Positions 1 through 64,000 of a DNA stretch of 64,000 nt are shown here, one piece after another. Source of the DNA: Diprion similis (Eukaryota > Arthropoda > Insecta > Hymenoptera > Diprionidae); the NCBI RefSeq assembly GCF_021155765.1, contig NC_060118.1, positions 6,200,001-6,264,000 on the forward strand, given 5' to 3'. Each line of letters begins with the position of its first letter. The stretch's first letter is position 1. Under the pieces are notes generated by a model. It saw only the letters and a program-made list of their open reading frames with translations. It had not been told where the DNA came from and ran no database searches. Position numbers and translations under genes: made by a program.

Positions 1-489
1 CCCGAACGATATATCAGATTTTAAGAAAAATCACCTATTTCCTTAAAATTTATTGTAAATAACAATTAAAAAAACTTCAGTTTCGAATTTGAATCACTTT
101 TATTAAAAAAATGATAATTAATTAGATCAACAGAATTTTTTAATTTTTTTTTGAGATTACATTTAAATAAATAAATTTTGATTCTATACATCAAATCATA
201 ACCAAAATCTCCATTAGTTACTTATAAAGTTTGTTTTTCTCTTTTTTATGTCGATAAATAAGTCTTGAATTTTTTGGTCATAGCTACCAACCAAAAACTG
301 AAAAACTCAAATTTCACTCATTTACTTTTCATTTCGTAATTCACATTGGACACATTGGACGATGTGTTGACTGGACTGAAAACCTGTTACATTTTTAAAT
401 GTGAAGAAAAGTGGGAAAAAATTGGATCGCCAGATGGTTAAATTGATTTGGCAGCGACAGTTTCTGTCCGATGGGTCCGATTACGGGCG
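1..489. other. AT-rich non-coding DNA
   Basis: No open frame, RNA gene or repeat that I can support. The stretch is AT-rich with T and A runs and ends where the 342-bp repeat block begins. Confidence 0.5.
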
Positions 490-1541
490 ACGCGTGGTGT
501 GAGTATACATGGTGTGCCTAGAACTCCTACGACACGTCCCTTTCTTCGATGTCAAAGATTTCAAGTGAGATGTGTACCAACTGTCTAAAGAAATCCCTAT
601 ATTGTTAGGGAATTATTTTTCTGGCGAACGCTGACCTGCTCGCTAATGACATCGTGTATAGTTGTGGTGTGAGTTATTTAAAGTCCCGCTCATTTTTTCC
701 CCACGCAGATTCAACGGTACAACAATTAATCACCACCGATCTAGGGGATTTTGGCGCCGTTGGTACACTTCTTACTTAAGTTCAGTCCAGCGCGAGAGAG
801 AAACTGTTTTGGAGAAAGAAGCTGCACTACTAGCGTGGTGTGAGTATTACATGGTGTGCCGAGAACTCCTACGACACGTCCCTTTCTTCGATGTCAAAGA
901 TTTCAAGTGAGATGTGTACCAACTGTCTAAAGAAATCCCTATATTGTTAGGGAATTATTTTTCTGGCGAACGCTGACCTGCTCGCTAATGACATCGTGTA
1001 TAGTTGTGGTGTGAGTTATTTAAAGTCCCGCTCATTTTTTCCCCACGCAGATTCAACGGTACAACAATTAATCACCACCGATCTAGGGGATTTTGGCGCC
1101 GTTGGTACACTTCTTACTTAAGTTCAGTCCAGCGCGAGAGAGAAACTGTTTTGGAGAAAGAAGCTGCACTACTAGCGTGGTGTGAGTATTACATGGTGTG
1201 CCTAGAACTCCTACGACACGTCCCTTTCTTCGGGGTCAAAGGCTTCAAGTGAGATGTGTACCAACTGTCTAAAGAAATCCCTATATTGTTGGGGAATTAT
1301 TTTTCTGGCGAACGCTGACCTGCTCGCTAATGACATCGTGTATAGTTGTGGCGTGAGTTATTTAAAGTCCCGCTCATTTTTTCCCCACGCAGATTCAACG
1401 GTACAACAATTAATCACCACCGATCTAGGGTATTTAGGCGCCGTTGGTACACATCTTACTTAAGTCCAGTCCAGTGCGAGAGAGAAACTTTTTTGGAGAA
1501 AGAAACTGCACTCCTAGGCACACCATGTATACCTACACCAT
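490..1541 (+). repeat. 342-bp tandem repeat block, three units
   Basis: Three nearly identical units start near 491, 833 and 1175, a spacing of 342 bp. Each opens with a segment reading GTGGTGTGAGTAT and contains the recognisable string CACCACCGATCTAGGG. The third unit is slightly more diverged. It ends at 1516-1541 with a short inverted copy of the unit's own start (AGGCACACCATGTATAC). Open frames of 82-87 codons recur at the same place in each unit, but this follows from the duplication and I do not call them genes. A second block of the same family lies inverted at 3493-3957, so the pair looks like arms of a foldback-type element or two oppositely oriented insertions. Confidence 0.85.
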
Positions 1542-3492
1542 GGGTGCAACGTGCCAGTTCCCATCCCCCCTCCATCCCCCAGCCGTCAGCTATATACGCA
1601 ATCAGTTGATGGTTCGGAAATTGTCTTTTCAGATGAATTAATTGAAATATTCGACAAGCCCGCCTATCGCATGCCGCATGCAAGACAGCGAGTTACAGTT
1701 TAAAAGTAATTATGAAACAGTTGAACTCTTTATATTATTGACAAATTTGTTTGTTTCCTTTTTGTCATCATTTCACTATGAATTAAATGTTTTCAGAACA
1801 CTTTTCGGGGCCTCAATATTTATGTAATTATTAAATTGATATTTTGGATTCTTTCAAAAACAGAATGACACTTGTATTATTTCGTTTTCAAAGTGGAAGA
1901 TAGCTTGTGATTAAAATGTCAAAATTTATTACATGTACAATGTGTAATGGGTGAGTAGGTTGTTCAAAATATTTCTTTTACCCCAATATATGCAGTTGAA
2001 GTGTGAACAAATTTATTTATACAATTTGGACGGACGTGCTCTTTCAACTTATATAACACGCAAACTCACGCCGTAAAAAATCTCAAACAAGATCATTCAT
2101 CGCAGATTAAACATTTCGTCTTGGACGATATAATAATTTTTTCGAAAGATTCGTGATCGGTGAGCTCAAACGTGTTTCGAACATGCTTTTTTCAAACATT
2201 TTCAACGTTGCTTATAATATCCAAAATTTCTCTCCATCGATTTCAGTAATAAAATTAACGTAAAAATCTACTTCCATGGAAATTGAATGTATTAAAGAAA
2301 ATTTAAAGCCATATTTCTGCCGGCCATATTGGGACGAAGAATCTGGTCCTTCAGTAGCAAAGAAAAAATATGTGTAGTTTTCTGTGTATTTAAAAACCTG
2401 TTATTACATGTGAGAAAAATTTACCGACATCATGAGTTTGCGTGTTCATTCGCCATCTTGGAATTAGAAGTACTGATTAATAATCAAAAAGTGAGGCAGC
2501 CAATTGGCAAGATAATCAAAAATGTATAAAACAGTTTGCGAAATTAGCATCAGAGTCTGAATAGTTCTATTGATTCAAGTATTGGCAAATATCCGTTTGA
2601 AGTTCAATAAAAAAAATACCATCTTTTTTTACAGCCACTCAAATATCTGAAATATCTATGTAAATTGATCAATTTTCATTTGCAATCCGTATAAGTTCGA
2701 TCCGCGTTATTAGATTCTACGATTTGAGGGATCAAATGGAGAATCCCAAGGCTTTCCCGTCAATTTCAACACCGCAACCAGAAAAATTTCTAGTTATGGT
2801 TGCTAGTCGGTCTCTAAATATATTTTTATTTTTGATAAACATCGAAAAGTATAGTTATGTGGACCAAATAAAAAAAAGAAATTATCCAACTATCAAAATC
2901 TAGTCAACTGAACAAACAGATTCAATGTTGCAATAACCGAAAAATGTAATACAACGGCAACGGTGATCACACTTGATAAAATTTTCCAACAATCAAAATA
3001 AATGAAATTTTCTCAGTACCTACGTGAAAAGTTACAAAAATCAGATAATTCACTCCAGTCGGGCGTGATGTCGTATTTTAAGCTGCGCCACCGACTCGAG
3101 GGAAAAGGGAGAAAGGAAAAGGGAAAATCCTCCGGGGATATGTTGGAGACATTGGTGGTCCAAGAAGGCATGAAGTATAGATTCGCCTATAGCCAAAGAA
3201 CCCGTTTCCAGGCATTTATTTTTTCCGTCTCTTCTGTCTTTCCTTGCCTTTCCTTGCCGTTACTCTTCTACCGCTTCTTCTTCGGTTTCTTCTTCTCCTC
3301 TTACTTCCTGTTATTTTTACTCTGCCTTTTTCTCCTTTTCCTCTCAACGTCCAAACTCCACGCTGCATTTTTGTTACTCAGCGATATAACGACTGAACCA
3401 AAATAAAACGAGATCCTGTATACCTGCTCACCTAACTGCCAACCTGACAAAGACGTGCCACTGCTGGTGCAACACGTATTTTAATATAAAGG
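1542..3492. other. Spacer between inverted repeat blocks, no gene recognised
   Basis: About 1.95 kb between the two oppositely oriented repeat blocks. The longest open frame (3002-3406, 134 codons) has a C-terminal half made only of Phe, Leu and Ser, encoded by a TTC/TCT-rich pyrimidine tract at about 3218-3350. That is typical of low-complexity DNA rather than a protein. I see no transposase motif, although this is where the coding part of an autonomous element would be expected. Confidence 0.4.
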
Positions 3493-3957
3493 GCGTGATG
3501 TGAGTAAACATGATGTGCCTAGACATGCAGCTTCTCTCTCCAAAAAAGTTTTTCTCTCGCGCTGGACTGGACGTGAGTAAGACGCGTACCAACGGCGCCA
3601 AAATACCCTAGATTGGTGGTGATTAATTGTTGTGACGTTGAATCTGCGTGGGGGAAAAATAAGCGGGACTTTAAATAACGCACACCACAACCATACACGA
3701 TGACAGTACCGAGCAGGGTAGCGTTCGCCAGTAAAATAATTCCCTAACAATATAGGGATTTCTTTAGACAGTTGGTACACATCTCATATAAAGGCTTTAA
3801 CCTCGAAGAAAGGCGCGTGTTACGGGAGTTCTAGGCACACCGTGTATACTCACACTACGCTAGGAGTGCAACTTCTTTCTACAAAAACGTTTCTCTCTCG
3901 CACTGGACTGGACGTGAGTAAGATGTGTACAACGACGCCAAAATCCCCTAGATCCCA
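3493..3957 (-). repeat. Inverted copies of the 342-bp repeat
   Basis: Read on the minus strand, this segment gives one full unit and part of another unit of the family at 490-1541. It shares the AGGCACAC motif, the CTCTCGCRCTGGACTGGAC segment and the TCCCTAACAATATAGGG segment. It is more diverged than the first block, with scattered substitutions. Its inner edge (near 3493) and the inner edge of the first block (near 1541) face each other, so the two blocks could pair as a hairpin with a 2-kb loop. Confidence 0.8.
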
Positions 3958-6795
3958 TAGAAAAGAAGACCGTTAGGAATAAATCGAATGCTTTCCTCGT
4001 ATAATCACGTAGAACAATATTAAATAATACCTCATTTGTGAATGAAGCTAACACGCATTAGACTGTTTCAAATTGGGATGATATTTTTTGGTGAAACAAG
4101 GTCCGAACATTAGTTTTTGTCGCACAAAAATCGTTCCGAAGAATAGGATTTTTATCCTAACTATAACGTATAAATTGTAAATTCCAGCTGTACATAAGGT
4201 TCAGTGGTTAAGAATTTTAGTATCATCGCATTAATGATCGGTTTTTTTTCCTAATGCAAAATCGTTTCACTCGTCCAATTTTTACGAACGTCAATTCTCA
4301 TTTTATTCGAGAATGTATCGTCTATAAAACGAGTGATGAGATTGTTATACAGAATTCAATTACGAACAAAGTGATAAATCGAAATTCATTACCGATACAA
4401 GACCAATGGTACGTTTTTGGCATTAAAGTCATGTAGTACTCCGGACAAACTCGGTCGGTAAGGGTAGGAGTACTACATGACCTTAAAGAGAAGTGACACA
4501 GTGTCACATTATTCGCACAGGAATAATTATGATTCAGTCTACTCCTAGAAAGGCCCAATTCTCGGGTTTAAAACTTTTCTGTACTAAAAAGATATTATTT
4601 ACATAAAATTAAACCTAATGAACTTGAGTTACAATCTTCAAATACCCGTTGCATCATATTATTACTTTGTATACCTACATCGACATTTTTTATGCAAGTG
4701 ATTTATCAAATTTGAATACATTATCTTACGAGCTACTTTGAAATCCAACTACAAATAATCCTCAGATTTAGTTCTACATACAGCGATGCAGAACGGGAGT
4801 AATTCGAAAAATATTAAAATTAGCTACAGCCGTGTTTTCTTCTTTTATTTTTCAAAGTAAAGTAGCTAAAGCGTATTTCTTGATTCAGAGAGTCAAGACC
4901 TAGACTCTCTAATTATTTCTTGACTCTGTGCAACATTGATTGGCCAGTAATTGTGTACAGAAATAGCTCGCTGGTGACAAAATTCATTCGGCATAATAAC
5001 GCGTTTACTCTATTCGTGTGTAACCAAGTGCTTGCGTGTATTACGCCTGTAGGTACCTTGTACTCATTATCGCAACAAGGGTCAAGAGTAAACATACAAA
5101 CCGCTATCCTCTATACGTGTCGATCGTTTTGTGTGTACAGAGTATCTCCGAGTAAATACCACAGTATTTTGGTTTCCCAGTGATAACAACCAAATTACAC
5201 ATCGCTAAAGAAAGGCAATATTGCTTATTGATCTGTATGCAATAATGCTTTTGTATACCGACACGATGTACAGCTCTTTCAAATGTATGTACGTGACTTC
5301 GCGATATGACATATTGATCTGTAGAACAGAATACTAATTACCTCCATCGATTTCACCATATATTTTTTCTTATATGAATAATTATTGCAGTTGTTGTGAG
5401 ACAGCAAAGAAAATTTGTTAACAAATGTTATAATCATTGCAACTCGTGAGAAATTTCAATTTTGCTTACTTGTAGATCTTTGTTTGATTTTTCGATAGAT
5501 AATTCAATATTTGTTAAGCAAACTAAGCTTTTTAAAAAATACGTTTTGCCATATTTCTTAAACATAGAACATCTCACCCATTTTCCAAAACAGTGTAACT
5601 GTTTTAGTTGTTTTAATGCGCCTTGTTTCAGAGGAATAATCGCCAAAAAAAGAAATCGTACGATTATTATTATTTTACTGAAATTGAAAGATACTTAAAC
5701 CCATTGTCATACTTTTAGTCAGTCGAATTTTTCTCAAATTACATTTCAATTCTTTCGAAAACGTAATTCCAACGAATTAAATCTAATCAATAAATTTTGC
5801 CTTTGAATCCGAAACGACTATTAAAAAGTAAAAAAAACGTTATATGAAGAAATGAATTATTTTGATCAAAAACCTATCTCTTTTGCCGAAAATTTACGAA
5901 CCACACGAGCTGTAATTAATGGACTTTGGGCAAAATACTCGTTTTTAGTCTTAAGACAATCGTTGATTGGTGGAATCTCTCAGAAAAGTTGGTTATGTTG
6001 TAATTTTGACTCTTTCAAAGCTGTCAAGTGGATATTCAAATTCAAATTCAACTCGATCCACTTTACTTACACTTCTTTAATTTTCGTTTCGTAATTTTTT
6101 ACACTCAGAATATTTTTCACTGGGACTGTAGTCGTCTGATGCATCCGCAGTACGCAAGTTATAACCAATATAATCGTTAAAAATGAATTGATAGCCCGCT
6201 ATCCAGTGGTACGAATAATCCATTTATAGCTACGCAACAAATACATACAATTTTATTTATCACGTTATGTATACATTAATGAATCGATATATCATATAGC
6301 TCTAAAGCGCTATAACGCTCTGCGCTAAATCTATACCGACATGTTTGATACTTCGAATTGTGATGTCAAAACATGATCAAAATCATCTTAAACTTCTTAT
6401 TTGGTACTCATTTTAAATCAATGTTGAACGTCTATTTGAGTCAATTCGTAATTGCATCAGAAATGATTGCATACTTTATCGTGTATACAATCTGAAAAAT
6501 GATAAACTTTTAACTTCATTCCCCTTCCATTTTTTTACTTTTAACTTCGTTGAATCCTTCAGGCATCATCACGAATATAAGAAAATTATTGTTCCTATTT
6601 TGTTCAGCGGTTGCCACTAGGCACGAGCTTCTCCCTCTGAAGAAAATCCTCCCCGAATACGACATTCTTGCACCCGAAATGGAAAAATAATGTCTTATCA
6701 CACTTGAACAAGTTCATCATACCATATTTTTTCACATACTTAGGGCGTGATCACCGTACATGAAATAACCTCAAATTAATATTGTGTACTTCCAG
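3958..6795. other. Non-coding, upstream of the first visible RGS7BP exon
   Basis: AT-rich with only short open frames (60-87 codons) on both strands, none resembling a protein I know. It is probably an RGS7BP intron or upstream sequence. No convincing first exon with a start codon was found, so the start of that gene may lie outside the window. The one structured element is the hairpin at 4428-4481. Confidence 0.45.
4428..4481. repeat. Perfect 15-bp inverted repeat (hairpin)
   Basis: The left arm GTCATGTAGTACTCC (4428-4442) is exactly complementary to the right arm GGAGTACTACATGAC (4467-4481), with a 24-nt loop. Pairing continues outward for a few bases with one mismatch. The loop plus right arm resembles a segment at 21385-21422, so this is a dispersed element and not a chance palindrome. 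Confidence 0.8.
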
Positions 6796-9700
6796 CAAAT
6801 TCAAGACATAAACAGCCAGGTCGCCCAGTTCCGGGACTTGTTAATTAACATTGGTCAACCACGCGACAGTCCCGAACTTCGCGAAAAGATCCGGAAGCTT
6901 CGTCGAAGTTGCGTCGAAGCTTGTAAAAATACCTCGCAACTGGTCTTACCTCAGATCCGCACGTGAGTTTTATTAATCGATACTTTACTTGTACTTGTCC
7001 AATAATTTATGCGTTATTTGGCTGTTCTAACGCTCATGTAACTTCGAATAATTTTTCTCGATTTTTTTATCCTATGATTTAATTTTATGCGTTTGTGTAT
7101 TTTCTCAGCGAATTTCAGAAGCAACATTTTTTCAACAGACCAAAAAGGTCACGTTTTCTTTTTTTTCAGTAGTCACGCTTAATAAATTCTTCAACTTCAT
7201 TGTCCGTCGTAATGAATAGGCAGCGGGGTGAATACTCGTTCAAGCGTACTTGCTAAAGAGAGGCCTCTTCGGGACCAATTAGTCACCGATGAGAGCTTTA
7301 TATATTAAAAATGCCTCTAGGTATAATGTCAGGTGGTGAAGTCTGCTAGAACAAATTTACTAGGAAGTGAGAAAAAATCTATTCTGATTAGCTACCTCAC
7401 ATTTTTTTTTTATCGAAAATACATATACCTCTGTCTAGAAATATATATCCTATATAAAGTTACAAACGATGGCCATGTTGATTTCTTCTTTCTGGGAGTC
7501 AGTCTTCTGCTGTAACCGAAACACTTTACAAATACATTGAGACATACGGAGATAACTAGATCTGTACAAACCGTAAAACGGACAGTTTTACTCGATGTAT
7601 TTTCATTATCCGGGCTTTTATCAGGGGTAAAATTGCAACCGATCTATTCGTGCCATCATGTTCTTGAATTTTGAACAAGACTCGATATTTTTTGACCGCT
7701 AGAAATCTACTAACCATCGAAATACAATCGCAGGTGGGCTGATAACGGCCATGTTGATTTCTTCATACTGGGAATCAGTTTTCTGCTGTCACCGAAACAT
7801 TTTACAAATATTCTCTACAACTTTAAGCAGAAATATTTAGATCTCAGAACTGATAATTTCCGCATATTGCACTTGTTATTACTTTGAGGTAAAATTTTGT
7901 AACGCTCAACGTGTGGGACAGATTATTGCATAGTTACTTTCCCCCACTACTGAATCGTGATTGATACTTTAGCGCTTCCGAGATCGCTTCTGATCAGGAT
8001 TGTTAACCCGCACGTGTTAATTAGTAAATTAACAATCTGTAAAAGTACGCACGTGTATGCTGGATAATCAGTATTAGCAGATCCGCATTGCGTGCCTCAA
8101 TTATGCATGGTAATTCAGGTGAGCTTATACGTACTGTAGGTTACATTCCGACAGACGATACTTAGATACCCAGTACGCGCATGCGTATCCATAAATTAGT
8201 AACAGAATCGGGGTAATGGAGATTACTTTTCACACACCACTGTTATACGTAAGGCAGAAACTGTAGGTGTTCGTAATTTGCTTTTGATAGCTTGACAAGT
8301 TGATCCGTCGCCAAGATGCGAAAAGACGGTTACCCTGTGAAAAGAAAATACTTGTTGAAAATTACAAATACTTTCAATTACCAAACATTTCTAACTTGAT
8401 TGACTAATCAAGTATAATCCATAATAAATCCGTCACCATGTTACATAGTAAAATTTTTAAGCATTCAAAATTCGGAACAACATTGATTCATGGTATGTAC
8501 GAGTCAATCGATTTAATATTGTATCTAGAATATTCTGTTAGGTCTCATTCACATTGTGGGAAAATAAAACCTCGGAGAAGGTTTTAGATTCCAATGTAAG
8601 TTTCTACGAAAAAATAGAATCTTGCCGAATTCATGGCAGCTAATCAAAAACTATCATGTTAAGGTATCCACAGAAGGTTCCACATTGACGTGGCAAAGCA
8701 TATATTCACGTCGTTTTCATATGTGAAAACCAGATCAGCTACCATTTCGTCATTTCACCATCAAATCTCATAGGACTGGGCTCAAAATGTGTATTTCATC
8801 ACTGCCGAGTGGAGTCATACCGGATAGTTCGACCCATTCAGTGCAACTGCGAATATTTGGCCAATTTCTGTGGGTGGTAACGAATCTGTAAAATTTTTTA
8901 TCAAATTTTGAAAAATTAAATAGACGCTCCAGTTTCTGCCAAAATAAGGCATTAACTGCCCAATTTTCACTCTGATCGCTTGAGCGGTATAGGAGTTTTA
9001 CATCCCCGCGTTTTCGAGGTGTACAACGGGTCTTTATAAGCACCTTAAGGATCTCAAAGCTACTGCATTTGGAAAACTTTAAGAATTCAGTTACAAGCTG
9101 AAACATGAAACTAGAAATCCAGAACTAATTATATTGAACATTGTAGTGCCGAGAGAACGTCTGTAGAATCGTGATAAAATTCTGGAGTCTGTAGATATAA
9201 GATGCTGCTGCTCGTCACTCAAGATGTCGAGTAACTTTAAGTTTGAAAACAGGAGAGGCGAGCTTAAAAAATTCAAGGTTTCATTAACGCTGGCAGTGAG
9301 GTTTCTCCACAGAGGAAAAATCTCTGGGCAAGAGCTGTACCGTATAACGAATCTCTTAATTGCAACATTTTTCCCTCCGTCGTTTTCTCTCGGTCTTTTC
9401 AAACGAATCGTTCTTATAACGAATGCGCTATATAATAAACCTATAGCAGCTAAATCTTTCCAAACCTCGAACAAGAGCTCGGCTCAGTTGTTTCAGGAGC
9501 ACAAACCTTCAACCAATCACGAAACTAGTTTGGTAAACCAACGGAAAACTCACAGTTAGTCATAAGATATAACCTGTTATAATATGTTATTGCTTTTATC
9601 CATTGGTTTGTTTTTTAAGTCATATTTCGAAATACCTAAATAATAATATTTGATATCAATTATTATAGATCACCTTTTATACTCTTACTACTTTGTGTTA

Positions 9701-12700
9701 ATTATTTCAACTCATTCATTATCTTCCACTGATAATTTCATGCGATTCAAAATTCATTAACTCATCCATTTTTTTATTCACTCATTATTCAGCTGTCATT
9801 CATTCAATCATAGACCCATTTATAAATCAATGAATTTATTAATTCACTCATCAATTCATATTCAACCATCATATAATCAATTTATTTATCGAATCATTTT
9901 TGGTAATTATTAAATTCATTATCCATTAATACGTTTACCTATCCATCTATTCGTATAAGTATCCATCCATCCAATCCGATGTATAAATTGATTCATTCAA
10001 TTGTTAGACCATCATTTTACCCGTTGACTTATAAATTCAACCAGAATGTTCATTGTTTCATCCATTCATCCAGTTTTTGCCCCGTTCGACAATAAGCCTT
10101 TTGATCACATATTTATTCTTTGATATCCATTTATCATTTTCTCATTATTTCCTTATTCATACATTTATTTATTTTTAGCTAGTAAATAACTGCTCCATTA
10201 GTCCTTCAATGCATTTATTATAATCTATGGATTTTCAAGAGTCAATCAGAAGATCGTATTTCATATCATCAACTTCAGAAATCTACCTACACAAACTTCG
10301 AAGAAAATCTAATAACAAAATGTTTTTTTTTTGTTTATACCAATACATTGGTTCTACTTTTACGGATTTTGAAAATTTTGCAGTCAAATTAGAATTTTAC
10401 GAGCGTATAAATGCGTACAAAATAAGATTCACGATGATATAGAGAAAGCCATTCTTTGAATTTGGTTCTATTATAAAAAACCTACGAAATGTGCTAACAC
10501 GAAAACTACGTTACACAAACAGAAAACATGCATCATGAAAAAACTTCACTACTACTGCGAAAATATAAAAATATATTTTATAAATCTCGGAATAATTTAT
10601 CAAGTACTTTTTCATCACTCGTAACATTATGACCCTAAATGCACACGCGATTTATATGCATATATATAACTATAACAGAAAATAAAATGTACTGCACGAA
10701 ATGGGCATTCAGTTCCGTGCTGCTGCACTGGTTAGCAATTATTCTTGAATGCAAAGATTATAAATTGATTATTGTATCAACTCGTACGCTTTTTCATTCT
10801 ATCACGCAGAGTCTAGTAATAATTCAGCAGTTTCAGCTCGCAAACTTAGCGTATGGAGGTTATGTGGTAGGCGCAAATTTTTGAGGTTAAGCAGATTTAA
10901 AATGGTTGATGTAGTGATTCGAGAAAGCTTAACAAACTTTCATCGTTAAGTTATTGATGGCTGATATTAATTCGCCGCTTGACACAGGAGATCTTGACAA
11001 CTCATAACTCGTTTCAAGTAAGTTGGCTCCTCTGACTTGCAAACAAAAATATTGCTCGAATACCTCGCCGACAGATAGACGTCAATTATTTTTTAACACT
11101 AGTGAATAAAAGGTGGGGCTTTGCAAAGCAGTTTTGCACAACGAAAGTAGCCAATTTCATCTCAGTGTTGTAAGGATAGATTCGCGCATGCGCAGTCCAC
11201 AATTTCTTCACTTTCGGCCTTTTGGAGATCACTTTCATCCCTAGGGAGAAGAAATTGACCACTCACATCCCGTGAAATTACCACGCAAAGCCCGACCACT
11301 TTTCATACACTTGCTATAAAAAATATCGTGTGTGACTCGGGCCAAAAGTTGGCAATTGTAACTTGTGTGATTGCCACCCTCGCTTCGCTCAGGCGCAAAC
11401 TTCACACTCGTTCCAATCGCCAACTTTCGTCCCTTGTCACGTTATATACTATTTCACACACGTGGTCGGTCACTTAGCCTGCAAAGTTTCACCGTTTTCT
11501 CTAAGTATCTATGTATGCATGCAGTCAAAGTGATTCAGAAACGACTAATTTTTTTATCTAGTCGGCAATAAAGAATCAGCCCGCAATGCCATTACCGACT
11601 GGTCGCGAAACAAACACTATCTTCGTAAACATAACATAACCCATTTGAATTGTGATTGTTGGATTATGCTATATTAGCGAAAATCGAGCAATTTTACATC
11701 CGGCAGGCGATTGCGCTGGTAGCGCAATTGGCAATTGGGGAAAATGATTTCTACGATTTTCTATGAATTTTTAGAGAAATTGTAATATTTTCTTTTTCAG
11801 TCAAAAATTCTTACAAGCCACTACGATTTTGAAAGCAAATTGAAAATTCTTTACGAAAAACCATATATATTTATAATTCTGTACGAAATAATAGGAAATG
11901 ACCCATGTTGAAAATAGTCAGAACGTTTCTGTATACCGCGGAACACGTTTACTTCCTCTCATTTTTCAATAGTTATTGGCATTCTTCAGTCTTCAATTTC
12001 CCAGATTATTCTCTGTTACACGGACTGCCCGACTCGCTCTCTCCTTATAAACCACGTTATAGTTCTCAGCATCCGTCTAAATTCTGTTATCGTTCGTGAT
12101 AAGCGGCGCTCTCACTCTCGTGATACGACTATACCGTGTGTCCATGAAGAAAGTGCGCACCTTATGCGCGTGCGTCAAGTTGTTTGAATTTTATTGGCGG
12201 ACAGTTACCGCCTAATTGAGCAGCCGAAGCAAGACTTATCGCGACTGGCAGAAAATGTCCCTAGGAGTCCACCGTTAGCTGTAGGGTCCTAGGGATATTT
12301 TGTGACAGTTACGATTGGTATTGCGTTGGCTGCTCAATCAGGCGGCAACTGCCGGCCAATAAAATTCGAAAATTCGAGAAAATCTCCTTAGGAGCCTTCA
12401 AATTGAGCCGCAATTAGCAAGACTTAATTTATATCTACTTGTTAAACAAGATTCCGAGTATTGTACAGTGCTAAAAATTTGTTGTCCCACCAGCGAATGA
12501 CTCGGCATATTTGTTAGTTACAGAACTCCATTCAACGAACGGATTCCATATGCCTAATACATATTCTCCAAAGACTTATTACTAAACAAACAAAAAAACG
12601 TGTCCTTTATCTTTTTATTTGAAAACATTTTACCGTATGTCCATGACAAGAGTGCGCACCTTATGTGCGTACGTCATACCGCCTGATTGACCAATTGCGA

Positions 12701-15700
12701 ATGTCAAAAAATGTCCCTAGGAGTCCACCGTTAGCTGTGGGTTCCTAGGGACATTTTCTGACAGTCGCGATTGGTCTTGCTTCAGCTGCTCAATCAGTCT
12801 ATAACTGTCGGCCGATAAAATTCGAACGACCTGACGTACGTGCATAAAGTGCCCACTAATGGACACATGGTATAAGAGAGTTTCTCTCTGGATCAGCCAG
12901 TCATCGATAAGCTTTCGCACGCTACGTCTGGCAGACTTTCAGTTGTAGCTCGCTTGTGATCGCATCTCAAACACTTAATTAGCAACTTCTCATCCATGAT
13001 ACGTCCGTTTCGTCGGTTGATCGGGATGTATTACACACAATACATCCATATTCTTTTTGCACGATTTCGAGATTAAAAAAATAATATTGAACCGTCAAAC
13101 TTCTCCCACTATAATATCCGTACCTTTTTCGCATCAAATCTAGTGCGCGGTGTTCGTTAACTTGTCAAGCTACTTGCCTATCTTTCAGGCAATCCGCCTA
13201 CCTGTCAGGCTACTTGCCTTCTTCAGGCCACTTGCTTACCGATTTAAGACGCTCCCTAATCTATAGGTCAGGCTTTCTATTTCAGAAGTTCACAGCCTAT
13301 CCATCTGAGAGGCTTATAGTCTAAACATCTAACCACTGAAACTCTTGATCTTTAATTCAATTTTGTTATTACAGTTCTACTTTAACCATCTATCACGTGC
13401 CAGAAGCTCAGCTTCACACGGTCTGAGTCAACCTCTAGTTTCTCCAAGCATCAGTCCTACTCTTCCGAGTATCTAGAGATTCTACAGCCAATCACGACTC
13501 AATTCACTAAACCAGATCTACGTGCACATTTTAAACAGCCCAAATTCTGTAAAAATTCGTAGAAGTAGAAATTTTCACCAGGTAACTGACTTGTTCAAAA
13601 AATTAGGCCTTTCCGAATCACTATGGCCATGTGTACATATAACGTATGCATACGTGAAATTTGCACTAAGCAAATTTTTTCGTAAAAACTTTTGCCTAGT
13701 GCAAAAACAGTAATATAAATATTCCGTGCATCGTATCTCGCGTGAACCGTTTCACGTTCAGAACACGCGATGTCAATGAAGACGCTTGTGTGTAGGTGCA
13801 ACTGACTCACTCACATGCAATTGTTACTGTATAATACATACGCTGGATGCAAAACGACGGTCATATTATTCCGTGCATTCATTATAAAGTGGACACGTAT
13901 GATAATATTATACCTACAAATAGAGAAAAAATTATGTTCTTGACTTCAGGTTGGATAAATTGAACGTAATAATGACAAAAACATTTTTGACGGTGTAGAA
14001 TAATTACAAAATACTTGAACTTTGCAAAAATATCGTGAAAACTGTAATCAAATATTAACTCAATTGCATATAATAACAGTAATGTAACTTAATTCATTTC
14101 ACTGATGATATGCAACTTTTTCAACACGCACAATTAAAATTCACCCAATTTGTAATTACTTTTAAAATATGAGATCAAACTTTTTTTAGCTACCCTTACC
14201 TACTTTTTGAATATAGGTGTGACCGCCAATTACGGAAATTATCCAATATGCTCTAATAGTGTGATACGTTTAGAAATTATTTACTTCAATTAAATATTTA
14301 TATTGGATTAAAAAAAAATGTCATAATTAAGTTTGTAAAATGACTTGAATGTTAATCCCTTGCATGTGAATGAATAATAATCCATATGTACTAAAAAGTG
14401 ATAAATATCCATAAAACTCAATGAAAACTCAGAGGTTGTATCATTTTTGGGACTATTAATACGAACGAAATCTTCCAAAAATGTCTAGCAGGTCATGAAA
14501 ATCGTATAAAATTGGTCAAATTTAGTTTAAAAAATAGACGGAAAGCACGCGCAGTTTTCATAAATTTTACTCACAATCAATTACACCTTATAAAAGTGTT
14601 TAAAAATTATTTTAGCGTTACTTGAAATATAGAATTGAAAATGACGTCACTTTACATCGTAAGTGAGCTGTGACAGCCAAAGGCTATACAGACTTTTGGA
14701 GCCAAGTTTGTCGAGGACACTTCCTGGCATATCGCCCCAGGCTCTGGGTCACGTTATAAACTCTTCTTTATTTTCCCGTGGCTCAGTTTGCGTTTGAAAA
14801 AGATGGGAAATGAAGTCGTATATCCATTATGCAGAGTTCGAAGAAAAATGGTTATAATTATTATCGAATTTCATCAATAAGTTTGAACATAAACCTCATT
14901 TATAATGGTAGTTAAACACTATCGAGTAATAAGAAATAATTCATCATTAATTTTGAATATAACATGCAATTCTAATGTCATGTTAAAATTCTAAATTATG
15001 CAGTTCGAATTCTCGAACCAAATATCCGTGTCCAAGAATTTATTTTAGACAAACTTTACTTAAGAAGACCCAACATTTTTAACCAAATATCAAACACACA
15101 TATTTCAACCTAAAGACTTTTGGATGTTATCTGTTATTTTCTTATTCTTCATTTAATTTATGAGAAATCTGACCACTCCTCAAGATTTTCAAATTAGAAA
15201 ATCACTACAAAGTTTTATGTCACTAAGAAGTAAAAAAAAAGGCAAAATTCATTAACCTCGGAAGTAGTGTAAAAATTTGTAATTTCTTTTGAGGATATTC
15301 TGAAAAGAAATACGTATAGAAATGTAATAAGATGTGGCTCGAAGTATTGGCGAGGTGTTTTAATGGCTTTGATTGATTTTTCTGGTTACAGCGCCATGGA
15401 TCAGGGAATACCAGCCGACAGTCCTAACCTGGTTTTACTCTTTTTCGTGACACAACTCTTCCTCCGGGAATTGTACAAGAGTAAAAACCTGCTGCGAATT
15501 GTCCCCATGGACATGACCGGATACTACGGTAATTAATCGGAACTCGTTTACCTAAATCACATTTTTTTTTGTCTTCTCCGTCTGACCAAGTATTTTTTTA
15601 TGCGAGTTTAAAACAGAGGTTTTTTAGAAACTTCAATATACCTGCAGTTTTTATAAATAACCATTTTTTTGTCAAGGCTTAGACACTTTTCGCCCGAAGA

Positions 15701-17393
15701 CAAGTTATGTTGGAAAGAAAGTTTTATTTTGGAACGATTAAAAAATGTATGAATAGGAAGAAAATCGAACGGTCATTTGATAATTAGAAATCAGAAGCTC
15801 TAATTTAAGACAATGGTTAAAAAACAAAACCAGCAGAAGATATCATATCAGTTTTTTTTTTTTTTTTTACTCATATATTTTCCGTCCAATCTCTTCATTT
15901 CTACATATAATATTGTACGCTCTTTTCTCTAATTACAGAAAGCAAAGCAGGGCCGTCAAATATTGGTAACGTAATATCCCAGATACTTTTGTGCAAACCA
16001 ATAACCCCAAACTTTAACGAGGAGGAACTGTGCAGTATACAGAAAGACTCTGAAGAAATCAACGCCCTCATTAAAGAGCTGCAAGAATTCATGCCTCAGT
16101 CGGAAGCTGACACAGGTATATGAGTCAAAATTCAAAATGATGGCATGCGTTTCGAACACATGGTTGGCGATCGATCTGTAACTTCAGGAATACGTAGCAT
16201 CTTATAAGAGTATGCTTTGCTGTTCTTTTGATTTTTAAATCCACCCATTTCCCTTTATCGATGATATAAATTCAAATTTCTTGTGCGTAGTAATTTAAAT
16301 CATTTTTCTGGAGCCCTTCGAATTGTTAAAAAGATTCCTGAAAATTCAATTTTCTTTTCCAACTTCTTTCCACCTATAATAACTTCCGTTGCACCACAGA
16401 TTGTTAAATATTTTTCAAGATTTTCTTATTTGAGTTGCAAGAATGCGGAGGCTGAAGACATCAACTTATTTGAACAATAAAAATCCCGTTCGTTAGAATT
16501 TCTGACAACTTGTTTAATATATTACAATGTATACAGGATGTTTCCGAATAAACAGCGCGGTATGTTCGGTTGCCTACCACTAAAGTGCTCAAATATCGTT
16601 AAGACAGACCTACCGAGTTATCGGTAGGTAACTCGGTATACCTACTGATAACTTGGTAGGTCTGTTTTAACCGAATTTGTACCCCTCAGTGGTAGGCAAC
16701 CCAATATACTGCAGCGCTTACTCAGAAACGGTATATGAGGCATTTTGCCTTTAACCGACCTGGTCGAAACCCCGACTCCCTCAAGCCTGGATCAAACTTT
16801 GTAAAATCTTTTTGTTAGACAATGAGAATTTGTATACTTGCATTTTTGTAAACTTTTTATTGAAAGAAATTCAGTCGATAGCAGCTGATCAAATAAACGC
16901 AACGAAAACTGACAATGTCCGAATTTTGAATATAACTCGAATATTGTAGATCATACAAAAAAAAGCTGAGAAGACAAAAGTTTTCGTTTTAACTGAATTT
17001 TGCAGTTTTCAAGTACGAAAACATGTAGAGACTCCTAAAAATTGATAAAAGATAAAGAAATTCATAGTTTTAGATTTTTCGAACACCATACTTTTTTTTA
17101 CTCAAAATTTCATAGAATATTTCTGTATTAGCGTCAAAAGACCTGAGTGAAGTTTACTATGAGACCGAATTTAGTTTCACTTTCCCCACTTTTAAGATAG
17201 CAAGTGAGCTCGAAATGGCGGCTTTCAATTGTCAAAACAATTAGCCAGCTCTTTAATCGTTATCTCAGGTTCAAAGGAAAGTCAGAGAAAAAAAATATCG
17301 CCGAAGAAAAATCTCAGCGAAGCAAAAAATGGAAAGATATATTTGCTTTTCAGAAAAACACGTCGCTCTACAGGATTCTGCGACGCGAAGTAA
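6796..17393 (+). CDS. RGS7BP: Regulator of G-protein signalling 7-binding protein (R7BP), four 3' exons
   Basis: R7BP anchors R7-family RGS/Gbeta5 complexes at membranes and so helps end G-protein signalling in neurons. Exons I can join in phase: 6796-6962, 15392-15528, 15939-16115 and 17269-17393 (201 codons plus TAA at 17391). Every junction is GT-AG: GTGAGT, GTAATT and GTATAT donors, and acceptors after pyrimidine tracts. The first exon has the syntaxin-like helix typical of the family (QVAQFRDLLINIG, then SPELREKIRK). The second holds SPNL and a helix; the third has the conserved EEINALIKELQEFMP. The last exon is basic and ends RKTRRSTGFCDAK, a polybasic tail with a single Cys; vertebrate R7BP ends with a polybasic stretch and a Cys pair that is palmitoylated. 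The start exon was not found and may lie upstream of the window. The final exon is the least certain part. Introns are 8.4 kb, 0.4 kb and 1.15 kb. Confidence 0.8.
7466..7810 (+). repeat. Pair of ~70-bp direct repeats
   Basis: Segments 7466-7540 and 7744-7810 share GGCCATGTTGATTTCTTC, then CTGGGARTCAGT, TTCTGCTGT and CCGAAACAYTTTACAAATA in the same order. They lie in the first large RGS7BP intron. No terminal repeats or coding frame were seen, so the origin is unknown. Confidence 0.75.
8768..9559. other. Unrecognised cluster of open frames inside the RGS7BP intron
   Basis: This stretch is less AT-rich than its surroundings and carries three open frames of 111-127 codons: 8768-9106 and 9091-9474 on the minus strand, and 9224-9559 on the plus strand overlapping the second. 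I recognise no domain in any of them. The two minus-strand frames overlap by 16 bp in different phases, as a frameshifted old coding sequence would, but codon evidence is too weak to decide. It may be a transposon relic or chance. Confidence 0.2.
9640..10230. repeat. Degenerate ATTCA-rich low-complexity tract
   Basis: Dozens of copies of ATTCATT, TCATCCAT and related 4-8 nt words occur without a strict period. It looks like an old, decayed ATTC or ATCC microsatellite. It lies in the RGS7BP intron. Confidence 0.7.
11270..11497. mobile_element. Foldback (hairpin) MITE
   Basis: Two imperfect arms of about 100 bp face each other around a short loop near 11375-11395. The left arm shows CCCGACCAC, CGTGTGTGA and AAAGTTGGCAATTG. 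The right arm shows the complements CAATCGCCAACTTTCG, TCACACACGTGGTCGG and GCAAAG in reverse order. No transposase and no clear target duplication were seen; the edges are approximate. Confidence 0.65.
12132..12374. mobile_element. MITE of the TACCGTGTGTCCAT family, right end lost
   Basis: It starts at TA followed by CCGTGTGTCCATGAAG, then AGTGCGCACCTTATG. A central palindrome is built on TGTCCCTAGGA and TCCTAGGGA. It shares this plan with the complete copy at 12631-12872. The right arm reaches GGCCAATAAAATTCG and then breaks off before the terminal TGTCCA motif, so this copy is truncated. A TA at the left edge fits Tc1/mariner-type insertion. Confidence 0.7.
12631..12872. mobile_element. Complete ~242-bp MITE, probably Tc1/mariner-derived
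   Basis: TA-bounded terminal inverted repeats: the left end runs TACCGTATGTCCATG, then GTGCGCACCTTATG and GCGTACGTCA. The right end runs TGACGTACGTGCATAAAGTG, then CCCACTAATGGACACATGGTA. The centre holds the TCCCTAGGA / TCCTAGGGA palindrome also seen in the truncated copy 500 bp upstream. It has no coding capacity. Confidence 0.8.
13163..13240 (+). repeat. Short CAGGCTACTTGCC minisatellite
   Basis: Four or five imperfect repeats built on TCAGGCTACTTGCCT with spacing that varies from about 12 to 24 bp. It lies in the RGS7BP intron. Confidence 0.6.
16532..16735. mobile_element. ~200-bp palindromic MITE
   Basis: The left arm TACAGGATGTTTCCGAATAA is matched by the complement of the right end, and GGTTGCCTACCACT is matched by AGTGGTAGGCAACC. 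GACAGACCTACC is matched by GGTAGGTCTGT, with a central ACCGAGTTATCGGTAGG palindrome. TA is found at both edges. The element sits in the last RGS7BP intron and could fold into one long hairpin. Confidence 0.75.
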
Positions 17394-17521
17394 CGGTGCT
17401 AATCGAACAAGTTATCGTTGGGACACGAAATCTGGACATCCTTCCTACTTCCAAGGAAGTTTTAATTTCCTATGCTGCACAGGACGGCCGGCTAATATTT
17501 AGCGATAATTAATCATTATAG

Positions 17522-17577
17522 ATATATATATATATATATATAGAGATACATATATTATATTATATTATATTATATAC
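17522..17577. repeat. TA / TATTA microsatellite
   Basis: A pure (TA)n run followed by TATAT, then repeated TATTA units, just after the RGS7BP stop codon and probably within its 3' UTR. Confidence 0.8.
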
Positions 17578-20500
17578 ACGTTCGAACGTACGTATTATTA
17601 TATATGTATTTATTCGCATATCCATATTATATACCCATGTTTTGTACACCTTTGTATATATACTTGCGTAAGCACGATTATATTCGACTGATTTTTATTT
17701 TATTTTTACACTGTTTTTATTTAGTTATTCTCTATAGTTCGCGTTCTACATGAGTTCAATTTTTTACTTATCTGCAAGTATAATCGAAGCCGAAATTCCC
17801 TAGTAGGATTTCGCGAACAAATTTTTCAATCCCTATGGCCACAAACAAAATTTCACGTTACGCACTTTCTGTTGTATTTTTCTGGACGCAAAACAGCATA
17901 CGGAAATAATTCCGATTTTGTTTTGAATCATTCAAACTGTTTTCGTCACGATAATTTTTTCTTTATTTGTAGATTACATTTTCCATCATTTTGAGGTGCC
18001 TCGACTTTAAATTGTCACGCGCAGATATAATAGAAGTTTCGGGTATCTTTATCAAAATAGGAAAATGCATTGCTTCGGCAAAAAAAAGAATCATTCATCC
18101 ATTGTATTATAATTTCAATAACAGATTGATATAATGTAACCACGAAAGAAATGAAAACAGGAGTTTGAAAAACGAAAAAGTAAAAGTTGGGAATCTCCAC
18201 TGTGTGTTGATGTATTATTAATCAATGCAATATCTATCAGTACCGCAATTTGCCCCATTATTAATCTTCGAAACTGTGCAAAAACCACGTACCTATATAA
18301 TACACTTTATTTTGAATTGGAAAACTTATTCTCAGATTCTTTTTATATTCTCAATTATCGAAATATTTAAATCGCAGAAGAGAAGTTCCGCGATTAAATC
18401 AATCGTCAATTACTATCATAACATGCGCTCTCAGTTTTTGGAAATAATTGCTTTTGGAAATGCAACTATTGAGCAGTATATAGGTATATTACACGTATAC
18501 ATACACCAATATAAATACAATTCGTGACGTTCTGCATCCACGCACTAAAGCCTTAGATACGAGTGGTTAGTTATAATACAGATATAAAAATAATTGTGAA
18601 TAAAATATAATGATATTTATTGAAATATTTCATTACGATATACCGCAGTTTTCAATAACAATCTGTCTATAATTGTATTAAGGCACCTAAAAATTTTTAG
18701 AATCTTCTCAACACATTTAATATACACATCAATCGAATCGCGAATAGGTAACAAAATTAATATGGCTGCCGAGGTTCCACTTGGAATTATATTTGGACTT
18801 AAGAATCGTTTACAGTAGTCACAGGCTAATCATTGTCATTTACGCCAGAGAAAATGGCGGCAAGAATGGTTTGGATATAAATTTACCTTCGGCAAACGAC
18901 ATAAAATTGAGAATCTATGATATACATAATGTATCTTATGTAGCCTTCGTATGGTCGTCCCCTCTTAATTCTCATTTTAATTACTAGTTTACCTTTAGTT
19001 TCAAATAGCTCGTTCGTGATTTTTTTCATTTTCTTAAGTTGGTTTTCTATGCATCGTTCCAACATACATACATACATATGTAAATAACTATCGCTACTTA
19101 GATGCAATAATCAAACTTCTAGTCAATTTAGATTAATAAAAAAAATCTTAAAGTGAACAATACATCGCACCTTGGCGACGTGACTCAAAAATTGGCGTCT
19201 GCCAGTTATTATCACTTACATTTCGATTGCCGAGATTGCAATCAATCGGATCTATAACCATGCGAAGTGACATTTATGCAGTTACAAAACTTGCCACAAG
19301 AGCAAAAATATCGCCATTGCAGCGTAAAGTCCCGAACCGAAATTGTGGGAAGTTTTAACACATACAATTGGGTAGAAACGTTATTGTTAATAAACAAACA
19401 CATTACCAGATAATATTGTAATATGTTTATCATATAACATCAACGTTTCTACTTACTTAGGTATATGTATTTGAAAAATTTTACAATTTCGGTTCGTCAG
19501 AAAATGACGGCCCACATGGAGGCGATTGACCGGATCTGTTTTGTAGGGACTATCGCAGAGCATCGGTTCTGAACCGTATTTTTCATTAACAGTATCCCTT
19601 CAGAATTTTTACGGACAACTTCAACTTTGATTCGCATCATTCTGTTGGGTGTGAATGAACTTTTTGATATTAATTAGTTTCCTTCAAAGAGTAATAGATT
19701 ACCCCTTTTCAGTTACGTCACCTTTTTCGGCAAGGTGCGATATATTTTAAGTAACGAAACAGGTTAATTGGCCTAGTTTCGAGGCATTAACTATACAAAG
19801 TGTAAGATATCTGTGACCTATTACGTATAACACGCAGGACGACAAACGATCACGTTATACACACAATATATATATACGACGTTGTACAAGCTGAATAATC
19901 TTGAAAATAACATTTCCATCTATTAATTAGGGGAAAAATATATTTATAAATAAGAAATTAAAGTTTTTCTCTAAATCAGCGATTTTTTTTCTTCAAATTA
20001 TGGTCAAAGAATCATAATCAGATGCTTACCCTGCGTTTTTCGACTTGCAAAACGAGTGAAAAGAAAAAGTTTAAATAAATATTCTGAAAAAGAGTGATTA
20101 GCGGAGTGCCAACCGCGTTCTAGAATTTAAATTATTCATAGCAATTATAATATAACACCTATACCGTATAATCAAATTTTCGAAGAACAATTAATTTTAT
20201 ACAGATATAAACGCTGTTAGTACAGTATAATTAGAAATTATCCAAGTCTTTTTCAACGCACGGCACTTCTATATATATATACGATAGGGTCCAACGGGAT
20301 GCCACAATTTAATTATAATATAATCATTATTTAAGTATACATGTAGTATCATAGTATGTATAGTTATATATACACATAGGATAAATATCGACTCATAGCT
20401 GCTAGGTTGTAGATTCATTTTAATTCAAGTATACTTACCGATATCGCATCACGTTTCAGAATGCAAACGCGTTAATAATTCATAGGAAAACTAAATTATT

Positions 20501-21384
20501 TCGCAGGCTTTCCACGCCAACTACGCCAGCCTTTTTCCGCTTAATCACGGATTTTCCATAATTTACATATTACACCACTGCAGTGGCTTGATAACCTTGA
20601 TAAAAAGTTTTCCGCAAAACTCAGCGGGAAGTTTTATCGAGTAAATTTCAACCTTGAGCTATTCGTATTATTCGAGTATTCGTTTTCTCGCCCTTCTGAC
20701 TTGTGGAAATCTCTGCATTTGTATTTTGCCATTTTTCCTACAAATTTCTTTTGTTTTCTAAAATTCTATATTGAAAATTTGTATGAAGAAAGAGGATAGT
20801 AATAATTTATCGAAAATCTTTACTGTTATCGTAAATTCTCAGATAATTTATTAAATTAATTTCGTGGAAAAAAGTCCCAGATTTCGACCGTAAACCTTCA
20901 ACTTTAAGTATAAACGCCCAATATTATGGATTTAGCGCCTATTTTTGGGAGCTTACTCTCAACTTTGAGGGTTAACCCTAAAAGTTAACGGTAAGCGCAT
21001 AGTAATTAAGGGTGAATCTTCATGAGCTAAAGTTTGATCCCTAACAATTGATGGGATATTCCTCAAAGAAGAAGGTGATCCTTTGACTTTGAAGGTACTA
21101 CATCGGTAAATTTGCGAGCGTATATCCGTTAGTTTACATATGAATAAAAGCATTGTGGATGAACGGTGATGGTTGAGGTTTTTGCTCTTAAGTCAAAGAA
21201 AAATTAATTCCACTTTACTTGGAGGTGTTATATATTGATTCAACTGCAATGAGTGGTCATATTATTTATACCAAAGCACGTATCAAAAATTAAAATTGAC
21301 TTTTTGAATACCGGAAATTACCATTGAGTCACTAGAAATGCCACATGCTACATTTCTACAGGAGTGTGAAGGGTTCAAATATTT

Positions 21385-21422
21385 GCTCGGTCGGTAAGAG
21401 TAGGAGCACTACAAGACCTTAA
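21385..21422 (+). repeat. Second copy of the 4443-4485 motif
   Basis: CTCGGTCGGTAAGAGTAGG followed by AGCACTACAAGACCTTAA matches the loop and right arm of the hairpin at 4428-4481 with a few changes. The matching left arm is absent, so this copy does not form the hairpin. Confidence 0.65.
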
Positions 21423-23730
21423 CCGTGATCTTAGGGGTTGACCCTGAATTTTGAAGTAGATAGTTAAATAAGGGATACGAATTTACAGTTTAAAGTTGGG
21501 AGTTAATTTCAGTGTCAGTTCAGGAATAAATTTGGAAATTTTTGACGGTGTTACGATAAATTATTTTTATAATGGTACGTGTTGACGAAAAAATCTCATT
21601 TTTTATCGAAAATGATCCTGAAAATGAAGTTTAAGAAAAAGAACCAAAACTATAACAGAGTTTTTAACAGATTATTTTTTTATGTACACAAAAATATATC
21701 TGTAATTTTAATTAACTTTACAAAAACCTGCATCTAGGACAATTATTGGCCCCATGAGACCAAGAATAGTAATCGATTTGTGCTTGTAAAATGGAAGTAT
21801 TCTCGAATTGCATTATAAATTGTCAGGTGGAACTTTCCACGAAGTTACAGTTACACATTAACGTACTTCTCCATTTTTAACGCAAATTACCGTATACGCA
21901 CAGGTTCCAACATTGCTCTGCACCTATAAAGCGCGTGCTCGACACGAGTTTAAAATTACACGTGAAATGTTATATCATGTAAAAACTCTGACGCATATCA
22001 TGCAATTATTATTGCAAATAATTAATGCTCAATGGTCGTCAGCCATAAGAAAAGAAAAGCAGTTTCCTTGATGTTTGCGAACGACCCCAGATAAATTTCA
22101 TTACACCAAAACGAATTCTAATTTCGCAATTGGTGATCTGTAAGAAAAAATAAACCAATTTTTTCAAATCCCTAGAATATTTTCTCGGCCATGAACGTAG
22201 CAGTAAGAATACTGAATAAAGCGCTTGTCCTTATTTATTCCAAGAGTTTGTCATGGACACTAATCGATTTTAATTTGCAATCAAATCTCAATCACAGTCA
22301 AAGTAATAACGATGCAGGATAAATATAAAATGGACATCTAAGACTGCATTGTGAATGCATTGTCAATGCATACAAAAATTTACTAAATAAAAAGCGAAGA
22401 AAATATTTGGTAACCATGTTGACGTGGAAGTCTCTGGATTAATGTATTAAATGATTATCGTCGTATTATATTAGGAATTTTAATATCCGGTAGTAAGATA
22501 ATACGAGATTCTTGACTGTGCTCTTCAAGGGAATAAAAATAAAAATCAATATTAATCTTAATTAGACTATATTCATATAATCTGACTAGATTATATAACC
22601 ACATGATATATTATATAACATGTATTCTTACGCGTAAGTGGACCAACACCAAATTCTAATGAAAAATGATTAACATTGTTCTTATTAGATAATATTATTA
22701 ATATAACTGTTATACTATTATTACTATGAAATAGAAATATACTCACATCTATTCCGTAATTATATCGGGTGAGACATAGGATTGATTTATAGGATTTCCT
22801 TTTCTGTAGACAGAGACGTAGTATTTGAATGGAAACTCCATGCAAAACATACCTACTTAGGTATATTTCGAAAACATCTATAATAATTTATCAAATGCCT
22901 CGTGATAGTGATAATAGATATTATTGTAGACATAGATATTATAGACTAAATACTATGAAATTAGGTGATATTTATGAAATGCAAGGATATTTCTGGTTTA
23001 GAAATATGAAAGAAAGAAAAAATCATACAACAGGAGTAGAACTCGATGGGCATGCATCAGATTAGCAACATGATATGTAAATTCTAAATGAAGATTCCTA
23101 AAATATTTAACTAACGTAGAAAATGTATAACTTTAAATATTATACATGATATATTATATAATACATACTCAAATGAAAACAAAGAGAGAAAAAACAATTT
23201 TATTATAATGTAGTGTAAAAAATTAATAATAATTCAATCTACGCCTACTATAACGGATATAAATGAATTTCATACTCCTGTGCACCCCACATTAAATATG
23301 AAGAAAAATCGGTTGAATCATACCCGTAATGCTGCAAGGTATTTATTGTTTTGAGCGAAATACGCAACTTCCTTTACAATCATGTATTCTATAGCTGAAA
23401 TTTCTTTCACATGAATATAGCTTCACCATCAATATAATTAAAAATTATTGAATACGAATTTAATCAGATAAGACTAAAATCTCATAGTTGGTAAAATTAA
23501 ACAATCGAGAGTAATGATTAGTAATGTATGCTCAGAATATGAACATTCATTTTCGACGTAGAAGCCATAATCTATGGGAAAAATTAAGCAACCTAAGAAT
23601 ATTGTTGGAACAGTGAATTAGGAGTATTGGTATTAAGAAAAAGATTAGAATACAAAGGATCGGATAATATGTAAAAATGGAAATCCATATATTTCATTCA
23701 CCTGAATACAGAAAAGATTATATCAAAATT

Positions 23731-24209
23731 TTACTTCCGCTTCTTAGACTGAAAGGATGCTGCAGGAACAGTCGTACCACTGGAGTAAACTTGTTGTGAG
23801 ATTTGGTTGATATAATAAAGAGCAATTAAAGAAAACAAGAAACAAGTGGTAGTTGAAACTCTGTGCACCATTCCAGATGCAATCATGGCGATTAGCAGAG
23901 ACCCAGCAACTATAAGAATAATTTCGATGCACATTAGAAGATGTCGTTTGAATGAGCTAGACAAGTGATTATTATTGAAGTTTTTAGTACCTTCAGGAAA
24001 TAGCTTAGACTGGAATGATTTTCCGAATAAAGTCATCTCAAGATTCCCAATCGCCGTGAGAATCAATATGAACAATACAGAGCCCAGATATCCTCCAAAA
24101 ACCGTGTGGAGTTGCGAGGATGCGAACCAACCTCTGTAGATTTGCATTCCAGAAAATAGCAGCACAGTCAATATCGACGACAGAACAAACGATACCCCAT
24201 TTGTCACAG
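23731..24209 (-). CDS. KRTCAP2: KRTCAP2 / KCP2, oligosaccharyltransferase complex subunit (start exon uncertain)
   Basis: KCP2 is a small membrane subunit of the STT3A-type oligosaccharyltransferase in the endoplasmic reticulum, where proteins are N-glycosylated with translocation. Two exons are clear: 23991-24209 and 23731-23909. Conserved family features include VLSSILTVLLFSGMQIY, GGYLGS, NLE, FGKSFQSKLFPE, MIASGMVHRV, TTCFLFS, YYIN and a lysine-rich end SKKRK. The 81-nt intron 23910-23990 (GTACTA to TTATAG) is a multiple of three and has no stop, so a naive frame reads 27 extra residues; removing it restores the family spacing. The first exon is uncertain. A pyrimidine-rich acceptor ends at 24210, leaving a phase that needs ATG-G upstream, and ATGG followed by GTAATT lies at 24845-24842. 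With it the protein would be about 133 aa, close to the vertebrate length. Otherwise an in-frame ATG at 24279 could serve. Confidence 0.88.
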
Positions 24210-24967
24210 CTGGAAGGAATACAATTACATGAATTGTGCTCAATCTGAAGTGTTCTACAGTGTCGGTAGTCAAAATCATTTTTTCGCGATAATGTGCGTA
24301 AAATTCAATTTCACACCACGAACCGACGAAGCGACTCTGAGAATGCCGGCGATCAGCATTCGAGTGTAAAACTGTCTTTTACACTCTAAATACATAATAT
24401 ACTATTATACTTTGAGAGTATTGCTGAGTAATAACATATCTATAGAGCTAAAATGAACTGAACAATTCTCAACATTCTGGTATGTATTTAAGTTGAGAAG
24501 AACCGATTGACTAAAATAAAAGTTCATTGTTATTGTTTGCAATAATTCGAAATCCCTGCAGTCCATTGATTAGTTTCAATTCAGTTAGGAAAAACAAATG
24601 AATCATATTCACGTTAAAACTGTTCTATTTCGATTTTTGAAAAGTATACTTTTCGGATTATATACACAAATATTTTCCAACATTTTGATACGCATGTATT
24701 TCATTACCAAGATGCAGATTGTTTTAGCAGATAAGAGTCGATAGAGGTTAAGTCAAAGTTCCGAAGAGATAGACGATATTAACCTACGGTATATAAACAG
24801 CTATGATTTACAATAAATTCGACAATTAATACAGTAATTACCCATTATTGTTACTTATTTATCACAATGCTATATTCCACCAGTCCCCGGTAGCTGTTCG
24901 CCGGAATTTGTACACTTGGCAGTTAATGCTGAGGTTAGCGCCACGAGGGAGTCAAGGGGGGGAGACA

Positions 24968-25402
24968 CAGTGTTGCCAGATAGCTCAATCAGCTTTCCTC
25001 CAAATCTGCCAACATTTGCCCCTAAATCCCCCTAAATTGGAACTAAAAATCCCCTAGATTTTTTCCTAATAAAATGGCGGGTACGGATGGCATTATGAAT
25101 GTATTGCACATGTTTTGCGCTGAGCGCAGACGGCCGAGACTATGGAGGCCGAGACAAAGCCAAACAAATGCGGTTGAGGTTGCCGCATTCATAAATAACA
25201 AATTCATAAATTTCTCTAAAATGATATTATTTCTGATCAAAAATCCATTTTAACTAATAAGGCAATGCGTGATTTCAATGCTTATGAGATCCAAAATAAA
25301 ACCCCCTGAAAAAACGCTGAAGATTCTTTTCCCCTAAATTTTCCCCTAGATGCTACAAAAATCCCTAAATCTAGGGGAAAAACCCCTGATTTGGCAACAC
25401 TG
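24968..25402. mobile_element. Non-autonomous hAT-type element with perfect 8-bp target duplication
   Basis: A 435-bp element bounded by CAGTGTTGCCA and its inverse TGGCAACACTG, flanked on both sides by GGGAGACA (24960-24967 and 25403-25410). An 8-bp target duplication and CAGTG-type termini are the hallmark of hAT transposons. Subterminal CCCCTAAAT and CTAGGGG words are repeated near both ends, as hAT transposase binding sites often are. It has no coding capacity. It lies between the divergent KRTCAP2 and SecA-like genes. The perfect duplication argues for a fairly recent insertion. Confidence 0.9.
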
Positions 25403-25410
25403 GGGAGACA

Positions 25411-26521
25411 TCGCCTGAATGCCTCTCATCCCTCTCATCTAGAGTTCATGGCATGTAAGCCACGTATACAAGGAGAACCAGCTACGCTACCGTGCTTGAT
25501 TCTAAACAGTGGTCAGGGAGAATAACTCAGGGTCTAGCCGGCAGATGGCGCTGTCGTTCACCTGGCCCATGGATATAGGAAATGCCGGTGAACGTCGACT
25601 GTCAGTCGTGTCGGAAAAGTCAACCCTGAGAACTATCTCACGCAAGAAAGAGGCGACATATAGATAGACCACGGTCTTACACACAGGTCAGGGCACTCTT
25701 GTGTATACCTAACGCTATCCTCACGCATTTCTCGTGGACAGATATGCGTTTCTTTTATAAGGACAATATTCTGGTTAGGACTATACAGAAAAAGACAGAG
25801 ATCCCCTGTTGAGCTATCTCTCTCTGCGAGCGAATGTGCTACCCGCACCACAAGTGTCCATTTTAGGGTGCGTTCCGATATTGGCTTCCAGTGCTGTGAA
25901 CAATCTTTTATCTCGTTTGCGCTTCCAAGTTTCCGTGTAGCTCTCCCTCTGTCCTAGGGAGTTTTTAGCGCTGCCAGCTAATTTAGAAACGCACCCTTAG
26001 TGATTTGGCCTGCGACTGCAGCGCCAATATGCGTGCCGAGGTTCTTTGAAGTACTAAGCACGGAACCAGTCAGCGTATTTCAAATTCTAGGCCGATCCGA
26101 TCTATCATACCACTTTCACTGTTCAGTGAATCATCACACCAGTGCATAAATTTTTGGTATTCCCCTCAAAGATATTTGTCTACATACTTTCGTCGGAGTT
26201 TGCAGATCGTTTTCTATAATTTGTCTACGATCGTGTTTGCTTTCAGTCAAAGAGTATTTCATTGAATATCATCTGTGATCCGTGCAGTGCTCGAAAGTTG
26301 TTCATAATCAAATACGTTCAGCCAGCCGTCGAATGTGATCTGTGTTTCTTTGATTTGCACGTGGTCCGAATAACCTGGTTCGTTCTTGGTTTGATATAGA
26401 AATACAATAACCGCGGCTTATTACTCTGGCAACTTGAGGTAAGTTTACAAATGAGGTATTTCCACATTAATCAACCTGTTCATACAAAAACATTATCCAG
26501 CCAATGTGGTGACTAACCAAA
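25411..26521 (+). promoter_or_regulatory. Upstream region and spliced leader of the SecA-like locus
   Basis: The region upstream of the giant reading frames. A strong donor (CTTGAG then GTAAGT, intron start 26439) and an acceptor (TTATCCAG, ending 26500) mark a 62-nt intron in the 5' leader, 21 nt before the start codon at 26522. The start has a good insect context (CCAAAATG). I did not identify a TATA box or a definite transcription start. The leader intron is the best evidence in the window that the locus is a transcribed eukaryotic gene and not contaminating bacterial DNA. The Harbinger-like MITE at 25866-25996 lies within this region. Confidence 0.5.
25866..25996. mobile_element. 131-bp Harbinger-like MITE
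   Basis: Ends GGGTGCGTTCC and GAAACGCACCC form an imperfect terminal inverted repeat of about 11 bp, flanked by TTA on both sides (25863-25865 and 25997-25999). Inside, CCAGTGCTG and CAGCGCTGCCAG are also inverted. A GGG terminus with a TWA duplication fits the PIF/Harbinger superfamily. It lies about 500 bp upstream of the SecA-like start codon. Confidence 0.75.
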
Positions 26522-29500
26522 ATGTATAGCTATATTGGTATTTCAAAACCAGAAGATACTTCGATGGACGAACAGCTGCACATCAAAGATGTTATTACAA
26601 CAGAAATTGAGACACGTCAACGAAATCTATCAGAAGTTAAAGAAATTATCAGAAACAATATTGAGAAATATAGAAATGAGTTGAGTTCAATTCAGGACAA
26701 TGATACCGATGATTCAAGAAAGGATGATGATGATGATATTACAGCATCAAAGACGAACGAATTCGGCATCTTTTCGATCCTTTTGAACTTCTTACATTTT
26801 ATCCCGCAGTTTTGCTACAATCTTATTACACCGTTTTATAAACGACTTTACAACAAAGATTCAGAACAGCATGAGAAGCAAAATACCAGAATATCACTGA
26901 GTACTATTGACCATTTGTACATTGATCGAAAATATGTTAAACACTGTTTGCGATTATGGCTTCGAGAGGTGGAAGACTTTACAAATAATTGCAGTATTGA
27001 CATTATTTCAGATATCCTTAGTTCACTGGATACTGTTCATGATTTAGTTCAAATACCTACACCATTAAACCAACTGATGTATTACAAACTTTTGATGGAA
27101 AATTGCGGAATCATTGGTAAAGATAATGAGAAGATATTTGTCAAAAAGTTCAAAGCAAAATTGTTACAACAAATAATTTTGGGTGACAATTCCATTAGAA
27201 ATGAACTCGATTTCATAACAGCTTTTAATGATTTCTTGTGCACTTTCAAAAATATTCAGCCAATTACTGAGGAGCTTAAGATGATCGATTTTATCAGTGA
27301 TTATCTACCGTTCAATAAATTTCTTGATGGAATTACAAATTTAAAGGCTGATCCGAATCGCCAAGAGCTTTTGAACTTGCAAGAAGTAGCAGGTTGCCTA
27401 GAAGCGAAAAAAGATTTTGCCCTGACTAAGAAATTCAAGGAAGTGGTTAGCGCTTATATGAAACCAATAGAAATACGAAGACAAAAACTAGACGGTCGAT
27501 TAGTGATCGAGGTCATAGGTAAACGTATTGTTCTCAGTCAAATTTTAACCCCGTTAGAAAGAGAGCTTTTAAGAAATAATTCTATAGAAGAAGTACGCAT
27601 TGTTGGAGCTGATATCTTATACATTGATGCTGACCTTAAAAAAAAGATTTGGCATGGAAAAAATTTAATCATTTTGGTGAAATCAATAAAAATTGATAGT
27701 AACATTACTTGGGATATTTCCGGACAAGATAACGATCATATTTATAACCAAAATGCTGGGACTGGAAATGATGGTCATGGTAAACGCGGAGCAGATGGTT
27801 TTGCTGGGGAAAGTGGTGGTAATGTATTATTACAAGCGGATGATATAAATAATCCAGATAAGTTAGTTATTAATTCCCATGGTGGAAAAGGTAGTAGAGG
27901 CCAAAACGGTGGAGATGGAACTGACGGTAAAGATGGAAAAGGTATTGAACGCACGGATTTTGACACAACGTTTCCCTCCGTTGTCAAATTTTGTGCACCT
28001 GAACCGATGTTGAAGAATTTACTATTGACAACTGTTTCTGCTATCGAGGATCGTACACAACGTATACAAAAAACTTCTTGCCATTCTGTCAGAATCAGCC
28101 AGGATTGGTTCATGCGTGAAGTAACAAACGAAGGAAACGAAATCATTTTTTCCTATTGTGGTCCTAATTTGGTAACGAATAATCAAGCTTTTTTGCTTTA
28201 CAGAGGATCACCAGGACAGCCAGGAAAACAAGGTGGAGAATACGGATTAGGCGGTCAGGGAGGATATGGTGGTGAAATTATGATAAATAATTTGAGTATT
28301 GCTTTTAATGCTAGACAAGGAAAAGATGGAGAAAATGGAAAAGGTGGCTGCTGTGGTGAATACGGAAAAAATGGCTGGGATATGGGCTACACTGATTATC
28401 AAATGTGGCCCGAAGCTAAATTTTATGGTAGAGATTACAAAAGCAAACTTGATATTGAGTACTTCACTAATCCTAATCATCCTGATGCTGTATGGTGTCC
28501 CGATGTACGAAAATGGGCTGTGATACGTACTTCTAACATTCCACACAGAAGATTAATGGCACATGAAGTGCGGAACAATATTAGACAAAATTATGAACGT
28601 CAGCATCAAGCAAATCCTACTAGGAAGAAAACCATTTCACAGAGTAAAATTTCAGCCGACTACTCTCATCATTTCAGCTCTGTAGAAGCTAATATTTCGT
28701 CAAATTTGCAGTCCAATTTCAACAACATTAATCAGATTGCTTTACAAGCAATGGCGAACAATATCGAGCAGCAAGAGGAGGTAACATCAGATGTAAGAGT
28801 GCAACGCCATATTAAATTCAGTGATCAGAATATCAGTAGCCGTTGTAAAAACATTGTGCCTGTAAGTACATCTAGCGTCGACTTGGAATGTAGCAATGAG
28901 TTGGATGTTCAAAGTCTGATTGATCAATGGAAAAATCACTCATTATCAGAAAATTGGCATAAATTGAAATGTGTGGAAATAAATAAATTGCAGCTTGGTG
29001 AACTAATTTCCGCATTTGAGATCATTAAATGCAAATTTTTTGACAACCAGGAATCTCAAAGTAGCCAAGAATATAACGAACTACTAGATATAGAGAAGCT
29101 TCTCAACTCAAAGTATCGATTTTCTATACTTCAAGAAGTTGCGACAAAACTACCTTTCCATGAAAATATTAATTATCAGCCGAAATTAACACCGGAAAGA
29201 GCAGCACTACATCTGGTTGTAGGCCGAGACAATCAAAACGATATTTCTCATGAATTTTTAGGTTGTCTCAACCAATATATTTACGCGGACGGGAAGAAAA
29301 AGCGAACAAAAGTTTTTCAATTCTGTAAAAGAAAATTAAATACTATAAATTATGAAGCCTTGTGGCCCTCTGTTAGAGCATTTGTTATCGAAGCTGGAAA
29401 ATCAGAACAAATAGATTCACATCTTGGCGAATACTATAATGAATATGTAAGGTTCTTAGGAAAACAGGAACAAAGATTAAATATATTCTTCGATTTATTT

Positions 29501-29584
29501 GAAAGTGAACTGAAACGGCACAGTGACATACATTCTCTATGGATCGATGCTAAAAATAATCCATTTTTGAAGGACGAACTATGA
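26522..29584 (+). CDS. Giant-locus first frame: glycine-rich protein of unknown function, in frame with the SecA-like frame
   Basis: 1020 codons, no intron, start in good context, ending with TGA at 29582. No whole-protein homology is recognised. The N-terminal 400 residues are helical and charged, with a hydrophobic patch near residues 79-105. From about 401 to 620 there are glycine-rich, collagen-like blocks (near 401-430, 454-478, 562-585 and 598-620; for example GSPGQPGKQGG). The C-terminal third is helical. Its last ~30 residues (motif SELKRHSDIHSLWI) are repeated about 249 codons later, inside the next frame (SELKRHKHVFALWI). The next frame starts six bases after the stop in the same reading frame, and the repeat alignment runs across the stop, so both frames were probably once one protein. 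The last four residues are KDEL, but no signal peptide is visible, so ER retention is unlikely. Compared with neighbouring genes the lack of introns is striking. Confidence 0.75.
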   Translation: MYSYIGISKPEDTSMDEQLHIKDVITTEIETRQRNLSEVKEIIRNNIEKYRNELSSIQDNDTDDSRKDDDDDITASKTNEFGIFSILLNFLHFIPQFCYNLITPFYKRLYNKDSEQHEKQNTRISLSTIDHLYIDRKYVKHCLRLWLREVEDFTNNCSIDIISDILSSLDTVHDLVQIPTPLNQLMYYKLLMENCGIIGKDNEKIFVKKFKAKLLQQIILGDNSIRNELDFITAFNDFLCTFKNIQPITEELKMIDFISDYLPFNKFLDGITNLKADPNRQELLNLQEVAGCLEAKKDFALTKKFKEVVSAYMKPIEIRRQKLDGRLVIEVIGKRIVLSQILTPLERELLRNNSIEEVRIVGADILYIDADLKKKIWHGKNLIILVKSIKIDSNITWDISGQDNDHIYNQNAGTGNDGHGKRGADGFAGESGGNVLLQADDINNPDKLVINSHGGKGSRGQNGGDGTDGKDGKGIERTDFDTTFPSVVKFCAPEPMLKNLLLTTVSAIEDRTQRIQKTSCHSVRISQDWFMREVTNEGNEIIFSYCGPNLVTNNQAFLLYRGSPGQPGKQGGEYGLGGQGGYGGEIMINNLSIAFNARQGKDGENGKGGCCGEYGKNGWDMGYTDYQMWPEAKFYGRDYKSKLDIEYFTNPNHPDAVWCPDVRKWAVIRTSNIPHRRLMAHEVRNNIRQNYERQHQANPTRKKTISQSKISADYSHHFSSVEANISSNLQSNFNNINQIALQAMANNIEQQEEVTSDVRVQRHIKFSDQNISSRCKNIVPVSTSSVDLECSNELDVQSLIDQWKNHSLSENWHKLKCVEINKLQLGELISAFEIIKCKFFDNQESQSSQEYNELLDIEKLLNSKYRFSILQEVATKLPFHENINYQPKLTPERAALHLVVGRDNQNDISHEFLGCLNQYIYADGKKKRTKVFQFCKRKLNTINYEALWPSVRAFVIEAGKSEQIDSHLGEYYNEYVRFLGKQEQRLNIFFDLFESELKRHSDIHSLWIDAKNNPFLKDEL

Positions 29585-29590
29585 ATAGAG

Positions 29591-32500
29591 ATGAGCAAAC
29601 ACAATTTTTTAAATGCCCTTTACGATCGATTCATTAAACAGCCTAAGCAAATGTATAATTGGAAGAAATGCTGCCAAAATCAAAACGTGTTGAATAAATG
29701 GAGTGAACACATTTGTGCAAAGGGTCCACTATCAGATAGCTATAGAGAGTTATTAGCTCATGTTTTTAATGTGAACATCCGATTATACATTGAAGATGAA
29801 GATAACAAACTGCATTTATTTGACAATCACAAACCTTCATCTGATCAGAATATCCACATCTTACTACGTGGTTCCAGGTTTATTCAACTGAAGTTCAATA
29901 AGAATTACTTGGACTTAGAAAATGCATGTAACAAAAACGAAAGCTTATACGCATACATGTTGGCAGAGTTCAAAGCGTTGAATAAAAAAGATGATTATGA
30001 TAAATTTTTGGACATACAAACTTTGTTATCCGATTCGAGATTTTGTGGAAACGATTACTATACGATCACCGAAGAAATGGAAAGATTTCAAAGCCCGGAC
30101 ACGAAAGTTATAACATCTACAGGATCATTAAATTTAGAAGTTGGAAAATCAAACCAAATCTATTCAGACATTGAGAAGTATGACTACAATTGTGAAGAGT
30201 CATCAGAAAAACAACAAAATGGTTCAGGCGTATTTTTTGAATGTTTTCACAGTGAACTAAAAAGACACAAACATGTCTTTGCTCTATGGATTGAAAGTAT
30301 AAAACAACCTTCTGTCAACAATGAACTGGAGAAAGAGATTCAGAAACATGAATTTTTGAATGGTCTGTATAATCGTTTTATTAATGAACTCAGCTCAGAA
30401 TTCGATTTGACTAAATACGCTAACGATGCAGTTATTTTTCGAGAATCTAATAATCATATTCCTGCAAGAAGATTATTGTCCAAAAGCTGTACAGATTTGC
30501 ATTGTGACTTGATAAAAAATTACCATGAACTAGAAACAGAGTATATAAACCAAAGCAATAAGTTTATACAGGTCTTTGCACAAATTGTGTCGTTTGATAG
30601 AAAAGAAGAATTTGCAGAATATTTGAAAAAATTAATGTATGTTTCAAATGCCAACTTTCTAAAACATCATGCTGTTAGCGAAGAGCAAGAAATTATCACA
30701 ATTTCGGAGTACTTTACAGATCCAGAAGAACGCTCACAGATAAAAAAACGATTAGAAAAAATAACGTCACAGTACTCTGGTTATCAGGGTATTTTACGCA
30801 CAGTGTCAAAGCGTTTTGCCAACGATGGAAGACACGTGTCTTTTCAAGAATTATGCTGTGTAGTAAACTCGATTCTTACCTCTGTTGTCGAAGATCGAAA
30901 CGAACAGAACACTTTTTCCTGGATAATCGCAGCATATCCCCAAAAAAACTGGATAGATGAGTTGGTATTGCTGCAGATAGAGAAATTTTTACAACAACCA
31001 TCAGTACATAAATCCAAATGGAGAGAGTATTTGTCGAAGATAGAAAATAAGGAAGTTGTCTTATTATTCAGATCGAAACTAAATCAACAAAAGTCAACCT
31101 GTCCAATTTCCAATAAGTGTATTGAAGATACTCTACACCTACTTAGTAATATTTCCGACCAGATAGTCGGTTTGGAAGAACTCGAATTATCAGCGTGGGC
31201 TTATACTCTCAAGGAGAGATATTGGACACACAAGTTATCTCTGTTAACAAATTGGCAGCAACCTGAAATGTTATCGAAAGCTTCTTATTATCTCATGTCT
31301 GTGGAAAATACTTTTGGGATGATTTTGATCGAAAAATTTCTACAAATTGTAGAAAAAAAAAATTTTAATTCTAATTTGGTGACTAATATTTTATCAAAAT
31401 TCCACAGTGGTGACTGGAATCTGGACACAGAAGTATTGGACACCTTATCTTCTAGTGATATTGATAAATGGGAAGAGGTAATGAACCATAAGTTTATCGG
31501 AGATGGAAAAGAACGTGATGTGAAACGATTGATCAAATTAATTACTGACAATGCCAATACTTCACAAAGCATACGCGATGAATTACCCGAAATTGAAAAT
31601 GATATCAGTAATATTGATAGACAAACACCTGTAACAAATGCAAATCCAAATTCTACAAGCAATATAATAGAAAACACTATCACAGAGGACTCGAGAGTAC
31701 ATGAAAAAAACTTACAATTGCTTGCTGAAATAGATGATGCAATAGAATTAAAAAGAGGATTCAAACTTCGAGATACCCAAAAACTAGCCATACTGGTTTT
31801 ACTTTCACATAAACGCAATACTCTAGCACAGGTATCGACTGGAGAAGGAAAATCGCTGATTGTAGTAGCAGCGTCGATTATATTAACGCGTCGTGGCGAA
31901 AAAGTTGATATCATAACTAGCTCGTCAGTATTAGCAAAACGTGATGCCGAAAATAACAAAGACATCTACGACTTGTTTGATGTCAGTGCATCGCATAACT
32001 GTAATGAGAATATTGAAAAGCGAAGAGAAGCATATTCAAATAGCCAAGTAGTATTTGGTGATTTATCTAGTTTTCAGCGTGACTACTTGCAGGATCGATT
32101 TTACGGACAAAACATCTTAGGGGATCGTAACTTTGAAAATGTAATTGTGGATGAAGTGGATAGCATGCTACTTGATAAAGGCAACAATATGTTGTACTTG
32201 TCCCACGATCTAGCAGGATTGGATAAGCTACAATCGATCTACATTTATATTTGGCAATGGGTCAACAGACCAGCCAAAAGTCAAGAAGATCTTTCCTTAG
32301 CGCTTGACGCCAAGTTGATTAAAGAAGCAGTGCTAAACGACTTATATGGTATGATAACGAAAGAAGATATAACCAAACTTAGTTCCGAGCTGGATGAGCA
32401 GCAAGTAAAAACGATGTGGGAATGTTTGATAGAAGGAAATATATTAGACGACCACGGTAAAATATTAATAACACATATCAATGATGATGAATTTGAAATT

Positions 32501-35500
32501 CCACTTCCAACTGCACTTAATGCTTATCAAAGTCGTCTTCGTTACCTTTTAAAAGAATGTATTGCAAGAGACAGATTCATACATGTCCCCAATTATCTCA
32601 AACCTTTTATTGAACAGCACTTGGATACTTGGATTAATAACGCCATAATTGCAGTTGGTATGCGAGAATGTCATGATTACGTAATAGATGTAGATAGAAC
32701 TGGAACTAGTTCAGACCTTCATCCAAATATTACGATTCTTGACAGAGACACTGGAACAGATCAAGCCAATTCTCAATGGGACGAAGCATTGCATCAATTT
32801 TTGCAACTTAAGCATGGGTGTAAGTTGTCTACGCAAAGTTTGAAGGCTATCTTCATTTCTAACGTTACATACTTGAAACGTTATTGGCATTTATATGGGC
32901 TGACAGGTACTTTGGGATCACAAAGAGAAAGAGAGTTGCTAAAGGAGATACACAGCGTCGATTTTGTTACAATTCCTACAGCCAGACCAAAGCAATTTTA
33001 CGAAGATACACCTCGTCTTTGTCATACGAAGGAAAAATGGATTGAAGAAATATTTGTAGAGGCAAAGAAACTCACTGTAGAAAAAGAACGATCAGTGTTA
33101 ATTATCTGCGAAACGATAGATGATGCGAACACGTTACATAGAGAATTTATAAAAAAGGGTGCAATAAACGTCCACACATATACCAGAGACTATGAAGAGT
33201 TTGATGTAGCTCAAGGTAATCGATATCTAGACCAGGGACAGATTATTATTGCAACAAACCTTTCTGGTCGTGGAACCGACATAAAAATCACAAACCAATT
33301 GAGGAAAGCTGGAGGATTACATGTTTGCTTAACTTATTTACCAAACAATAGCAGAGTGGAACAGCAAGCATTTGGCCGCACATCGCGAAATGGAGACAAA
33401 GGTTCCGGTCAGCTAATCGTTATGGTCTCAGATGGACTAAAACATGGTAACTCGAAAATATTGGAGCTCAAAAAACAACGTGATGCGGAAGAGTTGTCCC
33501 GTATATCAGAAATCAAAACCTACTATGAAACTCAAATTACAACAGAGGAACGATGCCTGAGTGAATTCCAGAAACAGTACGAAGATTCCTTGAAGAGAAA
33601 TCTCGTTAAGAACGGTGTATGTACTGAAATTACAAAAATCCTATTACAAAGTTGCTTAGATCAGTGGGCCTTCTGGCTAGATCGAAACAATAAATGCATT
33701 AAAAATTCGACTGATGAATCTAGTAAAGCAGATTTCGAAAAATCGTTGAATAATTTTATTAATCAATTGAAGCATTTGAAATCTCAGAATTTCAGAAACT
33801 GGTTACTTTGGGTTGACGAACAGCCAATTCATATGATAAAATTGGGAAAATATTTCATTAAAAATAAACAGTATACCGAGGCTATTAAATTGTTCGAAAA
33901 AGTAATTGATCAAGAACCACACTTTTCCGAAGCTGCTCATTATTATAAAGCGTTTGCAATGATTAAAACAATTGACTGGGAGAATAACTCTGTAGATGAA
34001 CAAAATTTAGAACAGATGAAATCACACTTACGAGATGCTTCGCGTCTTTTCAATGAGCACAGTAATTTCTCTATGTACACAGCTAGTCTTATCACAAATA
34101 TGAAACAGTTCAATTACAATAGCATTGTCCAAATCAACACCTACGTAGAGCAACAAACGAGTCTAAGTCACTTATACTCTATTTTTGCACAATCCATCGA
34201 TGAAGTTTTGGGTCAGCCTGTGACTGCAGAATCGTTTATTAATCATACAGATGTCGATGAAGAGTTAGCAGAATTTATACACGAAGATCTAGTTGCTTAT
34301 AATATTTTCAAAATGCCAAGTATCGAAACTAAAATTTCCGAAGAAGCACTAAACAGAATTAGTTTCGACTGTGGAATATTTGTTGATGAGCTCAGAGAAT
34401 TTCTTTCTGTATCCAAAGGTAAAGAAATTGATGAGAAACTGTTTTCCGAATTAAAACACAAGATCAAATTACCTAGTAAGGAATATTTCTGGAAATTATC
34501 AGTTGAGGAAAATATTTTGTATCAGGAAACTAAGTGCATTATAATTAATGTTGAAAATATGAAACGAGTTGACCCTTCGTTGTTGAATTTACTTCGTACT
34601 AAAATTGATGAAGAAGAGTTTGAACAACAAACCTTGGAATGTAATCATGCAAATGAAATCGCCCTCCATGGGCAACAGGATATGGCTCAAAACAATTTCG
34701 ATTTGCAAATGAACGATTGTATTGTACTTAAAAAAAGTGATTTCAAAGAGGCGATAGCTAATAATGATGAGAAATATCGAGCTTTAAAAAAAAGGGGGGT
34801 TATATTGTGCAATAAAAAAGCATGTGTGAACATCTGGAAAATTGCATCCACAAATCTTCCTTTCTATGATTCTGTAACGCTCGAAAATTTTATTTCGGTA
34901 AATATTCCTAAAAATGATGCTGATAAAATTTTAGCAGATCTTGTCGAGCAAAGGGTTCTTGCAAAAGACAAATCAACAAGCCATGTCTATCGGCTGATGA
35001 TTCTGTACTATGAAATTGACCAAATCCGACTTCCGTCTTATCCAATTTATCAAAATGCCGTCAGAGCATTATTGCTACGGTGCTTCATCTATAGAATCGC
35101 TCTTCAAAAAATCGAAAATCAATCCACAGACCCATACGTCCCTATATGCCTGAACTTACCGAGTCGTCCACACAATAAACTAATCTTTGAATTAACAGAT
35201 CATAGAATTATTAGCTTTGATAGGGTTAACAAGAAAACAGTGGATTTTGAAAAAAATTTGAAAGGCATTTATAATGAAATGTTGACCATACAAGAATTAA
35301 GAGCTATGCTTTTTCGAAACAAAATTATTCCAACAATAAGGAATATTAAACCACTTTGTGACCATCTAGTTACACATGGTTGGCTTTCTCTACATGAATC
35401 CAAGTATTCTATCAATGAATCTAACAAAAGACAAGCACTTACGCAATTCAAAAATATTGAAGAAACAATGAGGCAGGTTTTAGACAGACGATTACAACTC

Positions 35501-37411
35501 AGTAAACAAGAAACGCTTAAACACGTTATCAAAACTTTACAAGAATCAGGTGGTATTTTAGAATCCTTATATGCTCCTGACAGTCGTCTAACACCTCTGA
35601 CAGAATCTGTGGCTTTTAATAAACTTGTGAAGATAGAGGAAGTCCGTATATTCAATTTGAATGGCTTAGATGAAATTTTACGATTAGAAGAAAAGAAATG
35701 GACAAGAAAAATGATTTTCAATACAGCAACGGTGATAGTAGGAGGAGTGTGTCAAATAGGTTTGGGTACTGTGATAGAATACTTTTCAATGGGAGTTATG
35801 AATAACTTTGGCACTGCATTTTTTACCGAAGGTATAAGCGATATCTGGTATGGAATTAATGCTTTTAAATCAGGATATATTAGTTGGAAAGATTATAAAC
35901 AAAATAAGATTCAGAATATGATAATGACAACTCTGACATGTGGTGTAGGAGCATATATTTCGCGAGGCACTAAAGTTTCCAGTTTTGGTCATAAAATAAC
36001 TGGACCTAGCTTAGAACTTAGTGGGAAACTAACTAAAAGTTCCGGTTATGAATTGATGAAAACTGTTGGGACGGTAGGCATCGTGAAGGAGGTAGGAAAA
36101 CGTATTACATCCAAAACTGTAAATACAATAGCATCTGGATTAGCCAATGTAGGCGTTGATGTGTTCGTTAAAAGAAAACTACAAGTTTTGTGCAATGGTA
36201 TAAGATCTGCAATTCTATCAGATATCGAAAAACAGGTAGGAAATCATTTTGTTATGGCAAAATTAGAAGCTATGTATAGAAAACTGGGAAAAATTGAAGC
36301 CAAGAAAATGGTTAACGATCTGACTGAGAGTTTCTTTTCTAAACGAAGTATAATGGAAATAATTCTTCCTATTGCGTTGCCAATAGTTAATGCTATAACT
36401 CGAAAAATAACCAATGCTATTAAACAGTTTTTACGCTCAGGAAAATGTCTACAAAATTTTCTTATTCAAACTATCACCAAAATTCTGGCGCTAATTCCCG
36501 GAGTAAAATATCTCGTACAAGCTGACAAAGTAAGAAAATTAACGAATAATTTTTTGGATACCGTAGATAAAAAACTGACGGATCTATTAGACAATAATGA
36601 ATCTAATGTAAATTCTAATCGGGAGATACTTGAAGAAGCACAGACAAGAGATGACTGTGAGAGTTTTAAAAACGAAGTAATCGCGCAGTGGAAATTGTTG
36701 CTTCATGATGAAGCAGGACATTTAATTGAACAAGAAATTGTAAGCCCTATTCTTAACGAAGGTGTCGTCCGATTGGTTAGATGTTGCGAAAATGTAATGA
36801 AAAAACAATATAAAGGTATCACACAAAGAAAATATAATAAACACATTGAACAGCTGAAGCAAACTTTCCAAAAGAATCATCAAAGTACTGAAATCCGTAA
36901 GCCTAGTGACCAGATTACATTCAGACGCTACATACAGAATGAGTATCATAAGAACCTACTCAAATTGACTGCTAAAACTAAAAATTTAAAATTATTTGCC
37001 GCTATTGTCCGAGAAAATGCTCCAATGGACTTGGCTTGTATCGATGTATGTCATCAAGCAGTAAGTAAAATATTAGAAAAGCAAGGTATTGCAGGATTTA
37101 ATCTTAATGTTAAAGTAAAAGGTATTACAAGATACAAATTCTCTTCTGTTAAGAAAACAAGAGTACCGGGAAAAATCAAAGGTAAAATAGTTGAACTTGA
37201 CCTGAAGGATAATCAGTTTCGACTTCATAGAAGTGGTACATCGACGAAAACTGCAGATAGCAAAGCTAAAAATAATTGTTTGTATGAGGCCTTATTAGGA
37301 CAAATAAATTTGAGCATGGATGCTAAAGTATTCAGAGCTGAGGTTGCTAACTGCATTGAACAAAATCCCAACATACGATATCGAAGTAAACAGGATTGGT
37401 CTGTGTCGTAA
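29591..37411 (+). CDS. SecA-like motor protein with TPR-like, membrane-like and split OTU-like segments
   Basis: 2606 codons without an intron. The middle is a SecA-type DEAD motor. Walker A TGEGKS is at 750-755 and the DEVDS box at about 854-858; WDEALHQ lies before TGT at 1105-1107. Further on come IPTARP, then ATNLSGRGTDI (1221-1231), GGLHV, and an arginine-finger motif GRTSRNGDKGSGQ from 1262. The order and wording follow bacterial SecA, the ATPase that pushes preproteins through SecYEG. A TPR-like helical pair (KYFIKNKQYTEAIKLFEKV) lies near 1420-1440. Hydrophobic segments are near 2041-2090, 2113-2126 and 2254-2278. NNCLYEAL near 2561-2568 resembles an OTU cysteine-protease active site, but only 43 residues follow. 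An OTU-like C-terminal half (HVFNVNIRLY, NIHILLRG) is at about 54-93, without a His at the expected place. Real translocase activity is doubtful in an animal; the function is unknown. It may be read as an extension of the preceding frame. Confidence 0.85.
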   Translation: MSKHNFLNALYDRFIKQPKQMYNWKKCCQNQNVLNKWSEHICAKGPLSDSYRELLAHVFNVNIRLYIEDEDNKLHLFDNHKPSSDQNIHILLRGSRFIQLKFNKNYLDLENACNKNESLYAYMLAEFKALNKKDDYDKFLDIQTLLSDSRFCGNDYYTITEEMERFQSPDTKVITSTGSLNLEVGKSNQIYSDIEKYDYNCEESSEKQQNGSGVFFECFHSELKRHKHVFALWIESIKQPSVNNELEKEIQKHEFLNGLYNRFINELSSEFDLTKYANDAVIFRESNNHIPARRLLSKSCTDLHCDLIKNYHELETEYINQSNKFIQVFAQIVSFDRKEEFAEYLKKLMYVSNANFLKHHAVSEEQEIITISEYFTDPEERSQIKKRLEKITSQYSGYQGILRTVSKRFANDGRHVSFQELCCVVNSILTSVVEDRNEQNTFSWIIAAYPQKNWIDELVLLQIEKFLQQPSVHKSKWREYLSKIENKEVVLLFRSKLNQQKSTCPISNKCIEDTLHLLSNISDQIVGLEELELSAWAYTLKERYWTHKLSLLTNWQQPEMLSKASYYLMSVENTFGMILIEKFLQIVEKKNFNSNLVTNILSKFHSGDWNLDTEVLDTLSSSDIDKWEEVMNHKFIGDGKERDVKRLIKLITDNANTSQSIRDELPEIENDISNIDRQTPVTNANPNSTSNIIENTITEDSRVHEKNLQLLAEIDDAIELKRGFKLRDTQKLAILVLLSHKRNTLAQVSTGEGKSLIVVAASIILTRRGEKVDIITSSSVLAKRDAENNKDIYDLFDVSASHNCNENIEKRREAYSNSQVVFGDLSSFQRDYLQDRFYGQNILGDRNFENVIVDEVDSMLLDKGNNMLYLSHDLAGLDKLQSIYIYIWQWVNRPAKSQEDLSLALDAKLIKEAVLNDLYGMITKEDITKLSSELDEQQVKTMWECLIEGNILDDHGKILITHINDDEFEIPLPTALNAYQSRLRYLLKECIARDRFIHVPNYLKPFIEQHLDTWINNAIIAVGMRECHDYVIDVDRTGTSSDLHPNITILDRDTGTDQANSQWDEALHQFLQLKHGCKLSTQSLKAIFISNVTYLKRYWHLYGLTGTLGSQRERELLKEIHSVDFVTIPTARPKQFYEDTPRLCHTKEKWIEEIFVEAKKLTVEKERSVLIICETIDDANTLHREFIKKGAINVHTYTRDYEEFDVAQGNRYLDQGQIIIATNLSGRGTDIKITNQLRKAGGLHVCLTYLPNNSRVEQQAFGRTSRNGDKGSGQLIVMVSDGLKHGNSKILELKKQRDAEELSRISEIKTYYETQITTEERCLSEFQKQYEDSLKRNLVKNGVCTEITKILLQSCLDQWAFWLDRNNKCIKNSTDESSKADFEKSLNNFINQLKHLKSQNFRNWLLWVDEQPIHMIKLGKYFIKNKQYTEAIKLFEKVIDQEPHFSEAAHYYKAFAMIKTIDWENNSVDEQNLEQMKSHLRDASRLFNEHSNFSMYTASLITNMKQFNYNSIVQINTYVEQQTSLSHLYSIFAQSIDEVLGQPVTAESFINHTDVDEELAEFIHEDLVAYNIFKMPSIETKISEEALNRISFDCGIFVDELREFLSVSKGKEIDEKLFSELKHKIKLPSKEYFWKLSVEENILYQETKCIIINVENMKRVDPSLLNLLRTKIDEEEFEQQTLECNHANEIALHGQQDMAQNNFDLQMNDCIVLKKSDFKEAIANNDEKYRALKKRGVILCNKKACVNIWKIASTNLPFYDSVTLENFISVNIPKNDADKILADLVEQRVLAKDKSTSHVYRLMILYYEIDQIRLPSYPIYQNAVRALLLRCFIYRIALQKIENQSTDPYVPICLNLPSRPHNKLIFELTDHRIISFDRVNKKTVDFEKNLKGIYNEMLTIQELRAMLFRNKIIPTIRNIKPLCDHLVTHGWLSLHESKYSINESNKRQALTQFKNIEETMRQVLDRRLQLSKQETLKHVIKTLQESGGILESLYAPDSRLTPLTESVAFNKLVKIEEVRIFNLNGLDEILRLEEKKWTRKMIFNTATVIVGGVCQIGLGTVIEYFSMGVMNNFGTAFFTEGISDIWYGINAFKSGYISWKDYKQNKIQNMIMTTLTCGVGAYISRGTKVSSFGHKITGPSLELSGKLTKSSGYELMKTVGTVGIVKEVGKRITSKTVNTIASGLANVGVDVFVKRKLQVLCNGIRSAILSDIEKQVGNHFVMAKLEAMYRKLGKIEAKKMVNDLTESFFSKRSIMEIILPIALPIVNAITRKITNAIKQFLRSGKCLQNFLIQTITKILALIPGVKYLVQADKVRKLTNNFLDTVDKKLTDLLDNNESNVNSNREILEEAQTRDDCESFKNEVIAQWKLLLHDEAGHLIEQEIVSPILNEGVVRLVRCCENVMKKQYKGITQRKYNKHIEQLKQTFQKNHQSTEIRKPSDQITFRRYIQNEYHKNLLKLTAKTKNLKLFAAIVRENAPMDLACIDVCHQAVSKILEKQGIAGFNLNVKVKGITRYKFSSVKKTRVPGKIKGKIVELDLKDNQFRLHRSGTSTKTADSKAKNNCLYEALLGQINLSMDAKVFRAEVANCIEQNPNIRYRSKQDWSVS

Positions 37412-38280
37412 ACAATTTATATATACCAGTATTATATCGTTATGAATTTAATTGTTACATACAATTGAAATACATAAATATTTGTCAATTGTCACAAACA
37501 TGTATTCTTATAAGATTCCTGAGAAATTAAGTGGTCAGTGCAAATCTTCGGACATACTGGTTTTTATGCTACTCACTCTTCATGTCTGATATTGAAATTG
37601 TTAATTGCAACTCAGTTTTTCACTTTTATCTTAGATTAACAAACTCCTGAAACGATATAATATAAGTTCGAAGTCGTGTTTCTTTCCACAATAACATGGT
37701 TTATGACCACTGTTGCAAAAAGAATGAAAATGTTGGATACAAGTCCAAGACCTTCCAAATACGTTAATCCTATGTTTTAGTATCTTATGTCTATGATCCG
37801 AATGAAATCCAATTGTTACCAATACGATAATTCATAATGAAAACTTCCCAGATTTTCTTTTAAGATTATTGTAACTAGTGTTAGTAATCACAATTTGGCT
37901 AGTTCGAAATGTTTCAAATCGTTACAATGCTAACTGAACATTTTTAAATATTTTGGCAAACCAAAGCGAGCTAACAGAGTGTAAAGTTCAATCTAAGCGT
38001 ACTAATATTCCCAGTCTTTGTACAGCAGAAATTGCCGTTATAGAGATTTTACGACTGAAAAAATGCCAGAATTAATATCATACAAGTACAATAATATTTT
38101 ACCATCCTGATTTTAATTTTCCATCAAAACTTCATGGCCAGTTGAAATTTTTCTCAATGACAATTTCTGTTATAAATTACACTTATAGCAATATGATAAC
38201 GTATATTCCAAGGCAAGAAACATATGCACATTTAAATCAACTATGTAAGCTTTTCAAGTATCTGTATTCCTTCAAGTCAG

Positions 38281-38690
38281 CAGTTTTCTTGTAAGTTGCA
38301 TCCCAGTGCACTCGATGGGCTACTGAGGAACTACAAATATTACGATGAAAAAATTTCATTTATTGAGGCCTTGTCACAACAACCATCGCAGTTGATACGA
38401 TTGCTATATAATCCGCTATCCCGAGCTCACAACAGATCAGCTTTAACTTCTGGAAGAATGAGGAAATGTTGCTCATTCCCAGACTTGGTAAGTAAGCAAC
38501 GATAGACCTTTCTTTAGTAGAAACTACCATACAGGTTTTTAATCAAATAATTCTCTCTTCCAGTCCATCTTCTGAAGACACTCGTCAAAAAGTAAAGAGA
38601 ACCAGAGCAAGAAAACCAGTCTGGCACTTATCGTCAGCTGTTTGTAAAAAAGCTGGATCGTTAGATGAAACGCCATTCTCTTTCTGATTT
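38281..38690 (+). other. Possible orphan exons
   Basis: A stretch open from 38234 reads through LHPSALDGLLRNYKYYDEK and ends at a strong donor (GACTTG then GTAAGTAAG, intron from 38491). A strong acceptor (TCTCTCTTCCAG) ends at 38563. Splicing these gives only three more codons and a stop. In a different phase the second piece stays open for 40 codons (from PSSEDTRQK). The splice sites are good but the phases disagree, as in a decayed gene or a short C-terminal exon. No family is recognised. Confidence 0.25.
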
Positions 38691-40269
38691 GCTTCGTCAA
38701 AACAGAAAATTTCAGACAAAAATTAATTTCTCAAAAAGAGAAGAATTTCTTCGAACCTGAAAATATAATAAAATTAAAAGAAACTGGTAATAGCTCATTC
38801 AATATTACTGGTTGAATCCACACATTTTCGAATAAGACGAAAGGCACCGAGTCTGAAATGAGAGCATATTAAATTTGGAACTCTTGGCAAATACGTCATG
38901 CAGCATCATTATGAGTGAAGATTCCGAGCACTTACAGGAAAAATAGACAAAACCATAAGGAGTGTTAACCAACTTTATGTCTTTGATTTATTGTAGCTGC
39001 AACCAATAGTTGCATCCTTCTGTTAACTGTGAAACTTATGAAACGTTGTTTTGTTACATTTTCAAAAATTTAGGACCTTGGAGTATAAAGTTGACTGAGA
39101 ATTTTGAAACTTTTTTTTGCAACATCTGACTCCACGCGAGTACCTACAAGTTTACTTTCTTAATAACTCATTTAATAAATTGCCTTATATTATTGCTAAT
39201 TTGATGCGCATGTTGCTTCATCTTTTGCAAACATTTAATAATCGTGGATATAACCAGAATATTTTGCATCTGGGTTCAGATTTTATATTTTTTTTTTTTG
39301 TAGCATGTACCATTACGATACCCAAAATATGTCTTACTGATGCTTACATATGTTCAACATATTTAATTTAAGAGTATATTGTATTCTATTATCTTCAACG
39401 AATTTCCTTAGAATTCAAGTACGTAATAATATAGTTATTAAATTAAAATAATATTAACGAGAAAATGGAGTATTTTTTAAACTTAGCACAGTAATTTTTG
39501 TAAGCTGTGCCACTTACTTTAATATATCTTTAATATATCGCATATTTTGCATCATAACTTTAAGGTTTGCTTTTTAAGAATACGGTTACTGAACTGGGGT
39601 TGTTACGTATCTGAGTGGAAATTTTTTTAGGTTTACTTAATGAAAAACTATAATTCTATGTCAGTCAAAATATTGTTTATTTTAATAGGAATTAGTTTGA
39701 AATACTTTTTTCAAAATGACTGTTCCTTGAAAGATTTTCACCATAAATATCATAAAAACTTTAATTACTATAGTGCAAACACATTTTTATGAGTCATTTA
39801 CTGTTAATTGAATATTATTACTGTATATCTTGTCACACAAAGATAAATTGTGTTCAATCCGATCAGGCGTCGAAATATAAAAACTATATCATCACCTGAT
39901 GTGAACTATCATCATGTATTCTATAAAGCAAAAAATACCTGCGTTGAGTTTTTATAAGCATTTATTTCGCATAATACTAATTTGTGTCTCAGTTCGACAT
40001 GTATTTTTATTTTTTATGTATACATAAACTTTAGAAATCTTCTTCCGGTAATGAGTTTTACAGTAACAACCATGGTGGAAAATTGTTTATTTTATTATCA
40101 ATATGGCAATCATTAACAATAGATTAAATTTTAAAATGACCATAAGTATAACCCTGTGTATTCATCTCACGATACCTGATATCTCTTACACAAGTTACAA
40201 CCAACTAAAGTCTAGGAGAGAAAAAAACACTTTTCTACAAAACGAAGGTTTGTAAATATTAAAAGGATG

Positions 40270-40500
40270 CTTCAAAGCTACAAATTTCATCTGCATTGTT
40301 TCCTAACTTTGTCAAGAACTTGCTCTCAGGTAACATTGACTTGCTATAGCTAGTGGCTAATTGTGTAGAATCAGCTTGGACTCTGCAAATGCATATGATG
40401 ACTATCAACGGTGCTAGAAAGGACAAAGATTCTCAAATGCTGCTATCGCTTGAAATTTCATCTTCATCAGGATACCTACCAGAAAGAAATACACAATATT
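40270..40500 (-). other. Possible small exon remnant, minus strand
   Basis: On the minus strand an acceptor-like TTTCTTTCTGGTAG is followed by a short frame (YPDEDEISSDSSI, then stop). Further on, TGCATTTGCAG precedes about 40 codons ending in a stop (part: FLTKLGNNADEICSF). Composition is more protein-like than the flanks, but there is no recognised domain. It could be chance. Confidence 0.15.
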
Positions 40501-41039
40501 AATCCAATATTGGGTAAGTAAGAAGCTCAAAACAACGTCTAGCCAAGAATCCTGTAGGTGCCCTCTTAGTAAATAGTTGTGTTGCAGTTGTTTTGTAATT
40601 GTTCATTTAAAATATTACTGTACAAGAGACTCTTGTGTCATTGACATAACTTCAGTGCACGCTTGCAATTCGGTTGTACAATGCGGCTATAAATTCAACT
40701 CTCAAAATATTTCCTGCTCTTGGGTCATTAATTTAAAAATCCTAAAACGATTCCCGTGATACTGGATTAAAATTTCCAAAAACCGGGCATGTGCTTATGG
40801 GGCTGATGACCGACAGGCGGAAAGCGCGCGAAATTCCGTTACAGTTTTAAATCAAAGAACCTCAAATCGTATTTTAAAAGGTATGATTGGTTCAAAAGAT
40901 GATGAAACGTTCGGAGAGTTTCTAATAATTATAATTACGACACAAAACGTAGCGCCATCTGCTTTTTATTACACGCTATATAAAACTCTTGTAGATAAAA
41001 CTTAGAAAAAGAATCAAAATAAATGATAAAACCTCACGT

Positions 41040-41550
41040 AATCTCCGCAGCTACTCGCGAGTCGCGTCATAACAAGTACGAAACGTGAAATGTCAGCGCA
41101 GTTATTCTCGTGCTTCGAATAAATCCAACTCGTTTATTGTTGTTACAGCTATCATTGTAAATTTTTCTATCAATTTTCATACAATAATACAAATAATAGA
41201 AGCATACATCATTCTTAAATAGTATCAATAACAATTAACATTACAGCGAAACGATCGAGCACGGCTGAAAATCTTGATTTGATAATAGATCTGTAGAGTT
41301 GCGTAAAAGATCGTTCGAAAGTTCGCAGTGTTTTGAAATGAAATTGCGTCGTTAGTAAGGAAGTAACGGTAGCGCTGTACACATACAACACATAACCGTG
41401 GTTAATTGTGTGTGCACAAAACGGCGAATTCGTTCGCTTCGTTGTGACGTCAACGACGAATCGCTTAGGCTGTAGGCATATGTGGGCACCGCACCTATGC
41501 ATACAGTCACCTACTTCTACATTCACATACGTAACCGTCACGAATAAAAG
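41040..41550 (+). promoter_or_regulatory. Probable promoter and 5' UTR of the SH3-adaptor gene
   Basis: This stretch is richer in CpG than its surroundings (for example CTACTCGCGAGTCGCGTC near 41050) and directly precedes the start codon at 41551. A 159-codon frame on the minus strand (41215-41694) covers it and the first exon; I read that as a shadow. No TATA box was identified. Confidence 0.45.
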
Positions 41551-44500
41551 ATGGCCGCCAACGTGAGAACAGGTGAGCATCTTTTCGATGTTTGAAAAAT
41601 CGGCGTGTTCGATTGGGGTTTGAAACCCGGCGTATAAATCGAGGTGAGACAAGAGAGCATCGGGTTTTGAATCGAGTGGAATATAGCATCGCATCTAGCG
41701 AAAGTTGATACTGTGATAATGAAGAATATAGTTAACGCGATGGCAAGAATGAATGCGCTACCTATGTTCTTTTTAAATCACATATACATGCATACGTTAC
41801 AATGCGTGTAAAACTGTTGCTCTCTCGTCGTTTATTCAGAGGTTTACACTTGTGTCACTCCGTGCAACCGTACACCAAGGCCATTGATAACGGGCTTTTG
41901 ACGTTCACAAGTGGGCGTCTCAAATCTTCTGCTGCTGCTGCTGTTGTTGTTTACTATCGCGAGCCTGTTGTTATCATCAATTTATGAATCACCCCTATCC
42001 GTTCATTCTCCAAGCTTAAAATCTGGCTGTGAAGTGTAAACACATGGCTAGCGGCATCTTATATTATTCTTCCTTACATTCCTAACTTGTCTTATTTACC
42101 TGTCCTCTCTTCATTCACAGATATGAGGATACCGACCAGAGCAGCTCCCAGGCCACCAGCTAATAATTTTGCTTCAACCTGGGGCAGCAAGTAAGTCGAA
42201 TTATATTAATCTTACAAACTTCGGATCACAGTTTTTTATATCACCACACTTTTTCTTTTTTAAACTTTTCTACATAACCCTCTAAAATATCATTTAGCAG
42301 AAGCAAGCAGTCAGACTTAGCAGCCAAACGTGGTTAACTTTTTGAAAATGAAAAAATGCAGTTCAGTTTTATCCTCATAATTTTATTTAAAAAAATTTAG
42401 ATTCTCGTACTTCACTACCTTGTTCCAATGAACATCAGAATATTTAGCCGCTAGCTTCTGCCTTGTTGAAATATCTCCACTTTAGGAGGATGGATGGTGA
42501 AAAATCGATAGGAACGAAGTTAGTAACGTCACTGAAAAGATGCATGTTTAAGAAAAAATGCTACTTTGCATCTTTAGGAATGTCTGAGATTTGGTAAACC
42601 ATTATAAACAAAATGTAATTTAATTCTGAAAAGCCAACTTATTGAACATCATTATTGAATTGCCCAATAATGTTACGTTTCTAACTTCGGCCTGATATGA
42701 ATTGCTACTTCACATTAATTTTTCATTATACTCTTCTGTATTGTTGAAGACATAGCATGACTTTCGTAACTTAATAGCTTCCTAATATAATAATTTGGTA
42801 AATAGCCGATATACGACTATATTGTAATATAATTGATAAAATGTACCAATTTTGGTTAAATGAAATCATCGTTAAATGAAAAAGAGTATCAGAAGTAGCT
42901 ATTAATAAACTGTCATGTACATGATAAGTCAATTTTTTTCCCCTATATTGTGGTTAGATTTTATACTAAAATTTATTTCCGTTTAACAGCAGCCAATTTA
43001 GTAACGGTTTGTCGACAACTCATCCACCACAAAAAAAGAAACCACCACCTCGTCCGCCACCTCCAAAATTTACACATCGCACACAATATCATCATGAGAA
43101 AGGCGATAAACCAAAGAAACCGGTGAGTTCTTCTATTGTAAATATTATTTACAACTGCTAGTTGATATGTTTGTGAAAACTGTAATACTAATTGTTCACA
43201 TAAAAAATTTCCCGTCATATTTGTCGGACATAATCTGAGATATTATATTCTTATTATTCGGGATACGTTTAGTTTAAAATCACAGCTCATCATTTCTAAT
43301 GCCTGCTAATGTTGATTGCAATATTATTCATGCGCTATATGATTCTGTAGATACAAAAGTAGAAATAAATTTTGTGTCAAAATTTTAGTCTTTCATTATC
43401 TGTATTAGATTTGAAATTTTTTAATTTTCTGAAGAGGTTAATCAAACATTTTTGTCAGTATGTTTTACCCGATTCTATTTTATTATTTCTCATTTGACTC
43501 CAGAAAAAGTATAAAATTTTTGATAGTTCCAATATGATTTAAACAAGTTTCAAATTTGTTTTACACTTTTAACAAAATATCAGCCGATTGTCCTCATCCT
43601 TTCAGGCTTACACAAACCATCAGTATTCAATAAATATCTTTAAAACGAGTATATACCTGATTAATTTGCAGTTTCCATAGACCAATTTATCAGTAAACAT
43701 TTCGCCTCATTTCTCATATTTTACTTTGAAACTGTACCTTTACTTTCTTCAAATTTGAAGTGCTGAAACTGTTTATGAAATATATAATTATATCGAAAAC
43801 CATCAGAAGTCAATTATGCTGGAAAACACGGCATGCTATGACTATACATAAATTTCCTGTTCCGTTAACATTCATCAAAAGTTATTTAATTCATGCCAGT
43901 TTCAAAAATGAGAGAGCTTTAACAATTTTCAGTAACACACATCTATTTCGTGCGTTTATAATTAATTTCAACGTAGTTAAGCTTCAAATTTTGGGGATTG
44001 AAATCAACCTTTGATTCTAATAGCAGACAAAGTGGCATTTAACTCAAATCCAATAAATGTCTCTACGCTTACAATTCTAATTAGGATCGACAGAGATGTG
44101 AATCAGGACAATTTTTAAAAACGTGAAGTTACGTTCAGTTTTCAAAGAAGAAGTACTGACATTAGAATTCACACGGTAAATCGTTGGATAATTAAACATT
44201 GCAGTTTTTCAGTTCAAATTAAATTACATTCAAAAGCTCAAAAAGATGTCTACAATGTCCTCGTAGTCCATCTCGGCTTTTGCTTAAATATTCTTTGATA
44301 TTCCCGATTTTTTCTACACAAACCTCTAACTCTTATTCGACACACAGAGTTTGATAAAAGTTATATAAACCCATGACATTTGATCACACTTTGAGACACC
44401 TTGCACAGTGTTTTTAATCTAAGGTATCTGTAATGCGACAAGTATTTTGAAATTTCATAAATATACTCTGAGATATTTAAAAATGCTTTAAATCTCGTCA

Positions 44501-47045
44501 AATTCCGTTGATATCTTTTAAAACTTTTTTTTAACTTTGGAATCCTCAATCCCATATCTTTTTGCAATATTCTGAGAAAACCGATATCACAGTAAATTTT
44601 GGATCAAACCATGTAATTAAGTATACATTGGATTGCTTAAGCTCACTTTATAACAAGTAAATCAGAGAATAAAAATGATTCTAATAAAAATTGTGTTTAT
44701 TTTAAATGTTACAGGCAAGACCCGCGGAGCTGATTACAAATATATTTAGTCGCAAAACTTCCAAGCAGCCACTGCCCGTGTCTTATTCTAACCATGGGGC
44801 AAGTTCATATTCTAACTCATCAACGCCAAGTGGGACAGTTTCACTGATAGATTTAAGTCCGCCAGGTTCTCCCACACTGACGACGCGTTCAAATAGCGAC
44901 GGAGTTAGCGTCGATAGTTTTGGAAGTGACGGAAACTCAAATCCATCCGTTTTCACCAACAGCGGTAATACCTCACAAACTGAAAGCGGTTTTGAAGACG
45001 ACTTTGACTTTTTCGGTGGTTTATCTAGTCAAAAAATTCCCCGAAACGATCCGTGGAAGGTATCTTCAAGCCAAGATCCCTTCTCTCCGTTGGTGCAGAA
45101 CATGGCTCCAGCTAATAGCTGCAAGTCAAAGACAGTCGGAAACTCGGACTTTTTCGCATTCAATAACTACACTTCCACCGAATCCCAAGCGTCTTTTAGT
45201 TCAGTTAATTCAAACTGTAGTGCCTTGATGCCAACGATTATCAGAGCCAAACCGGCTAAACCTCCAGCGCCGAAATTTGCACCAACAAATTTAGCCCCTA
45301 CTGTCACCCAGTTCGCGGCTAAACCTGTGCCAATGAAACGCAACGCAGTACCTTACAATGAGCCCGTTACGCTGGATGTTAATGGCGCTTGGAATGACGC
45401 ATTAGAAGATGAACCTTCGCCACCAATGCCGTCTATACCTCCGCCTGCACCACCAGTAGAATATCTGACCGAATCGAATGATGTATTTCAGGTGAGTTGA
45501 TATTCATCCAGTTGCAAAAATCCACAACAAGCTTACCATATCGAACATTCTCGACAAAGGAAATTCTTCTATTTCAAAATAAGTTTTGCTGTAAATTTGC
45601 TTGCCTTTGAGCAAATTTTCCTTTTTTTTCGGATTTCCGAACACCTCTCTGAATTAACTTTGTGCGATTATTTATCTTGCAGAAACAATGTCATAAAGCG
45701 TACGGAATAGCGCTTTATGATTTTCAAGCTTCTCAGCCTAGCGATCTACCCTTAAAAGAAGGAGACGTTGTCGAATTGGTCAAAGCGATAAACAATGAAT
45801 GGGTTGAGGGAAGGGTCGGAAATCGTCAAGGAATGTTTCCACTAAATTTCATCGATGTTAAAGTACCGCTACCTGGTCTATCGACAAACACAGTCAATGC
45901 TTTGTATACTTTTACCGGGGAGACTCAAGATGATTTAACATTTCAGGTATATTTCGTATACTTTGTGTATATCTCTTGCATGTTTATTACCACTTCTTGC
46001 TGTTTATCAACCACTACAATTTTCTGTTAAAAACAAATTAAATAATGCCTCCGGTGATTCTTCCAAAACCATTTGTATGTTGCACCAAATGTGAATAATA
46101 TTGTACCACCAAATCAAGGGTCGTGAAAATTATGGTACAGATCTCACATTGCGTTTTATTCAATATAATTTTGAGGGCAGTCACAACTGTAAGTTAGCAG
46201 AGTTTCAACTTGGATCAAAAAAATAATTGAATGAAGCATGAAATGCCATTAAATTAGTATTAAATCGCGATTATAATTGAATCAAAGTTTCAAGCCTCGG
46301 CTTCTAGCCTTTGTTTTAAAGTTCTGAAGCATCTTTTTATGGAAGACTGTAAATACATAGAAATTTCACTTGATGTGAGCTTCTAAGAATCAATGATTAA
46401 CTTTTTTTCGAACATCTTGGAAAGTTGTTACAAACCTGGAAAATGAGGAAAGTTCGGCAGTTTTCATTGAAAATCTGTTAATTGAAATGTGTTAACGACA
46501 TTTCATATAATATTGGTTTAACTTATAAGAAAAATACTCATTTCGTTGACAGTATTCGGAGATAGATTCTTGTTGTAGAATTAATAAAATAAGCCCCACA
46601 TTCATGTGACAGATGATAAAATGCTGAACAAATTGTCACGATAATAATTTGAAGAAGGTTACTAAGTAAATAAGAAATAGCAAATTGTGAACAAGTTGAA
46701 AAGAGACTGCATTTTTCTCAGAATTCTGCAAATATGCTGCTACATAGTATAAGCTTTTGGCAGTTTTAATTTTCTAAATACTCTACCAGATTTTTCACGA
46801 CAGAATGGTTTCAATTATACGAAACATACCTTAAGATCATTTGTTCCATACATATTCACCGTAATGCTCGACTGAATAATACCATTACAAACAATATTAA
46901 TTGAAATATTGTGATTTTACAGGAGGGTGCTAAAATTACGGTCCTTTCAAAGTTATCAGATGACTGGTTATATGGTGAATGTAATGGAAGAAGGGGACAA
47001 TTTCCTGCGAATTATGTGGACAGAGTTCCCTCACTGCTTCCGTGA
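41551..47045 (+). CDS. SH3D19-like endocytic adaptor with two SH3 domains
   Basis: Six exons join in phase: 41551-41572, 42121-42190, 42990-43122, 44715-45491, 45683-45946 and 46923-47045. They give 462 aa ending at TGA 47043. The N-terminus is basic and proline-rich (KKKPPPRPPPPKF). Exon 4 is a disordered Ser/Pro region with a clathrin-box-like LIDLS (119-123), DPW (187-189) and DPF (196-198), which in endocytic proteins bind clathrin and the AP2 appendage. A second proline stretch (SIPPPAPPVEY) precedes the SH3 domains. SH3-1 (about 341-398) has ALYDF, EW and GMFPLNFI. SH3-2 (about 404-459) has ALYTF, DW and GQFPANYV and is split by the last intron. The pattern fits an SH3-adaptor linking actin or signalling partners to coated pits. 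SH3D19 is the closest family I can name, with fewer SH3 domains than the vertebrate protein; another SH3-adaptor family is possible. Intron 1 has a CTG-rich microsatellite near 41930-41950. Confidence 0.85.
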
Positions 47046-48787
47046 TATTCATTCATCGCCAATTTAACGTTAACATGTTTACTATCTTAAATATCGTTTA
47101 CGGACACATGATATGGATATTTTTTGTTTTCTCGTATTTTTCAGTATATTAGTTAATTATTCACGAGGGTATAAAATCAAACCAGACATTCCTATCTTTA
47201 TTGAAATAATAATCATAATTATAGTAGTAACGATAACGATTGAACAGTGCACTTAAATTATATTTCACTGTCTAAAGTCATCTAACATATCCACGCACAT
47301 AGCATAATAGCAGAAATTCATATAATTTACCTTATCTACAGGTCAAAATTCTAGTCTCTTCCAGAATTTATCTTGATTCTGTTTTCGTTACTCTTGTTTG
47401 AACACAATATTTTTTTTAAATGGATTCCTTTAAGTTGGTAACGAAGTCAGATGTATTATCATCAATCTCTTTGACATTAACAAACTAAGTATATTATGCT
47501 ACAGAATATCTGTATAATAGGAAAGCATAATAGTGATGATTACAAGAGAAGACAAGTAGAACAAAGGAAAAAATTCTTGATACAATCTTGGTGCACACTT
47601 TCAAATTGTAAAAAATCATTGTAAGCCATCGTCATAGTGACGTTTTCTTTTTTTTTTTTTAATCTTTTTTTTTATGAAGGTTCCGGGAAGAAACTTATTT
47701 TTTTTTTTTTTTTGTAATTACAAATTAAATTTTAACTGAGCTTTAAATAGTATTAATACATAACGAACGAATTGATTAAATCTAGAGTTACTACTTATAC
47801 ATATGTATAATATCATTTACTAATGAGCGATCGCTTATTACCTTGTAAGTATATTGATCTAATAACGAATAATGAAAATACCCGCTATGTTTTTATAAAA
47901 ACTACGAGCAGGAAAAAAGTAATATTCAACAGGGTAACCAACATCGTTGCATTGCTTAATTGTATAATACCAAATTATTAAATTTATGTATTATTGTTTG
48001 CCTTTTGTTTTTGTTTTATAGTATTAGCATGATCTTCAGTATGGTTGGCGTATCAAACGCATTTTGTTATAATTGTACTCCAAAGTGATTAAACTAGAAA
48101 CTCTGGATATTATATTTTTATCAATTTCATGCTGATAGAAAAATAAGAGTACTTTTAAAAAATTAATAATTTTATTGTTCTTCTATTGGAAATTCCGAAA
48201 CGACCAGCATGTTTAGTGCTCTATATCAATCTGTACGGTAGTTTTGCATATTCAATTGACTGGTCATTATTAGTATTCATTTGAAATGATTTTTTCACAA
48301 ATCGTAAAAAAAAAAAAGGATTATTCTTTGGCAAACCATTCGTTCAGTGATGTGATTGCCTTATTTCTTATTCCGTCATTCACCGTATAGACTTTTTATC
48401 AGTTTTATTTGATTTTATTGATGAATTAAGTATGTTGGTTTTGTTAAATGTATAATCGATCACGTATTTCTGTGTAATAATTTTAAGACACGCGCAAACC
48501 TTATCAGTCTAGTTACCTTGCTAATTTTAATGATAAGTAGTAAATTAATAATCAATGTTGATTTAAAATATATTAATAATAAGGTTTGTATTTAGTTTAT
48601 TTTGTCAGGAATATTATAAATATATGAGTAATCTTTTGTAAATACTTTCTTCAATTTTTGAAGTTCAACTACTCAGCTGTACAACTTTATTATAATTTGA
48701 CGTTTGATAATTGATTGTACAGCTATTATCTTGCTTCGATTACAGTCAAATATGTTAAATATGTTTAAAACAAAAACATGAAAAAAT

Positions 48788-48809
48788 CATTATTATTATT
48801 ATTATTATT
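48788..48809. repeat. ATT microsatellite
   Basis: About seven consecutive ATT units in the non-coding interval. Confidence 0.85.
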
Positions 48810-51800
48810 TATGTCGAGTCAGAATATGTTTATTTAACTTAGAGTATCAGCGGCTTTGTTTCTGTAATTAAATATTCGACTATAAAACACTTTAAAAAAC
48901 AGTAGATGCAAAAATTATACTGATAATTCTAATTCGTCCTGCAAATATCCGTCTTTGGTATAAACAAAACAATTTTCTTGCATAAGAATTTTTCCTCTCA
49001 ATTTTTCATACACATGCCAGACGTTCTTATGGTCATTGAATAACCAGAGTGTAGAATGAATTAGATTTTTATTAAAAGAAACTTTAAACGGAACAAGAAC
49101 CAGGTTGTGAGTAGTTGTCTTTCCATTGTAAGCTTAGCTACGTTGAATATCGTCCGACAGCTAGTTTTTCCACAAAGTTAGATGAGGCGTTTCAACTGTT
49201 AATGACAGAATTATTCTGATGGAATAGCAGATTAGCTATAATTACAATCATCGTGTGTAAGAAAAATTGAATAACTAAACTAAAATGGGACCAATGAACC
49301 ATAAATTAAACTTGGCTAAAAAAAAAAAAAGAAGGAAAAGTAATGTTTTCAAAAATAACTTTATACACTGTTTATACGTGCGATTTATAATTAACATTAT
49401 TGTAATCTAATAACAAATGTCAAACGATGTATAAATATGTGATATTTTGCTGCGTCAATATACGTTTGTATGAAATTATTTTATTCAATAGTACTTTCAC
49501 CATTTTATATACCTCAAGTACAAGTGCATATTTAGTTTGAAACAAAGTAAGTTCAAACTTTTCAAATGCATTAATACGGTAATAAATGGCTATAGTTTTA
49601 CCTAGTAGGAAGTTATTCGCAATTTTTGTTTGCTACTGCTTGCAAAACATTTGTCAAGATCGAGAATAGAACGAAGAGTTCTTCCGTAAGAATCTGATAA
49701 ACCAAGTCATTCTCAGGATGCTTTATATTGAAGATTGCGTCTCGAACACATCGATCCCGGGATGGATACACAAAAATTTCCATGAGCAATAAATGAATAG
49801 TGATAATGTACATTTTTTTTCTTTGAAATACAACGAAACACCTAAATCTAAACAAATACATGCAAAACTGTATGTGGATGGAGTAGGATGAAATGAAGTA
49901 ATTTCAAGAATGGTAATTATTAATAAAGGTTTCTTTTATTTCATTTTAAAATTCTTTGCCGAAAGAAACGCCGGACACAAGCTTGTAAGCTGATTTATGA
50001 TATGCTAATTTTCATTTATGTACAGTCAGATCCTAATTATTACAAATTAATTGGGACCAGGGTGCTTTTCCTATGAGTTACACAATTATGAACAATGATG
50101 TGCAGAAAATTTTTGCACAGTGATTTGCTGGAGCTGTGTTTATGCAATTTACTATCATGCTGGAAACTTTGATCTATCGATAGTATTTATAAGTGAAGTT
50201 TACATAGATCGGATCTGATTATACATCTAAATAGTAATAATATTATGTGACAGCCTTTTGAATGTGATAACTATGTCCAGGTAAGGGATTCAATGCTGAA
50301 TCAGTCGAACTTTGACGTAGTTTATAATACCTATTGAAAAAAAATTGCCGTACCACATTAGTGCCTAATTTAAAGTAATACATTTCATTCTGCTAGTAAT
50401 CTGAAATTTGGTTAAAATGTAATTTGTTTTTAATTAGGTAATTACTGCAGAGCTAAATTTCTTCAAATACTCTGAAAATAATCTGCATGAAATATATTTG
50501 TCGTGACTGCAACTGTACGACCCTGAAACAGATTCACAATACTATAAACTACACCAAAATCTATCTGAAATAGCATAAAACTCCCTGTTATTAATACTAT
50601 ATACTACGATACATGTTTCGTAATACTATTTGCATAGTCTTATTTACGTATTTATGTCAGGGTGAAACAAATGAAAACAAGTTTCGTAGGATTTGTCGTT
50701 CAATGTGCCGAATAGTACCCTTGACATTTTCAATCGGTACATTAATACTCATCAGTTGCTCAAGGCATTTATTTTAACTATACAAACTAACGTTACAAGT
50801 GATTAGAATTTCTTCAGGTAAAATCTAAGGAAACCATGAAATTTTTTTGAATCAGGCACAAGTCAAATAATTCTCCCTGCTACAAAATCAAAATCTTCAA
50901 AAAAGACAGTTTTTTGTTGTAAAAATTGATCTTCAATTGTTTTGGTGATCATTTTTCTTTTCGTTGGCTTAGCTTGTTTCAACAATAATTCATTCACAAC
51001 AGAAAATTGAGGTTTTTACGTACAAAAAAGTTGTGACATGTTTAGAATTTTTTATGAATCATATTTTCAGCTAAACTATGTATGCATTTACGTGAAAAAT
51101 ATCCGGTGGGACTCAGATATTTGAGTTAAATTTTCATGTTCCATAGTCCTCAAGAAATTACATCATCCAGTCGACTAATCAGGAAAATTGCAAATTTTCG
51201 TTAAATTATTGTTTCAATAAATCAAAACTTGTTTGGTTATTGTACGATGGATGAGATTGGTTTATCTTTTTGTAGTAAAAGACAAATTAAATTAAAGAAG
51301 CTGAAACGTTTTTGCATCAATTTTCAAATAGTTTACTTGAAAAATCTACGATTATCCAAGCCTTGAAGGAACTAATTATGTATTCATGAGAAGATATATA
51401 GTAAGATGTTCTGTCAACATTTTAAAGAACCTATTTTTACTGTAGCCACATTAATGTATATTAGACAGAAAAATTGATGCGCGAGAGTCAACAAACTTTT
51501 TATATCGTTTCTTTTTTAATCTAATCTTCACCTGATTTTACGGAAGAGATTTATCATCGTCGTAGTTTTCTTTGGTAAATAAAGAATAAAATTGGGTACA
51601 TGTGTCGTACTTCGAATAAATGATTTTTGAAAAAAAAAGACACATTATACATTACCCATGATATAAAACGTTCGATAATACTGTTAAACTTGAATCAAAG
51701 TAGACTAATACACTTGAAATAAATTTCATCATTAAACAGAGATTGAATCCAAGACGTAAATTGATTAAAATATGGATATGGAACCACTAATGTAGAGAAG

Positions 51801-52371
51801 AATAAAAAGAATAAGAATGGCAGAAAAAGAAAAACATAATTCAGAGCACTCAAATATTTGCGAACCTCAATGTGTTAAAACCATTGCAAAAGATGCGTAT
51901 TTGGATACAGGAAATCGAATCGACAATTGATAGAAAAATATTCCATGAATAAGAGCCATTCTTCGTCAACATATTTAAATATAATTAAAATGTGTTCAAT
52001 TAGATTAATTGATCTTTTGCAATCACGTTGTTTTCATTGAAATTTTACAATTTGATATCATTATTATTTAGTAGTTTTTTTTTTTTTTTTTTTATGGCAC
52101 ATATCAAAAATACGTGGATATTTTTAAAGAACTAAAAAATTGTATTAGTTTACAGAATTGTACAATTAAATTTGCCTACTAAAGAGATTTACAGAACGTT
52201 ATTTACTTGTACGTATTACCTTGGATTATTCGAACTCTTCCTTGCTTTACATGGGGACAAATAACAAAGCTCTTTTTGAATATTTTTTATGATGAATTGA
52301 AAATTTGATCGTTTTGCAATCTTAAAAGTAAATAAAACACGATATCTTGCTATACGGTCATTTGAAGGAAA

Positions 52372-52398
52372 ATATATATATATATATATATATATATA
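52372..52398. repeat. TA microsatellite
   Basis: An uninterrupted (AT)n run of 27 bp. Confidence 0.9.
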
Positions 52399-53509
52399 AT
52401 CCGATTTTTCTACCATGACAAACAAATTTTTCATCAGCGGAGATTACTACGAGAATATTACTACTTTTTATTTACGGCACTTTCAACTACGATTAAAAAC
52501 AATAAATACGAATTTTATATGATAGTCGAGTGTTCATTATCACTTAATTAATTTGTGTAAAACAAAGCTAATATACCCTAATAGTGCATTATTAATAGTC
52601 ATAAATTAACTGGTAATAACTGTTCCTAGGTTATTTATATTTTATAAAAATCGACGAATATAAGAAGTTGTTTTAAAAATTTTATTACACATATAATCAA
52701 CGCATGTTTTTTATTTCACCTAATATAATTATTATTCTCAATATTACGAAGGCAACAAAGGTAAAGCTTTAAATTACACATACAGTTTAAATTCGACATT
52801 AAAATGCAGTCTCCTATTGGGTTCAACATTTTTTACCTGAATTTACGTGATAGGTTTTACCGAATAATTTCATCACTATTATCGTCTCCACATAAATTTT
52901 TTTCGAGAGTTTTATAAATAACATATAAAAAAAACACTTCGCGTATGAACAAAAGTTGAAAATTTATGCGCGCTAATTTAATGGATGTACGAAACTAGCC
53001 TACATATCAAATGTGGGTAAAAAAAAATGTAAAATATTTTTTTGTAACTTAGGTATTATTATGATTATCGCCATCGTCTTAATTATTTCAATGATTTTAA
53101 ATTACGTACTCATGGGGTTTTCGTTGTACTTATTAAAATGAATCTTCAAGCATTGCTTTACAACAGTTTGTGAACTTTACTGAAACTAACAAAATTGTGA
53201 AAATAACAAATGATCTGGACTTATTCATTCATTTTCTCTCTCACTGTATCTTAAATTCGGCGTTCTTATAAAGTATTAGTCATCGTTAGTTAGTTTAAAG
53301 TTCCTATTCGCTCTTGTACTGTATATTATGTCTATGTATATTGGTATTTACAAAAATATCTATCAATTTTGTGAGTTATCACCTCGCGCAACGTCACTCT
53401 TGACCTTAGTGTTGTGATTTTGAGTTATTCATGCCTACTTTTAACAGTATATACGCGTTTTCATTATTTCTATTCTATACGGAGACAAAATTCGCGAATA
53501 TCATACTCT

Positions 53510-55258
<1,749 letters not shown>

Positions 55259-57589
55259 GTCGAAAGAAGAAAAACTAGCCTGAAGACGTCTCTAGTTATT
55301 GAGTAGCGAATTATGGCTTCAAGAAATTTATTTTCTTATCGTCAAAATTCTTCGTTTATGTATTTACGGAGTGTTTACGCTAGTCTCTGCCAGCCAGCCA
55401 GCCAGCAAGCAGCGAGCAGTTAGTTTTTGTTTTATTTCTATCTTGTATATTTCACTCGACAGTTCACATACGGCTAGTTATCATCCCCTTACTCGTAGGT
55501 AGCGTCATTTTTTAATTCCAATATAGGGTGTTTCGGCGAAGAGACGAACGGTTAATGGATCCAAATATCTTCTGCAATTTTAAAGAAACTCAAAACACCA
55601 TGTCCGTAACAAAACACGCAGAGCAGGTGCTTCCGCGTAGATTGCAGAGCTTACAGAGCTTAACTTGTCTATTTGCTAATCCACCATCTCGCTACCAACT
55701 CTACAATCGCAACATCTTCATGCAGTGTAATTGGTCGAGTGGGAAAATGACAGCACCTAGACACACATTCCTCTACTTTCTTTCATTATTCGGTTAAATA
55801 TAGCTTATATATATCAGAAAATTTCTATAAAACGACCAACATAAATTATTAACTGCAATTTTTTTTTCTCTTTGGTAGGTAACATTGTTTAAATACCACT
55901 TTCTATACGGCTATAGCACGGGCTATGGACATCGTCCATAGACATCAAAGTTATTCAATGCATCAAAGCAAAGGATCCCTGATCCGTCAAAGTCCCTAGA
56001 ATACAGATAGCGTTTTTCACTAGCTGCAGTTGGTGTATGTTGATATGACGTTACAACGGCATTCCCCAACAATTCCAGAAGTTAGATACTAGATTTAACC
56101 GTCTGGGTCACCAAGTACCACGGACTTAGGTAAGTCCGTGCCAAGTGCTGACTAATAATTGTAAGCATTGGAAATGCAGTGGACGTGTTGGCAGAAGATA
56201 TGTAGACTAGAGAGATGCGGGGCCTCTGCGTCGCGCACACGATAACGGTCGGTACACAAAGACGACATAAACTCATATTACCATCACGTGTACCCATGCA
56301 GTGTGGGATTTTATTATGACCTTATGACTAAAATGACCACCGCGCGATTGGTATTTTCGTGTGCCGCCGAATAGACACCGTATACCCTCCATAACTGTGC
56401 AGATTCATTTGAGATAATTCATTTCAGCCAAATTTAGCAACGTTAATCTGACTGCACCTCGGTCACATCGACAAAGATAATATTATTTGAATGCGTGCAC
56501 AACATAGATATGCAAGCTTGACTGGTAGAAACCAGTTCTTATCGTAAACAATAGGAAAATATCCGAAGGAGTTATAATAGAGGGATGAAATTATAATGTG
56601 GTCCTTATAAGTCTAAGATATATGACTGGTATTGTCATCACAGGCAAAAAGGGGGCTGATACAGAAAATGAATTTTTCATACTTCAATTGACGTAATATT
56701 TTCGAGGCATATATATTGTTACATATGCGGGTGTAATAAATAGTCAGGAGATTATTAAAAAGACTGGGGCGGTTTATTTAGGACAAAAGTACAAGGAGAT
56801 GTGTCGCTTTTAAAGTCCATTCAAGGAATGCCAGATGGATCCTCATTGATTCCAAAAGACGACCGTTGTCAGGGAACATCAGATCTTCATTTTTATTAAT
56901 TAAATCAATACATGCATATTCGAAGGGGGAAACTGTAACAATATTAAAGACAGTGTATTTTTATCCGCTAACTGATACCGTTTTGAATAAAAATAGCATT
57001 TGTACAAATTTAACTGAAATTGAAAAATCTGCGATTGTTTTTGATATTTGGGTCCATTTTCCATCAAAACCCAGTCAACTTTAGGCAATCGTTATCACAA
57101 AAAGTAATAGAACAACAAATTTCAGAATAATCTGGGTATTGTTTTGCGGTACTAACTCATGATTGTATGATGAAATCGGTTACTGACATTTCAACACAAT
57201 ATTGTTCGGAAATTTATTGATTAAATGACCTAAAGAATTTCTCCTATTTTTCCGCTTCATTATACACCTAGCCTGTGCATTCTCCGTGTTCACTATTAGG
57301 AATTTCGAGCTTGAGAATCCCGAGAAAATTGATACTATCCGGAGTTGCAGTCCTTTTCCGGTGAGGCCTAATGGAAATGTTGCCCAGAGCATACAGTTGC
57401 ATGATATATCCAATGCCTGAATTTTGCCTAGAGGATAGTGAGCTGAATAATCCTCAACAAACTTTCAGTAACACGAATCTCCATAGTGACTGGTAATTTG
57501 CGGATATCTCGTAAACTTTGACGGTGTCTGTTGGCCGGAATTGTGACAAACATAAAATTACATCGAGACAGTGTAGTGGGCATTGTGTC
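55259..57589. other. CHIC 5' flank, no further gene recognised
   Basis: The first 250 bp should contain the CHIC promoter and leader; a run of CAGCCAGC-type words lies at about 55389-55420. Open frames up to 89 codons look random. Two perfect short palindromes are present: CTATGGAC-ATC-GTCCATAG at 55923-55941 and CACGGACTTA-GG-TAAGTCCGTG at 56119-56140. I see no transposon ends around them. Confidence 0.4.
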
Positions 57590-57720
57590 CTGAATCGTCA
57601 AAGTTTTGACCGAAAATCCAAACGGGTTACTTTTTTGAGCCAACGATCTTTCGTTTCAGAATTGATTTGTATGATACTTTCTAAACTCATTGGACCAGCA
57701 GGAGTGTGAGAGAAACATCT
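57590..57720 (+). repeat. Highly diverged satellite fragment
   Basis: Matches part of the 312-bp monomer in order: AAAATCCAAACGGGTTACTT, then TTTCAGAATTGATTTGTATGA, then TCATTGGACCAGCAGGAGTG. Many substitutions and gaps set it apart from the array at 58450. Confidence 0.6.
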
Positions 57721-58129
57721 GTAACAGCCGACGTTGAACTTCTGAGGAAGCGCAAAGGAAATAAGCCAAAAACTGATTGTTTTATTATAATTTACATGAA
57801 ATACAGATGAAAAAGTGTCATAATCATATATAGTATCCTGCAGAGGTGTGTTTAAAATCCCCGCAAGCCGGTGTTTATGCTGTATAGTGGAACATTCATG
57901 AAAACTATCTGATATAGTACTTTTCATAATCTGATTCATACTATGCATACTAAACAATTATTCCCTGACATGAAACTTGGATTTTTTATGTGACTTAAGA
58001 TTATATGTTCGTATACTTTTGGAATTATTGTACGCTGAAAACTTGACACGTGTAATAGAATTAAGGCATATTGAATAAACAGCTGGAACTTGGTGGCTAT
58101 ATTGATTTGTGATTTTTCTTTCCAACCTT

Positions 58130-58449
58130 TTGAAAACCCTGTGAAAATTTGACGTGCTTTGACGGTTACTTTTGAGGATTTGCTGGTAGGTTTCGATAGG
58201 TGTGTTGGAACTGTGTTCAATCGATTGGTCGCGTAGAAGTAGGTCGGAATAGTGCATAAAAGAATTGTTTCCGGCATTTTTCAAAATCGTCGACATTTTC
58301 ACCAACAATCCAGAGGGGTAAGCCTTACGTTTTTCGAGGCCAAAAATCTTTTCGACTCGGATTCGACTTGTACGACCCTTTCTCCACTAATCGGACCCCC
58401 AAAAACTCAGAAAACACATGCAAGAGAGCGTAGGACCAACAACTGAGAA
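58130..58449 (+). repeat. Diverged edge monomer of the 312-bp satellite
   Basis: A full-length but degenerate monomer. It contains GGTCGGAATAGTGCAT, TCCAGAGGGGTAAGCCTTAC, ACTCAGAAAACACATG and GCGTAGGACCAACAACTGAG, all recognisable against the core monomer. It leads directly into the regular array. Confidence 0.8.
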
Positions 58450-61400
58450 ATGACGATGAAAATCTTCAGTTTTTCAGCCGTAACTTTTCAGCTGTCGCTC
58501 GCAGCGTATTGGGACTGCGCTCAATCGAATCCTCTCGAAAAAATACGTCGGAATGGTGGCTCAAAAACTTATTTGCAGCTTTTTCAAAAGTCGTCGAAAT
58601 TTTCGCCAAAAATCCATAGGGGTAAGCCTTACTCTTTGGTCATTTTCGGAGCTGAAAATTTCTCGTCTCGAAATCAATTAGTATGACCATCTCTAGAGTA
58701 ATTCGACCCCCAGGAACTCAGAAAACACTTCAAAAAGTGCGTGAGGTCGGCAGTAGGGAAATGACGATAAGAATCATGAGTTTTTCGGCCGTAACTTTTC
58801 AGCTATCGCTCGCAGCGTATTGGGACTGCGCTCAATCGATTCCTCTCAAGAAATTACGTCGGAATAGTGCCTCAAAAAATTGATTGCAGCTTTTTCATAA
58901 GTCGTCGAAATTTTCGCCAAAAATCCAAAGGGGTAAGCCTTACTTTTTTGGTCATTTTTGGAGCTGAAAATTTCTCGTCTCGAAATCAATTAGTATGACC
59001 ATCGCTAGAGTAATTCGACCCCCAGGAACTCAGAAACACTTCAAAAAGAGCGAAGGACCAGCAGCAGGGAAATGACGATAAAAATCATGAGTTTTTCGGC
59101 CGTAACTTTTCAGCTATCGCTCGCAGCGTATTGGGACTGCGCTCAATCGATTCCTCTCGAGAAATGACGTCAGAATGGTGCCTCCAAAAATTGATTGCAG
59201 CTTTTTCAAAAGTCGTCCAAATTTTTGCCAAAAATCCAAAGGGGTAAGCCTTACTTTTTTGGTCATTTTCGGAGCTGAAAATTTTTCGTCTCGAAATCAA
59301 TCAGTATGACCATCTTTAGAGTAATTCGACCCCCAGGAACTCAGAAAACACTTCATGAAGTGCGTAGGGCCAGCAGCAGAGAAATGACGATAAAAATCAT
59401 GAATTTTCCGCCCGTAACTTTTCAGCTATCGCTCGCAGCGTATTGGGACTGCGCTCAATCGATTCCTCTCGAAAAATTACGTCGGAATAGCGCCTCAAAA
59501 AATTGATTGCAGCTTTTTCAAAAGTCGTCGAAATTTTCGCCAAAAATTCAAAGGGGTAAGCCTTACTTTTTTGGTCATTTTTGGAGCTGAAAATTTCTCG
59601 TCTCGATATCAATTAGTATGACCATCTCTAGAGTAATTCGACCCCCAGGAACTCAGAAAACACTTCAAAAAGAGCGTAGGACCAGCAGCAGAGAAATGAC
59701 GATAAAAATCATGAGTTTTTCCGCCGTAACTTTTCAGCTATCGCTCGCAGCGTATTGGGACTGCGCTCAATCGATTCCTCTCGAAAAATTACGTCGGAAA
59801 AGTGCCTCAAAAAATTGATTGCAGCTATTTCAAAAGTCGTCGAAATTTTCGCCAAAAATTCAAAGGGGTAAGCCTTACTTTTTTGGTCATTTTTGGAGCT
59901 GAAAATTTCTCGTCTCGAAATCAATTAGTATGACCATCTCCAGAGTAATTCGACCCCCAGGAACTCAGAAAACACTTCAAAAAGAGCGTAGGACCAGCAG
60001 CAGAGAAATGACGATAAAAATCGTGAGTTTTTCGGCCGTAACTTTCCAGCTATCGCTCGCAGCGTATTGGGACTGCGCTCAATCGATTCCTCTCGAAAAA
60101 TTACGTCGGAATAGCGCCTCAAAAAATTGATTGCAGCTTTTTCAAAAGTCGTCGAAATTTTCGCCAAAAATCCAAAGGGGTAAGCCTTACTTTTTTGGTC
60201 ATTTTCGGAGCTGAAAATTTTTCGTCTCGAAATCAATTAGTATGACCATCCTTAGAGTAATTCAACCCCCAGGAACTCAGAAAACACTTCATAAAGTGCG
60301 TAGGGCCAGCAGCAGAGAAATGACGATAAAAATCGTGAGTTTTTAGGCCGTAACTTTTCAGCTATCGATCGCAGCGTATTGGGACTGCGCTCAATCGATT
60401 CCTCTCGAAAAATTACGTCGGAATAGTGCCTCAAAAAATTGATTGCAGCTTTTTCAAAAGTCGTCGAAATTTTCGCCAAAAATTCAAAGGGGTAAGCCTT
60501 ACTTTTTTGGTCATTTTTGGAGCTGAAAATTTCTCGTTTCGAAATCAATTAGTATGACCATCTCTAGAGTAATTCGACCCCCAGGAACTCAGAAAACACT
60601 TCAAAAAGAGCGTAGGACCAGCAGCAGAGAAATGACGATAAAAATCGTGAGTTTTTCCGCCGTAACTTTTCAGCTATCGCTCGCAGCGTATTGGGACTGC
60701 GCTCAATCGATTCCTCTCGAAAAATTACGTCGGAATAGTGCCTCAAAAAATTTATTGCAGCTATTTCAAAAGTCGTCGAAATTTTCGCCAAAAATTCAAA
60801 GGGGTAAGCCTTACTTTTTTGGTCATTTCTGGAGCTAAAAATTTCTCGTCTCGGAATCAATTAGTATGACCATCTCTAGAGTAATTCGACCCCCAGGAAC
60901 TCAGAAAACACTTCATAAAGTGCGTAGGGCCAGCAGCAGAGAAATGACGATAAAAATCATGAGTTTTTCCGCCGTATCTTTTCAGCCATTGCTCGCAGCG
61001 TATTGGGACTGCGCTCAATCGATTTCTCTCGAAAAATTACGTCGGAATAGTGCCTCAAAAAATTGATTGCAGCTTTTTCAAAAGTCGTCGAAATTTTCGC
61101 CAAAAATCCAAAGGGGTAAGCCTTACTTTTTTGGTCATTTTCGGAGCTGAAAATTTTTCGTCTCGAAATCAATCAGTATGACCATCCTTGGAGTAATTTG
61201 ACCCCCAGGAACTCAGAAAACACTTCATAAAGTGCGTAGGGCCAGCAGCAGAGAAATGACGATAAAAATCATGAATTTTCCGCCCGTAACTTTTCAGCTA
61301 TCGCTCGCAGCGTATTGGGACTGCGCTCAATCGATTCCTCTCGAAAAATTACGTCGGAATAGTGCCTCAAAAAATTGATTGCAGCTATTTCAAAAGTCGT

Positions 61401-64000
61401 CGAAATTTTCGCCAAAAATTCAAAGGGGTAAGCCTTACTTATTTGGTCATTTTTGGGGCTGAAAATTTCTCGTCTCGAAATCAATTAGTATGACCATCTC
61501 TAGAGTAATTCGACCCCTAGGAACTCAGAAAACACTTCAAAAAGAGCGTAGGACCAGCAGCAGAGAAATGACGGTAAAAATCATGAGTTTTTTTGCCGTA
61601 TCTTTTCAGCCATCGCTCGCAGCGTATTGGGACTGCGCTCAATCGATTCCTCTCGAAAAATGACGTCGGAATAGTGCCTCAAAAAATTGATTGCAGCTTT
61701 TTCAAAAGTCGTCGAAATTTTCGCCAAAAATCCAAAGGGGTAAGCCTTACTTTTTTGGTCATTTTTGGAGCTGAAAATTTCTCGTCTCGAAATCAATTAG
61801 TATGACCATCTCTAGAGTAATTCGACCCCCAGGAACTCAGAAAACACTTTAAAAAGAGCGTAGGACCAGCAGCAGAGAAATGACGGTAAAAATCATGAGT
61901 TTTCCGGCCGTAACTTTTCAGCTATCGCTCGCAGCGTATTGGGACTGCGCTCAATCGATTCCTCTCGAAAAATTACGTCGGAATAGTGCCTCAAAAAATT
62001 TATTGCAGCTTTTTCAAAAGTCGTCGAAATTTTCGCCAAAAATCCAAAGGGGTAAGCCTTACTTTTTTGGTCATTTTCGGAGCTGAAAATTTTTCGTCTC
62101 GAAATCAATCAGTATGACCATCCTTGGAGTAATTTGACCCCCAGGAACTCAGAAAACACTTCATAAAGTGCGTAGGGCCAGCAGCAGAGAAATGACGATA
62201 AAAATCATGAATTTTCCGCCCGTAACTTTTCAGCTATCGCTCGCAGCGTATTGGGACTGCGCTCAATCGATTCCTCTTGAAAAATTACGTCGGAATAGTG
62301 CCTCAAAAAATTGATTGCAGCTATTTCAAAAGTCGTCGAAATTTTCGCCAAAAATTCAAAGGGGTAAGCCTTACTCTTTTAGTCATTTTTGGAGCTGAAA
62401 ATTTCTCGTCTCGAAATCAATTAGTATGACCATCTCTAGAGTAATTCGACCCCTAGGAACTCAGAAAACACTTCAAAAAGAGCGTAGGACCAGCAGCAGA
62501 GAAATGACGATAAAAATCATGAGTTTTTCGGCTGTATCTTTTCAGCTATTGCTCGCAGCGTATTGGGACTGCGCTCAATCGATTCCTCTCGAAAAATTAC
62601 GTCGGAATAGTGCCCCAAAAAATTGATTGCAGCTTTTTCAAAAGTCGTCGAAATTTTCGCCAAAAATCCAAAGGGGTAAGCCTTACTTTTTTGGTCATTT
62701 TCGGGGCTGAAAATTTTTCGTCTCGAAATCAATTAGTATGACCATCTTTAGAGTAATTCGACCCCCAGGAACTCAGAAAACACTTCATCAAGTGAGTAGG
62801 GCCATCAGCAGAGAAATGACGATAAAAATCATGAGTTTTTCCGCCGTAACTTTTCAGCTATCGCTCGCAGCGTATTGGGACTGCGCTCAATCGATTCCTC
62901 TCGAAAAATTACGTCGGAATAGTGCCTCAAAAAATTGATTGCAGCTTTTTCAAAAGTCGTCGGAATTTTCGCCAAAAATTCAAAGGGGTAAGCCTTACTT
63001 TTTTGGTCATTTTTAGAGCTGAAAATTTCTCGTCTCGAAATCAATTAGTATGACCATCTCCAGAGTAATTCGACCCCCAGGAACTCAGAAAACACTTCAA
63101 AAAGAGCGTAGGACCAGCAGCAGAGAAATGACGATAAAAATCGTGAGTTTTTCGGCCGTAACTTTCCAGCTATCGCTCGCAGCGTATTGGGACTGCGCTC
63201 AATCGATTCCTCTCGAAAAATTACGTCGGAATAGTGCCTCAAAAAATTAATTGCAGCTATTTCAAAAGTCGTCGAAATTTTCGCCAAAAATTCAAAGGGG
63301 TAAGCCTTACTTTTTTGGTCATTTTTAGAGCTGAAAATTTCTCGTCTCGTAATCAATTAGTATGACCATCTCCAGAGTAATTCGACCCCCAGGAACTCAG
63401 AAAACACTTTAAAAAGAGCGTAGGACCAGCAGCAGAGAAATGACGATAAAAATCATGAGTTTTTCGGCCGTATCTTTTCAGCCATTGCTCGCAGCGTATT
63501 GGGACTGCGCTCAATCGATTCCTCTCGAAAAATTACCTCGGAATAGTGCCTCAAAAAATTGATTGCAGCTTTTTCAAAAGTCGTCGAAATTTTCGCCAAA
63601 AATTCAAAGGGGTAAGCCTTACTTTTTTGGTCATTTTTGGAGCTGAAAATTTCTCGTCTCGAAATTAATTAGTATGACCATCTCTAGAGTAATTCGACCC
63701 CCAGGAACTCAGAAAACACTTCATAAAGTGCGTAGGGCCAGCAGCAGAGAAATGACGATAAAAATCATGAGTTTTTCCGCCGTAACTTTTCAGCTATCGC
63801 TCGCAGCGTTTTGGGACTGCGCTCAATCGATTCCTCTTGAAAAATTACGTCGGAATAGTGCCTCAGAAAATTGATTGCAGCTATTTCAAAAGTCGTCGAA
63901 ATTTTCGCCAAAAATTCAAAGGGGTAAGCCTTACTTTTTTGGTCATTTTTTGAGCTGAAAATTTCTCGTCTCGAAATCAATTAGTATGACCATCTCCAGA
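58450..64000 (+). repeat. 312-bp satellite array, about 18 monomers, running off the window
   Basis: Head-to-tail monomers of 312 bp. The ATGACCATC landmark recurs at 58683, 58995, 59306, 59618, 59930, 60242, 60554 and so on to 63986. The one 311-bp step comes from a single lost A. Monomers are highly similar to one another in the core and less so at the left edge. Each contains GTATTGGGACTGCGCTCAAT and GGGGTAAGCCTTACTTTTTT. Recurring frames of 66 codons (+) and 71 codons (-) result from homogenisation of a 3n-length unit, and I do not call them genes. Monomers fall into at least two subtypes, with AAAAAGAGCGTAGGACC or ATAAAGTGCGTAGGGCC. The array continues past 64000. Confidence 0.95.

Follow-up and report, generated by a model that had tools for sequence, protein, structure and literature searches.

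We examined a window of 64,000 nucleotides of insect DNA, meaning the whole stretch that was analysed, and found on its forward strand a very long coding frame with a SecA-like motor core. The frame is divided by a single stop codon into an upstream part (ORF1) and a larger downstream part (ORF2). Its principal features, all on the + strand, are the following:

26439..26500, +, candidate 62-nt intron in the putative 5' untranslated region (GAG/GTAAGT ... TCCAG/CC)
26522..29584, +, ORF1, 1020 codons plus TGA, the N-terminal part of the gene, with start context ACCAAAATG
29369..29581, +, internal protein repeat, copy 1 (ORF1 950-1020, the end of ORF1)
29582..29584, +, lone in-frame TGA dividing ORF1 from ORF2, with the repeat register kept across it
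29591..37411, +, ORF2, 2606 codons, SecA-like giant protein
30116..30328, +, internal protein repeat, copy 2 (ORF2 176-246)
31673..33460, +, SecA-like motor core, ORF2 695-1290 (Pfam, family model, predicted structure)
31838..31855, +, Walker A TGEGKS, ORF2 750-755
32150..32164, +, Walker B DEVDS, ORF2 854-858
33263..33283, +, motif V SGRGTDI, ORF2 1225-1231
33374..33394, +, motif VI GRTSRNG, ORF2 1262-1268

A sequence-only reading of this DNA had begun the coding frame at position 29591 and described a protein of 2606 codons. That ORF is present at 29591-37411 (+), but it is the longer of two pieces of an interrupted frame, which starts at 26522 and is cut by the TGA at 29582-29584; ORF1 and ORF2 lie in the same reading frame. 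Chance does not account for the length of ORF2, since shuffling the 10.9 kb 200 times gave no ORF longer than 174 codons. The internal repeat spans the stop codon, with ORF1 950-1020 being 37% identical to ORF2 176-246 and ORF2 1-54 being 33% identical to ORF2 250-303. Because three codons separate the halves in both copies, the TGA sits within a continuous repeat from which no letters have been gained or lost. Upstream, the GTAAGT of the candidate intron is the sole GTAAGT, GTGAGT or GTAAGA within 25,501-26,600, and both the intron and the start context before ORF1 are no more than suggestive. A 225-aa ATG-started frame opposite ORF2 (31288-31965, -) probably just mirrors the coding strand.

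ORF2 carries the motor motifs in the order that had been read from the letters: TGEGKS at residue 750, DEVDS at 854, WDEALHQ at 1063, TGT at 1105, GRGTD at 1226, GGLHV at 1241 and GRTSRNG at 1262. A profile search with PF07517 likewise bore out the SecA signal, since SecA_DEAD matched ORF2 with an E-value of 2.7e-34 (119.2 bits versus a cut-off of 24.6); P-loop_SecA matched with 7.9e-11 (42.4 bits versus 27). Eight NCBIfam SecA/SecA2 models matched at 4.6e-51 to 7e-32, all of them well short of NCBI's own cut-offs for SecA/SecA2 (173.8 bits at best versus 862). When the sequences of the PDB were searched at E-values up to 1, all 24 distinct sequences recovered were SecA.

Bacterial giants with the same layout

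The best plasmid matches were giant bacterial proteins of Megaera polyxenophila, Bandiella (a protist symbiont according to its record) and Legionella geestiana; the Megaera polyxenophila giant, 5225 aa long, is 34% identical over ORF2 708-1459 (3e-97). When 84,980 prokaryote species were scanned, the best 80 of 209 included giants that by record title belong to Rickettsiales, Legionellales, Parachlamydiales and Bacteroidota, with many in MAGs. We take the bacteria that bear giants to be mostly intracellular. ORF1 gave no match to phages or plasmids, and ORF2 as a single query gave no pattern match to viral contigs; against phages ORF2 matched 24 records, and all of the 20 matches listed fell within the SecA core.

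Some of these giants appear to travel on phage-like DNA, as judged from the Megaera plasmid and one viral contig. Plasmid CP113870 (L001/L004/L005) holds SecA-like genes of 5225 aa and 1589 aa in tandem together with phage-type genes (terminase-like, RecT-like), and its layout of one large and one smaller gene recurs in the Wolbachia pair of 11,664 and 4,491 bp as described in the text of PMC9680635. On the IMG/VR contig L007 (near-copy L006), a terminase large subunit (phrog_38, 4.5e-73) lies near a giant SecA-like frame of 3557 aa, as does a gene of the Protochlamydia outer-membrane type.

In a tree of 87 rows (91 core matches minus two L001 rows that are copies of L004, the partial L008 and the second ORF of L019), the insect protein fell within a clade of 34 giant rows with an SH-aLRT of 100, and apart from ordinary SecA; by this placement it belongs with the bacterial giant family. 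In a tree of 42 rows chosen out of the 87, it grouped with L023 (a Legionellales MAG), L025 (an unplaced bacterium) and L028 (a Francisellaceae MAG, on a long branch) with support of 100/99. The same group dropped to an SH-aLRT of 88 and was internally unresolved in a tree of 62 rows, which combined about 37 earlier rows with new loci above 300 bits, left out most near-copies and fragments, and held one gene twice as L094 and L104. AU tests, in which the groups were chosen post hoc with the tree already seen, rejected a clade of the 29 giants of the 42-row tree without the insect protein (p 0.0013); a grouping of the insect protein with seven Rickettsiales/viral rows was also rejected (p 6e-7).

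The sister rows L023, L025 and L028 are 27-33% identical to the insect protein over the aligned stretch, and the rows of highest identity (L009, L016 and L117, 37-38%) are not its sisters in the tree. With identity reaching 38% at most, the donor is not among the sampled bacteria. Searches for a closer one through the orders of three genomes matched 29 of 261 genomes (order of L035, Rickettsia by title), 109 of 143 (L023, Legionellales by title) and 9 of 11 (L028, Francisellaceae by title), at the thresholds set, none placed nearer in the 62-row tree or scoring higher than the known giants, a result that does not prove absence because only the best candidates per genome were scored. Most matches in the orders of L023 and L028, and also a few in that of L035, were frames of 840-940 aa, which were taken as ordinary SecA. 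One genome in the L035-order search (G222) gave 80 first-look candidates with repeated and broken SecA-like fragments, and the family seems to be amplified there.

Outside the core, three further parts of the insect frame were compared with the bacterial giants:

27734..28414 (approximate), +, glycine-rich stretch of ORF1, with a weakly similar counterpart in L023 and L028
33467..34207, +, post-core helical/TPR module, ORF2 1293-1539 (iterated profile)
35639..36238, +, hydrophobic module, ORF2 2017-2216 (iterated profile)

Iterated profiles seeded with the insect protein found the TPR module in 26 of 33 giant rows and in none of 54 other SecA or SecA-like rows; for the hydrophobic module the counts were 25 of the 33 and one of the 54. 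The 33 are the giant clade without the insect protein; they include two viral contigs and four near-copy pairs (L003/L021, L017/L018, L034/L035 and L006/L007). The 54 are ordinary SecA and other SecA-like proteins, some of them long. The TPR count is tied to the tree grouping because its profile overlaps the last tree columns; the profile of the hydrophobic module has no such overlap. Four of the eight rows that miss the hydrophobic module (L012, L017, L025 and L029) stop at a contig edge. After the core the TPR module precedes the hydrophobic one in the insect protein and in the bacterial giants, among them Cand. Megaera polyxenophila (CP113870), the Legionella geestiana plasmid and the Rickettsia of Culicoides newsteadi (L009). 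A Clostridia contig (L053) carries the hydrophobic module twice (L053:4756-5751 and L053:1976-4375), and one of these copies belongs to a SecA-like frame that is not in the giant clade.

ORF2 491-894 and 954-1664 match L023 collinearly, and 2016-2121 matches it too. A counterpart to the glycine-rich part of ORF1 directly precedes the SecA core in L023, where it sits in an overlapping ORF of another frame (a weak match, E 0.063); another lies inside the L028 protein, again upstream of the core (also weak; E 0.002 among 2,395 ORFs and 9e-6 among 3 chosen loci). Such a part is thus found in two of the three nearest relatives, and the contig of the third ends short of the region. The overlapping glycine-rich and SecA ORFs at L023:6674-13396 may be separate genes, a frameshift or an assembly error.

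The modules bear on the added segments that the sequence-only reading had reported, and on its view that these were elaborated in the host. One TPR repeat is found in ORF2, although it is weak and below Pfam cut-offs. The hydrophobic module stands as a module, but all 19-residue windows of ORF1 and ORF2 stay below a hydropathy of 1.6. By that criterion (19-residue window, hydropathy 1.6), which is our own and unpublished, a membrane-like segment lies in the module in 11 of 11 rows examined out of the 25 that bear it, whereas the insect module stays under the threshold. For the hydrophobic region, the structure prediction (pLDDT 51.2, pTM 0.33) was too poor for a fold search. The end of ORF2 (NNCLYEALLGQI) looked OTU-like by eye, but Pfam at E-values up to 10 gave no OTU domain, and the idea was dropped. 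Since both modules already occur in the bacterial giants in the same order, and a weakly similar glycine-rich part in two of the three nearest relatives, elaboration in the host is needless and that view is not supported. In contrast to the bacterial giants, the insect gene is nuclear and single-copy, has one TGA, lacks a clear membrane segment and is at most 38% identical to them. Giant secreted actinobacterial proteins, compared by their description in the text of PMC8195603, also hold a SecA-like ATPase within a giant multidomain protein, with other domains and in another phylum than the relatives of the insect protein.

Probable origin and direction of transfer

We consider it quite probable that the locus is a single-copy insect nuclear gene derived from bacterial giant SecA-like ATPases, most likely a further member of the published group of arthropod 'SecA' genes. 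The donor would have been a bacterium and the recipient an insect ancestor, with the giant architecture arriving in one piece. Most likely it is an inherited bacterial accessory motor that has been kept but has acquired one stop.

An alternative that is compatible with bacterial descent, and that we regard as unlikely yet serious, is a decaying transfer: a recent entry without function, of which the TGA is the first lesion. Besides the in-frame TGA itself, it can draw on the absence of AATAAA, ATTAAA and AGTAAA within 37,401-38,590 and on base composition. The GC of third positions is 0.295 and 0.303 in the two ORFs versus 0.41 in each of two host exons, and the CpG ratio is 0.91 versus 1.11 in the whole window; these contrasts carry little weight because two exons are too scant a sample of host coding sequence. 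Against decay stand one stop and zero frameshifts in 10,878 coding bases (3626 codons). Nonsense changes make up 5.4% of single changes at equal rates, so that a single stop corresponds to at most about 0.8% of neutral change (one-sided 95% Poisson). Such an upper limit, set beside a best sampled bacterium of no more than 38% identity, means that a recent transfer would require an unsampled donor. The giant protein would thus be either under selection or a recent arrival from such a donor. Given the TGA, the gene may now yield ORF2 alone, yield two products, or be entering decay; translation from the ATG that ORF2 has right behind the stop, or a stop that is polymorphic or an error, seems likelier than a long-standing loss.

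The opposite direction, in which an old arthropod family of giant SecA proteins was taken up by bacteria such as L023, L025 and L028, appears rather improbable to us, and the literature gives it some ground. Bordenstein 2016 lists SecA among phage WO domains that resemble invertebrate sequences more than bacterial ones, and describes a further large phage WO gene whose homologues lie between genes of ants (PMC5062602). According to the text of Martinez et al. 2022, SecA genes common to arthropods and Wolbachia lack close bacterial homologues, and the Wolbachia copies are placed within arthropod lineages and read as arthropod-to-Wolbachia transfers (PMC9680635). A phage WO genomics paper calls secA eukaryotic-like in its text (PMC9203015). 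Against this direction, the family occurs with the same modules across Rickettsiales, Legionellales, Chlamydiota and Bacteroidota by record titles, L023 has genes of a bacterial chromosome as neighbours (aconitase, proline dehydrogenase, permease), and the insect row is nested, the clade of giants without it being rejected. The direction rests on one animal sequence because the insect protein was the single eukaryotic sequence compared. With that one animal row, the trees enclose the insect protein in bacterial rows, and on the sampled sequences the lateral origin suggested by the sequence-only reading is supported: the SecA motor is of bacterial descent, nested among bacterial giants.

The insect gene is likely a new addition to the published group of arthropod 'SecA' genes, with which it is matched by description. 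Like the genes described for arthropods and Wolbachia (wHa_3920/3930; L3551_05645/05650, 4,491 and 11,664 bp), it brings a SecA domain into an arthropod genome, and the larger Wolbachia gene (11,664 bp) is similar in size to its 10.9 kb, again by description. Whereas the texts on those genes report closer invertebrate homology or no close bacterial homologues, the insect gene has bacterial giant kin. A literature search covering main texts found no published report naming this insect gene. The main text of a paper on HGT in 163 ants has no mention of SecA, translocase or secretion, that of a Metazoa HGT compendium none of SecA or translocase, and the SecA content in the text of PMC7397232 and PMC9111745 is ordinary SecA or its neighbours. 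What is new here is the layout-sharing bacterial giants, the nesting of the insect protein among them and the interruption of its frame; arthropod SecA genes themselves are already in print.

Chromosomal setting

The surroundings of the gene are those of an insect chromosome, the window being C14:6,200,001-6,264,000 of the assembly. Two dispersed host repeats lie in its 5' flank:

24967..25403 (approximate), no strand assigned, dispersed host repeat, 71-93% identity on many other contigs
25863..26001 (approximate), no strand assigned, second dispersed host repeat, 74-95% identity on many other contigs

Scoring 40 of 400 candidates gave at least 51 matches for the two together, the window itself included. 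A search with the 3' flank as far as 40,500 recovered only the flank itself, which does not prove rarity. ORF1 and the C-terminal part of ORF2 are single-copy genome-wide, the internal repeat aside. The assembly also contains 103 matches to 7tm_6, which we take to be the insect odorant-receptor family and which mark the host as an insect. Tandem repeats occur elsewhere in the window, namely a 312-bp satellite array at 58205-64000 (18.6 copies, 93% match), which reaches the window end, and a 342-bp unit in three tandem copies at 492-1517 (97% matches).

The one circumstance that would favour a mis-joined bacterial contig within the insect assembly is that the nearest relatives are bacterial genes, and we judge such a mis-join very unlikely from its sequence context. 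The host repeats run to about 520 bases upstream of ORF1, and exons of host genes flank the locus on both sides: KRTCAP2 (6e-48), SH3 (3e-18) and, 20 kb off, a syntaxin-like gene (3e-11). SecA_DEAD (PF07517) has one match in the 269-Mb, 60-contig assembly, at this locus, whereas a sizeable set of bacterial contigs would bring an ordinary SecA; all six bacterial genomes tested hold a separate SecA frame of 851-910 aa beside the giant. The insect nuclear locus and the ordinary animal neighbours described by the sequence-only reading are therefore confirmed.

Predicted SecA fold and possible role

The predicted model of the core shares with canonical SecA (E. coli, B. subtilis) the DEAD-motor fold, Walker A and B, and motifs V and VI, at about 19-27% identity in structural alignments, and it superposes on full canonical SecA through model residue 731. 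It aligns that far even though PPXD (PF01043) and SecA_SW (PF07516) have no profile matches in ORF2. The C-terminal zinc site of canonical SecA is likewise missing from ORF2, both as a pattern and as a Pfam match; some SecA2 proteins lack it as well. By VIA, some SecA entries reach only 25-31, the same as some helicases. That the core is an ordinary host helicase merely resembling SecA has a negligible chance of being right, against a confident predicted model whose best 36 Foldseek matches are all SecA and which superposes by VIA over 576 residues on SecA 6itc versus 362 on the isolated SecA motor 3bxz. Taken together, profiles above cut-off, ordered ATPase motifs and the predicted SecA fold indicate membership of the SecA superfamily.

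From this predicted fold we tentatively suggest that the protein may be an ATP-driven, polypeptide-handling motor that acts without SecYEG. Animals are not known to have SecYEG. The SecA core would clasp a protein chain and shift it, the TPR module and the N-terminal repeats could bring in a substrate or partner. The C-terminal module, which has a membrane-like character in the bacteria, might formerly have served as an anchor. Since this module has no clear membrane character in the insect, a soluble role in protein remodelling is the better guess. It is conceivable, but improbable, that a complete bacterial giant threading machine has been adopted by an animal nucleus, works without SecYEG and is starting to split into two products; if so, a possible task would be to pull apart proteins of intracellular microbes.

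The gene poses a testable question, namely what use a bacterial protein motor may have in an animal that lacks the motor's channel. Having the same layout as the insect protein and surrounding it in the trees, the bacterial giants offer a plausible bacterial source for the arthropod family.
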